From Elusimicrobiota bacterium (GTDB lineage Bacteria; Elusimicrobiota; Elusimicrobia; Elusimicrobiales; UBA9959): a DNA stretch of 45,456 nt. Each line of letters opens with the position of its first letter. Positions within the stretch are counted from its first letter, which is position 1. The notes under the pieces are model-generated. The model saw only the letters and a list, made by a program, of their open reading frames with translations. It did no database searches and was not told where the DNA came from. Positions 1 to 45,456 of this stretch are shown one piece after another. The translations under genes were made by a program, and so were the position numbers. The DNA is taken from positions 1 through 45,456 of the forward strand of contig JACRER010000056.1 in the NCBI GenBank assembly GCA_016234365.1, written 5' to 3'.

Positions 1-185
1 GGTTATCTCCCGGTTGGAGAAATTGCATTTCCCAGACCCGGTAGAAAGTATCTTGCGCCCGGGGACGTGGTTCTTCTCAAGCACCAGCACCGAGGCGCCG
101 GCGCGCGCGGCCTCCACGGCCGCGGCCAGGCCCGAGGCCCCGCCGCCCCCGCCCCAACAATAAGAACATCAATCTTCTGTTCCAT
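1..185 (-). CDS. HI0933/BaiN-like FAD-dependent oxidoreductase, N-terminal fragment with apparent frameshift
   Basis: Only the amino-terminal part lies in the window; the gene runs off the left edge. It starts MEQKIDVLIVGAGAAG, a Rossmann FAD-binding start with GxGxxG. The frame then changes in a run of G and C at about 136-156. In the other frame the family sequence continues (ASGLAAAVEAARAGASVLVL, then a GRKILSTGSGKCNFSN motif). That second motif is the hallmark of the HI0933/YhiN/BaiN flavoprotein family. Either the gene is frameshifted or the GC homopolymer was misread. The substrate cannot be inferred. Confidence 0.7.
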
Positions 186-205
186 AAGTGGCTATATAAA
201 AGCGA

Positions 206-324
206 AAAGGGTACAGGGTTAGCAAAATCCCCCCGGAAGGCGAGGCTTGCGTAAGCGCCGAGCCTGAGGGCGGCAGGCGCGGCCACGGTGTGGCCGACGC
301 CGGTTTTGCGGTCCTGTACCCTTT
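206..324. repeat. MITE-like element with 12-bp terminal inverted repeats
   Basis: AAAGGGTACAGG at 206-217 is exactly inverted as CCTGTACCCTTT at 313-324. The inside is rich in further palindromes, for example CGGCCAC-GGT-GTGGCCG. It is non-coding and lies between the flavoprotein and aldolase genes, both on the minus strand, so its transcript could also fold into a terminator-like structure. The form resembles REP/RAYT-associated or MITE repeats; no transposase is nearby. Confidence 0.6.
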
Positions 325-329
325 GAGCG

Positions 330-1325
330 TTACACCCTGCCGGCGGAGCCGAGCACGGTGGCGTTCTTGTCCATGTACATCTTGATCAGTTCTTCGCGGG
401 CCGGGCCCAGGTACTTGCGCGGGTCGAACTCGGTGGGCTTCTCCGCGAAGACCTTGCGGATCATGGCGGTCATCACCAGGCGGCCGTCGGAGTCGATGTT
501 GATCTTGCACACGGCGCTCTTGGCCGCGCGGCGCAGCTGGTCCGCGGAGACGCCCACGGCGTTCTCCATCTTGCCGCCGTACTTGTTGATCATGTCGATG
601 TACTCGTTGAGCACCGAAGAGGCGCCGTGGAGCACGATCGGGAACCCGGGGATGCGCTTCTCGCATTCCTCGAGGATATCGAAGCGCAGCGGCGGGGCGC
701 TCTCGCCGGGCTTCACCTTGAACTTGAAGGCGCCGTGGCTGGTGCCGATGGAGATGGCCAGCGAGTCCACGCCGGTCTTCTTCACGAAATCCTCCACCTG
801 CGCCGGGTCGGTGTAGTTGGAATGCTCGTGGGAGACCTCGTCCTCTATGCCGGCCAGCACGCCCAGCTCGCCTTCCACGGTCACGTCGTACTTATGCGCG
901 TATTCCACCACTTCTTTGGTGATCGCCACGTTCTTTTCGTAGGGATGGTGCGAGGCGTCGATCATTACGGAGGAGAAGCCGTTGTCGATGCAGCTCTTGC
1001 ATAACTCCACGGTGTCGCCGTGGTCGAGGTGCAGGGCCACCGGCACGGGGCCTTCCTTGAATTCCTTGATCATCTCCATCGCGCCGCGGCCCATCCAGCG
1101 CAGCAGCGTGGCGTTGGCGTAATCGCGCGCGCCCTTGGACAGCTGCAGTATCACCGGCGAGCGGCTGCGGCAGCAGGCCGTGAGTATGGCCTGGAGCTGC
1201 TCCATGTTGTTGAAATTGTAGGCGGGGACGGCGTAGCCGCCCTTCATGGCGTCTTTGAACATCTGGCGCGTGTTGACGAAGCCGAGCTCTTTGTAGGAAA
1301 CCGTCTTTTCCGTGGTTGCGGGCAT
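330..1325 (-). CDS. fba: Class II fructose-bisphosphate aldolase
   Basis: This zinc enzyme of glycolysis and gluconeogenesis cleaves fructose-1,6-bisphosphate into DHAP and glyceraldehyde-3-phosphate. At 331 residues it has the class II signature LDHG: D101 is the likely proton donor and H102 a zinc ligand. Other ligands are probably E153 (EGELG), H197 (SIGTSHG) and H233 (VLHGAS). A phosphate-binding KINIDSD segment lies near the C-terminus. A GGAGGT ribosome-binding site sits 5 nt before the ATG, and a near-consensus promoter precedes it. The gene looks monocistronic. A tagatose-bisphosphate aldolase role in the same family cannot be excluded from sequence alone. Confidence 0.93.
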   Translation of the reverse strand: MPATTEKTVSYKELGFVNTRQMFKDAMKGGYAVPAYNFNNMEQLQAILTACCRSRSPVILQLSKGARDYANATLLRWMGRGAMEMIKEFKEGPVPVALHLDHGDTVELCKSCIDNGFSSVMIDASHHPYEKNVAITKEVVEYAHKYDVTVEGELGVLAGIEDEVSHEHSNYTDPAQVEDFVKKTGVDSLAISIGTSHGAFKFKVKPGESAPPLRFDILEECEKRIPGFPIVLHGASSVLNEYIDMINKYGGKMENAVGVSADQLRRAAKSAVCKINIDSDGRLVMTAMIRKVFAEKPTEFDPRKYLGPAREELIKMYMDKNATVLGSAGRV

Positions 1326-1352
1326 AAAAACCTCCGTTCTGCGATTAGGCCT

Positions 1353-1381
1353 ATTATATGAATTAAACCGCCGGCGTCAAA
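1353..1381 (-). promoter_or_regulatory. Sigma-70-type promoter of the aldolase gene
   Basis: On the minus strand TTTGAC (1381-1376) is followed after exactly 17 bp by TATAAT (1358-1353). The -10 lies about 27 bp upstream of the aldolase ATG, with the GGAGGT ribosome-binding site in between. This is one of the two best promoter matches in the window. Confidence 0.8.
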
Positions 1382-1462
1382 ACCTCCCCCGGCCCGTCGC
1401 AATTTGCTAAAATATAAGGAAGTTCAGCGCGTGACACGCTACGGGGACAACGGAGGGAAGCG

Positions 1463-1912
1463 ATGCAACAACAGGAAAAGCCGTATCTTACAGGCAGGAC
1501 GTTCTTATTCAGCATTCATAAGGGCGAGGACCTGCTGCTGGCCATCCAGTATTTCTGCCACCACCACCAGGTGCGCTGCGGCCTCATCAACGCCATAGGC
1601 GCCGTGGAGCGCGCCACCTTCAGCGTTTACGACCAGAAGGCCAAGAAATACAACAAGCTCAATATCGAGAAAGAGCTCGAGATCCTCTCGCTCTCCGGCA
1701 ACGTCAGCCTGTTCGACGACAAGCCCATGGTGCACGCGCACGTAATGTTCTCCGACGCGGAGGGCAAAGCCTTCGGCGGCCACCTGGTGGCCGGCACCCG
1801 CGTCTTCAGCTCCGAGGTGTTCATCCAGGAGCTCACCGGCGACATCAAGGTGCGCAAACTGGAAAAGGCCACGCAGCTGCCGCTGTGGGCCAACCCGGTC
1901 TGCCTTAAGTAA
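1463..1912 (+). CDS. PPC-domain (DUF296) protein
   Basis: A 149-residue single-domain protein of the PPC/DUF296 family. These are small trimeric proteins, some predicted to bind DNA, with a likely metal site. The family signs are the VHAHV segment (H91, H93) and GGHL (H107), which together form the conserved histidine cluster, followed by an EVFIQEL stretch. GGAGGG stands 5 nt before the ATG. Its stop codon overlaps the start of era (TAATG), so the two are translationally coupled. The cellular role is unknown. Confidence 0.85.
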   Translation: MQQQEKPYLTGRTFLFSIHKGEDLLLAIQYFCHHHQVRCGLINAIGAVERATFSVYDQKAKKYNKLNIEKELEILSLSGNVSLFDDKPMVHAHVMFSDAEGKAFGGHLVAGTRVFSSEVFIQELTGDIKVRKLEKATQLPLWANPVCLK

Positions 1913-2859
1913 TGGCCGTCGCTCCGGAACACGGCAAGGATGGAGGCGTTCCAACGCCTCCATCTTCTTTCCGGTCCGGCTTCGTGCCCATCACCGGGCT
2001 GCCCAACGCCGGCAAGTCCACGCTGATGAACTCGCTGTGCGGCACGCGCCTCTCGATAATTTCCGAAAAGCCCCAGACCACCCGCAATAACATCCTCGGC
2101 ATCCTCAACGGGCCCGAGTTCCAGGCCGTCTTCGTGGACACGCCCGGGTTTCTCAAGGCCCGCAACATGTTCGAGCGCAGCATGGAAGGCGCCATCAAAC
2201 GCGCCGCGTCGGAAGAGGGCGACCTTTGCATCCTCATAGTCGAGCCCGGCCTGCCGCCGGAGGATAAGGTGCCGCTCTTCGAGCCTCTCCAGCGCATATC
2301 CTGCCCGCTTTTCCTGGCCGTAAACAAACTGGACAAGGAAAAATCGGATGACCGCGCCAAAGCGGCCGTCGCGTTCTACTCCGCCCGCCTGCCGGTAACG
2401 CAGGTCTTCCATATTTCCGCCCTCACCGGCGGCGGGCTGAAGGAACTGCGCGCCGGCATCAAGGCCGCGCTGCCCGAGCATCCCCCCTACTATCCGCTAG
2501 ACCAGCTTACCGACCGGTGGGAAAAGTTCTACGCCGCCGAGATCATCCGCGAGCAGATCTTTAAACTTTACAGCCAGGAGATCCCTTATTCCTCCGCGGT
2601 CGAGATAGAGGTCTTCCGCGAACAGCCCGGGGAGATGGACCAGATCCTGGCCGCGGTGCACGTGGCCCGCGCCGGCCAGAAGCCGATAATTATAGGCAAG
2701 GGCGGCTCTGCCATAGCGCGCCTGCGCGAAGCTTCCGAAAAGGCGATCAAGGCCTTCCTGCGCCGCCCGGTGGAGCTGCACCTCACGGTAAAGGTGACGC
2801 CGGGCTGGCAGGATAACGCCCAATTCCTCAAAGAGATAGGTTTTTATGACAAGAAGTGA
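1912..2859 (+). CDS. era: GTPase Era
   Basis: Era is a GTPase that binds 16S rRNA and helps mature the 30S subunit. GTPase motifs are G1 GLPNAGKST (29-37; more usually GRPNVGKST), G3 DTPG (76-79), G4 NKLD (138-141) and G5 SAL. A KH domain with IIGKGG follows, and the protein ends soon after it, as in the family. The first ~20 residues are an extension encoded largely by a perfect 26-bp palindrome (1939-1964), which looks like an inserted repeat. There is no Shine-Dalgarno of its own; the ATG overlaps the upstream stop. A later start would cut into the first strand before G1, so the longer start is kept. Confidence 0.93.
   Translation: MAVAPEHGKDGGVPTPPSSFRSGFVPITGLPNAGKSTLMNSLCGTRLSIISEKPQTTRNNILGILNGPEFQAVFVDTPGFLKARNMFERSMEGAIKRAASEEGDLCILIVEPGLPPEDKVPLFEPLQRISCPLFLAVNKLDKEKSDDRAKAAVAFYSARLPVTQVFHISALTGGGLKELRAGIKAALPEHPPYYPLDQLTDRWEKFYAAEIIREQIFKLYSQEIPYSSAVEIEVFREQPGEMDQILAAVHVARAGQKPIIIGKGGSAIARLREASEKAIKAFLRRPVELHLTVKVTPGWQDNAQFLKEIGFYDKK
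1939..1964. repeat. Perfect 26-bp palindrome inside the 5' end of era
   Basis: The 12-bp arms GATGGAGGCGTT and AACGCCTCCATC are separated by CC. The element lies 27 bp into the era reading frame and encodes part of a non-conserved N-terminal extension in frame. A hairpin this close to a start codon could also affect translation. Confidence 0.75.
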
Positions 2860-3319
2860 GCCGGAAACGGTCTTCTTCTATTCGCTGGCGGGCTACATGA
2901 CGGTTTCCCTCCTGGCCACGTCGCTCATCCTGCTTAGCTCGCTGGCCGCGATGAAGCTGGTCTTCTCCGGAGTAAGGCTGAACCTGGGCCCGGAAGAGGT
3001 TTACCGCCTGAAACCGCTGTTCTGCGCCTCCGCGGGCTTTGCCCTGGCGAGCGTGGCCACCGCGGTGCTGCAGTTCTTCCTGGCGAGCCTGCTGCTGCTT
3101 TCCGGTTTGGAGCGCCGCGTGCTTGGCGCCGCGGTGCTGGCCGTTTCTGTTTTTTCGGGGCTTTTCTTCTGGCGGGGCGCCGCGCACTCCGCCCTGGGGG
3201 CCTACCCGTTCTCCGGCCTGCCGGTGACGCTGAGTGCGCTCTGCGCGGGTTTCTGCGCGCTGTTCCAGAAGCCCGGAGAGAATCCCTGGCCTTTCACGGC
3301 CGCCGCCCTCTTCCGCTGA
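2846..3319 (+). CDS. Small integral membrane protein of unknown function
   Basis: 157 residues with about four hydrophobic stretches (near 12-38, 58-84, 90-108 and 118-140), so a predicted inner-membrane protein. I recognise no family. The ATG lies 14 bp inside the end of era, which suggests translational coupling. The stop codon directly abuts the convergent amrS stop. Arg and Lys residues in the loops (for example VFSGVRLN, ERR) may mark cytoplasmic sides. No catalytic motif is visible. Confidence 0.7.
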   Translation: MTRSEPETVFFYSLAGYMTVSLLATSLILLSSLAAMKLVFSGVRLNLGPEEVYRLKPLFCASAGFALASVATAVLQFFLASLLLLSGLERRVLGAAVLAVSVFSGLFFWRGAAHSALGAYPFSGLPVTLSALCAGFCALFQKPGENPWPFTAAALFR

Positions 3320-4342
3320 CTATTCCCAGATACCCGGTATTTTTTCGCCGCACGGGCAGGAGCCCCTGCGGCCCAGCAGGTTGCGCCTGACGGCGAACCC
3401 TTCGCGTTCTATCAGTATTTTGCCGCAGGCCGGACAGGCGGTATCCTGCCCTCGCGCCCCGGGCACGTTGCCGCAATAGACGTAGCGCAGGCCTTTCTTA
3501 AGCGCCGCGGCCCGCGCGCGGTAGAGGGTCTGCGGCGGCGTGGGAGGCGTCCCCGTCATCCTGTGGTCGGGGTGGAAGGCCGTCAGGTGCCAGGGGATAT
3601 CGCGCGAAAGCCCGGCAATGAAGTCCGCCATCCTGCCTATTTCCGCGTCGGAATCGTTGAAGCCGGGGATCAGCAGCGTCACCAGCTCCAGCCAGAACCC
3701 GGCCGCCTTGATGGTGCGGATACCGTCCAGCACGCGGTCCAGGCGCGCGCCGCAGACCCTGGCGTATTTTTCTTCGTCGAACCCTTTCAGATCCACCTTC
3801 CACAGGTCCATCACGGGCCGGAGCAGCGCCGCCGCCTCCGGAGTGGCGTAACCGTTGGACACAAAGCCCGCGCGCAGCCCTTTCTTTTTCCCCTCGGCGA
3901 AGACCGCCGCGGCCCATTCCGAAGTTATCAGCGGCTCGTTGTAGGTGGAGACTATGATCCCGGCTCCGGCGGCACCGGCTTCGGCGGCCAGCGCCGCCGC
4001 GGAAACTTCCTCGCAGGCCGCAGGTGAGGCGTCGGCGCCGGAGATGTTCCAGTTCTGGCAGAAATCGCAGCGGAAGTTGCAGCCCAGCGTGCCGAAGGAC
4101 AGCGTACGCGCGCCGGGCAGCGCGTGAAAGAACGGCTTCTTCTCCACCGGGTCCGGCGCCGCGCCGGAGATCCAGCCCCACGGCGCCAGCAGGCGCCCCC
4201 CGGCATTGGACCGGACGCCGCAGATGCCGTGGCCGCCGGCGTGGATGCGGCAACGGTGGGCGCAGGCCAGGCAGCGGATGTCCCCGCCGGGCAGTTTGGC
4301 GTAAAGCCCGCCTTCGCGCAGCAGGCCGTCGGGCAGGCGCAT
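3320..4342 (-). CDS. amrS: AmmeMemoRadiSam-type radical SAM enzyme (AmrS family)
   Basis: A radical SAM protein of 340 residues. The cluster-binding motif is CNFRCDFC (C88, C92, C95; CxxxCxxC). An N-terminal cysteine group (C24, C27, C31, C41) precedes it and a CPACG/CPCG pair lies near the C-terminus, as in this PFL-activase-like family. NWNISG follows the cluster motif, then STYNEP and SNGYAT. In many genomes AmrS occurs with AmrA and AmrB (AMMECR1 and Memo), but neither is in this window. It is the last gene of a three-gene minus-strand operon, 2 bp after the lipid kinase. The reaction is not established here. Confidence 0.85.
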   Translation of the reverse strand: MRLPDGLLREGGLYAKLPGGDIRCLACAHRCRIHAGGHGICGVRSNAGGRLLAPWGWISGAAPDPVEKKPFFHALPGARTLSFGTLGCNFRCDFCQNWNISGADASPAACEEVSAAALAAEAGAAGAGIIVSTYNEPLITSEWAAAVFAEGKKKGLRAGFVSNGYATPEAAALLRPVMDLWKVDLKGFDEEKYARVCGARLDRVLDGIRTIKAAGFWLELVTLLIPGFNDSDAEIGRMADFIAGLSRDIPWHLTAFHPDHRMTGTPPTPPQTLYRARAAALKKGLRYVYCGNVPGARGQDTACPACGKILIEREGFAVRRNLLGRRGSCPCGEKIPGIWE

Positions 4343-4344
4343 GG

Positions 4345-5238
4345 TCAGGAGGTAAGGCTCGGCTTCGGGGCCCTCACGCGGAGGGCCGAAGGGAGCACGC
4401 TGAAGCGGATTTTGCCCGTGTCGGAGTAGAAATCCTCGCCGTCGAGGTGGTACCAGGAGGCGCGGCCGCAGTCGATGTCTATCAGTTTGCCTTTGAAGGC
4501 GGAATAGATGTCCTTGTGCCGGTCCAAACGGCCGGCGAAAAGGTCCGGCACGGCGGCCAGCAGGCGCGGCACGGAAGCTTTTTTTATGGAGACCAGGTCC
4601 AGCAGGCCGTCGTCGATGTAGGCGCCAGGCGCCACCTTGGCCCCGCCGCCGTACTGCACGCCGTTGAGCACCGCGTTCACCATGGCCGTGAGTTCCAGGC
4701 GCAGCCCGTCCACCACGGCCGTGGCCGGGAACGGCTTATAGCCCAGCACCCGGCGGGCCGCGTGCCAGACATAGGGCAGGATGCCCCGGCGGTGGCTCAT
4801 GGAATTAAAATCGTGCGCCACCTCGGCGTCCAGGCCCACGCCGGCCGCCACGAAGAACGCCTTGCCGTCCGCCAGCCCGGCGTCCACGCGGCGGACCTCC
4901 CACTCCAACAGGCCTTCCAGCGCGGTGTCGAAATCCAGCGGGATATAAAGGTTGCGCGCGAGGCCGTTGCCGGACCCGCAGGGAAGTATCCCCAGCGCCG
5001 CTTCTTTGCCGATGAGGGGGCCGGCAGTCTCGCGGATGGTGCCGTCCCCGCCGACGGCCACCACGGTGGCGAACCCGGCCTGCAGCGCTTGCTGGGCCAG
5101 TTCGGAGGCGTGGCCGCGGGCTTCGGTGAACGCGTACTCGAACCGGAGCCGCCTGCCGGAAAAAAAGTCTTTCAGGCGGCCCTGGATATCCGGCGTCCTG
5201 CGGCCGGCGTTGGGGTTGATGATGAAGAAGTAGGACAT
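4345..5238 (-). CDS. Diacylglycerol-kinase-family lipid kinase (YegS/DgkB-like)
   Basis: A 297-residue lipid kinase of the DAGK catalytic family, which phosphorylates diacylglycerol or a related lipid with ATP. It opens with FIINPNAG, and the nucleotide-binding GGDGT lies at 63-67. The PCGSGN motif (86-91) and DDGLLDL complete the family signature. No transmembrane segment is seen, so it probably works at the membrane face. It is cotranscribed with the downstream radical SAM gene (2-bp gap) and follows an anchored protein. The exact lipid substrate cannot be told from sequence. Confidence 0.88.
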   Translation of the reverse strand: MSYFFIINPNAGRRTPDIQGRLKDFFSGRRLRFEYAFTEARGHASELAQQALQAGFATVVAVGGDGTIRETAGPLIGKEAALGILPCGSGNGLARNLYIPLDFDTALEGLLEWEVRRVDAGLADGKAFFVAAGVGLDAEVAHDFNSMSHRRGILPYVWHAARRVLGYKPFPATAVVDGLRLELTAMVNAVLNGVQYGGGAKVAPGAYIDDGLLDLVSIKKASVPRLLAAVPDLFAGRLDRHKDIYSAFKGKLIDIDCGRASWYHLDGEDFYSDTGKIRFSVLPSALRVRAPKPSLTS

Positions 5239-5254
5239 AGGCGGGGACGGCCCG

Positions 5255-5932
5255 CTACTCTATGGCGCTCAGCCCGGTAGCCCAGGCGGCCTTGTCTCCG
5301 GTGGCGGTAAGCAGCGTCAGCGTATTGCCGGAGGCCGTCTCGCCTTTGGAGCAATGGAAGCGCAGCCGGTAGACGTAGCCTATGCGCAGGTCCGGGGCGC
5401 CGCCCAGGATCTCGGAATCGTCCACGTAAAGATAATCCACCCGTTTGCCGGCGCCCGAGTAGAGGAAGTTGAGGCGCCACCCGCGCTGGGTTCGCTTGGC
5501 GGTGATCATCTGCAGTTCCAGTTCCAGGTCCTTGCCTATATAGTCCTGCGGGGCGGAGAAAAAATCGTCCTGGGCGCCTTTCACCACGGCGGTGCCTGTG
5601 GTTTCCCCGGCGGCCGGCTCGGGCGGCAGCACCGAGGCCTCTATCATCGCGGGGGCGGGCCTGGGCGTTTTTACGGGTTCGGGCTTGCGTTCCTCCTGAA
5701 CCGGCCTGGTGGCGGGTTCGGGCTCCGGCGCTTCTTCAGCTTCGGCCGCGGTATCGGGCTGGACGGCCGGGTTGGCGGCCTCATCGGCGCGCGCAGAATA
5801 CTCGGGCTGGTATCGCGGCGCCGCCGCCGCAGGCTTGGAAGGCATGAACCGCTCCTTGAGGATGAAGCCGATAAGCGTCCCTATCAGGAAGAACAGCACC
5901 GTGTTTATCACCCGGAGGCGGAAAAAATTCAT
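5255..5932 (-). CDS. Membrane-anchored protein with Pro/Glu-rich linker
   Basis: 225 residues. An N-terminal hydrophobic segment (about 9-25) probably anchors it in the inner membrane. A long low-complexity linker rich in Pro, Ala and Glu (about 33-120) follows, then a compact C-terminal domain of about 100 residues that looks beta-rich. The layout suits a periplasmic protein on a flexible stalk. I do not recognise the domain. It is the first gene of the operon with the lipid kinase and diverges from the FecR-domain gene across a 55-bp AT-rich spacer. Confidence 0.65.
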   Translation of the reverse strand: MNFFRLRVINTVLFFLIGTLIGFILKERFMPSKPAAAAPRYQPEYSARADEAANPAVQPDTAAEAEEAPEPEPATRPVQEERKPEPVKTPRPAPAMIEASVLPPEPAAGETTGTAVVKGAQDDFFSAPQDYIGKDLELELQMITAKRTQRGWRLNFLYSGAGKRVDYLYVDDSEILGGAPDLRIGYVYRLRFHCSKGETASGNTLTLLTATGDKAAWATGLSAIE

Positions 5933-5987
5933 TAGCCTGATTTTATAATATTTGGCTTATATTGTATATTTGGGACAGGAGGGCGAT

Positions 5988-6719
5988 ATGACAAAACTGA
6001 TCTTATCCGTTTTTTTGGCGCTGCCGCCCCTGCCGGCGGCCGCGGGCGTTGTGGGCTGCCTTTACGACGCCGGCGGGCAGGTGGAGGTACGCAAGGCCGG
6101 GACGCAGGACTGGAAGCTTGCCAGGAAAGGGCTCGAGCTCGCCGAAGGCGATGCCGTGCGCACCGGGGTGAACGCCTGGGGCGAGTTGCTGTTCAAGGAC
6201 GGCACTTTCGTGAAACTGGACGCAAGTTCGGAAACCTCCGCGGACGAACTTAAGGCCGGGGCGCAGGAGCGGGCCTTTTCATTTTCCTTTCTCAGGGGCA
6301 AGGCGCTCTGGATGGCCGCGAAGGTGCGCGGGGCGGTCACCTCCAGATTCTCGGTGCGCACCCCGGCGGCGGTCTGCGCCGTCCGCGGCACCGACTTCTC
6401 CATGGCCGTTTCCACTTCGGGCGAGACTTCCGTGGGCTTATTCGATGGCAAGGTGGCCCTCTCCGGGCCGGCCGGAGAAAAAGAATTGCTGGCCGGCGGC
6501 GAGGCTAATGCGTCCGCGGGGCAGATAGCCGTGCAGGCCCGCCTCTCCCGCCTGATGCAGGCGGAGCGGCGCCGCTACGCGCGGGTAAAAGGGCGGGTGG
6601 AGGCCCTGCGCAAGCGCCTGGCGCAAAGGGAAGCCTTTATAGACGACTACATCTCCCGCCAGGACAAGGCGCTGCTGGAACTTGAGAAGCGGCGGGACGA
6701 GAGATTGAAGAAGCGGTAG
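5988..6719 (+). CDS. FecR-domain periplasmic protein with C-terminal coiled coil
   Basis: 243 residues. A signal peptide (about 1-19) leads into a FecR-type domain. The hallmarks are ELAEGDAVRTG, a GELLFKDG strand and VRTPAAVCAVRGTDF (near 120-135), which is the diagnostic FecR core. The last ~60 residues are charged and helical, probably a coiled coil. The ATG at 5988 is chosen because AGGAGGG lies just upstream and the signal peptide starts there; an in-frame TTG at 5952 has neither. There is no sigma or anti-sigma partner, so this is probably a stand-alone FecR protein rather than an iron-uptake regulator. Confidence 0.82.
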   Translation: MTKLILSVFLALPPLPAAAGVVGCLYDAGGQVEVRKAGTQDWKLARKGLELAEGDAVRTGVNAWGELLFKDGTFVKLDASSETSADELKAGAQERAFSFSFLRGKALWMAAKVRGAVTSRFSVRTPAAVCAVRGTDFSMAVSTSGETSVGLFDGKVALSGPAGEKELLAGGEANASAGQIAVQARLSRLMQAERRRYARVKGRVEALRKRLAQREAFIDDYISRQDKALLELEKRRDERLKKR

Positions 6720-6735
6720 GCGATCAGGGCGTCAC

Positions 6736-6790
6736 AAAAAAGGGGACAGGCTACTTTTCCGCAGCGGAAAAGTAGCCTGTCCCCTTTTTT
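6736..6790. terminator. Bidirectional terminator formed by a perfect 55-bp palindrome
   Basis: Two 27-nt arms (6736-6762 and 6764-6790) are perfect inverted repeats around a single A. The outer part is A6-GGGGACAGG on one side and CCTGTCCCC-T6 on the other, so it can end transcription of both convergent genes. The GGGGACAGGCTACTTTT core resembles palindromic repeats scattered in many genomes next to RAYT transposases; copy number needs checking. Confidence 0.82.
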
Positions 6791-6805
6791 GCTATTCCCC
6801 CCGCT

Positions 6806-7861
6806 TTACTGCAGTTGGGCGTCCAGGTCGTAGGAGGAGGTGCGGTTTATCTTGACCGCTATCTTGCCGTTCTTCATCAGCAACTGCGACAGGTCCGCCG
6901 CGCCGCCCTTATGCATGGCCACGTCGATGACCGCGACCTGGGCGTTGTATCCGCGCACCCAGGAGGCCCGGACGGCCGGGATGTTGCGCAGGAGCTTGGT
7001 GAACTCGCTGAGCTCGTTCATGCTCTTCACGTTGGCCAGGTTCAGCCGGACTATGGACTTCTCGCGAAGGGCTTTGAGGACCTTTTCCTTCAGGCCTTCG
7101 GCGCTTTTCTTGGCCACGTTGATGAGCGAGGCGCGGGCCGCCGCCGTTTCATTGAGGTCTATGCCGCCGGCTGACTCCTGCATGGAGGCCAGCGTTTCTT
7201 CGGAGCCGGTCTTTACGGCGGAGACCGAAAGCCCGGCGCGGTAGGAAACGAAGCCGCCCAGGCCTTCTTTGGTGTTGAAGGCGGTGGAGGCTTCGCCGCG
7301 CACTACGATATCCGCTTTCCCCTTCTCCCCGGTAAGAAAACCCGCGTCCGTGAAGCGGCTTTTGAGCTCCAGGGCGGCGTACTCGGTCTGCTGCGGTTTT
7401 CCGTCGGCGGACTCTTTGATGTCGAAGCCTATGACGGGATTACCGAGTTTCTGCGGCTCGCTTTCCAGCGTGCGCAGCTTGGCTGTAAGGTCTTCTTTGC
7501 GGACGTGGGCGCGGATGCGGGTCTTATAGAACTCTCCGTCGCGCCATTCCTTAAGGACTTCGTACTTCTCGATATACCCTTCGGTCTGGGAGGTAATGTT
7601 CTCGTCTATCAGGACGGACTTGGAGACCAGGGCGTCCTGGGAAACGTAGACTCCTACCACCAGGCCCAGCGCGTTGCGCATCGCGTCGTGCAGGGAGGTC
7701 TTCTTGGCGCCTTCGGCGTCGCCGCCTACGACAGGGGCCATACCTTCGGCCTCCACTACCTCTATCTGGTAGGCGGGGTTAAGGGCACTCTTCCGGGTGC
7801 CGGAACAGCCGGCGGCGGCCAACAGGGCCGCCGCCATCAGCAGTTTAGTGAAGCGTGTCAT
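6806..7861 (-). CDS. FlgT/LPP20-like outer-envelope lipoprotein
   Basis: 351 residues with a lipobox LAAAGC (lipid-modified C18). The N-terminal half contains the pattern of FlgT/LPP20-type domains: a helix with repeated Ala (LHDAMRNALGLVVG), then EGYIEKYEVLKEW and YKTRIRAHVRKEDL. The C-terminal half ends in a second alpha/beta region (about 260-350) without a recognisable motif. It is the second gene of a pair with the LPP20 lipoprotein, 12 bp after it. No flagellar genes lie in the window, so a motility role is not implied; a general envelope role is more likely. Confidence 0.68.
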   Translation of the reverse strand: MTRFTKLLMAAALLAAAGCSGTRKSALNPAYQIEVVEAEGMAPVVGGDAEGAKKTSLHDAMRNALGLVVGVYVSQDALVSKSVLIDENITSQTEGYIEKYEVLKEWRDGEFYKTRIRAHVRKEDLTAKLRTLESEPQKLGNPVIGFDIKESADGKPQQTEYAALELKSRFTDAGFLTGEKGKADIVVRGEASTAFNTKEGLGGFVSYRAGLSVSAVKTGSEETLASMQESAGGIDLNETAAARASLINVAKKSAEGLKEKVLKALREKSIVRLNLANVKSMNELSEFTKLLRNIPAVRASWVRGYNAQVAVIDVAMHKGGAADLSQLLMKNGKIAVKINRTSSYDLDAQLQ

Positions 7862-7873
7862 CCTGGAGCGGTC

Positions 7874-8323
7874 TTATTCGGCCAGCTTTATGCCGGCGTC
7901 CTTCAGTGACTTCTTGGCCAGCCGCAGCACCACTACGCAGCCGTCGTCGGAGGTCCACTCGGTGCGCACTACTTGCGCGCCCTTGATCACGGAGTCTATC
8001 TTCGTGGCGAGGACAGAGTCGGTCTCCAGGGCCTTCTCGACGGTGATGCCGCCTTCGAGGTTGACGCCCTTTATGAAGGAGAGCATGTTGTACTGGGCGT
8101 TGACGATGGAGGCGTTGCGGGAGGTGGCCATGCGCTGGGTCTTGTTCTCCAGCGTCTGGTCGGCCGCGCCTATGCCGCGGGCGAAGACGTAGTTCTTGGT
8201 TATACCCTCTTCCACCCACTCTCTCTCTATCTCGCCGGTCTTGCCGACGGTACCCTTGTCGGGGGAAGACGAACAGCCTGCCGCAAGTACGGCCACAAAG
8301 GCCGCGAATATCAGTTTTTTCAT
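7874..8323 (-). CDS. LPP20-family lipoprotein
   Basis: 149 residues. A signal peptide ends in a lipobox (LAAGC, C17). The mature part fits the LPP20 family: a GIGAADQTLENKTQRMATSRNA-type helix after a short strand, then a region with conserved V and W ending VVLRLAKKSL. A GGAGG site precedes the ATG and a consensus-like promoter lies just upstream, so this gene heads the two-lipoprotein operon. LPP20 proteins are surface or outer-membrane lipoproteins of poorly known function. Confidence 0.75.
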   Translation of the reverse strand: MKKLIFAAFVAVLAAGCSSSPDKGTVGKTGEIEREWVEEGITKNYVFARGIGAADQTLENKTQRMATSRNASIVNAQYNMLSFIKGVNLEGGITVEKALETDSVLATKIDSVIKGAQVVRTEWTSDDGCVVVLRLAKKSLKDAGIKLAE

Positions 8324-8354
8324 GACGAATGCCTCCTTAAAACCCTATAGTTCC

Positions 8355-8383
8355 ATTCTATAAACAAAACTTCCCGGTGTCAA
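8355..8383 (-). promoter_or_regulatory. Promoter of the lipoprotein operon
   Basis: On the minus strand TTGACA (8383-8378) is followed after 17 bp by TAGAAT (8360-8355). The start codon of the LPP20 gene is 31 bp further on, with GGAGG between them. The -35 is a perfect consensus and the -10 matches five of six positions. Confidence 0.82.
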
Positions 8384-8389
8384 TTTAAC

Positions 8390-8422
8390 TTAAAATACAG
8401 AGCCCGCGGGGATGCCGCGGGC
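8390..8422 (-). terminator. Terminator after the PorV-family gene
   Basis: GCCCGCGG (8402-8409) and CCGCGGGC (8415-8422) form a perfect 8-bp stem with a 5-nt loop. In the minus direction it is followed by TCTGTATTTT. It lies 22 bp after the stop of the PorV-family gene and would separate that operon from the lipoprotein operon. Confidence 0.65.
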
Positions 8423-8444
8423 GACAAACCGGCGCCTGTGCCGT

Positions 8445-9605
8445 TTAATTTATCCAGAAGAAATCCGAATCCGTTTTATTGCCTTTGGCCGGCTTGGCCG
8501 GCTTGCGTTCCGTTTTGGCGGGCTGGCGCGCCTTGGCCGGCTTGGCTTCTTCCGGTTCGGCGTCGCGGAAAGTTATCTTTTTGCGGTATTCCTTTATGTT
8601 CACGCCGCTGAACCGGTAGGAGAAAGCCACCTGGGAGGCGTTGTAGACCTCGTTGCCCAGGCCCAGCGAGACATCAAGCGACATGTCCTCGTAATGCACG
8701 CCTATGCCGGTCATGATGCCCTTGTTGTCCTCGGCGGCCTTGTAGCCCAGGCGGAAGTTGAAGATCTTCTCGAAATGGTACTCCAGGCCGAAGCGCAGGC
8801 TCTTGAGCGACTCGGCCATGTAGAAGTCGCCGTCGGCGGCCAACAGCAGGGACTGGTCCATGATGGTGGGGCGCTCGTAGGCGAGGCCAAGGCGCAGGAT
8901 GGTTGGCAGGCGGGTCACCTCGCTGCCGTACTTCAGCCCCCCTCCCAGGTTGGCCAGCGACGCGCCGGCCGAGAGGCCGAGCTTGGGGGCCACGATGAGC
9001 CAGCCGGCGTCGAAAGCGAAGGTGCTGGGCGGTTTCTTATCCTCCAGCAGGACCGAGCGCAGATACTTTACGTTCATGCCCAGGTACTGGTCTATCCTGG
9101 CGTTGTAGCCCTCCAGGTTCACGTCGTCGGAGAAGACCTTCTCGCCGTACCCGAAGGTCAGCGCGATATCTTTCTGGGCGTCGTAGGACTTGGACAGGAT
9201 AGAGCCGTCCGGCATGATGTACTTGTAGTCGAACGTGCCGGCGCTGGCCATCATGAGCGAGAGGCCGGCCGCGGGCTTCTCCAGCCCGGCCAGGCCGATG
9301 AAAGGCAGGGGCATCCCGTAGGAGGCCTGCTGCAGGGAGGAATCGTCGAAGCCGGAAAGGTGCATGGCCGAGATCTCCGGTACGTAGAGGCGGCCCAGGC
9401 CGGCCGGGTTGTAGTTGAGGGAATAGATATCGTCGGCGACGGCGGCAAAGGCGCCGCCCATGCCGGACGCGCGCGGGCTCATGTCGGTTTTGAGCACCTG
9501 CATGCCGGCCGACCCGGGGCCGCCGGCATAGGCCGGGGCGCAGAGGGCCGCGGCCAGCGCCGCCGCCAGGCCCGCGTTAAAAAATCTGGAGGTTAGGTTC
9601 TTCAT
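8445..9605 (-). CDS. PorV/PorQ (UPF0164)-family outer-membrane beta-barrel protein
   Basis: 386 residues. A cleavable signal peptide ends near residue 27 (PAYAGG). The typical start of the family follows: LKTDMSPRASGMGGAFAAVADD, then SLNYNPAGLG. The rest reads as alternating amphipathic strands of a barrel, up to about residue 335. The last ~45 residues are a Lys/Ala/Pro-rich tail ending DFFWIN. PorV (LptO) in Bacteroidota shuttles type IX secretion cargo. Here the gene lies 6 bp downstream of a protease with a sorting-type C-terminus, which supports a similar link, though this remains inference. Confidence 0.8.
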   Translation of the reverse strand: MKNLTSRFFNAGLAAALAAALCAPAYAGGPGSAGMQVLKTDMSPRASGMGGAFAAVADDIYSLNYNPAGLGRLYVPEISAMHLSGFDDSSLQQASYGMPLPFIGLAGLEKPAAGLSLMMASAGTFDYKYIMPDGSILSKSYDAQKDIALTFGYGEKVFSDDVNLEGYNARIDQYLGMNVKYLRSVLLEDKKPPSTFAFDAGWLIVAPKLGLSAGASLANLGGGLKYGSEVTRLPTILRLGLAYERPTIMDQSLLLAADGDFYMAESLKSLRFGLEYHFEKIFNFRLGYKAAEDNKGIMTGIGVHYEDMSLDVSLGLGNEVYNASQVAFSYRFSGVNIKEYRKKITFRDAEPEEAKPAKARQPAKTERKPAKPAKGNKTDSDFFWIN

Positions 9606-9611
9606 ACGCCG

Positions 9612-12600
9612 TTACCTGACCACCGCTATCTTTACCACCCGGTCCAGTCCCGGGCCTTTGGCTTTGACGAAATAGATGCCGCTGGCGACCTTGCCTCCCG
9701 AGGTGTTTGTGCCGTCCCAGTCCACGGTGCCTTTCCCCGGGGTTACGGGCCCGCTGTAGACGGTCTTAACCAGGGAGCCGCTCTGGGTATAGACTTTGAT
9801 GCTGAGGTTGCCTGCCGAGGTGACGGCGTACTTGATTATGGCCGCGTCCCCGTTGCCGGTGATGATATTATTGTAGGCCACGGCCTCGGCGCCGCCGGCG
9901 GAAAGGTTGATGGCGTTGGAGACCCCCAGCGAGACGAGCTGCCCGAGGTGGTTGCGGCCGAAGAGTTCCAGGTAGACCGTGCCGACCCCGGGGTAGCGCG
10001 CGGCGAAGCCGGGCTGGAGCTGCACCTGGCCGGACACGAAGCTGATGCCGAAGGAATCGGTGGTGTAATTGCGGACGGCGGGCAGGTCTTTCATGTAGGC
10101 CCCGGTGAGATTGGTGCGCGTCAGGTCCAGCGGGTCGTAGTTATGGTCGCGCAGTTGGGCGTATTCATACAGCTGTTCCGGGCACCCTCCGCCGGGAACC
10201 TTGAGCTGGAACGCGGTGCAGAAATCCGTGGTCAGCGAGCTGGAGGAGGGCGCGCTTATCATCGGCATAACCGAGATAGGGGCGTCGAAACTTATCTTGT
10301 CGCCGTCGAAAGCGGCGGCGGTGACGCGGGCGGAGGCGCTGCCGGCCGGGCTGCGCGAGAGCGCCAGCGTGTAGGGCCTCAGCGAGTTTACCTGGGAATT
10401 GCCGTAGTACTGGTTGGGCGCCCCCGCCACCACCAGGTAATACCTGCCGGCGTGCGGGATGGAATAGGAGAGCGTCACGGTGGGCGAACCCGTCAGGCAG
10501 TCGCCGGTGTCGGGGCAATAGCCGTCGGTAGTGTTGGTGACTACCGGCGTGGCTTCGGTCACATAGTTGCGGCCGGAGTCGAACAGGAACATGGCGTAGG
10601 CTTTGTAGTTACCGTCCGTTGCGTCGGCCGGCAGCGTCAGCCTGGCGGTAAAGTTGCCGGCGGAAAGCGGCAGTGAATAATAGTCCACGTCCGCCAAGGG
10701 GTAGATGGTGGCGGTGATCCTGGATTCGTTGGCTATTTCCGAGGCGCACTCGGGGCCGTTGTTGCTGTCGCACATCTGGGCGGTCGCGCTGATCTCGTAG
10801 GCGTCGCCGCCGGCGGCGGTGCCTATGCCGTGGTCGGCGAAAGCCGTGGCTATGGCGGCCTGCGCGGTGGGGTCGCAGCTGCCGGTCAGGCCCGGGTTGG
10901 CGTTGAACTGGCGGCAGGCGTCCAGCATGGCCTCGTAGTAGTTGGCGAAGTTGTCCGGGAAGTAGAACAGCGCGGCAAAGGCCAGCACGTCGGCTTTGCG
11001 CTGGCCGTTGTAGGCGCCCGCGCCGAAGTTGCCCAGGGAATGGGCGCCGCCGGTGCGCAGGGAGTAGAGCGCCTGGGAGAGCATAAGGCTGTCCTCGTGC
11101 ACCTCGCCCCACCAGTTGGCCGGCATCACGCGCACACCGGTGGGGGCGGCGCCGGTGAGGTCGCGGGCGCTGCCTTCTCCGGAACCGATAAAGTTGCCCA
11201 GGATGCTGAGGCTTTTCCCCTCGCTCCAGAAAGAGGCCAGTGAAAAATAGTCCGCCAGCGCCTCGCTGATGGCGCCGAATTCACCGTAGTTGACGATAGG
11301 GTAGATGCGGTTGATCACCAGGTGCGTGTATTCGTGGCGGACTATGGTGCCGTCCAGGGCGAAGGACCGGTACTTGCCGTAGAAGTCCATGGGCCCGTCG
11401 CCCAGCATGATATTGTCGTTCTCCAGGTCGTAGAAGGCGTTGAGCATGCCGCCGCAGCCGGTGCCGCAGGTGCCGCCCACCACGTCTGCGTCGCCGTGCG
11501 CGTGCACCATGACCGCCACCCGCTTGTTCAGGTCCGCCGCCTGTGAGCTGGTGTTGGGGTCGATGTTGACTCCGGCGAAATAGCGCCGCGCCTTATTGAG
11601 GTGGTAGAAAGCGTTGATCTCCGAATTGGCTTTGGCCGCCGGGTCCAGGCTGGTATCCAGGGTGACGCCGGGCTTGCCGGCTTCCCAGACCGGCGAGCCG
11701 GTGCCGTTGCTGGTGGTGGCGTGGTCCGCAGGGAGCAGCAGCACCTTGGTGTTGTCCATCACAAAGCCGTTGTAGGTGCCGGCGGCATCGGTCTTTAAAG
11801 TGACGGCATAGGAGGGGTTTTCCACGGAAGCGGCGTAGAAGGCGTTGCGGCGCAGGCCGGTGTAGGCGCCCACCGTGGCGGCTCCCGGCAGGCCGGAATG
11901 CTGGATGGAAAGCTGGTCTCCATCGTTGAGAGAGCCGAAAATATCCATCTCGCCGGCGTTGAAAGCCGTAATATGGGGCAGGGCCATGGCAAAGGTCTTG
12001 CCGGCTCCGGTCCAGGTATCCGGGATGGTGACGCTGTAGGAGTAAGACTGGGAATTATCGTAGGGGTGAGGGCTCTGCAGCGGCGTCGCGGCCGTGGTGG
12101 CCTCCAGCGTGGCGTTGCTCCACCGGGCGCTCTCCCCGCGGAAATTGGTCACCGCAAAATAGGGACCCTTGAGCGAAGAGAAAGCCTTGCCCTGTTGTTT
12201 CGTGCAGTAGTCGCCGTACTGGTCGGTCACCGTGACGCTGGAGTAGCTGTTGACCCAGACGTACTGGTCGCGCAGGCCGGTGGTAACCGGGGCGTCCCAC
12301 ACGTCCGCGGCGAGATAGAGACTGCTGGCGTTGGTGGGGACGGGCGAAATATCGTAGACAGTGCCGGAGGAGGTGCCTATGGCGCCGTCGTAGTAGCCGG
12401 GCGCGCAGCCGGCCCGGCGCAGGTCGTCGTACTTGAGCAGTACCTTTGCGTCAGCCGCGTCTATGTAGTAGACCCACAGGCCGGCGCCGCGGCCGCGGAC
12501 CTTCCAGGCGGGCCGGAGCGTGCCGGACTCTTCGTCGGGGAAAATGACCAGTTCCGTCTTCGAAATAGAAAGCCTGCGTCCCAGGTCCGTTTCGGCGGCC

Positions 12601-13133
12601 TGCACGGCGGCCTCCGCGGACAGGGAAGGCGCCGCGCTCAGGACCGGGTCCGGCTCGAATTTGCCCTGGTAGCCGGCGACGGAACCGTCGGCCTCCACGT
12701 GCACGCGGGCGTAGGAGAACTCCACCGGCAGCCCGTCCTTGTATTGCTGGTACTGCAGGTGGGTCAGGCCCATGAATTCGCGCTTATTTATCAGGCGCAG
12801 CGCCAGCGGGTCCACTTTCAGCAGGTCGCGGTTGTCGGCGAAGAAAGCCTGGGCGGCCTGTTCCGGCGTCCCGGGATAGCGCGCGGTGCGCCCCCCCATC
12901 AGCGACTCCGGCAGGGCCGTGCGCGGGCTGAAGCGGGCGCGCCAACCCTTGCCCTGGCGGGCCGAGAACCTGCGCAACGCCTCGCGCACCGCGAAGTTGG
13001 GGGTTTGTCGGACCTGGCGCAGGGAATCGGCCAGGGGCGAGATCTTCCGCTGGCCGGCGGAAAGCCGGCCGGCCCAGGCCAGGAGCAGCAGGGCGGCGCA
13101 GATAAGGACGGAATATCTCTTTATATAGTTCAT
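9612..13133 (-). CDS. Large secreted M36/M4-like metalloprotease with C-terminal FlgD-Ig-like sorting domain
   Basis: 1173 residues with a signal peptide. An FTP-type propeptide (about 80-150) and a PepSY-like segment (about 165-240) are typical pro-regions of thermolysin and fungalysin peptidases. The catalytic motif is HEYTH (600-604), with the third zinc ligand in GAISEALAD (E624). It is preceded by AFYHLNKARRYF, as in M36. Beta-rich domains follow. The last ~65 residues fit FlgD-Ig/type A sorting domains: VDWDGTNTSGGKVASGIYFV, then a final KIAVVR. The start overlaps the stop of the HEAT-repeat gene (ATGA), and the PorV-family gene follows after 6 bp. Substrate unknown. Confidence 0.82.
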   Translation of the reverse strand: MNYIKRYSVLICAALLLLAWAGRLSAGQRKISPLADSLRQVRQTPNFAVREALRRFSARQGKGWRARFSPRTALPESLMGGRTARYPGTPEQAAQAFFADNRDLLKVDPLALRLINKREFMGLTHLQYQQYKDGLPVEFSYARVHVEADGSVAGYQGKFEPDPVLSAAPSLSAEAAVQAAETDLGRRLSISKTELVIFPDEESGTLRPAWKVRGRGAGLWVYYIDAADAKVLLKYDDLRRAGCAPGYYDGAIGTSSGTVYDISPVPTNASSLYLAADVWDAPVTTGLRDQYVWVNSYSSVTVTDQYGDYCTKQQGKAFSSLKGPYFAVTNFRGESARWSNATLEATTAATPLQSPHPYDNSQSYSYSVTIPDTWTGAGKTFAMALPHITAFNAGEMDIFGSLNDGDQLSIQHSGLPGAATVGAYTGLRRNAFYAASVENPSYAVTLKTDAAGTYNGFVMDNTKVLLLPADHATTSNGTGSPVWEAGKPGVTLDTSLDPAAKANSEINAFYHLNKARRYFAGVNIDPNTSSQAADLNKRVAVMVHAHGDADVVGGTCGTGCGGMLNAFYDLENDNIMLGDGPMDFYGKYRSFALDGTIVRHEYTHLVINRIYPIVNYGEFGAISEALADYFSLASFWSEGKSLSILGNFIGSGEGSARDLTGAAPTGVRVMPANWWGEVHEDSLMLSQALYSLRTGGAHSLGNFGAGAYNGQRKADVLAFAALFYFPDNFANYYEAMLDACRQFNANPGLTGSCDPTAQAAIATAFADHGIGTAAGGDAYEISATAQMCDSNNGPECASEIANESRITATIYPLADVDYYSLPLSAGNFTARLTLPADATDGNYKAYAMFLFDSGRNYVTEATPVVTNTTDGYCPDTGDCLTGSPTVTLSYSIPHAGRYYLVVAGAPNQYYGNSQVNSLRPYTLALSRSPAGSASARVTAAAFDGDKISFDAPISVMPMISAPSSSSLTTDFCTAFQLKVPGGGCPEQLYEYAQLRDHNYDPLDLTRTNLTGAYMKDLPAVRNYTTDSFGISFVSGQVQLQPGFAARYPGVGTVYLELFGRNHLGQLVSLGVSNAINLSAGGAEAVAYNNIITGNGDAAIIKYAVTSAGNLSIKVYTQSGSLVKTVYSGPVTPGKGTVDWDGTNTSGGKVASGIYFVKAKGPGLDRVVKIAVVR

Positions 13134-14218
13134 CTCTTTGAGAACCTTTTAATAACCTGCAGCGCGGCGGCAAGTTTCACCGGCACGCTGGTGTCGTCAA
13201 GCGCCGCCGCCAGCAGCGGCGCCGCATCGTCTTCGGAAAAAGTCCAGACCACGTCCAGCGCGTCCATTTTAACTTCGGGGCTGACCGCGTCGAGGGCGCT
13301 GCGCGCCACGAGGGGGTCGGGCTGGCCGCCGTTGAGTATAAGTCCTTTCTGGGCGGCTATCTTAAGGCGGATGTCGGAGGTGCCGGAGGCCAGCGCGGCG
13401 AGTTTCGCCTTGGCCCGCTCGTCCTTCAGCGTGCCGAGCACGGCGGCCGCCTTGTATTTGATGGTGGGGTTTTCGTCGTCGGCCAGTTTGAGCAGTTCCG
13501 CGGCTGCGTCCTTGCGGTCGGGATTGCACTTCATTGCGTCCAGCGCGGCCATTTTAACGCGGACCGATTTTTCCCCCTGCAGGAGCCCCTTTAACGCTCC
13601 GGCGGCGGAAGCCGAGCAGACCTTGGCCATGGTCATGGCGCCTTCATAGCGCAGCGCCTCGTCCTCGGAGGAGAGCGCGTCCGTGAACTGCGCCAGTTCC
13701 TCGTCGTAGCCAAGCTTGGCCAGTTCGCGGGCCGCGGCGTCGCGGATGGTGCCGTAATTGTCGTTCTTCAGGCCGAACAGGTCGTCGGCGGCTTTTTTCC
13801 CCTTCATCGCGGCGAGGGCTTCCATGGCCTTCTCGCGGATCTTGTTCTGCGAGATCACCTTGAGTTCCACCAGCGGGGAATTGGTTACCGGGATGGGCCC
13901 CTGGGCGGGTACGTCGTTTATACTGGCGTCGACGGTCTTCCGGCCGGACGGGCTGCCGAGTTCCCAGAGCGCGCGGGCCGCGGCGATGCGCACGTACTTG
14001 TCCTTATCGCCCAGCAGGCGCTTGAGCAGCGGGGAGGCGGACGGGTTGCCGGCGGCCCCGAGTATCTCGGCGGCCTGGGCGCGCACTTCTGAATCCCCGC
14101 TCTTGATCTGGGTCACGACGAGGCCGAGCGCCTTGCGCCCGAGTTCCGCGCGGCTGAGCGCCTCCCCCCGGCAGAGGCCGGGCGAGAGGAGCAGTAATAT
14201 CGTGAGCAGGACCGCCAT
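13130..14218 (-). CDS. Secreted HEAT-repeat protein
   Basis: 362 residues. A hydrophobic N-terminus (about 2-18) looks like a signal peptide. The rest is a run of HEAT-like helical repeats of about 30-37 residues with the pattern D..VR..AA..LG..G (for example SEVRAQAAEILGAAGNPSA and KYVRIAAARALWELG). Such solenoids bind other proteins. It heads the operon with the metalloprotease (4-bp ATGA overlap) and the PorV-family gene, so it may serve that protease or its export. No Shine-Dalgarno is visible before the ATG; a TAAAAT 6 nt upstream hints at a leaderless start. Confidence 0.78.
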   Translation of the reverse strand: MAVLLTILLLLSPGLCRGEALSRAELGRKALGLVVTQIKSGDSEVRAQAAEILGAAGNPSASPLLKRLLGDKDKYVRIAAARALWELGSPSGRKTVDASINDVPAQGPIPVTNSPLVELKVISQNKIREKAMEALAAMKGKKAADDLFGLKNDNYGTIRDAAARELAKLGYDEELAQFTDALSSEDEALRYEGAMTMAKVCSASAAGALKGLLQGEKSVRVKMAALDAMKCNPDRKDAAAELLKLADDENPTIKYKAAAVLGTLKDERAKAKLAALASGTSDIRLKIAAQKGLILNGGQPDPLVARSALDAVSPEVKMDALDVVWTFSEDDAAPLLAAALDDTSVPVKLAAALQVIKRFSKR

Positions 14219-14292
14219 ATATAGATTTTAACTTTCCGGTGTTTACGTTCTGGTTGAATTTTAGTTACAAAATAGTTACGGCCCGCACTCCA

Positions 14293-14317
14293 AAGCTGGT
14301 GCCCCCTAGAGGACTCG
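14293..14317. repeat. 25-bp direct copy of the tRNA-Arg 3' end
   Basis: The 25 bp at 14293-14317 are identical to 14450-14474. The latter contain the CCA end, acceptor strand and part of the T-arm of tRNA-Arg. The copies are 157 bp apart and in the same orientation. Duplicated tRNA 3' ends are the typical trace of integrase-mediated insertion, but no integrase is present here. Confidence 0.85.
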
Positions 14318-14447
14318 GTCACGGCTCCTGCGCTCGCCGCCGCTCGCTCCGGGCCGCGACCCCGGCTCAGCCCTGCGGCCAGCTGGCCGCAGGGCTTGCG
14401 CCTTTCGAGTCCTCCCGCGGGCCATCATTATGGCCCGCTTAGGGGGC
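14301..14447. repeat. Palindrome-rich segment bounded by inverted tRNA-3'-end-like arms
   Basis: Outer arms GCCCCCTA (14301-14308) and TAGGGGGC (14440-14447) are inverted, as are GAGGACTCG (14309-14317) and CGAGTCCTC (14406-14414). Inside lie a perfect 28-bp palindrome (14369-14396) and a 9-bp stem hairpin (14417-14425 with 14430-14438). No reading frame is convincing. It could be a non-autonomous mobile element or a structured RNA. Confidence 0.6.
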
Positions 14448-14453
14448 TTAAGC

Positions 14454-14530
14454 TGGTGCCCCCTAGAGGACTCGAACCTCTAACCTGCCGCTTCGAAGGC
14501 GGACGCTCTATCCAGTTGAGCTAAGGGGAC
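14454..14530 (-). tRNA. tRNA-Arg (anticodon UCG), CCA encoded
   Basis: Read on the minus strand it folds as a full cloverleaf. The acceptor GTCCCCT pairs with AGGGGGC (one G-T pair). The D-arm is GCTC...GAGC and the anticodon loop is CTTCGAA, giving anticodon TCG for codon CGA. The T-arm is AGAGG-TTCGAGT-CCTCT. Discriminator A is at 14457 and the 3' CCA is encoded at 14456-14454. Confidence 0.95.
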
Positions 14531-14609
14531 GGTCACCGCTCCCCGCACTTTCGTCCGGGGGCCGGTTGTTAAACAACGCATATTATTATAGAATTTATTT
14601 GGCCGCAGG

Positions 14610-14615
14610 TATAAT
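14610..14615 (+). promoter_or_regulatory. Candidate -10 of the yebC-ruv transcript
   Basis: TATAAT lies 46 bp before the yebC ATG, in the only AT-rich stretch between tRNA-Arg and yebC. No good -35 is found at 16-18 bp, so the call rests on the -10 alone. Confidence 0.4.
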
Positions 14616-14661
14616 TGCGGCAGATTTTGATCGAAAATCCCTCTGCATTAAGGAGTTCACC

Positions 14662-15414
14662 ATGGGCGGACATTCTCACTGGGCCGGTATCAAACACAAA
14701 AAGGCCATAACCGACGCGAAAAGAGGCAAGGTCTGGACCAAGATCATCAAGGAAATCGCCATCGCGGCCCGCACCGGCGGCGGCAAGCCCGACGAGAATC
14801 CCCGCCTGCGCAAATCCATCGAAGACGCGAAAGCCGCCAACATGCCCCTGGATAACGTCAAGCGCGCCATCGCGCGCGGCACCGGTCAGGAGCCCGGCGT
14901 GGTTTACGAAGAAATAGTTTACGAAGGCTACGGCCCGGGCGGCATAGCGGTGATAATCAACGTGACCACCGACAGCAAGAACCGCGCCGCCAGCGAGATC
15001 CGCAAGATCCTGGATCAGCACGGCGGCAACATGGGTTCCGCCGGCTGCGTGGGCTGGATGTTCGAGCAGAAGGGCTACATCTCCATCAGTAAGGAAGCCG
15101 CCAAGGAAGACGAACTGATGTCGCTGGTGCTGGAGTTGGGCGCCGAGGACTTCCGCTCCCCGGAAGGAACCGAGTACGAGGTGATCACCTCCCCGCAGGA
15201 TTTCGATTCCGTCAAGGCCAAGCTTGAAGAGAAGAAGCTGCCGCTGAGCACCGCCGAGATCACGATGCTGCCCAAGAATACGGTGGACGTGGGAGAGGAC
15301 AAGGCGCAGAAGGTGCTTGACCTTATGGAATCCCTCGAAGACCACGACGACGTGCAGAAGGTCTATTCCAACTTCAACATCCCCGACGCCGTCCTGGCCA
15401 AGCTGGAGAAGTAA
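14662..15414 (+). CDS. yebC: YebC/PmpR-family protein (TACO1-like)
   Basis: 250 residues of the YebC family, described both as transcriptional regulators and as factors that relieve ribosome stalling at proline runs. The protein starts with the invariant GGHSHWAGIKHKK. It contains RLRKSIEDAKAANMPLDNVKRAIARGTG and the later GYGPGGIAV...NRAASEIR signature. The ATG at 14662 is preceded by AAGGAG at a proper distance; extending the frame upstream would add non-conserved residues. It lies 11 bp before ruvC, a common arrangement. Confidence 0.95.
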   Translation: MGGHSHWAGIKHKKAITDAKRGKVWTKIIKEIAIAARTGGGKPDENPRLRKSIEDAKAANMPLDNVKRAIARGTGQEPGVVYEEIVYEGYGPGGIAVIINVTTDSKNRAASEIRKILDQHGGNMGSAGCVGWMFEQKGYISISKEAAKEDELMSLVLELGAEDFRSPEGTEYEVITSPQDFDSVKAKLEEKKLPLSTAEITMLPKNTVDVGEDKAQKVLDLMESLEDHDDVQKVYSNFNIPDAVLAKLEK

Positions 15415-15425
15415 CCCTCGCGCGA

Positions 15426-15941
15426 ATGAGGATACTAGGCATAGACCCGGGGCTGGACAGGACCGGCTGGGCCGTGCTTGAAAAAGACGGCGCGGCCCCC
15501 CCGAGGCTTTTTGCTTCCGGCCTTATCCACACCCCGGCCAACACGCTCCTTGAAAAGCGGCTTTCCGCCATCTTCGACGCGCTCGCGGCCGTGCTCGCGC
15601 AGCATGTCCCGGCCGAGGCCGCCATCGAGGAGGTTTTCTTCTCCAAGCGCGCGGACACCCAGGCCAACACCACGCACGCGCGCGGCGTGATACTCCTGGC
15701 CTGCGACAAGGCCGGGGTCCCGATAAGTTCCTACAACCCCAAGACCATCAAGAAGACCATTTCCGGCAGCGGCACCGCGGAGAAGCGCCAGATGCAGCGC
15801 GTAGTGCAGCTGACGCTGAACCTGCCGGCCCCCCTGCAGCCCGACGATGTGGCCGACGCCGCGGCCGCGGGGCTCTGCCACCTGCGGCTGGCGCCTTTCG
15901 CCAAAGCCCTGGCTAAGGCTAAGGAGCGGGCCGGATGCTAG
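15426..15941 (+). CDS. ruvC: Holliday-junction resolvase RuvC
   Basis: 171 residues. RuvC cuts Holliday junctions during recombinational repair. The RNase-H-like fold starts MRILGIDPGLDRTGW. Acidic active-site residues are D7, E68 (IEEVFF), D141 and D144 (DDVADA). YNPKTIKKTISGSGTAEK is the conserved DNA-contact region. Length is normal. It overlaps ruvA by 7 bp, so ruvC-ruvA-ruvB form one translationally coupled unit. Confidence 0.95.
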   Translation: MRILGIDPGLDRTGWAVLEKDGAAPPRLFASGLIHTPANTLLEKRLSAIFDALAAVLAQHVPAEAAIEEVFFSKRADTQANTTHARGVILLACDKAGVPISSYNPKTIKKTISGSGTAEKRQMQRVVQLTLNLPAPLQPDDVADAAAAGLCHLRLAPFAKALAKAKERAGC

Positions 15942-16540
15942 CCTACCTGCGCGGCCGCGTGGTCCACAAGGACGAAGAAAGCGCCGTGGTGGAGGCCAAC
16001 GGCCTCGGCTACGAGGTGTTCTTCTGCGAGCCCTCTCTCGAGGCGCTGGGCCCCGAGGGCTCTTCCGTGGAGATCTTCATCGCCGAATCCATCAGCATGT
16101 ACGGCGGCACGGCCCTGTACGGTTTCCTTTCCAGGGAAGAGAAAAAACTTTTCGACCTGCTGCGCGACGCCGTGCCCAACACGGGCGCTAAGAAAGCCAT
16201 GGATTACCTGGGCAAGGCCGTAAAATCCATGCCCGATTTCACCTCCGCCGTCGCGGCGAAGGATTTGAAGCGGCTTACCGCCATCTTCGGCTTTACGGCC
16301 AAGACGGCCGATAAACTTATCTCCGCCCTCAAAGACAAGCTGCCGCAGGCCGGCACCGCGGGGGCCGGGCTGCCCCCGGCTTCCGGCGCCTATATGCAGG
16401 CCATGAACGCGCTGACCGCGCTCGGCTTCCGGGCCGGCGAGGCCAGGGAGGCGCTCGAAGAAGCGGCTGCCGAGGCCGGGGGCGCCGCCTCCGCCGAGAC
16501 TATCATAAGGCTGGCGTTGAAGCGCCTCTCCCCTAAATAA
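15935..16540 (+). CDS. ruvA: Holliday-junction DNA helicase subunit RuvA
   Basis: 201 residues. RuvA tetramers bind the four-way junction and load RuvB. Domain I begins [14 protein letters not shown] and has NGLGYEV. Domain II carries helix-hairpin-helix segments (near [14 protein letters not shown] and [12 protein letters not shown]). A flexible Gly/Ala-rich linker leads to domain III ([22 protein letters not shown]), which contacts RuvB. The stop overlaps the ruvB start (TAATG). Confidence 0.94.
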
Positions 16541-17565
16541 TGGCAAAGAACGACGACCTCCTTTCCGCCCGCCCCGCCTCCGGCGAGGCCGCGCGCCTCG
16601 AATCCGCGCTGCGCCCCGCTTCGCTGGATGAATTCGTTGGCCAGGCCAAACTCAAAGAGAACCTGAGGGTCTTTATCCAGGCCGCGCGGACGCGCAAGGA
16701 ACCGCTGGATCACTGCCTTTTCTATTCCCCCCCGGGCCTCGGCAAGACCACCCTTTCCCACATCCTGGCCCGCGAGATGGGCGTGAATATGAAGGTCACC
16801 TCGGGCCCCGTCCTCTCCAAGCCCGGCGACCTGGCCGCCATGCTCACCACCGAGCTCGCCGAGGGCGACATCCTTTTTATCGACGAGATCCACCGCCTCA
16901 ACGCGGCCGTGGAAGAGGCCCTCTACCCGGTCATGGAGGATTTCCTTTTTTTCATCAACACCGGCCAGGGCCCGGGCGCCACGACCCTTAAGCTGGCCGT
17001 GCCGCGCTTCACGCTGGTTGGCGCCACCACCCGCAGCGGCCTGCTGACCGGACCGCTGCGCGACCGGTTCGGCATCGTTTTCAACCTCGGTTTCTACGGC
17101 GAGGACGAGATCACGCAGATCCTGGTGCGCTCGGCCAGGCTGCTGGGCAGCCGGGCCGAGCGGCCGGCCCTGGAACTTATAGCCCGCCGCTCGCGCGGCA
17201 CTCCGCGCATAGCCAACCGCCTGCTTAAGCGCGTGCGCGACTTCGCCGACGTGAAGGCCGGCGGCGTAATAACTAAGGACGTCACCGAGGCCGCGATGGG
17301 TTCGCTGGAGATAGACCCCGAAGGGCTGGACAATCTCGACCGCCGCATCCTGCTGGCCATAGCCGAGAAGTTCGGCGGCGGCCCCGTGGGCATAGAAACG
17401 CTGGCGGTGGCGGTGTCGGAAGAGCCGGACACGCTTACCGACGTGATAGAGCCTTTCCTGATGCAGGCGGGTTTCCTCAAGCGCACCACCCGCGGCCGCG
17501 TGATAACCGCCAAGGCGGCCGCCCACCTGGGGCTCAAGCTCCCCAGGCAGCACGAACTTCTCTGA
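16540..17565 (+). CDS. ruvB: Holliday-junction branch-migration ATPase RuvB
   Basis: 341 residues, an AAA+ motor. The Walker A is SPPGLGKTT (63-71), where the family usually has GPPGLGKTT. Walker B is [10 protein letters not shown], and GATTRSGLL carries sensor 1. Arginine-finger and sensor-2 segments follow ([19 protein letters not shown]). The C-terminal winged helix ends [18 protein letters not shown]. The G-to-S change at the start of Walker A is conservative in place, since GK[ST] is intact. The start is coupled to the ruvA stop. Confidence 0.96.
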
Positions 17566-17575
17566 ACAAGCCCCG

Positions 17576-18712
17576 ATGAAACGCATCCTGGCCCTGCTCC
17601 TCGCCGTAATTCCCTGCGTTCCCGCGCGGGCCGCGGACGGCCGCATCCCCGACGGGCCGAATATCAGGGTCCTCATCGCCCAAGGCTCGGCCGGCATCCG
17701 CCTGAAGACCTCCACCAGGGTCTACGTGCTGGAAGTACGCAGCGGCAAAAAATTCCTGCTGGTGGAGAACGCCGCCTACGACATAAAACCCTCCCCCGGC
17801 GGGATCTCCGTGGCCGGCCAGCTTCTCTCCTCCCCCGTTAAACTGCTTTCGCCCGAAGGCGGAGAGCGCATCCGGCTGGGCGGCAACCTTTACAAGGGAG
17901 ATATTCAGGTAAGTTCCCCCGACGGACGCCGGCTGGACGTCATCGAATTCCTGCCGCTGGAAGACTATCTCTGCGGCGTGCTGCCGGTAGAGATGAGCCC
18001 GGACTGGCCGCTGGAAGCCCTGAAAGCCCAGGCGGTAGCCTCGCGCACTTACGCGCTGAAGTTCGTGAACCAGACCAGGGATTACGACGTCTCCGACGGC
18101 GTGGAGATGCAGGCCTACAACGGCGCCGGCAAGGCCAACGCCCGCATCCTGGAGGCCGTCAACAGCACGCGCGGCGAGGTAATGAAGTACAAGGGCAAGA
18201 TCCTTACCGCCTTCTTCCACGCCTGCTGCGGCGGGCACACCGCCAGCGCCAAGGCGGCCTGGGGCGAGGACGTGCTGAAACCCCTCTATGGCGTTCCGGA
18301 CCCGTTCTGTTCCGGATCACGGCACGCCCGCTGGGAACTTTATGTGCCGGCCGCGGACCTGCTCAAATACATCCAGAGCGCCGGCTCCACCGCCCTGAAG
18401 ATAAAGAGCGTCCGCGTCTACAAGAAAGACCGTTCCGGCAGGGCGGTTTCCATCCGGTTCACCACCGACCGCGGCACCAAGGATATTCCTGTGGGCGAAT
18501 TGCGCAGGGCGCTGGGCAGCTATGAATTCAGGAGTTCTTTTGTGACGCGCATCACGCCCGTGAAAGGCGGCTACGAGTTCTCCGGCCGCGGCTGGGGCCA
18601 CGGCGTGGGGATGTGCCAGGAAGGGGCGAAAGCCATGGCGCTAAAAGGCCGCCCCTACAAAAAGATCCTGCGTTTTTATTACCCGGCGGTGTCGATAGTA
18701 GATTATGAGTGA
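17576..18712 (+). CDS. SpoIID/LytB-domain protein (putative septal peptidoglycan lytic enzyme)
   Basis: 378 residues with a signal peptide (about 1-20). The SpoIID domain runs from about 115: LPLEDYLCGVLPVEMSPDWPLEALKAQAVASRTYAL. The glutamate in LPVEMSP is the residue implicated in glycan-strand cleavage in SpoIID. It ends with the conserved GRGWGHGVGMCQEGA and the FYYPAVSI tail. In non-sporulating bacteria such proteins are thought to act on denuded glycans at division. It follows ruvB by 10 bp and overlaps queA by 8 bp. Confidence 0.88.
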   Translation: MKRILALLLAVIPCVPARAADGRIPDGPNIRVLIAQGSAGIRLKTSTRVYVLEVRSGKKFLLVENAAYDIKPSPGGISVAGQLLSSPVKLLSPEGGERIRLGGNLYKGDIQVSSPDGRRLDVIEFLPLEDYLCGVLPVEMSPDWPLEALKAQAVASRTYALKFVNQTRDYDVSDGVEMQAYNGAGKANARILEAVNSTRGEVMKYKGKILTAFFHACCGGHTASAKAAWGEDVLKPLYGVPDPFCSGSRHARWELYVPAADLLKYIQSAGSTALKIKSVRVYKKDRSGRAVSIRFTTDRGTKDIPVGELRRALGSYEFRSSFVTRITPVKGGYEFSGRGWGHGVGMCQEGAKAMALKGRPYKKILRFYYPAVSIVDYE

Positions 18713-19751
18713 AGCAGCGCTTTCGGAATTTTCATCCCTCGACATCGAGCCGCTGATAGCCGACCGGCCCGCGGAACCGCGTGATTCTTCGCGGCTCGTC
18801 TGCGTCGAGCGGGCTTCCGGTGCCGTCTCCCACCGGCGCTTTAGCGACCTGGCCGGGCTGCTGGGGCCGGGCGACCTGCTGGTGCTCAACCGCAGCAAGG
18901 TCTGGAAAGCCCGCCTGCCTGCCGCCAAGCCTACCGGAGGCAAGTCCGAGATCCTGCTCATGGCCCCTTCCACTCCGGACAACCTGGTCTGGACCGGCCT
19001 TTGCCGCAAGATCCAGCCCGGCAATTCGCTGGTCTGCGCCGGCGGCGCCCTGGCACAATGCCTGGCGCGCAATGCCGACGGGAGTTACACTTTCCGTTTC
19101 GACAGGCCGGTGGACGAGGCTTACCTTTGCGCCAACGGCGCCGTGCCGCTGCCGCAATATATCCTGAACGCCCGCAAGCGCCGCGGGGCCGAGGCCCCGG
19201 CCGACGAGGACCGCTACCAGACCGTCTACGCCAAGGAAGCGGGCTCGATAGCCGCGCACACCGCCGGCTTCCACTTTACGCCCGGGCTGTTTTCCGCCCT
19301 CGACGCTGCCGGGGTGAAGCGCGCTTTTGTGACGCTTCATATAGGTTGGGGCACTTTTAAGCCGGTCCGCTCCGAAGACCCGGCCGCCCACGTGATGATG
19401 GAAGAGGCCTGCGAGGTTTCCCCCGAGACCGCGGCGGCCATAAACGCGCACCGCGCCGCCGGCGGCCGCGTTATAGCCGTGGGAACGTCTTCCATGCGCA
19501 CGCTGGAGACCTTCTCCGACGATAACGGCAACGTCCGCGCCGGCTCCGGCAAGGCGGGGCTGTTCATTAAGCCGGGCTACAAGTTTAAAGTCGCCGGCGC
19601 GTTCATTACCAACCTGCACGTGCCGGATTCCGCCCCGCTCTACATGACGGCCGCCTTTGCCGGCCGCGCGCTCCTTTTTAAAGCGTACTCGGAAGCCGTT
19701 AAGGAAAAATACCGGTTCTATTCCTACGGCGACTCGATGCTGGTCTTGTAG
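18705..19751 (+). CDS. queA: tRNA preQ1(34) S-adenosylmethionine ribosyltransferase-isomerase
   Basis: 348 residues. QueA transfers and isomerises the ribosyl part of SAM onto preQ1 in tRNA, giving epoxyqueuosine. Family motifs in order are RDSSRLVCV, GDLLVLNRSKV, RYQTVYA with GSIAAHTAGFHF, HIGWGTFKPV, VGTSSMRTLE and the end YGDSMLVL. The start overlaps the SpoIID-like gene. It is followed by tgt after an unusual 221-bp gap that holds a MITE-like element. Confidence 0.95.
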   Translation: MSEAALSEFSSLDIEPLIADRPAEPRDSSRLVCVERASGAVSHRRFSDLAGLLGPGDLLVLNRSKVWKARLPAAKPTGGKSEILLMAPSTPDNLVWTGLCRKIQPGNSLVCAGGALAQCLARNADGSYTFRFDRPVDEAYLCANGAVPLPQYILNARKRRGAEAPADEDRYQTVYAKEAGSIAAHTAGFHFTPGLFSALDAAGVKRAFVTLHIGWGTFKPVRSEDPAAHVMMEEACEVSPETAAAINAHRAAGGRVIAVGTSSMRTLETFSDDNGNVRAGSGKAGLFIKPGYKFKVAGAFITNLHVPDSAPLYMTAAFAGRALLFKAYSEAVKEKYRFYSYGDSMLVL

Positions 19752-19756
19752 GAGCG

Positions 19757-21112
<1,356 letters not shown>

Positions 21113-21189
21113 GCCCCCGCTGCCGCCCTTGTTGAAGAGAGGCTTCGATAGGGGCGGTTAGGATATCGATATTAATAAAGAAAAAAATT

Positions 21190-21198
21190 TGTTAGAAT
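21190..21198 (+). promoter_or_regulatory. Extended -10 promoter of yajC-secD-secF
   Basis: TG-T-TAGAAT fits an extended -10 and stands in an AT-rich patch after tgt. No TTGACA-like -35 is found at the right distance. A GGAGGA ribosome-binding site and the yajC ATG follow 33 bp later. Confidence 0.6.
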
Positions 21199-21231
21199 AG
21201 TTTCCGCTACTTAGACGACGACGGAGGAACA

Positions 21232-21507
21232 ATGAACCAGAACGCAGCCTTTATGCAGCTCGTGCCCTTTGTGGCCGTGGCCGTTATATTTTATTTCCTG
21301 CTCATCCGCCCGCAGCAGAAGCAGATGAAAGACACCAAGGCCATGCTGGACGCCCTCAAGGTGGGCGTCAAGGTGGTTACCCGCGGCGGGATGATAGGTC
21401 TGATAACCTCCGTGAACGCGGAAGAGATAGAAGTGGAAATAGCCAAAGGCGTAAAGGCGCTGTTTACGCGCAGCGCCGTAGGCGCGGTAGTCAACGCGGC
21501 AAAGTAA
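21232..21507 (+). CDS. yajC: Preprotein translocase accessory subunit YajC
   Basis: 91 residues. One transmembrane segment (about 8-25) is followed by the hallmark FLLIRPQQKQMK and a small cytoplasmic beta domain with VKVVTRGGMIGLI. YajC associates with SecDF. It has its own promoter, a GGAGGA ribosome-binding site and is followed 19 bp later by secD, so the complex is encoded as a unit. Confidence 0.95.
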   Translation: MNQNAAFMQLVPFVAVAVIFYFLLIRPQQKQMKDTKAMLDALKVGVKVVTRGGMIGLITSVNAEEIEVEIAKGVKALFTRSAVGAVVNAAK

Positions 21508-21526
21508 CCTCAAGGAGCCATCGCAA

Positions 21527-22960
21527 ATGAACAAGTTACACTGGAAGATAGGCACCGTCCTGGGCCTCCTTATCCTTTCCTTCTGGCTGCTGTACCCCAG
21601 CGTGGAATGGTACACCAAGACCGCCGACGACAGGGCCAAGTCCGAGGCCATGCGCATGCGCCCCAAGCGCATCCTGAACCTGGGCCTGGACCTCAAGGGC
21701 GGCACGCACCTCCTTCTGGAACTGGACGTCGAGAAACTCGACAAGAAGGAAAAGCTCGGCGACGCCATGACCCGCGCCATCGAGATCCTCCGCAACCGCA
21801 TCGACCAGTACGGCGTGGGCGAAACCCCCATCTCCCGCCAGGGCGAGCGCTGGATAGCCGTGGACCTGCCCGGTATCTCCAACACCGAGGAAGCCGAGAA
21901 CCTTATAGGCAAGACCGCGCTGCTGGAATTCCGCCTGGTGGACACCTCCAACGAGGCCCAGGCCGTGCTTTCCAAAGTGGACGGTCTCGACACCCCCCCC
22001 TTCGACAAGAACGGCGCGCTGGTGCCCGAGATAGCCAAGCTGATGCCCAAGAACACCGCCCTCTGCAAGGCCGCCCCCGGCCCTGATGGCGACAGGGCCC
22101 GCTACTACGTGCTTAACGCGTCCGTGCCCGTCACCGGCGCCTACCTCGAGAGCGCCCGGGTGGAGACCGACCGGCAGTTCGGCACGCCCAGCATCGGTTT
22201 CACCTTCAACAAGGAAGGCGGAAAGCTCTTCGAGAACTTCACCGGCGCCAACGTCGGCAAGTACCTGGCCATAGTGCTCGACGGCGTGGTGCACTCCGCG
22301 CCCGTCATCAAGAGCCGCATCGGCGGCGGTTCCGGCGTCATCGAGGGCTCGTTCAGCCTCGAGGAAGCCCGCAACCTCGCCATCATCCTGCGCGCCGGCG
22401 CCCTGCCCGCCCCGGTCAACATCATCGAGAAGCGCGTGGTCGGCCCCGGCCTGGGCGAAGACTCCATCAAGAAGGGCCTCAGCGCCTCGCTGATAGGCTT
22501 CCTGCTGGTGGTCGCCTTCATGGTGGTCTATTACAAGGGCGGCGGCTTCATCGCCAATATCGCCCTGGCGCTCAACTTCGTCTTCCTGATGGCCGCCATG
22601 AGCTACTTCTCGGCCACCCTGACGCTGCCCGGCATCGCCGGCATGATCTTGTCGCTCGCCATGGCGATCGACGCGAACGTGCTGATCCTGGAGCGCATGC
22701 GCGAAGAGCTGCACCTCTCCAAGCCCGTGGCCATGGTCATTCCCGTGGGTTACGATAAGGCCTGGAGCGCCATCCTGGACTCCAACGTGACCACCTGGAT
22801 AGCGGCCATCTTCCTGTTCCAGTTCGGCTCCGGCCCGGTCAAAGGCTTCGCCGTCACGCTGACCATCGGCCTGCTCATCGGTATGTTCACCTCGGTCTTC
22901 GTGACCCGGGTGATCTACGAGTTCTGGCTCACTTCCAACCCCAAGGAGCTCAGCATATGA
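21527..22960 (+). CDS. secD: Protein translocase subunit SecD
   Basis: 477 residues. SecD uses the proton gradient to pull translocated proteins into the periplasm. The first transmembrane segment (about 8-24) is followed by GLDLKGGTHLLLEL. The periplasmic P1 region contains ITRAIEILRNRIDQYG-type helices and GEGxxxE-like elements. The second half has the RND membrane bundle with AMAIDANVLILERMREE and FGSGPVKGFAVTL. It overlaps secF by 4 bp (ATGA). Confidence 0.96.
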   Translation: MNKLHWKIGTVLGLLILSFWLLYPSVEWYTKTADDRAKSEAMRMRPKRILNLGLDLKGGTHLLLELDVEKLDKKEKLGDAMTRAIEILRNRIDQYGVGETPISRQGERWIAVDLPGISNTEEAENLIGKTALLEFRLVDTSNEAQAVLSKVDGLDTPPFDKNGALVPEIAKLMPKNTALCKAAPGPDGDRARYYVLNASVPVTGAYLESARVETDRQFGTPSIGFTFNKEGGKLFENFTGANVGKYLAIVLDGVVHSAPVIKSRIGGGSGVIEGSFSLEEARNLAIILRAGALPAPVNIIEKRVVGPGLGEDSIKKGLSASLIGFLLVVAFMVVYYKGGGFIANIALALNFVFLMAAMSYFSATLTLPGIAGMILSLAMAIDANVLILERMREELHLSKPVAMVIPVGYDKAWSAILDSNVTTWIAAIFLFQFGSGPVKGFAVTLTIGLLIGMFTSVFVTRVIYEFWLTSNPKELSI

Positions 22961-23844
22961 TAACCCTGCTTCCCAAGACCAATATAGACTTCGTCAAAAA
23001 GCGCTACTTCGCCTTCGGCCTGTCGGCGCTTATAACGGTGGTCGGCATAATCTCCCTGTCGGTAAAGGGCCTGGACCTGGGTCTGGACTTCACCGGCGGC
23101 ACGCTGATACAGGTGAAGTTCGAGAAGCCTATCGCCATCGGCGAGGTACGCAGGGCCCTCGAGGGCGTGGGCATCGAGGCCGGCATTCAGACCTTCTCCG
23201 AACAGAACTCCTTCGCCATCAAGGTGAAAGGCGCGCAGGATAAGGTGAACGAGATAGCTGACAAGATGAGCGCGGCCCTTAAGGCCATCCCCGGCAATTC
23301 CTATACCGAGGAAAAGCGCGACTACGTGGGCCCGGTGGTGGGCCGCGACCTCAGCAAGAAAGCGCTGTTCGCCATCATTCTCTCGATGTTCGGCATCATC
23401 GTCTACATCGCTTTCCGCTTCTCCAACCCCGTCTGGGGCGCCGCGGGCGTGATCGGCATCGTGCACGACGTATTCGTGGCGCTGACGGCCATGTCGCTGG
23501 CGGGCCGCGAAGTGGACCTGGTGATAGTGGCGGCCTTCCTGACCATAGCCGGTTACTCCATCAACGACACCATAGTCATCTTCGACCGTATGCGCGAAAA
23601 TATGCGCAATTTCCCCAAGATGCCCATGGGCCAGCTGATCAACATGAGCATCAACGAGTGCATCTCCCGGACCATCATCACCACTATGACGGTCTTTGTC
23701 ACCGTGCTGGTGCTGTACCTCTTCGGCGGCACGGGCATCAACAACTTCGCCTTCTGCATGCTGGTGGGCACCCTGACCGGCGTCTATTCCACTATCTTCA
23801 TCTGTTCCCCGATAGTGTACCAGTGGGAGCACCGCGCGAAGTAA
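22957..23844 (+). CDS. secF: Protein translocase subunit SecF
   Basis: 295 residues, the partner of SecD. It begins with a transmembrane segment, then GLDLGLDFTGGTLIQVKF. Conserved membrane motifs are VGPVVGRDLSKKA, GIVHDVFVAL, TIAGYSINDTIVIFDRMREN and FGGTGINNFAFCMLVG. Length and order are normal. The start is coupled to the secD stop. Confidence 0.96.
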   Translation: MITLLPKTNIDFVKKRYFAFGLSALITVVGIISLSVKGLDLGLDFTGGTLIQVKFEKPIAIGEVRRALEGVGIEAGIQTFSEQNSFAIKVKGAQDKVNEIADKMSAALKAIPGNSYTEEKRDYVGPVVGRDLSKKALFAIILSMFGIIVYIAFRFSNPVWGAAGVIGIVHDVFVALTAMSLAGREVDLVIVAAFLTIAGYSINDTIVIFDRMRENMRNFPKMPMGQLINMSINECISRTIITTMTVFVTVLVLYLFGGTGINNFAFCMLVGTLTGVYSTIFICSPIVYQWEHRAK

Positions 23845-23871
23845 CTGCAGTTGGCGGAGGCAGGGCAACCA

Positions 23872-24504
23872 GTGAGAAAGATCAAGAAGTTCCGTATCCC
23901 GGTCTATTCCTATGAAGTGCTGCGCAAAGCGCGCAAGCACAAGCTGGACCTCGCCTCCATAGGCCTCGCCGACGAGACCGCCGTGCGCGAGCACGCCTCC
24001 GCCCTGGCGGCGGCGCTGGAGCCGGCGGTCGTGTTCGAATACCTGGCGGCGGAAGACGAGGCCGCGGCCCGCATAAACGGCGCGGCCTCCCGCCCCCTTA
24101 CCGCCGGCATCCTGACGCTGGGCAAAGCCTTCGAAGAGAAACTTGCCAACCCTCCCGACGAAACGCATAAGCGCCTGGGCCGCATAGCCGCCCAGGTTTT
24201 TATGCAGACGGCCGTGGGGGTGACTTCGGAACTGGCCGTGCGCGAGGCCGAACCCGAGGGGTTCGAACTGGGCCCCGTGGTCTACATCGCGGCCTGCCCG
24301 GAACCGGAACTGCCCCCGCAGGAGGCCACCGCCGTGCCGCTGTTCGAGAACGAGCTCATAAAGGGCCTCTTCGAGCGGCTGGAAGCGTCCAAGATAGGCG
24401 TTTCCTTCGACACGGGGGCCTTCTCCCCTAAGTATTCCGCCGTATTCGCTTTTCCATGGCTCTCCAAGAAGAAGAAAAAAGCCGGGGCCGCCTCCAAGAA
24501 GTAA
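23872..24504 (+). CDS. Protein of unknown function between secF and waaA
   Basis: 210 residues if it starts at the GTG at 23872, which has GGAGG 11 nt upstream; an in-frame TTG at 23851 has no such site. No signal peptide or membrane segment is seen, so probably cytoplasmic. The N-terminus is basic (RKIKKFRIPVYSYEVLRKARKHK). The C-terminus has IGVSFDTGAFSPKYSAVFAFPW and then a Lys-rich tail. The overall pattern is faintly like small methionine-synthase-reactivation-type proteins, but I cannot support that. It sits 27 bp after secF and just before waaA. Confidence 0.6.
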   Translation: MRKIKKFRIPVYSYEVLRKARKHKLDLASIGLADETAVREHASALAAALEPAVVFEYLAAEDEAAARINGAASRPLTAGILTLGKAFEEKLANPPDETHKRLGRIAAQVFMQTAVGVTSELAVREAEPEGFELGPVVYIAACPEPELPPQEATAVPLFENELIKGLFERLEASKIGVSFDTGAFSPKYSAVFAFPWLSKKKKKAGAASKK

Positions 24505-24512
24505 CCTCCCTG

Positions 24513-25781
24513 ATGGGATACCCGCTACTGTTCATCTACAGCCTGCTGGCGCCGGCCATAGCCGCGCTGTACGCGCTTTATTTCCTGCTTTCCCCCCGCC
24601 GCTCCCTTATGAAGGCCCTGGCGGGCGAACTGGGCGAGCGCCTGGGACTGGGCGGAGAGGCCTGTCCGCCCGGAGCGGTATGGGTGCACGCCGCCTCCCT
24701 GGGGGAGGTGAAAGCCGTGGCCAAGCTGGCTCCGGCCCTGGCTGAAACTTTATCCGCCCCCCTCCTTATAACCTCTTCCACGGCTTCCGGCAGGGCCGAA
24801 GGCTCTAAGCTTGGCGCCGCGCGCCTGGCCCCGCTGGATTTCTATCCCGCCGCCGCCAATTTCATTTCCAAGGCCAGGCCGCGCATGCTGGTAGTGGTCG
24901 AGACCGAGATCTGGCCGGCCACGCTGCTGGCGGCCGCGCGGGCCGGCGTGCCGGTCTTCATGGTGAACGCGCGCCTCTCGGAAAGCACGTTGTCGCTTTA
25001 CAGGCTCCTGTCTCCGCTGACGCGGTTGGCCTTCTCGGGAGTAAAGCAGGTCCTGGCCCAGAGCGCTTCCGACGCCGCACGCTTTCGCCTGCTCGCCGGC
25101 CTTGAAAACAAGGTCACGCAGACAGGCAACCTCAAGCACGATATGCTGGGGGGTTCCGCGGCCGGGCAGGATAAGGTGCGGGAGTTCCTGGAGGCTTCCG
25201 ACTGGAGCGGCTGCCCTCTTTTTGTCGCCGGCAGCACCCATCCGCAGGAGGACCCCGTAATAATAGAAGCCTGGCTGGCAGCGCGCAAAACCGTCCCGCA
25301 TCTTAAACTTGTAATGGTTCCCCGCCATCCGGAACGCCTGGCAGAGACGGAAGCGGTGCTGAAAACGCACCGGGCCCATTTCACGCGCTGGTCCGCGCAT
25401 ATAGTCCCGGCCGGTACCGGCTGCCTGCTGGTGGACGCCATGGGCCTGCTGCAGGCCTTCTACGCCGTGTCGCAGGTCTGCTTTGTCGGCGGTACGCTGG
25501 ACGATACCGGCGGGCATAACCTGCTGGAACCGGCCCTGTTCTCCAAGCCGGCCCTGTTCGGGCCCAATTACCGCAACGCCCGCCAGGCCGGTGAGGCCCT
25601 GATAAAAGAAAAGGGCGGCTTCCTGGTGGAAACCGCCCCCGCTATGGCCGAAAAGATCCTGCTGCTGTTAACCAACCCCGCCGAACTCTCCGCCGCCAAA
25701 GAAAGCGCCGCGCGTACCCTCTCGGGCCTGCGCGGCGCCACCGCTAAAACCATAACCTCTATAACTTCCCTGCTGTTGTAA
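24513..25781 (+). CDS. waaA: 3-deoxy-D-manno-octulosonic acid transferase (Kdo transferase)
   Basis: 422 residues. WaaA adds Kdo from CMP-Kdo to lipid IVA on the inner membrane. An N-terminal hydrophobic anchor (about 3-22) is followed by the conserved WVHAASLGEVKAV, LITSSTASGRAEG, VVETEIWPATL and VFMVNARLSE motifs. The C-terminal domain has FVAGSTHPQED, MVPRHPER and FVGGTLDDTGGHNLLEPALF. The ATG at 24513 fits the family start; an earlier ATG at 24456 would overlap the previous gene by 49 bp. The stop is only 3 bp from the convergent fibre gene. Confidence 0.93.
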   Translation: MGYPLLFIYSLLAPAIAALYALYFLLSPRRSLMKALAGELGERLGLGGEACPPGAVWVHAASLGEVKAVAKLAPALAETLSAPLLITSSTASGRAEGSKLGAARLAPLDFYPAAANFISKARPRMLVVVETEIWPATLLAAARAGVPVFMVNARLSESTLSLYRLLSPLTRLAFSGVKQVLAQSASDAARFRLLAGLENKVTQTGNLKHDMLGGSAAGQDKVREFLEASDWSGCPLFVAGSTHPQEDPVIIEAWLAARKTVPHLKLVMVPRHPERLAETEAVLKTHRAHFTRWSAHIVPAGTGCLLVDAMGLLQAFYAVSQVCFVGGTLDDTGGHNLLEPALFSKPALFGPNYRNARQAGEALIKEKGGFLVETAPAMAEKILLLLTNPAELSAAKESAARTLSGLRGATAKTITSITSLLL

Positions 25782-25784
25782 TTC

Positions 25785-28700
25785 TTAAGGCGTGGCTACG
25801 CAGGTGCAACCCGACGCGGTAGGCGCGTCGGAGCACTGCCCAAGTACGCCGCTGCTCCTCCAGCACACCACTTTGCCGGCGGTGCCGTTATTTGCCATCG
25901 CCGAGGCGGTGTCGGCGTTGCCGTTCAGCGCTGCGCTGACCGTTCCCGCCGAGAAGTTCCCTGAGGCGTCGCGCATCACTATACGGCTGTTGGTATTGCT
26001 GCTGGTGGCGCTGTGCGCGGAAGTGGCGCCGGTATGGGTGTCCAGTTCGCCCTGAGTGGCCACATCGAAGCAGGACTGGACCGCGCCGGCCGTATCTACG
26101 CCGAGAGGCGCATTGCCGGCAGAACAATTGCTGCCGTCGGCGGCCAAATCGCTGGCAGTGGAAGCGTTGCCGTTAAGCGCCGCAGAGATGGTGCCGGCCG
26201 AAAAGTTCCCCGAGGCATCACGCATCACTATGCGGCTGGCGGTGTTGGCGTTGGTGGCGCTGTGCGCAGAGGTGGCGCCGGTATGCGTATCCAGCTCGCC
26301 CTGGGTGGCCACGTCGAAGCAGGATTCGGAGGCGCCGGCGGTGTCCACGCCCAGCGGCGCGTTGCCGGCCGAGCAGTTGGAGCCGTTGGCCGCCAGAGAA
26401 GTGGCCGACCCGGTGAGAGTGGCCGTGATGGTTCCCGCGGAGAAGTTGCCTGAGGCGTCGCGCAGGACTATGCGGCTGGGGGTATTGGCGTTGGTGGCGC
26501 TGTGCGGGGCGGTGTCGGCGGTGTGGGTATCCAACTCGCCCTGGGTGGCCACGTCAAAGCAGGATTCCGATGCCCCCGCCATGTCCACGCCCAGCGGCGC
26601 ATTGCCGGAAGAGCAGTTTGCCCCGTTGGCAGCCAGAGCGGATGCCGTGGGGGCGTTGCCGGTGATGCTGCCGGTGCCGCCATAGGCCGTTCCCAGGGGG
26701 CTCGCCAGCTGCAGGACGCCGGCCGCGGTGAAGGTGGACTTGGCCGTGCCGGAACCGAACTGCGCGTTGCCGGCCACGTCGAGCGTGGTTACGGGCGCGC
26801 TGGTGGCTATGCCGGTCTTTTTTGCGGTGCCGGTGGAAAGGTAAACGTCGCCGGAGACTATCAGCCCGGAGAACTGGGCCGCCGAAGCGGAGCGCTGTAT
26901 CAGGGCCCCGTCGAAGATCACGCTGCCGCCTACCAGCAGGTCCTCCACGCCGTTGGACGAGTAGGTGCCGCTGAAAGGATTGCCCAGCACCAGGTCGCCG
27001 CCGCGGACGTTGAGTTTCGAGACCGGGTTCAGCGTGCCGACGCCTATGTTGCCGCCGGAATCCACCACCAGGCCGTCCACGGAGCCGGAGCGCAGCACTA
27101 CGCTGCCGCCGCCTCCCAGCGTATTGGCCGCGATAAGCGCGTCGCCCGCGTTGGAGATGGAGGTGGCCGCGCCGATCACGGCCGCGGTGTTCATGGTGGT
27201 ACCGTCGGCGAAGACGATGCCGTTGGACGTGGGCCCCGCGATACGCATGCTGCCGTTGACGGTGAACTTGTAGGTGGAGTCCGAGACGGTAGTGCCGACG
27301 CCGACGTTGCCGACGCCGGAACTCACATAGATGGCGGGCGTGGTGTTGAAGCCGGTAGAGACCCAGACCACGCTGTTCTGTATCCGGTGGTAGACCGCGT
27401 CGGTCAGGGTTTTGGTGGAGCCGGCGACTATCAGGCCCACGTTAACGCCGTTGATGCTGCCGATGCTGCCGGACTCCGCCGAGCCGCGATAGAACGAGAG
27501 CCTGGAGTTGGCGGAATCGCCGCCCACCAGGTAGGCGTAAGTGTCCTGCGACGAATACTCGTTCTTATTGTCGCCCACCTGCAGGTAACGGGACCCGGGG
27601 AAGTCGAAATCCATAACGGCGGCGCCCAACCGCGCCTGGGCCACAACGTCGCTGGAGGCGGTGACCTGGGCGGAGAAGGTGTTGCGCCCGGTCAGCGTCT
27701 GGGTGGAGGCCAGGTACGCGGGGAAACCCGCCGTGGAGCCGATGCCGCCCGTTACAAGGAGCGTGCCGTAAATGGTGGTGGTGGTCAGGTAGACCTGCTT
27801 GTTGTTGCCGTTGGCGATAAAGTCGCCGCTCACGCGCACGTCGCCGGAGAAGGCCGCGGTGGCCGCGATCACGCCGGAGTCGGCGCGCACGCTGCCGTGC
27901 ACGTGCAGCTTTTCGCGCGGCGTGTCGGTGCCCACGCCCACGTTATAGGGGTTGTTCTGCTGCAGCAGCAGGTGCGTCAGGTTGGCCGCGCGCACTTCGT
28001 TGCCGGCGGAAGGCCAGCCGCTGTAGGCGCCGGCGGAGACCGCGCTGGCGAGCAGCCCCGTATTCGTGTGCATGTCCCCGGTCACGTCCAGGGGGAAACC
28101 CGGAGCGGCATTGTTGACGCCTATAAAGCCGTTGCTGTTGACGCGCATGCGTTCCGCGCCGCCGGAAACGAAACCTATAACGTTATCCACCTCGCCCAGC
28201 GCGATGTGCTCGAGGTTGGCGCCGGTTATTCTGCCGCCGTCCACGCCCAGGTTCTCGCGGACGTTGACCTCGCCGTCGTCGCGGTCGTAGATGCCGGCGT
28301 TGCCCACGTAGAGCGAGCCGTCCACGTCCAGCAGCCCCTGCGGGGCGCCGACCGCCGCCGGCCCGATACCGACGCGGCCGTTGGAATTGTAGATCTGCAG
28401 GCGCTTGTTCACCCCGGTGTAAAGCATGATGTCGCCGGAACCGTTATTGTCCGAGTCGGCCACTATCACGGTGTCCGTACTGACGGAGAGGCCGCCGGCC
28501 GACCCTATGCCGGCCGAGAACTGAAAGGTGTTGTCCGGGAACACTATGCCGCCGGTAAGCAGTTTAACGGGGCCGTTCACCGTTAATTTGCTCGACGGAT
28601 TGAGGGTGCCGATACCGACGAACGAATCCGGGACCGTGGCAAGCAGCACCTGGTAGGCCGCCGTGAAAGTGGCTACCGAGACCGATGCCCCGTCCTCCAG

Positions 28701-29075
28701 CTTCTTGGCCACTATGGCGTACGCCACGCTGTTAAGGGATTCCCGCGGGGTCAGGGTCTCGCCTTCCACCTGGACTTCCAGGTACAGCGTCTCGCCGTTG
28801 GCGAACGTGGTCCAGTCCGGGGAGATGTTGGCGCTGAAGATGCCCTGCGCGGCCTGGACCACGAGTTCGCTGCTGGTCCAGCGCAGCGTGCCTCCGGAAG
28901 AGGCGTTATAGATGCGGAAATAAATGTGGATGATGCCCGTTATGGGGGCGTTGTCGCGTTCCAGGCGGCCCTGGTAGTTTATGGACCCGGGCACAGCCCC
29001 CTGGCTGATGTCTCCGGCGGCCGCGGCCCCTGCCATAAAGATGGCGCAAAGCGCGCTTAAGATCGTTTTTTTCAT
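25785..29075 (-). CDS. Long secreted fibre-like protein with GIGT..P repeats and three C-terminal tandem repeats
   Basis: 1096 residues with a signal peptide (about 1-20). A GSINYQGRL segment (30-38) opens an N-terminal domain common in surface proteins of this type. It is followed by many short repeats of the form VGIGT..P..KL.V.G, as in phage tail-fibre-like beta-helices. Near the C-terminus lie three 80-83-residue repeats with APLGVD.AGA..SCFDVATQGELDTHT. Each repeat has two cysteines, and the protein ends CTCVATP. It lacks a sorting-domain C-terminus, but its upstream neighbour (12 bp away) has one. A surface or adhesive role is inference. Confidence 0.75.
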   Translation of the reverse strand: MKKTILSALCAIFMAGAAAAGDISQGAVPGSINYQGRLERDNAPITGIIHIYFRIYNASSGGTLRWTSSELVVQAAQGIFSANISPDWTTFANGETLYLEVQVEGETLTPRESLNSVAYAIVAKKLEDGASVSVATFTAAYQVLLATVPDSFVGIGTLNPSSKLTVNGPVKLLTGGIVFPDNTFQFSAGIGSAGGLSVSTDTVIVADSDNNGSGDIMLYTGVNKRLQIYNSNGRVGIGPAAVGAPQGLLDVDGSLYVGNAGIYDRDDGEVNVRENLGVDGGRITGANLEHIALGEVDNVIGFVSGGAERMRVNSNGFIGVNNAAPGFPLDVTGDMHTNTGLLASAVSAGAYSGWPSAGNEVRAANLTHLLLQQNNPYNVGVGTDTPREKLHVHGSVRADSGVIAATAAFSGDVRVSGDFIANGNNKQVYLTTTTIYGTLLVTGGIGSTAGFPAYLASTQTLTGRNTFSAQVTASSDVVAQARLGAAVMDFDFPGSRYLQVGDNKNEYSSQDTYAYLVGGDSANSRLSFYRGSAESGSIGSINGVNVGLIVAGSTKTLTDAVYHRIQNSVVWVSTGFNTTPAIYVSSGVGNVGVGTTVSDSTYKFTVNGSMRIAGPTSNGIVFADGTTMNTAAVIGAATSISNAGDALIAANTLGGGGSVVLRSGSVDGLVVDSGGNIGVGTLNPVSKLNVRGGDLVLGNPFSGTYSSNGVEDLLVGGSVIFDGALIQRSASAAQFSGLIVSGDVYLSTGTAKKTGIATSAPVTTLDVAGNAQFGSGTAKSTFTAAGVLQLASPLGTAYGGTGSITGNAPTASALAANGANCSSGNAPLGVDMAGASESCFDVATQGELDTHTADTAPHSATNANTPSRIVLRDASGNFSAGTITATLTGSATSLAANGSNCSAGNAPLGVDTAGASESCFDVATQGELDTHTGATSAHSATNANTASRIVMRDASGNFSAGTISAALNGNASTASDLAADGSNCSAGNAPLGVDTAGAVQSCFDVATQGELDTHTGATSAHSATSSNTNSRIVMRDASGNFSAGTVSAALNGNADTASAMANNGTAGKVVCWRSSGVLGQCSDAPTASGCTCVATP
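25896..26633 (-). repeat. Three tandem ~80-codon repeats in the fibre gene
   Basis: Units at about 26394-26633 (80 codons), 26145-26393 (83) and 25896-26144 (83) encode nearly the same sequence. Each contains a conserved CFDVATQGELDTHT block. The DNA is also highly similar between units, so the array could expand, contract or collapse in assembly. Confidence 0.85.
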
Positions 29076-29087
29076 ATTTTACGTACC

Positions 29088-29621
29088 CTATCTTACTACT
29101 ATTATCTTACCCTGCTTCACGCTGCCCTCGCCCTTGATAACGTAAAGGTAGAGCCCGCTGGAGACCGTTTCCCCCCCGTCGGTGCGGAGGTCCCAGCCGG
29201 TGCTGTCGATGTTGCTGTTCTTCTCTATGGTCCGGACCTTTTCGCCCGAGATGGTGTAGATCTTTATGTCCGTATGCAGGGTAAGGCGCGTGAACGTGAC
29301 GCCGTTGCAGTTGTCCCGCAGCGAGCAGGGATTGGGGTAGACATGCGCGGTCGAGACGTTGGCCTGCGGGGGACGCCAGGAGTTCACTATGCCCCAGTTG
29401 ACGGAGTAGCGGCCGCCGGAAACGGACCCGAAGCCGAGCTGCCCGGTGCTGCCCAGGAGCGAGTAGGAGCCCCCGGTCTTGGGCAAAGTGTTGCCGATCG
29501 AGGTCTGTTCGCTGACCAGGATGCGGTAGGAACGGGAAGCGATGAGGGCGGAAGAGTAGCTATAAAAGGCCGCGGCCGCCAGGAAAGCGGCCAGGCCGAT
29601 AAACGCTAGTTTCATCCGCAT
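29088..29621 (-). CDS. Small secreted protein with C-terminal type A sorting-like (FlgD-Ig) domain
   Basis: 177 residues. A hydrophobic N-terminus (about 5-25) is probably a signal peptide. A Gly/Ser-rich middle (SYSLLGSTGQLGFGSVSGG) follows, as in short surface proteins. From V94-YPNP the last ~85 residues fit type A sorting domains: DIKIYTISGEKVRTIE, STGWDL, SSGLYLYVIKG and a final KIIVVR. The large metalloprotease elsewhere in this window ends in a similar way (KIAVVR). It heads an operon with the fibre gene. Confidence 0.72.
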   Translation of the reverse strand: MRMKLAFIGLAAFLAAAAFYSYSSALIASRSYRILVSEQTSIGNTLPKTGGSYSLLGSTGQLGFGSVSGGRYSVNWGIVNSWRPPQANVSTAHVYPNPCSLRDNCNGVTFTRLTLHTDIKIYTISGEKVRTIEKNSNIDSTGWDLRTDGGETVSSGLYLYVIKGEGSVKQGKIIVVR

Positions 29622-29717
29622 AATAAGTATCTTACCAGAAACTAATTACTATTTTGTTGCGGCCGCCTTCGCGGCCGGCCGCTCCCCCCTATGCCATTGG
29701 GGGTAATAATTAACAAA

Positions 29718-29726
29718 TGATATAAT
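29718..29726 (+). promoter_or_regulatory. Extended -10 promoter of the GT9 operon
   Basis: TGATATAAT fits an extended -10. The ATG of the glycosyltransferase gene begins 9 nt after its end and no Shine-Dalgarno is present. Expected transcription would start within 2-3 nt of the ATG, suggesting a leaderless mRNA. Confidence 0.6.
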
Positions 29727-29735
29727 TTTTTATCC

Positions 29736-31197
29736 ATGGTGGAAATAAAGAAACCGGATCCGCGCATCCTGATCATCCGCATGTCTTCGCTCGGAGACAT
29801 CATTCTGACCGCGCCGGTCTTCCGCTCCCTGCGCGCCAAGTGGCCCGGCGCGCGCCTGGAGATACTGGTAAAGCCCCAGTTCCTGGACGCCGTCTCGAAG
29901 AGCGCCTTTATCGACGGAGCTCTCCCGTTCCGCGGTTTTTTTCCCGCCCTCGCCGCCATCAAGGCCGCCGCTTACGACGCGGTCGTGGACCTGCACGATA
30001 CGCCGCGCAGCCGCCTGCTGTGCCTCTTCGCGGGGGCGCCGGTGGTGCGTTACCGCAAGGATTCCCTGGCCCGCAGGCTGTTCGTGAATTTCCGCATCCC
30101 CAGCCCTTCGCTGGAGAAACATACCCTGGACCGCTACCTCGACGCCCTCGCCCCCCTGGGAGTGGAGCCGATAAGGTCCGGCCCCGAACTGGGAGACTGG
30201 ACGCAGGGCGCGGCGCGCCCCGCGCTGAAGCCGGGCCCGGTCCGCATCTGCCTGCTGCAGACGGCCTTCCTCGGAGACTGCGTACTTACCCTTCCCCTTC
30301 TTAAAAAGATAAAGGAAGTCCTGCCCGGGGCGGCGGTCACCGTGGTGACGCGCCCGGAGACGGCGCAGATCTTTTCCTCTTCGAGCCTGGCCGACGCTAT
30401 CATCGAGGACCACAAGAAGACCGCGGCCTCGGGTCTCGCGGAATTCCGCCGGCTGCGCTCGGAACTGGCCGCCGGAGGCTTTGGCGCGGCCATCATCCCG
30501 CACCGCTCGCTGCGCAGCGCGTTGCTGGCCCGGCTGGCGGGCATCCCGGTGCGTGTAGGGTTCTCCTCCAGCGCCGGCAGCGTGCTCCTGACGCACAAGG
30601 TGCCCTTCTCGTGGCTGCTGCACGACGTGGAACGCAACCTGGCCCTCATGTCCCCGCTGGCCGAGAACCTTAAGTCCGCTTTCCCGGGCCTCAGGCAGGA
30701 CGCCGCCGCAGCGCCGCCGTTCTCCGCGGCCGACAAAGTACTGGCGGGTGTGAATACCGGCTCCGCCTGGCCCACCAAACGCTGGCCCGCCGCCAGTTGG
30801 GCGCGCCTCATCCGCAGGCTGGCTGCGCGCTGCGGCGGGCGCGTGCTGATGGTCGGCGGGCCCGGAGAACTGCCTCAATCTGACGGGCAAGACCACCATG
30901 GCGGGCCTGATGGAAGCCATCCGGCCGCTGAAAGTCTTCGTTTCCAACGATTCCGGCCCCATGCACATAGCCGCGGCGCTGGGCGTCCCCGCCGTGGGAG
31001 TGTTCGGCCCCACCACGCGCGAACTCGGATTTTTCCCCTACGGCCCGGGCAACGCCGTAGTGGAGACGCACCTGGAGTGCCGCCCTTGCGCGCTTCATGG
31101 TTCCCGGGAATGCCCGCGCGGCCACTTTCTCTGTATGCGCCTCTTGACCGTGGGCGAAGTTTTCGAAGCCGCGGCGGCCAGGCTGCCGGCCGCATAA
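29736..31197 (+). pseudogene. GT9 heptosyltransferase, duplicated N-domain and frame-broken C-domain
   Basis: GT9 enzymes transfer heptose to the LPS core. This gene is odd twice. A first N-terminal Rossmann half (RILIIRMSSLGDIILTAP, residues 10-27, to about 155) lacks its own C-domain and is fused to a second N-half (RICLLQTAFLGDC, from about 169) plus a C-domain (GVNTGSAWPTKRW, about 338). After VGGPGE at 30867 the frame changes; the other frame gives NCLNLTGKTT and the normal end (VSNDSGPMHIAAALG... to 31197). The family usually has 15-20 residues between these points, so some bases seem lost. Reading straight on gives nonsense to 31223. Deletion, decay or misassembly are possible. Confidence 0.8.
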
Positions 31198-31207
31198 AAG
31201 GAACCAT

Positions 31208-32017
31208 ATGTCCATACTTATAGCCGCGATCGCATTCATCCTGCTCGGCGCCAGTGCCCGCTGGGCCTGGTGGCGCGCCCGGGTTCCCGGCCTCAAAGTG
31301 CTCTGCTACCACAAGATCGGCGTTCCCCCGCCCGGTTCCCGCCTGAAGGAGCTGTGGGTCAGTCCCGCCCGCTTCCGGGCGCAGGTAAAATACCTGCTGG
31401 ACCACGGTTATACCACCATCCTGTTTTCAGACCTGAAGAAGGCCCACGACGGCAAAAAGCAACTGCCGGAAAAAGCCGTCCTGATCACCTTCGACGACGG
31501 GTACGAGAACAACTACCTGCACGCCTGGCCCATCCTGAAAGAACTGGGCGCGAAAGGCAATATCTTCGTGGTGCACGGCACCATCGGCAAGGCCAACCTC
31601 TGGCATAACCCGGCCTCGGAGCCGTGGGTGAAGATGGCCACGCTGGCCCAGCTGCGCGAGATGCAGGACAGCGGCGTGATGGAGTACGGCTCCCATACGC
31701 TGAACCACCCGCATCTCTCCGCGTTGAAACTGGAAGACGCGGCCTGGGAGATGGCGGAATCGAAGCGCCAACTGGAGTCCGCCTTCGGGCGCGAGATGTG
31801 CGCCTTCGCTTATCCTTACGGCGACGGGGCCTATTCCCCTGAGATCCGCGCGAAGGCGCTGGAGGCCGGCTACCTTTTCGATTTCAGCTTCCGGCAGGGC
31901 AAGACGCCCTGGCCCTGGGCGCGCGAGGCCGGCCCCATAGACCGTCTGTTCATCCGCGGCGGCGACAATAACTGGGACCTGGCGCTGCAGCTGACGCGCG
32001 GAGAGTCGCGCCTCTGA
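31208..32017 (+). CDS. Polysaccharide deacetylase (CE4 family)
   Basis: 269 residues. An N-terminal membrane anchor (about 3-19) is followed by a NodB-like deacetylase. It has TFDDGYENNY (metal-binding aspartates), SHTLNHPHL (HxxxH-type metal site) and FAYPYGD. CE4 enzymes remove N-acetyl groups from chitin, peptidoglycan or LPS sugars. Its position among GT9 and LPS genes suggests a lipopolysaccharide or surface glycan substrate. AAGGAA lies just before the ATG. Confidence 0.86.
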   Translation: MSILIAAIAFILLGASARWAWWRARVPGLKVLCYHKIGVPPPGSRLKELWVSPARFRAQVKYLLDHGYTTILFSDLKKAHDGKKQLPEKAVLITFDDGYENNYLHAWPILKELGAKGNIFVVHGTIGKANLWHNPASEPWVKMATLAQLREMQDSGVMEYGSHTLNHPHLSALKLEDAAWEMAESKRQLESAFGREMCAFAYPYGDGAYSPEIRAKALEAGYLFDFSFRQGKTPWPWAREAGPIDRLFIRGGDNNWDLALQLTRGESRL

Positions 32018-32036
32018 CGGGCGCGCCCCCCCTCTT

Positions 32037-32045
32037 TGATATAAT
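32037..32045 (+). promoter_or_regulatory. Extended -10 promoter before the DUF4254 genes
   Basis: TGATATAAT, followed after 22 bp by the ATG with a GAGG Shine-Dalgarno between them. No -35 match is obvious in the GC-rich upstream sequence. Confidence 0.6.
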
Positions 32046-32067
32046 AACCTTAACCTGAGGTAACAAC

Positions 32068-32292
32068 ATGGACGACATAGGTATCGGAAAACTGGTGAGC
32101 GAGCTGGCGATGACCAACACCGAGCTCTGGCACGAAGAGGATAAAGCCCGGGTGGGCGACGTCCCCGCCATAGCGGCGGCAAAGAAGAACATCGACAAGC
32201 TCAATCAGAAACGCAACGACCTGATAGAGCGCATAGACGAGCGCGCGCTGGAGGCCATAAATGGCGGAAACCATAGGCAGCCTGGCCGATAA
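32068..32292 (+). CDS. DUF4254-like protein, N-terminal half
   Basis: 74 residues. The first ~65 match what I know of the N-terminal half of DUF4254: [13 protein letters not shown], then [22 protein letters not shown]. The last ~10 ([10 protein letters not shown]) are out-of-register tail. The C-terminal half of the same family is encoded by the overlapping next ORF in another frame. DUF4254 genes often sit beside GT9 glycosyltransferases, as here. Function unknown. Confidence 0.7.
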
Positions 32293-32539
32293 GGTCAGCA
32301 TCATCCAGCTTAAGATCTACCACATGCGCGAGCAGCTGGGCCGCCCGGACGCGTCGCCGGAACACAAGGCGGCCTGCTCCGCGAAGCTGGACGTCATGGC
32401 GGTGCAGCTGAAAGACCTGACCGAGGAAATGACGCAGCTGGTGTCCGACGTGGCGGCGGGCCGCGTGAAGCTTAAGATCTACCGCCAGTTCAAGATGTAC
32501 AACGACCCGCGCTACCGCACCGGCGCGGCCAAAGCCTGA
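32261..32539 (+). CDS. DUF4254-like protein, C-terminal half
   Basis: 92 residues, matching the second half of DUF4254: [20 protein letters not shown] followed by [12 protein letters not shown] near the end. Its ATG lies 32 bp inside the preceding ORF in a different frame. GGAGG (32250-32254) sits 6 nt upstream, an ideal ribosome-binding site, so it can be made as a separate chain. A single-base loss in one ancestral gene would look similar. The GT9 gene follows 3 bp later. Confidence 0.7.
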
Positions 32540-32542
32540 CGC

Positions 32543-33490
32543 ATGGGGCCCGGCGTACTCGTAATAGTGTACAAAGGCATAGGCGACGTGCTCCTGACGA
32601 CGCCGCTGTTGCGCGCCCTTAAGAAGGGCCTGCCGGATTCCCGCCTGTACTTCCTTACCCGCAGGCCTTCCCGCAAGATACTCGAGAATAATCCCCGCCT
32701 TTCCGGAGTATTTTTCCGCGAGGATAAGCCGCTTGCGGCTATCCGCAAGGCCGGCATCGATATTTCCCTGGACTTCATGCGTTCCTCTTCGTCCGGGTTT
32801 TACGCGCTGTTCTCCGGGGCTAAGAAGCGCCTGGCCTTTCATTTCCCGGCGGGCCGCCTGTTCCACAACGTCCTGCCCCGCAAGAAAGACGCCCGCCAGT
32901 ACACCGTGCTGGACCGCCTTGAGCTGCTGGAGCCGCTCGCAATAATGCCCGACGGCGCCGAACCCGAACTCTCTTTCCTTCCCGCGAACGCGGCCCGCGC
33001 CGAAACTTTCCTGGCCTCCGCCGGGGTGCGCCCCGGGGAGCCGGTGATCACTTTCGATATCACCAGCCCGCGCGAACACCGGCGCTGGGCCCCGGAGCGG
33101 TTCGCCGAACTGGCGGACCGGCTCGCCTCCGCCTACGGCGCCAGGGTGGTCTTCCTCTGGGGTCCGGGGGAACTGGATTACGTCAAAGCGGCCATGGCCG
33201 CCGCCTCCGCCCGCCACCTGCTCTGCCCTGATTTCGACCTGCTGGACCTGGCCGCCCTGCAGAAAAGGACTTTCCTGCACGTCGGGACCAGCTCAGCCCC
33301 TATGCACGTGGCGGTAAGCCAGGGCACGCCCACCTTTGTCCTCTACTCGCCGCAGAACGCCCCGTGGAGCTGGACCCCTCCGGGCGCGCGCCATGCCTGG
33401 GCGCAGGGCGAACTGGACCGCCTTACCCTGGACGAGGTCTGGTCCAAACTCGGCGCCCACATCGAAAGCCTTAAAGGGGTCCCGGCGTGA
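32543..33490 (+). CDS. Glycosyltransferase family 9 (heptosyltransferase-like)
   Basis: 315 residues, intact. The N-domain starts VLVIVYKGIGDVLLTTPLLRAL, the typical GT9 opening. The C-domain has ITFDITSPREHRRWAPERFAELAD for the nucleotide-sugar side and HVGTSSAPMHVAVSQGTP for the late conserved loop. It would add heptose or a related sugar to the LPS core. The stop overlaps the lpxK start (GTGA). It lies 3 bp after the DUF4254 pair. Confidence 0.85.
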   Translation: MGPGVLVIVYKGIGDVLLTTPLLRALKKGLPDSRLYFLTRRPSRKILENNPRLSGVFFREDKPLAAIRKAGIDISLDFMRSSSSGFYALFSGAKKRLAFHFPAGRLFHNVLPRKKDARQYTVLDRLELLEPLAIMPDGAEPELSFLPANAARAETFLASAGVRPGEPVITFDITSPREHRRWAPERFAELADRLASAYGARVVFLWGPGELDYVKAAMAAASARHLLCPDFDLLDLAALQKRTFLHVGTSSAPMHVAVSQGTPTFVLYSPQNAPWSWTPPGARHAWAQGELDRLTLDEVWSKLGAHIESLKGVPA

Positions 33491-34593
33491 GCCCCCTCCC
33501 TTCCGCGAAAGAGACCCGCGACGGCCTGCGCAGCGGCCTGGCCGGGCGCCTGGTTCTTAAAACCCTTTCGGCGGCCTACTCCGGAGTGGTCGCGGCGCGC
33601 AGGGGCCTTTACCGCGCCGGCCTGCTTAAGACCCGCCGCCTCCCGGTGCCGGTCATCTGCTTCGGCAACATTTCCTCCGGCGGTACGGGCAAGACCTCCA
33701 CGGTCATAGCGGCCGCCCAGGAACTGGCCCGCGCCGGCCTCAAACCGGCCATACTCCTGCGCGGCTACAAGCGCAGCCGCTCCGCGCCGAAGATCGTAGT
33801 GCTGGCCCGCGGCCGCGGGGCCACGCTGGCCGACGCCGGCGACGAGGCCCTGATGCTTTTCCGCACCCTGGAGAAGGCCAATGTTCCCGTCCTCGTCTGC
33901 CCGGACCGCTACGCCTCGGGCCTGAAAGCGGTCACGGAACTCGGGGCCAACGTGATCCTGATGGACGACGGCTTCCAGCATTTCGGGCTGTACCGCGACG
34001 CGGATATAGTCCTTATCAACGCCACCGCCCCCTTCCACACCGACCACGTGCTGCCTTTCGGCGACCTGCGGGAACCTCCCGCCGGCCTGAAGCGCGCCCG
34101 CGCGGTCATAATTTCCCATTGCGAACACGCCTCCCAGGAGCAGGTGGACGCGTTGGCCGCCGAAGTCAGGCGCATCAACCCCTCGGCGGAGCTCGTAGAG
34201 ACCATGCACGCCCCGGAGTCGTTCCTTGACCCGGCCACCGCCCAACCGGTGGACCTGAACCTCCTTAAGGGCCGGCCGGCCGCGGCCCTCTCCGCCATCG
34301 GCGACCCCGAGTCCTTCGAAGGGGCGCTGCGCAAGATGAAGGTGGACCTGAAACAGATCTGGCGCTACCCGGACCACCACGCTTTCTCCAAGGCGGAACT
34401 GGAGGCCGCGCAGGACGCGCGTGGCTCCCTGCCATTGATCACCACCTACAAGGACTTCGCGCGGTTCCCCGCCGGCTGGCAGGACATCCTGAAGGGCGGA
34501 GTACTGATACTTTCCGTGAAGATAGTTTTTCTCTGCGACGGCTGGCGCAGGCTTTCCTCCATAATGACGGATCTAGCCGGGAGAAAGGCCTGA
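33487..34593 (+). CDS. lpxK: Tetraacyldisaccharide 4'-kinase
   Basis: 368 residues. LpxK phosphorylates the lipid A disaccharide precursor at the 4' position at the inner membrane. The P-loop is GGTGKT (65-70), within CFGNISSGGTGKT. The conserved LLRGYKR and the catalytic DDGFQH (160-165) follow. The GTG start overlaps the stop of the GT9 gene. The ATG of gmhB overlaps its stop in turn. The WaaA step in this window needs its product. Confidence 0.94.
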   Translation: MSPLPSAKETRDGLRSGLAGRLVLKTLSAAYSGVVAARRGLYRAGLLKTRRLPVPVICFGNISSGGTGKTSTVIAAAQELARAGLKPAILLRGYKRSRSAPKIVVLARGRGATLADAGDEALMLFRTLEKANVPVLVCPDRYASGLKAVTELGANVILMDDGFQHFGLYRDADIVLINATAPFHTDHVLPFGDLREPPAGLKRARAVIISHCEHASQEQVDALAAEVRRINPSAELVETMHAPESFLDPATAQPVDLNLLKGRPAAALSAIGDPESFEGALRKMKVDLKQIWRYPDHHAFSKAELEAAQDARGSLPLITTYKDFARFPAGWQDILKGGVLILSVKIVFLCDGWRRLSSIMTDLAGRKA

Positions 34594-35174
34594 TGCGCGC
34601 CTGGCCGGCCGCCGTTACGCGCCGCCCCTGCGTGCCTACCGCTTTCCTGGACCGCGACGGCGTGCTGAACCATAACCGTCGCGGCACCTACGTCACCTCC
34701 CCCCGGGGGCTGCGGCTCTATGCCGGCGTTCACCTGGCGCTCAAACTCCTGGCCGCAAAAGGCTACAGGCTCGTAGTGGTAACCAATCAATCGGCCGTGG
34801 CGCGCGGCTACATCTCTTTAGCCCGGGCCAGGGCCATAAACCTGCGCCTGGTCTCCCTGCTGCGCCGTGCCGGGGCCGGCGTGGACGCGGTTTATTTCTG
34901 CCCGCACGGCCCGGATGACGGCTGCGCCTGCCGCAAGCCTGAGCCGGGCCTCATTAATGAGGCGCGCCGCCAGAGCCCGGCCGACCTGGACCGGTCCTTC
35001 GTAGTAGGCGACAAGAAGAGCGACCTGCTGCTGGCCCGGCGGGCCGGGGTGAAGGGTTATTTGGTGCGCACCGGCCAATGGCGCACCGCCGGCGCGGTAC
35101 CGGCCTCTAAAAGCTTTAAGGACCTCCTGGCGCTGGCCAGGGCCATACCCGACGTAAAAAGGAAGAAAGCATGA
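34593..35174 (+). CDS. gmhB: D-glycero-manno-heptose 1,7-bisphosphate phosphatase
   Basis: 193 residues of the HAD superfamily. GmhB removes the 7-phosphate (for LPS heptose) from heptose-1,7-bisphosphate. The catalytic DRDG has nucleophile D20 and acid/base D22. VVVTNQS is motif II, and GDKKSD is motif IV. The zinc-binding loop typical of GmhB is visible: C103, H105, C111, C113. GmhA and HldD are not seen here. Confidence 0.92.
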   Translation: MRAWPAAVTRRPCVPTAFLDRDGVLNHNRRGTYVTSPRGLRLYAGVHLALKLLAAKGYRLVVVTNQSAVARGYISLARARAINLRLVSLLRRAGAGVDAVYFCPHGPDDGCACRKPEPGLINEARRQSPADLDRSFVVGDKKSDLLLARRAGVKGYLVRTGQWRTAGAVPASKSFKDLLALARAIPDVKRKKA

Positions 35175-35722
35175 AGAAAAGAATACTCGTTTCCCAGATC
35201 GCCACGCTGCTGCTGTTTTTGGCCGCGCGCCCGGAAAGCTGGAAGTTCTTTGCCGCCGGCCTGGGTGTGATGGCCCTTGGCCAGCTGGTGCGCCTCGCCG
35301 CCAGCGCGGCGATAGTCAAATCCAAAACGCTCACCATGACGGGCCCCTACGCCGCCGTGCGCAACCCGCTTTACCTGGGCACGATGATCATGACGGCGGG
35401 ACTGCTTATCATGATCTCCTCCCCCTCCCGCCCGCCGCTCACCGCCGGGCTGTGGGCCTTCGCCGCGGCCGCTTTCGGCTGGATCTATTACGTCACGATA
35501 AAGGCCGAAGAGGCCTTCCTGCTGGCCACGTACGGCAAGGACTTCGAGGCGTATTGCGCCGCCGTTCCCGCCCTGCTGCCCTGCCCGCGCGGCCTGGCCG
35601 GCTTTTTCGACTTTTCGGCTTATTCAAAAGAGGTCTTCCTTAAGAACAAGGAATGGCGCGGTATGACGGCCATGGTGCTGCTCGCCGCCCTGACCGCCGC
35701 CCGGATAAAGTATGGTTTTTAA
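35171..35722 (+). CDS. Isoprenylcysteine/phospholipid methyltransferase-like membrane protein
   Basis: 183 residues with four or five hydrophobic segments. It carries the signature of the ICMT/phospholipid-methyltransferase family: TGPYAAVRNPLYLGTM, then KAEEAFLLATYGKDFEAYCAAVP. Such enzymes transfer a methyl group from SAM to a lipid or prenylcysteine. The substrate is unknown. It overlaps gmhB by 4 bp and the DUF3108 gene by 11 bp, so it belongs to the same unit. Confidence 0.78.
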   Translation: MKKRILVSQIATLLLFLAARPESWKFFAAGLGVMALGQLVRLAASAAIVKSKTLTMTGPYAAVRNPLYLGTMIMTAGLLIMISSPSRPPLTAGLWAFAAAAFGWIYYVTIKAEEAFLLATYGKDFEAYCAAVPALLPCPRGLAGFFDFSAYSKEVFLKNKEWRGMTAMVLLAALTAARIKYGF

Positions 35723-36521
35723 ATTACTGCTGCTGCTGGCCCTGCCGGCCGCGGCGGCGGAACCAACCGCGCTGCGCCACCCTTTCTGGGGCCTCACACC
35801 TTCCACCGGGGCCATCGCCGCGCCTTTCCCCGGCCTGGTAAGGGGCGAGACGCTGGAGTACGACATCTACTGGGGCGCCATCCAGGTGGGCAAGTCTTTC
35901 CTGCGCATCTACGAGTCGGTGGAGATCTCCTCCCGCCCGGCGTGGCACATCGTCTCGGAAGCCAGGTCCGGCTCCTTCATAGCCAACTTTTACAAAGTGG
36001 ACGACCGCAACGAGGCCTGGATGGACGCCGAAACGCTCACTTCTTACGGCTACTACAAGAAGATCTCGGAAGGTTCGCATTTCTTCAACGAATGGGTGGT
36101 TTTCGACCAGAAAGCCGGGCGCTACTACGGCGAGAAGGTGAACAAGAAAAAGCAGCTCTCCAGCTTCGAGGGCCTGCTGGACCGTCCGGTCAACGACGTG
36201 CTTTCGGCCGTCTACCGCCTGCGCGCCATGACCATAGAACCCGGCAAAACGCTGGAGATGGACGTCAACACCAAGAAGAACTGGCGCCTGAACATCAAAG
36301 CCGGCAAACGCGAGAAGATCAAGACCGAATTCGGCAAGAAACAGTGTATCCTCTTCGAACCGAAAATGGGCGAAGACGGACTTTTTGTGGCCAAGGCCGG
36401 CAAGCGCATGCTGGTCTGGATAACCGACGACGAACTTAAACTCCCCATGGTCCTGAAAGCCGAGATCTTTATCGGCTCCATCACCGCCAAACTCTCCCGC
36501 CGCTACCTGGAAGAACGCTGA
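35712..36521 (+). CDS. DUF3108-domain secreted protein
   Basis: 269 residues with a signal peptide (about 1-16). The DUF3108 pattern is visible: RGETLEYDIYWGAIQVGKSFLRI near residue 44, then a beta-rich body ending in LKAEIFIGSITAKL. The family is periplasmic and of unknown function, often in envelope or LPS loci. The start overlaps the methyltransferase gene. It is the last gene before the hldE promoter. Confidence 0.75.
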   Translation: MVFKLLLLLALPAAAAEPTALRHPFWGLTPSTGAIAAPFPGLVRGETLEYDIYWGAIQVGKSFLRIYESVEISSRPAWHIVSEARSGSFIANFYKVDDRNEAWMDAETLTSYGYYKKISEGSHFFNEWVVFDQKAGRYYGEKVNKKKQLSSFEGLLDRPVNDVLSAVYRLRAMTIEPGKTLEMDVNTKKNWRLNIKAGKREKIKTEFGKKQCILFEPKMGEDGLFVAKAGKRMLVWITDDELKLPMVLKAEIFIGSITAKLSRRYLEER

Positions 36522-36542
36522 CGGCCCCGCCGCCCCGGACTT

Positions 36543-36551
36543 TGTTATAAT
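36543..36551 (+). promoter_or_regulatory. Extended -10 promoter of the hldE-kds-lpt operon
   Basis: TGTTATAAT fits an extended -10. The hldE ATG begins 9 nt after it and no Shine-Dalgarno is present, the same geometry as at 29718-29736. A short or absent leader is expected. Confidence 0.62.
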
Positions 36552-36560
36552 ATCTATATT

Positions 36561-37580
36561 ATGACAAAGTCCGGTTTCGCGCGTATGGCCAGGATAGTTT
36601 CCGGCTTCCCAGGCCGGCGGATAGCGGTTTTCGGCGATATGATGCTGGACCGCTACGTAAAAGGCTCGGTCCGCCGTATCTCCCCCGAAGCCCCGGTCCC
36701 CGTGGTCCGCGTCCACTCCGAATCCGCCGTCTGCGGCGGCTCGGCCAACGTGGCCGTGAATCTTTCGGCCCTCGGCGCTCTCCCGGTGCTGGTGTCGGCC
36801 GCCGGCACGGACACCGCCGGCGACGAACTGGCGGGCCTGCTGGCCTCCTCCGGAGTGGACTCCTCCTGCGTGGTGCGCGCCCCCGAATTCCTGACCATTG
36901 AAAAGACCCGCGTCATAGCCGAGCACCAGCAGGTGGTCCGCTTCGACCGCGAAACGCCCGGCCGCGTGGCCCCGGCGGTTAAGAAAGCCGCCCTCTCCTC
37001 CCTGCAGGCCGCCCTGAAAGAAGGCTGCGAGGCGCTTATCCTTTCCGACTACTGCAAAGGCCTGCTCGAGCCGGACACCATCCGCGCCGCCGTAAAACTT
37101 GCCGCCGCCCGCCGCGTACCGGTCTTCGTGGACCCCAAGGTGGAACACTTCCAGTTGTACCGCGGCGTAGCCTGCATCACCCCTAATACGATGGAGGCTT
37201 TCGGAGGTATGCGCATCCCTCAGCGCGACGGCCAGGGCCCCGCCGAAGAGCTGGGACGCAAGATCATGGCCAGGCTCGCCTGCCGGTCGCTCCTTATAAC
37301 GCAGGGCGAGCACGGCATGACGCTGTTCACCCGCCGCGGCGCCGCGGTAGTACCGGTGCACATCCCCACCCGCGCCCGCGAGATCTTCGACGTGACCGGC
37401 GCCGGGGATACGGTAATTTCCACGCTCGCCCTCACCTGGGCGGCCGGGGCCTCCCCCGAAGAGGCCGCGTTGGCGGCCAACTTTGCGGCGGGCATAGTGG
37501 TGGCCAAGCTGGGCACGGCTTCCGTTACGCGAGAGGAACTTCTTGAAAGCGCCAGGTCATGGATAAAAAAGACTGCCTGA
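36561..37580 (+). CDS. hldE1: D-glycero-beta-D-manno-heptose-7-phosphate kinase (RfaE1-type, no nucleotidyltransferase domain)
   Basis: 339 residues of the PfkB/ribokinase family. It phosphorylates heptose-7-phosphate at C1. Family signs are GDMMLDRYVKGSVRRISPEAPVPVV, the substrate pocket GGSANVAVNL, and DVTGAGDTV with the catalytic aspartate near the C-terminus. It ends at the kinase domain; the nucleotidyltransferase half found in bifunctional HldE is absent and must lie elsewhere. It overlaps kdsB by 22 bp. Confidence 0.9.
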   Translation: MTKSGFARMARIVSGFPGRRIAVFGDMMLDRYVKGSVRRISPEAPVPVVRVHSESAVCGGSANVAVNLSALGALPVLVSAAGTDTAGDELAGLLASSGVDSSCVVRAPEFLTIEKTRVIAEHQQVVRFDRETPGRVAPAVKKAALSSLQAALKEGCEALILSDYCKGLLEPDTIRAAVKLAAARRVPVFVDPKVEHFQLYRGVACITPNTMEAFGGMRIPQRDGQGPAEELGRKIMARLACRSLLITQGEHGMTLFTRRGAAVVPVHIPTRAREIFDVTGAGDTVISTLALTWAAGASPEEAALAANFAAGIVVAKLGTASVTREELLESARSWIKKTA

Positions 37581-38308
37581 TAGTCATACCGGCCCGCTAC
37601 GGGTCGCAGCGCTTCCCCGGCAAGGTGCTGGCGAAGCTGGGCGGCCGGCCGGTGGTGCAGTGGTGCTGGGAAGCCGCCGTGAGATCCGGCCTCGGCGAGG
37701 TGGTAATAGCCACCGAGCACGAGAAAGTCCTGGCTTTCGCCCGCTCCATAGGCGCCCGGGCGGTGCTCACCAGCCCCCGCTGCCAGTCCGGCACGGACCG
37801 CGTGCACGAGGCCGCCAGGGGCTCGCGCGCCAAGTTCATACTCAACATGCAGGGCGACGAGCCGTTCATGACGGCCGCGATATTGAAGAAGGCCTTCCGC
37901 AAGCTGCTGGCCTCCCCCGACTGCCACATCGGCACCGCCTGCGTGCGCATCTCCGACCCCGAAGACGTGCGCAACCCCAACTGCGTGAAAGTGGCCATGA
38001 ACTCCGCCGGCCGCGCTCTCTACTTCTCGCGCTGGCCCATCCCTTTCCACCACGAACTGTCGGACCTGAAGGCCCTGCCCTACTACAAGCATTGCGGCTT
38101 CTACATCTACCGCCGGGCGGCGCTTGAAAGGTTCGTCACGCTGAAGCCCAGCCGGCTGGAGCGGCTTGAACGGCTTGAGCAGCTGCGCGCGCTGGAGGAC
38201 GGCATGCGCATAGCCGTAGCGGAAGTCCCGCCGCCGGGACCGGCCATAGACGCGCCGGCCGACCTGCGTGCGGCAGAAAAGTACCTCGCAAAAAGGCTAA
38301 AAAAATAA
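37559..38308 (+). CDS. kdsB: CMP-3-deoxy-D-manno-octulosonate cytidylyltransferase
   Basis: 249 residues. KdsB couples Kdo and CTP to give CMP-Kdo, the donor for WaaA. It has [20 protein letters not shown] at the N-terminus, followed by [24 protein letters not shown] and FSRWPIPF. It overlaps hldE and is followed directly by pyrG, which supplies the CTP. Confidence 0.94.
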
Positions 38309-38309
38309 A

Positions 38310-39908
<1,599 letters not shown>

Positions 39909-39916
39909 GAGTCTGC

Positions 39917-40774
39917 GTGGCAAAACAGAAAGAAGTAAAAGTCGGCAACGTGGTATTCGGCAACGACAGGCCGCTGGTCTATATAGCCGGCCCGTGCGTC
40001 ATAGAATCCACCGAGGCGTACACGGCCGAGGCGATAGCGCTCAAAAAGCTCTTCGCCTCGCTGCGCACGCCTTTCGTGCTGAAGGCCTCCTTCGACAAGG
40101 CCAACCGCACCTCCCATAAGTCCTTCCGCGGTATCGACATGGAGACGGCGCTGGACTTCCTTAAGGACCTTAAGAACCGCCTTAACGTCCCGCTGCTGGT
40201 GGACGTGCACGAGGCGGCCCAGGCCGGACGCGTGGCGGAAGTGGCCGACATCCTGCAGGTGCCGGCCTTCATGTGCCGCCAGACCGACCTGCTGTTCGCC
40301 TGCGCCGACACCGGCCGCGCCGTGAACGTGAAGAAAGGGCAGTTCCTCTCCCCCTGGGACGCGGAGAATATAGTGAACAAACTGGAGAGCCGCGGAGCCA
40401 AAGGCATCATGCTGACGGAGCGTGGTTCCTCTTTCGGCTACGGCAACCTCGTGGTGGATATGCGCTCGCTCGAGGTGATGAAGGATTTCGGCTGCCCGGT
40501 GATCTTCGACTGCACTCATTCCGTGCAGAAACCCGGCGGCCTGGGCGCCGCCACCGGCGGGGACAGGCGGTTCGTTCCCACGCTGGCCAAGGCGGCCGCC
40601 GCGCTCAAAATAGCCGGTCTCTTCTTCGAGGCCCACCCGCGCCCGGAGAAGGCGCTTTCGGACGGGCCCAACTCGCTGCGGCTCTCCTCCGTGAAGCCGC
40701 TGGTCTCGGCGCTCAACCGCGTGGACCGGCTGGCCTCGGAAATAGCCGCCGTCACTGCCAAAACAGGAGTCTGA
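39917..40774 (+). CDS. kdsA: 3-deoxy-D-manno-octulosonate 8-phosphate synthase
   Basis: 285 residues. KdsA condenses PEP and arabinose-5-phosphate into Kdo-8-phosphate. Motifs are VYIAGPCVIES, VLKASFDKANRTSHKSFRG, TERGSSFGYGNLVVDMRS and FDCTHSVQKPGG. The GTG at 39917 is preceded by AGGAG (5-nt spacer); an upstream in-frame extension to 39455 overlaps pyrG and is not conserved. A KdsC phosphatase is not found next to it. Confidence 0.95.
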   Translation: MAKQKEVKVGNVVFGNDRPLVYIAGPCVIESTEAYTAEAIALKKLFASLRTPFVLKASFDKANRTSHKSFRGIDMETALDFLKDLKNRLNVPLLVDVHEAAQAGRVAEVADILQVPAFMCRQTDLLFACADTGRAVNVKKGQFLSPWDAENIVNKLESRGAKGIMLTERGSSFGYGNLVVDMRSLEVMKDFGCPVIFDCTHSVQKPGGLGAATGGDRRFVPTLAKAAAALKIAGLFFEAHPRPEKALSDGPNSLRLSSVKPLVSALNRVDRLASEIAAVTAKTGV

Positions 40775-40775
40775 T

Positions 40776-41039
40776 ATGAAATGTACTAATTGCGGTCAGG
40801 ATAACAGGGCGGCCCTGAAGTTCTGCAAGAAATGCGGCGCGGACCTGACGGCCTCCCCGGCGTGGTTCCCGGACTGGCGCTGGCACATGAAAGCCCTCAG
40901 CTGGATCTACCTGACCCTGACGGCCGTCTTCTTTTCGGTCAGCTACCTGCTGCATAAGCTCCCTCCCCCCTATGACCAGCGCGAGATCCCCGCGGAAATG
41001 ACGCCGTGGCTGAACCCGCACAAGGTCCCCGCTAAATAA
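40776..41039 (+). CDS. Small zinc-ribbon membrane protein
   Basis: 87 residues. An N-terminal zinc ribbon (C3, C6, C18, C21: CTNCGQ...CKKCGADL) is followed by one transmembrane segment (about 40-57) and a short polar tail. It lies 1 bp after kdsA and shares a base with the kdsD start. Its position within a Kdo operon is unusual; the function is unknown. Confidence 0.75.
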   Translation: MKCTNCGQDNRAALKFCKKCGADLTASPAWFPDWRWHMKALSWIYLTLTAVFFSVSYLLHKLPPPYDQREIPAEMTPWLNPHKVPAK

Positions 41040-42019
41040 TGACCGCCAAGGACGCGCTTATCCTCAAGACCGCCCGCGGCGTAGTCGCGGCGGAGTCCCG
41101 CGCCGTAGCCGGCCTTAACAAGGCCCTCGACGCCTCGTTCATCCGGGCGGTGCGCCTGCTCGACGCCTGCCGCGGCAAAGCCGTGCTGCTGGGCGTGGGC
41201 AAATCCGGCCTGATAGCCCGCAAGGTGGCCGCCACGCTTGCCTCCACCGGCACGCGCAGCGTCTACCTCCACCCCGTGGAATCCCTGCACGGCGACCTGG
41301 GCATGATAGCCGCCGACGACGTGGCCGTAGCCTTCTCCTATTCCGGCGAGACCGAGGAGACCGCGAAGCTCCTTCCTATACTCAAAAAACAGGGGCTGCC
41401 GGTGATTTCCGTCACCAACAACCCGGACTCCCGCATGGCGCGTTATTCCGACGTGGTCCTGCGCCTGCACGTGAAAGCCGAAGCCTGCCCCATGGACATA
41501 GTCCCCACCTCTTCCACCACCGCCATGCTGGCGCTGGGCGACGCCCTCGCGGTGACCCTCATGACCCTGAAAGGCTTCGATAAGGGGCATTTCGCCAAAC
41601 TGCACCCGGGCGGCAACCTGGGCAAGCTGCTCAACCTGAAAGTTTCCGAACTGATGCACAAAGGCGGCGGGAATCCCGTAGTCAGGGAGACAAGTTCGGT
41701 GGCCGCCGCGCTGAAGGTGATGACGGCCACCCACGCCGGGGCCGTTTCAGCGGTGGATCCGAAAGGCAGGCTCTCCGGGTACTTTACGGACGGCGACCTG
41801 CGCCGCTGCCTGCAGGCCGGGCTGAAGGACCTTTCCGCCCCCCTTTCCTCGGTAATGACCCGCAAACCCCTGACCGTCCACCCGGACACCCCGGCCATGG
41901 ACGCCGCCAGGATCGTCTCCGAGAAGAAGATAGACAACCTGCCGGTCACGGACCGGCGCACCGGCCGCCCGGTGGGCATTATCGACGAGCGCGACCTGCT
42001 CAAGGAAGGCCTGGGTTGA
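41039..42019 (+). CDS. kdsD: Arabinose-5-phosphate isomerase (KdsD/KpsF)
   Basis: 326 residues. KdsD turns ribulose-5-phosphate into arabinose-5-phosphate, the KdsA substrate. A SIS sugar-isomerase domain (about 35-190) has GVGKSGLIARKVAATLASTG, HPVESLHGDLGMI, SYSGETEE and MDIVPTSSTT. Two CBS domains follow (about 205-326). The final TGA overlaps the TTG start of lptC. Confidence 0.93.
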   Translation: MTAKDALILKTARGVVAAESRAVAGLNKALDASFIRAVRLLDACRGKAVLLGVGKSGLIARKVAATLASTGTRSVYLHPVESLHGDLGMIAADDVAVAFSYSGETEETAKLLPILKKQGLPVISVTNNPDSRMARYSDVVLRLHVKAEACPMDIVPTSSTTAMLALGDALAVTLMTLKGFDKGHFAKLHPGGNLGKLLNLKVSELMHKGGGNPVVRETSSVAAALKVMTATHAGAVSAVDPKGRLSGYFTDGDLRRCLQAGLKDLSAPLSSVMTRKPLTVHPDTPAMDAARIVSEKKIDNLPVTDRRTGRPVGIIDERDLLKEGLG

Positions 42020-42519
42020 AACGCCTGCTGCCCGCCTGCCTGCTGGCCCTGCTCTCGGCCTGCTCCGGGGGAGATTCCCGTGAAGCGGCGCCCGGGGTAA
42101 GCCTGCTCAGGGACTTCTCCATAGCCGAGACGGCTGCCGGACAGTCCCACTGGCGCCTCAATTCCGTGACCGCGCGCATGGATGAACGGGCGGGCCTGAT
42201 CCTCTTCTCTTCCCCCAAGATCCGCTTCTTCGACGAGGATAAACCCTCTTCGGATATCACCGCGGCCTCCGGCCTGCTGCATATGCGCGACAAAGCGGCG
42301 GAGCTGACCGGCGACGTGCAGGTTAACTCCCTCAGGGACGGCATGCGCCTGAGCACCACCAAGCTTTACTACAGTTCCGCCAAGGGCAAGATCTGGACGG
42401 AAGAACCCGTGACCATTCATAAAGGCCGCACCGTCATAAATGGCCGCGGCTTCACGGCCAACCCGGACCTCTCCCAGATCCAGATAGAACATCAGGAAAC
42501 CAGGGTGACCGGACAATGA
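42016..42519 (+). CDS. lptC: LPS-export periplasmic protein LptC
   Basis: 167 residues from a TTG start (TTGA overlap with kdsD). A hydrophobic N-terminus with a lipobox-like LLSAC (C16) suggests a lipoprotein form rather than the usual plain anchor. The body is beta-jellyroll-like (SPKIRFFDEDKPSSDITAASG, then AELTGDVQVNS), as in LptC. LptC links the LptB2FG transporter to LptA. It overlaps lptA by 4 bp (ATGA). Confidence 0.84.
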   Translation: MKRLLPACLLALLSACSGGDSREAAPGVSLLRDFSIAETAAGQSHWRLNSVTARMDERAGLILFSSPKIRFFDEDKPSSDITAASGLLHMRDKAAELTGDVQVNSLRDGMRLSTTKLYYSSAKGKIWTEEPVTIHKGRTVINGRGFTANPDLSQIQIEHQETRVTGQ

Positions 42520-43199
42520 AACTCATCGCGCTGGCCTTACTGCTGCTGCCCGCCGCGGCCCGCGCCGCCGACCGGGAAGATTTTATGATGGGCTCCGTGG
42601 TAAAGAGCGAGAAGTGGACCATGGACCGCGCGGCCGACCGCGAGATCTTCGACGGGAACGTATCTTTCCGCAACCCCAAGTACGTCCTCAAGGCCGATCA
42701 CGCGCTCTATGACCGCAAGACCCAGGCCTGGGACATAACCGGCTCGGTCTACATCCTGCGCACCTTCGAAGACAAGTCCGTAGTGGAGGCGAACTGCGAT
42801 TCCGCCCGCTACCTTGAAGGGACCGAGGAAGCTTATATGGACCGCGGCCTCCTCCCGGTCCGCATGAAACACACTGGCGCGGACGGCAAGGTGCTCAACG
42901 GCCGCTCGGACAAGGCCAAGGCCGAGAACCGGACCGGCCTTATGCGCTTCACCGGCAACTTCGCTCTGTCCACCGAGAACCTGGATATTTTCTCCTCGAA
43001 GGGCCTCTACGACCGCAATACGCAGACTTTCCTGATAGAGGAATCCACCCCGCTGGCCGTCGGCAAGCGCGAAGGCTACGATTTCGCCATCAACTCGGAG
43101 AAGATAAAGTTCTTCAGGGACAGCCGGGACATAAAGTTCTATAATAACGTGACCGGCTGGGTAAAAGACAATCCGGAAAAGCCGTTCGCAGCCAAATGA
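42516..43199 (+). CDS. lptA: LptA/OstA-family LPS transport protein
   Basis: 227 residues with a signal peptide (about 1-17). The OstA-like beta-jellyroll repeats are recognisable: FDGNVSFRNPKYVLKADHALYD, WDITGSVYI, RFTGNFALSTENLDIFSSKGLYD. LptA bridges the periplasm and carries LPS to the outer membrane. The ATG overlaps the lptC stop, and lptB starts inside its stop (ATGA). Confidence 0.86.
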   Translation: MKLIALALLLLPAAARAADREDFMMGSVVKSEKWTMDRAADREIFDGNVSFRNPKYVLKADHALYDRKTQAWDITGSVYILRTFEDKSVVEANCDSARYLEGTEEAYMDRGLLPVRMKHTGADGKVLNGRSDKAKAENRTGLMRFTGNFALSTENLDIFSSKGLYDRNTQTFLIEESTPLAVGKREGYDFAINSEKIKFFRDSRDIKFYNNVTGWVKDNPEKPFAAK

Positions 43200-44077
43200 A
43201 ACTTGAATGCTCCCTGCTTGAGAAGAGTTTTGGCCGCCGCAAGGTGGTCAACGGCATTTCCATCCACGTGAACTCCGGCGAGGTCTGCGGCCTGCTGGGG
43301 CCCAACGGCGCCGGCAAAACCACCACGTTCCACATGCTAGTCGGCTTTCTGGAGCCGGACGCCGGCAAGGTGTACCTGGACGGCCGCGACGCCACCAGGG
43401 AACCCATGTTCCAGCGCGCCCGCGGCGGCATAGGCTACCTGGCGCAGGAACCCACCGTTTTCCGGGGGCTCACCGTGGCGCAGAACCTGGAAGCTATCCT
43501 CGAGCGCACCACGCCGGACCGCAAGGTAATGCGCAAGCGCGTGGACGACCTGCTGACCGAATTCGGGCTGATGAAGCTGCGCGACCAGAAGGCCTGGACG
43601 CTGTCCGGCGGCGAAAAGCGCCGGCTGGAAGTGGCCCGCGTGATGATCAACGACCCCAGGATCATCCTGCTCGACGAGCCTTTCGTGGGCATCGACCCCA
43701 TCACGGTGAGCGACCTTAAAAAGATAATCCTGCACCTGAAGGAAAAGGGCATCGGCGTGCTGATCACCGACCACAACGTGCGCGAGACCCTGTCCATTAC
43801 CGACCGTTCCTACCTCATCTACAGCGGCCAGATCCTCATCGACGGCAACGCCGAGACGCTCCTCAACGACCCCAAGGCCCGCGAGCTCTACCTGGGCTGG
43901 GACTTCAAACTCTCACCGGTCCGGGCGAGGTGTTATTCCGCTCGCCAGGACTGCAGGGAACCGTTGCGCGGTTCCCCTCCACCGCCTACGGCGGCGGAGC
44001 CTCCCCTCCCCAACTGGCGCTCGGAACAACACCCCGCCCGTCCCTGCAGACTCCGTCCTCCGCGACGCCTCAGGTGA
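43196..44077 (+). CDS. lptB: LPS-export ABC transporter ATPase LptB, with an unusual C-terminal tail
   Basis: 293 residues. LptB powers LPS extraction with LptF and LptG. Motifs are Walker A GPNGAGKTT (35-43), LSGGE (136-140), Walker B LLDEP (158-162) and H-loop H193. The conserved part ends at LGWDFKL (about 239), where LptB normally stops. The last ~54 residues (Arg- and Pro-rich) are encoded by palindromic sequence (43931-44031) and look non-native, so a repeat insertion probably replaced the original stop. The end overlaps the convergent TPR gene by 8 bp. Confidence 0.93.
   Translation: MKLECSLLEKSFGRRKVVNGISIHVNSGEVCGLLGPNGAGKTTTFHMLVGFLEPDAGKVYLDGRDATREPMFQRARGGIGYLAQEPTVFRGLTVAQNLEAILERTTPDRKVMRKRVDDLLTEFGLMKLRDQKAWTLSGGEKRRLEVARVMINDPRIILLDEPFVGIDPITVSDLKKIILHLKEKGIGVLITDHNVRETLSITDRSYLIYSGQILIDGNAETLLNDPKARELYLGWDFKLSPVRARCYSARQDCREPLRGSPPPPTAAEPPLPNWRSEQHPARPCRLRPPRRLR
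43931..44031. repeat. Palindromic repeat in the 3' end of lptB
   Basis: Outer arms at 43931-43948 and 44014-44031 are inverted at 15 of 18 positions. Inside are a perfect stem GGGAACCG/CGGTTCCC (43956-43963 and 43969-43976) and CCGCC-TAC-GGCGG (43982-43994). A CTGCAGGGA/TCCCTGCAG pair reaches to 44049. It encodes the odd lptB tail. Confidence 0.65.
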
Positions 44078-45122
44078 AGGTTTCGAGGTGGGTGTGGAGA
44101 TTGTGGCGGCGGATGTGCTGCATGGCGGCGGCGTGTTGGGCCTCTGCTTTGACAGTCTTGCCGGTGAGGTAGTAGAGGTTGGCGAGGGAAAGCAGGGTGA
44201 GGGCCTCGCCGCGCGGTTCCGAGCGGCCTTTGAACAGCTCGGCGGCCTTGCGGTAATTTTTCAGCGCGGCGGCGAAGTCTCCGTTCTTGCGGCGGATCTC
44301 CCCCATCCCCCATTCAACGAAACCCAGGTCCGCCCAGTCGGAAAGGGCGGAGTAGAGTTTATGCGCCCGCTCGTAGCCAGCGAAGGCCTCTTCCAGGCGG
44401 CCCAGCTGGCGCAGCACGTTGGACGTGCCGCATTCCGCGTAGGCCTTGGCGAAAGCGTCGTCGGTCTTAGCGAACAGTTTGCGCGCCCGCACATAGCAGT
44501 CCAGGGCGCGGCCCATGAAGCCGGCCACGCGCAGAATGCCGCCCAGGCCGAACAGGGCGTAGCCGGCGGCGGCCTCGTCCTTGGCCTTGTTCGCGGACTT
44601 AAAGGACCCTTCGAAGGCGGCGATGCCCTCGGCGTAGCGTCCCTGAAGGCGGTACAGCCCGCCCAGCGCCCACAGCGTGAAGGTCTCCCCGGCGTAGTCC
44701 CCGGCCTTGCGGTAATCATTGCGGAGCTTTTCCAGCATCCCGGCGGCTTCCGCGAGTTTTCCCACAAGTCTTAAAGCCAGCGCCCATTCCATGTCGGCGT
44801 CCGCGCGGAGCATGCCCAGGCGTTTCGAAAGCTTAAGGGCCTCTTTGGCCGAGGCGAGGGCGTTGCCTTCGTTGCCCAGCGCGCGGTGGCAGCGGGCTTC
44901 GCCGAGGAAGCACTGCAACAGCAGTTCCTCGTCGTGCTTTGCGGCGCGGCGGGCGGCCGCGAAAGCCGATATGGCTTTGGCGAAGAGGCCCAGGCCGCGC
45001 AGGGCCTCGGCCTCCAGGTACAGCGGGCCCGCCTCGCGCTTGGCGCGGCCCTTCCTAATGGCGGTCAGCGCCTTCGCAAATTCTCCGGAGTCCAGCAGTT
45101 CTTCGATTTTTTCCAGGTTCAT
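44070..45122 (-). CDS. TPR-repeat protein
   Basis: 350 residues made of successive ~35-40-residue tetratricopeptide-like helical pairs, with the typical A..LG.LY...G.Y..A...YE.A pattern (for example ALGGLYRLQGRYAEGIAAFEGS). No signal peptide is seen, so it is probably a cytoplasmic scaffold. It lies on the minus strand, 42 bp downstream of the response-regulator fragment, so the two could be cotranscribed. Specific partner unknown. Confidence 0.82.
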   Translation of the reverse strand: MNLEKIEELLDSGEFAKALTAIRKGRAKREAGPLYLEAEALRGLGLFAKAISAFAAARRAAKHDEELLLQCFLGEARCHRALGNEGNALASAKEALKLSKRLGMLRADADMEWALALRLVGKLAEAAGMLEKLRNDYRKAGDYAGETFTLWALGGLYRLQGRYAEGIAAFEGSFKSANKAKDEAAAGYALFGLGGILRVAGFMGRALDCYVRARKLFAKTDDAFAKAYAECGTSNVLRQLGRLEEAFAGYERAHKLYSALSDWADLGFVEWGMGEIRRKNGDFAAALKNYRKAAELFKGRSEPRGEALTLLSLANLYYLTGKTVKAEAQHAAAMQHIRRHNLHTHLETFT

Positions 45123-45164
45123 AGGTCCTCTTGGCGCAGATACGGGGCAGCGGGCGGGGCCGCT

Positions 45165-45456
45165 TCATGCCTGCGGGAGCAGCCGCTTGATCTCGCGGAG
45201 CAGGTCGTCGAGGTTGTACGGCTTTTTCATGAAGTTCTTGGCGCCGCATTGCTTGGCTTTCTGGACGCTGTCGGGATTGTCCAGCGTTGAAATTATGAGT
45301 ATCGGGATGTGGCGCGTCAGGTTATCGCGCATCAGCGCGTTGCAGACGTCGTAGCCGTTGAGTTTGGGCAGCAGCAGGTCCAGCAGGATCAGGTCCGGCT
45401 TTTCACGGCGGGCCAGCGCCAGCCCCGCCACGCCGTCGGCGGCATGGTGGACGGTA
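45165..45456 (-). CDS. Response-regulator receiver domain, N-terminus cut by window edge
   Basis: About 97 residues of a CheY-like receiver. The start is beyond the right edge; the frame continues upstream of an internal GTG. The phosphoacceptor aspartate is in PDLILLDLLLPKLNG, the Thr/Ser position is in IISTLDN, and the conserved lysine is in MKKPYN. The chain ends right after the receiver fold, so no output domain follows. It may act by protein contact, perhaps with the adjacent TPR protein (inference). Confidence 0.82.
   Translation of the reverse strand, partial: TVHHAADGVAGLALARREKPDLILLDLLLPKLNGYDVCNALMRDNLTRHIPILIISTLDNPDSVQKAKQCGAKNFMKKPYNLDDLLREIKRLLPQA

What the first reader, a model, noticed from the sequence alone, without database searches (positions are those of the whole stretch)
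14293..14530. tRNA-Arg 3' end copied once directly and once inverted around a palindromic segment
A 25-bp exact copy of the tRNA-Arg 3' end lies 157 bp away, and an interrupted inverted copy (TAGGGGGC, and TTCGAGTCCTC at 14404-14414) stands between the two. The enclosed segment holds a perfect 28-bp palindrome and a 9-bp hairpin. A direct tRNA-end repeat is typical of integration sites, but the inverted copy is not, and no integrase is near.
Basis: seen in the sequence. Interest (0 to 1): 0.55.

Follow-up and report, generated by a model that had tools for sequence, protein, structure and literature searches.

The report
tRNA-end insertions with tRNA-matching arms
Right behind many transfer-RNA genes of two groups of uncultured bacteria sits a small folded DNA insert of about 160 letters whose two arms match the transfer-RNA it stands behind, as if it carried a rewritable address label, and nothing like it turned up in the databases searched.

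Summary
The tRNA-Arg(TCG) 3' end (from C56 of the T-loop) recurs 157 bp away; between the copies lies a folded core with an inverted copy of the same tRNA end, split by a hairpin between tRNA nt 64 and 65. The genome has further copies behind tRNA-Arg(CCG) and tRNA-Leu(CAG); 81 of 101 genomes searched (own included) have a match. Of 160 distinct cores, 122 lie within 130 nt behind 36 tRNA kinds or tmRNA, mostly in Elusimicrobia and Patescibacteria. Arms match the own tRNA (9.2/11 against 6.8 shuffled), stopping abruptly at nt 54 and fading past nt 72. The core covaries strongly. At one locus 9 of 29 genomes are filled, 20 empty. Cores 95.5-96.6% identical sit on different tRNAs with different arms. 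No enzyme family tested, beyond Xer-type recombinases, is present in every rich genome. Best reading: a tiny non-autonomous insertion element, folded on the tRNA-sense strand, entering T-loops, with guide-like arms; enzyme unknown.

The parts
14454..14530 (-). tRNA-Arg(TCG), the target gene, intact
   Evidence: ARAGORN; Rfam RF00005 62.7 bits
14450..14474 (-). proximal direct copy: tRNA 3' part from C56 of the T-loop plus a few flanking bases
   Evidence: D1; start at nt 56 in the family
14440..14447 (-). arm 1: complement of the tRNA acceptor 3' strand (nt 65-72 side)
   Evidence: I5; family profile
14417..14438 (-). hairpin 1 (9-bp stem, 4-nt loop) splitting the inverted copy between tRNA nt 64 and 65
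   Evidence: I7; 99.5% of cells paired over 49 distinct copies
14404..14414 (-). arm 2: complement of tRNA nt 54-64 (T-loop and T-stem 3' strand); can pair with either direct copy
   Evidence: I1, I2
14369..14396 (-). hairpin 4/5, in this copy a perfect 28-bp palindrome
   Evidence: I3; helices 4-5
14317..14363 (-). hairpin 6 with conserved GGTCGCG/CGTGACC-type stem including an almost invariant G-U pair
14293..14317 (-). distal direct copy of the tRNA 3' end (second end of the 157-bp unit)
   Evidence: D1

Best explanation
A non-autonomous insertion element, 131-230 bp per unit (median about 166), that inserts at the T-loop (nt 55/56) of tRNA and tmRNA genes. Insertion leaves the tRNA intact, because its 3' part is present on both sides of the element. 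SHOWN: filled and empty sites at one locus, direct copies starting at nt 56, tandem units, arms that match about nt 54-72 of the own tRNA, and a covarying three-hairpin core. INFERRED: the folded tRNA-sense strand (RNA or single-stranded DNA) finds its target by pairing arm 2 plus arm 1 with the tRNA 3' half; arm 2 can switch between the two direct copies, which brings the unit's two ends together; arms and direct copies are taken over from each new target. The enzyme is not identified. Of the families tested only Xer-type recombinases are nearly universal, so a host enzyme or an untested helper is the likeliest source.
For: Arms match the own tRNA in 121 copies: arm 2 9.20/11 against 6.77 (sd 0.10, max 7.12 of 1000 shuffles), arm 1 5.09/7 against 3.94 (300 shuffles). 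The arm-2 result holds in two sets apart: 9.07 against 6.61 (55 copies from 58 loci titled Patescibacteria or plain bacterium) and 9.30 against 7.15 (the other 66). Edge: nt 54-64 at 0.87-1.0, nt 53 at 0, nt 65 at 0.21 in the arm-2 register; hairpin at 64|65 (103 of 121 copies). Core: 96.0% of cells paired, 35 of 46 pairs with two-sided change, 0/500 shuffles; second set 93.4% and 44 of 46. G-U 107 against A-C 13 cells. One locus 9 filled, 20 empty of 29. Tandem units. Cores 95.5 and 96.6% identical on Met and Arg tRNAs with different arms. A dispersed relative has 16 further model matches in genome G022, 14 showing the shared sequence; the two pairs compared are 94.9 and 96.6% identical.
Against: No insertion event was seen and no mobilising enzyme found. 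Nearest cores share the tRNA kind in 17 of 52 cases (4.0 expected), so much inheritance is by locus, and gene conversion could homogenise cores without jumps. The two Patescibacteria-type genomes with most matches (40 and 33) also have the most tyrosine-recombinase matches (3 and 4), and the window's own genome has one reverse transcriptase and four Y1 matches, so those enzymes are not excluded where present. Genomes are draft, so absences are soft. Several distal copies and outer parts of arm 1 have decayed. Within single genomes the own tRNA is best or tied in 18 of 25 and 7 of 12 cases only, with no random expectation computed. The fold alignments were fitted to a sense-strand model, which favours G-U over A-C. 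No leading/lagging bias.
Confidence: 0.55

Rival explanations
1. A mobile element, but the arms are not guides. After insertion the quasi-palindrome formed by the tRNA end and a roughly matching arm is corrected to a perfect one by template switching, so the arms follow the tRNA by mutation mechanism only.
For: In L015 acceptor, CCA, terminator and arm 1 form one continuous hairpin (read by eye); arms differ while cores are 95.5-96.6% alike.
Against: Correction would be expected to run on past the edge, but the match stops dead at nt 54 (AAAG of the core stays). In several Arg(CCG) copies arm 1 stays mismatched beyond about 5 nt (by eye).
Confidence: 0.2
2. A cis-acting structured RNA of the host that tunes tRNA processing or termination; arms pair with the tRNA 3' half, the distal copy is a decoy that releases them.
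For: Covarying fold with a nearly invariant G-U pair; sense-strand downstream of the tRNA in the 122 counted copies (same strand was a condition of that count); 26 of 42 genes of ARAGORN's list in one 680-kb stretch carry it.
Against: 20 of 29 relatives lack it at the same tRNA. A terminator-like hairpin often stands between tRNA and element (by eye). In L044 about 1.1 kb of other DNA intervenes. Tandem units and a dispersed relative look selfish.
Confidence: 0.15
3. Folded single-strand recombination sites of an integron-like cassette system acting at tRNA genes, with occasional gene cargo.
For: Cargo between copies: Fic protein gene between two Met-type copies in L059; ORF between tRNA-Gln and a Gln-type copy in L044; ORF between two copies behind tmRNA-like sequence in L122. 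Structure conserved, arms variable, as in attC (recalled).
Against: Integron integrase over cut-off in 1 of 101 genomes; in the 122 close copies no room for cargo; one tyrosine-recombinase match in G101 and G106, which hold 17 and 26 element matches.
Confidence: 0.07
4. Ordinary attL/attR of a lost tyrosine-integrase island.
For: Direct tRNA-end repeat beginning in the T-loop; a phage-type integrase and S24 repressor stand by one copy (L080).
Against: Inverted arms and a conserved core at 36 tRNA kinds; unit length about 166 bp; no integrase domain in the 10 neighbours of the window copy.
Confidence: 0.02

Closest known systems
MITEs and other small non-autonomous repeats (REP/BIME)
   Same: Short, no ORF, many copies, palindromic, would need help in trans
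   Different: Target is the tRNA/tmRNA T-loop, target-matched arms instead of fixed terminal inverted repeats, deep covariation of the fold, no parent transposase found
Integron attC sites and gene cassettes
   Same: One-strand fold, arms vary, tandem copies, occasional cargo
   Different: Arms copy the host tRNA; IntI over cut-off in 1 of 101 genomes only; own conserved core; stands at tRNA genes
IS110 family with bridge RNA
   Same: An RNA-like fold with sequence matching the target (recalled)
   Different: Both arms match one and the same strand; IS110 recombinase in 19 of 101 genomes and not in G000; element carries no gene
IS200/IS605 (Y1 transposases, guide bases at hairpin feet)
   Same: Subterminal hairpins and guide bases pairing with the cleavage site (recalled)
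   Different: Direct repeats present; match of about 18 nt; Y1 absent from several rich genomes
tRNA-integrating islands, tycheposons, casposons
   Same: Use of tRNA 3' ends, duplicated tRNA end (recalled)
   Different: Thousands of bases with integrase or Cas1 genes (recalled); no inverted, target-matched arms known to me

Membership tests
Integron / attC | IntI integrase in the genome | tested here: not met
   TIGR02249 over cut-off in 1 of 101 genomes, G034
Integron / attC | Folded one-strand site | tested here: met
MITE | Terminal inverted repeats | tested here: not met
   the ends are direct tRNA copies
MITE | Autonomous parent transposon with the same ends | tested here: inconclusive
   none seen in the loci read; no search made for it as such
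MITE | Short, non-coding, multi-copy | tested here: met
IS110 / bridge RNA | DEDD recombinase present where copies are | tested here: not met
   PF01548 in 19 of 101 genomes, none in G000, G001, G014, G026
IS200/IS605 | Y1 transposase present where copies are | tested here: not met
   PF01797 in 56 of 101 genomes (four matches in G000), absent from G016, G024, G026, G064, which have 10, 6, 12 and 10 model matches (matches include some antisense self-matches)
Retroelement (RT-moved) | Reverse transcriptase present where copies are | tested here: not met
   PF00078 in 27 of 101 genomes (one match in G000); none in G001, G014, G022, G026
Tyrosine-integrase island | Integrase gene in or beside the element | tested here: not met
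   none in 10 neighbours of the window copy; one beside L080. Genome level: one PF00589 match in G101 and G106, three in G104, four in G107
Known Rfam RNA family | Match above gathering score | tested here: not met
   only tRNA and tmRNA pass, in the 12 sources given
Casposon | Cas1 gene and TIRs | not tested
   Cas1 was not searched

The most novel reading that the evidence does not exclude
A minimal mobile element that is essentially a folded guide: about 160 nt, no gene, addressing tRNA and tmRNA genes by a bipartite match of about 18 nt on one strand, and re-writing its arms to match each new tRNA. That would be guided, re-addressable insertion by a host-supplied enzyme, spread over two bacterial phyla.
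Probability: 0.35. Interest if true: 0.92.

Novelty: categorically new. Interest (0 to 1): 0.8.

Why it matters
If the arms guide insertion, this would be a very small guided mobile element and a model for how guides are re-addressed. It would also account for a common feature of tRNA genes in some uncultured bacteria (26 of 42 genes of ARAGORN's list in one 680-kb stretch). If instead it is a host RNA, it is an unknown layer of tRNA control. Either way it is a family that Rfam 15 does not hold.

Tried and rejected
Chance duplication: rejected. Known RNA families: none beyond tRNA/tmRNA; the weak group II (E 0.23), ycf2 and microRNA hits are below their gathering scores. Integron integrase, reverse transcriptase, Y1 and IS110 as general drivers: rejected, each missing from several genomes with many matches; draft genomes make this soft, and RT and Y1 do occur in the window's genome. 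A dedicated tyrosine recombinase is not needed in G101 and G106 (one match each), but G104 and G107, with most element matches, have three and four. Serine recombinases, DDE transposases and Cas1 were not searched. Plasmids and phages: no match with the window copy; viral contigs: no match with the core pattern. LAGLIDADG-like ORF near the L158 copy: judged by eye, without a domain scan, to go with a group I intron in the tRNA. Leading/lagging bias: none. Literature: eight full-text searches listed nothing on such an element; I saw listings only and opened no paper. The library lacks most subscription journals and bioRxiv.

One search's single-genome part found only 5 copies per genome by a too strict pattern and was replaced. 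Model matches overcount copies: G000 gives 6 matches for 3 places because the palindromes also match on the other strand.

Full report
1. The tRNA-Arg(TCG) gene is at 14454-14530 on the minus strand. An exact 25-bp copy of its 3' end lies at 14293-14317, 157 bp from the original, and an inverted, interrupted copy stands between them. Read in the tRNA sense the order is: tRNA; arm 1, complementary to the acceptor 3' strand; a 9-bp hairpin; arm 2, complementary to T-loop and T-stem; a hairpin (here the perfect 28-bp palindrome); a long hairpin ending in GTGACC; and a second copy of the tRNA end starting at C56. The region folds far better than its shuffles (z = -6.7).

2. It is a family. The own genome holds two more copies, behind tRNA-Arg(CCG) and tRNA-Leu(CAG). 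A covariance model from these three found matches in 81 of 101 genomes, own included, among them a second family of the order. Matches overcount copies, since the palindromes also match on the other strand (6 matches for 3 places in the own genome). Ten genomes reached through such loci (seven titled as Patescibacteria groups, three plain bacterium) have 17, 7, 10, 40, 10, 26, 33, 6, 3 and 1 matches. On one chromosome of 859 kb, 13 of the 49 genes in ARAGORN's list have an element close behind and 4 of 17 elements are unassigned; in a 680-kb stretch of another genome 26 of 42 genes have one and 32 of 41 elements are assigned.

3. Place. Of 160 distinct cores, 122 lie within 130 nt behind a same-strand tRNA (36 anticodon kinds) or tmRNA (2), 13 lie further away (tandem units, cargo), and 25 have no tRNA in view. 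Several of these 25 lie at contig ends. Others follow genes or a truncated tRNA end, and L107 and L122 follow tmRNA-like sequence that ARAGORN did not call (by eye). L110 and L133 are a reversed, divergent variant beside tRNA-Arg(CCG).

4. The arms are those of the own tRNA. Over 121 copies arm 2 matches 9.20 of 11 bases of its own tRNA, against 6.77 after shuffling (max 7.12 of 1000); arm 1 gives 5.09 of 7 against 3.94 (300 shuffles). For arm 2 each of two sets shows this alone: 55 copies from loci titled Patescibacteria or plain bacterium, and the other 66. The per-base profile has a hard edge: nt 54-64 match at 0.87-1.0 (variable bases 57, 59, 63 and 64 at 0.94, 0.99, 0.91 and 0.87, against 0.50, 0.33, 0.48 and 0.33 shuffled), nt 53 at 0. 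Arm 1 takes over at nt 65 with 0.78-0.56 over nt 65-72, then 0.47 and 0.35 at nt 73 and 74, so that side fades. The hairpin sits between nt 64 and 65, with one extra base (103 copies). The distal direct copy begins at nt 56 (nt 54 and 55: 0; nt 57: 1.0 against 0.52) and fades beyond the tRNA (106 copies, chosen for having a distal copy). In single genomes the own tRNA is the best or tied best match in 18 of 25 and 7 of 12 copies.

5. The core is a conserved fold. On 50 copies (49 distinct) 96.0% of cells pair, 35 of 46 pairs show two-sided changes, and no shuffle or slid register comes near. On 80 copies from the second set of loci the figures are 93.4% and 44 of 46. These alignments were fitted to the model's structure, which leans towards it; a free RNAalifold prediction on the first gave 42 pairs, 33 with two-sided change. 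G-U cells outnumber A-C cells 107 to 13, and one G-U pair is kept in 48 of 49 distinct copies. This points to the tRNA-sense strand, as RNA or as single-stranded DNA, with the caveat that the model was built on that strand.

6. Insertion and loss. At the tRNA-Arg(TCG)-yebC locus, 9 of 29 genomes of the genus carry the element and 20 do not (one of the 20, L203, has another tandem repeat there); the sequence further downstream is shared, by eye. L103 holds three consecutive units from C56 to C56, one with masked bases, and other loci hold two. Cores 95.5 and 96.6% identical occur behind Met and Arg tRNAs with different arms. Nearest neighbours also share the tRNA kind more often than expected (17 of 52 against 4.0). 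Inheritance by locus and change of locus, or gene conversion, thus both leave traces. A related dispersed repeat with internally paired arms has 16 extra model matches in genome G022, 14 of which show the shared sequence; the two pairs compared are 94.9 and 96.6% identical, and the places look intergenic by eye.

7. No known engine. Integron integrase passes its cut-off in 1 of 101 genomes. Reverse transcriptase, Y1 and IS110 genes are missing from several genomes with many matches, though the window's genome has one reverse transcriptase and four Y1 matches. G001 and G026, with 11 and 12 element matches, show only four TIGR02249 matches, which I read as XerC plus XerD. One tyrosine-recombinase match is found in genomes with 17 and 26 element matches, but three and four in the two richest, and none in one with 3. 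Serine recombinases, DDE transposases and Cas1 were not searched. Plasmid and phage collections gave no match. Draft genomes make absences soft.

8. Mechanism. Shown: place, direct copies, arms, fold, filled and empty sites. Inferred: arm 2 can pair with either direct copy, bringing the unit's ends together; the folded strand recognises about nt 54-72 of the target; new insertions take the sequence of the target into both direct copies and, by guided choice or by later correction, into the arms. I put 0.55 on a mobile element with functional, guide-like arms, 0.2 on a mobile element with passively corrected arms, and 0.15 on a host tRNA-control RNA.

9. Known relatives. It works somewhat like an attC site (one-strand fold, variable arms) and like guided insertion (IS110, IS200/605; recalled), but a defining feature of each was tested and not met. 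No Rfam family fits the sources given. Eight full-text searches listed nothing like it (listings only).

Noticed in passing
L203:2451-2660: A second, unrelated tandem family at the same tRNA-Arg(TCG): two units of 96 bp beginning with the last bases of the tRNA (CGCCAGGGGGCAC) and holding a GGCGGTCC...GGACCGC hairpin.
   Followed up: no
L252-L271 (genomes G022 and G041): Dispersed 230-bp-class repeat with imperfect terminal inverted repeats (by eye) and the same internal core; 16 model matches in G022, some at contig ends.
   Followed up: partly
L043:470-760, L057:4980-5260 (-), L028 and L077 upstream parts: Similar non-coding stretch (ggaacttataa.gtt.cctcggg.tgttgcgc.aagta or parts of it, by eye) upstream of element copies that have no tRNA in view; may be another RNA. 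No Rfam match in L028 and L038.
   Followed up: partly
L080:4050-7063: Tyrosine integrase gene (4498-5532) directly beside a tRNA-Gln-type copy and an S24-type repressor gene 0.9 kb further on: a phage or island seems to have used the same tRNA end.
   Followed up: partly
L059:2474-3586: Fic/DUF4172 protein gene between two tRNA-Met-type copies, followed by a partial tRNA-Met from the anticodon arm on.
   Followed up: partly
L170:4534-6410: Five tRNA genes within 1.9 kb, each with an element match behind it; two Leu tRNAs carry what looks like the same long hairpin 6 (by eye).
   Followed up: partly
L158:2000-2260 (-): tRNA that looks interrupted by a group I intron, with a LAGLIDADG-like ORF just upstream (by eye).
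   Followed up: no
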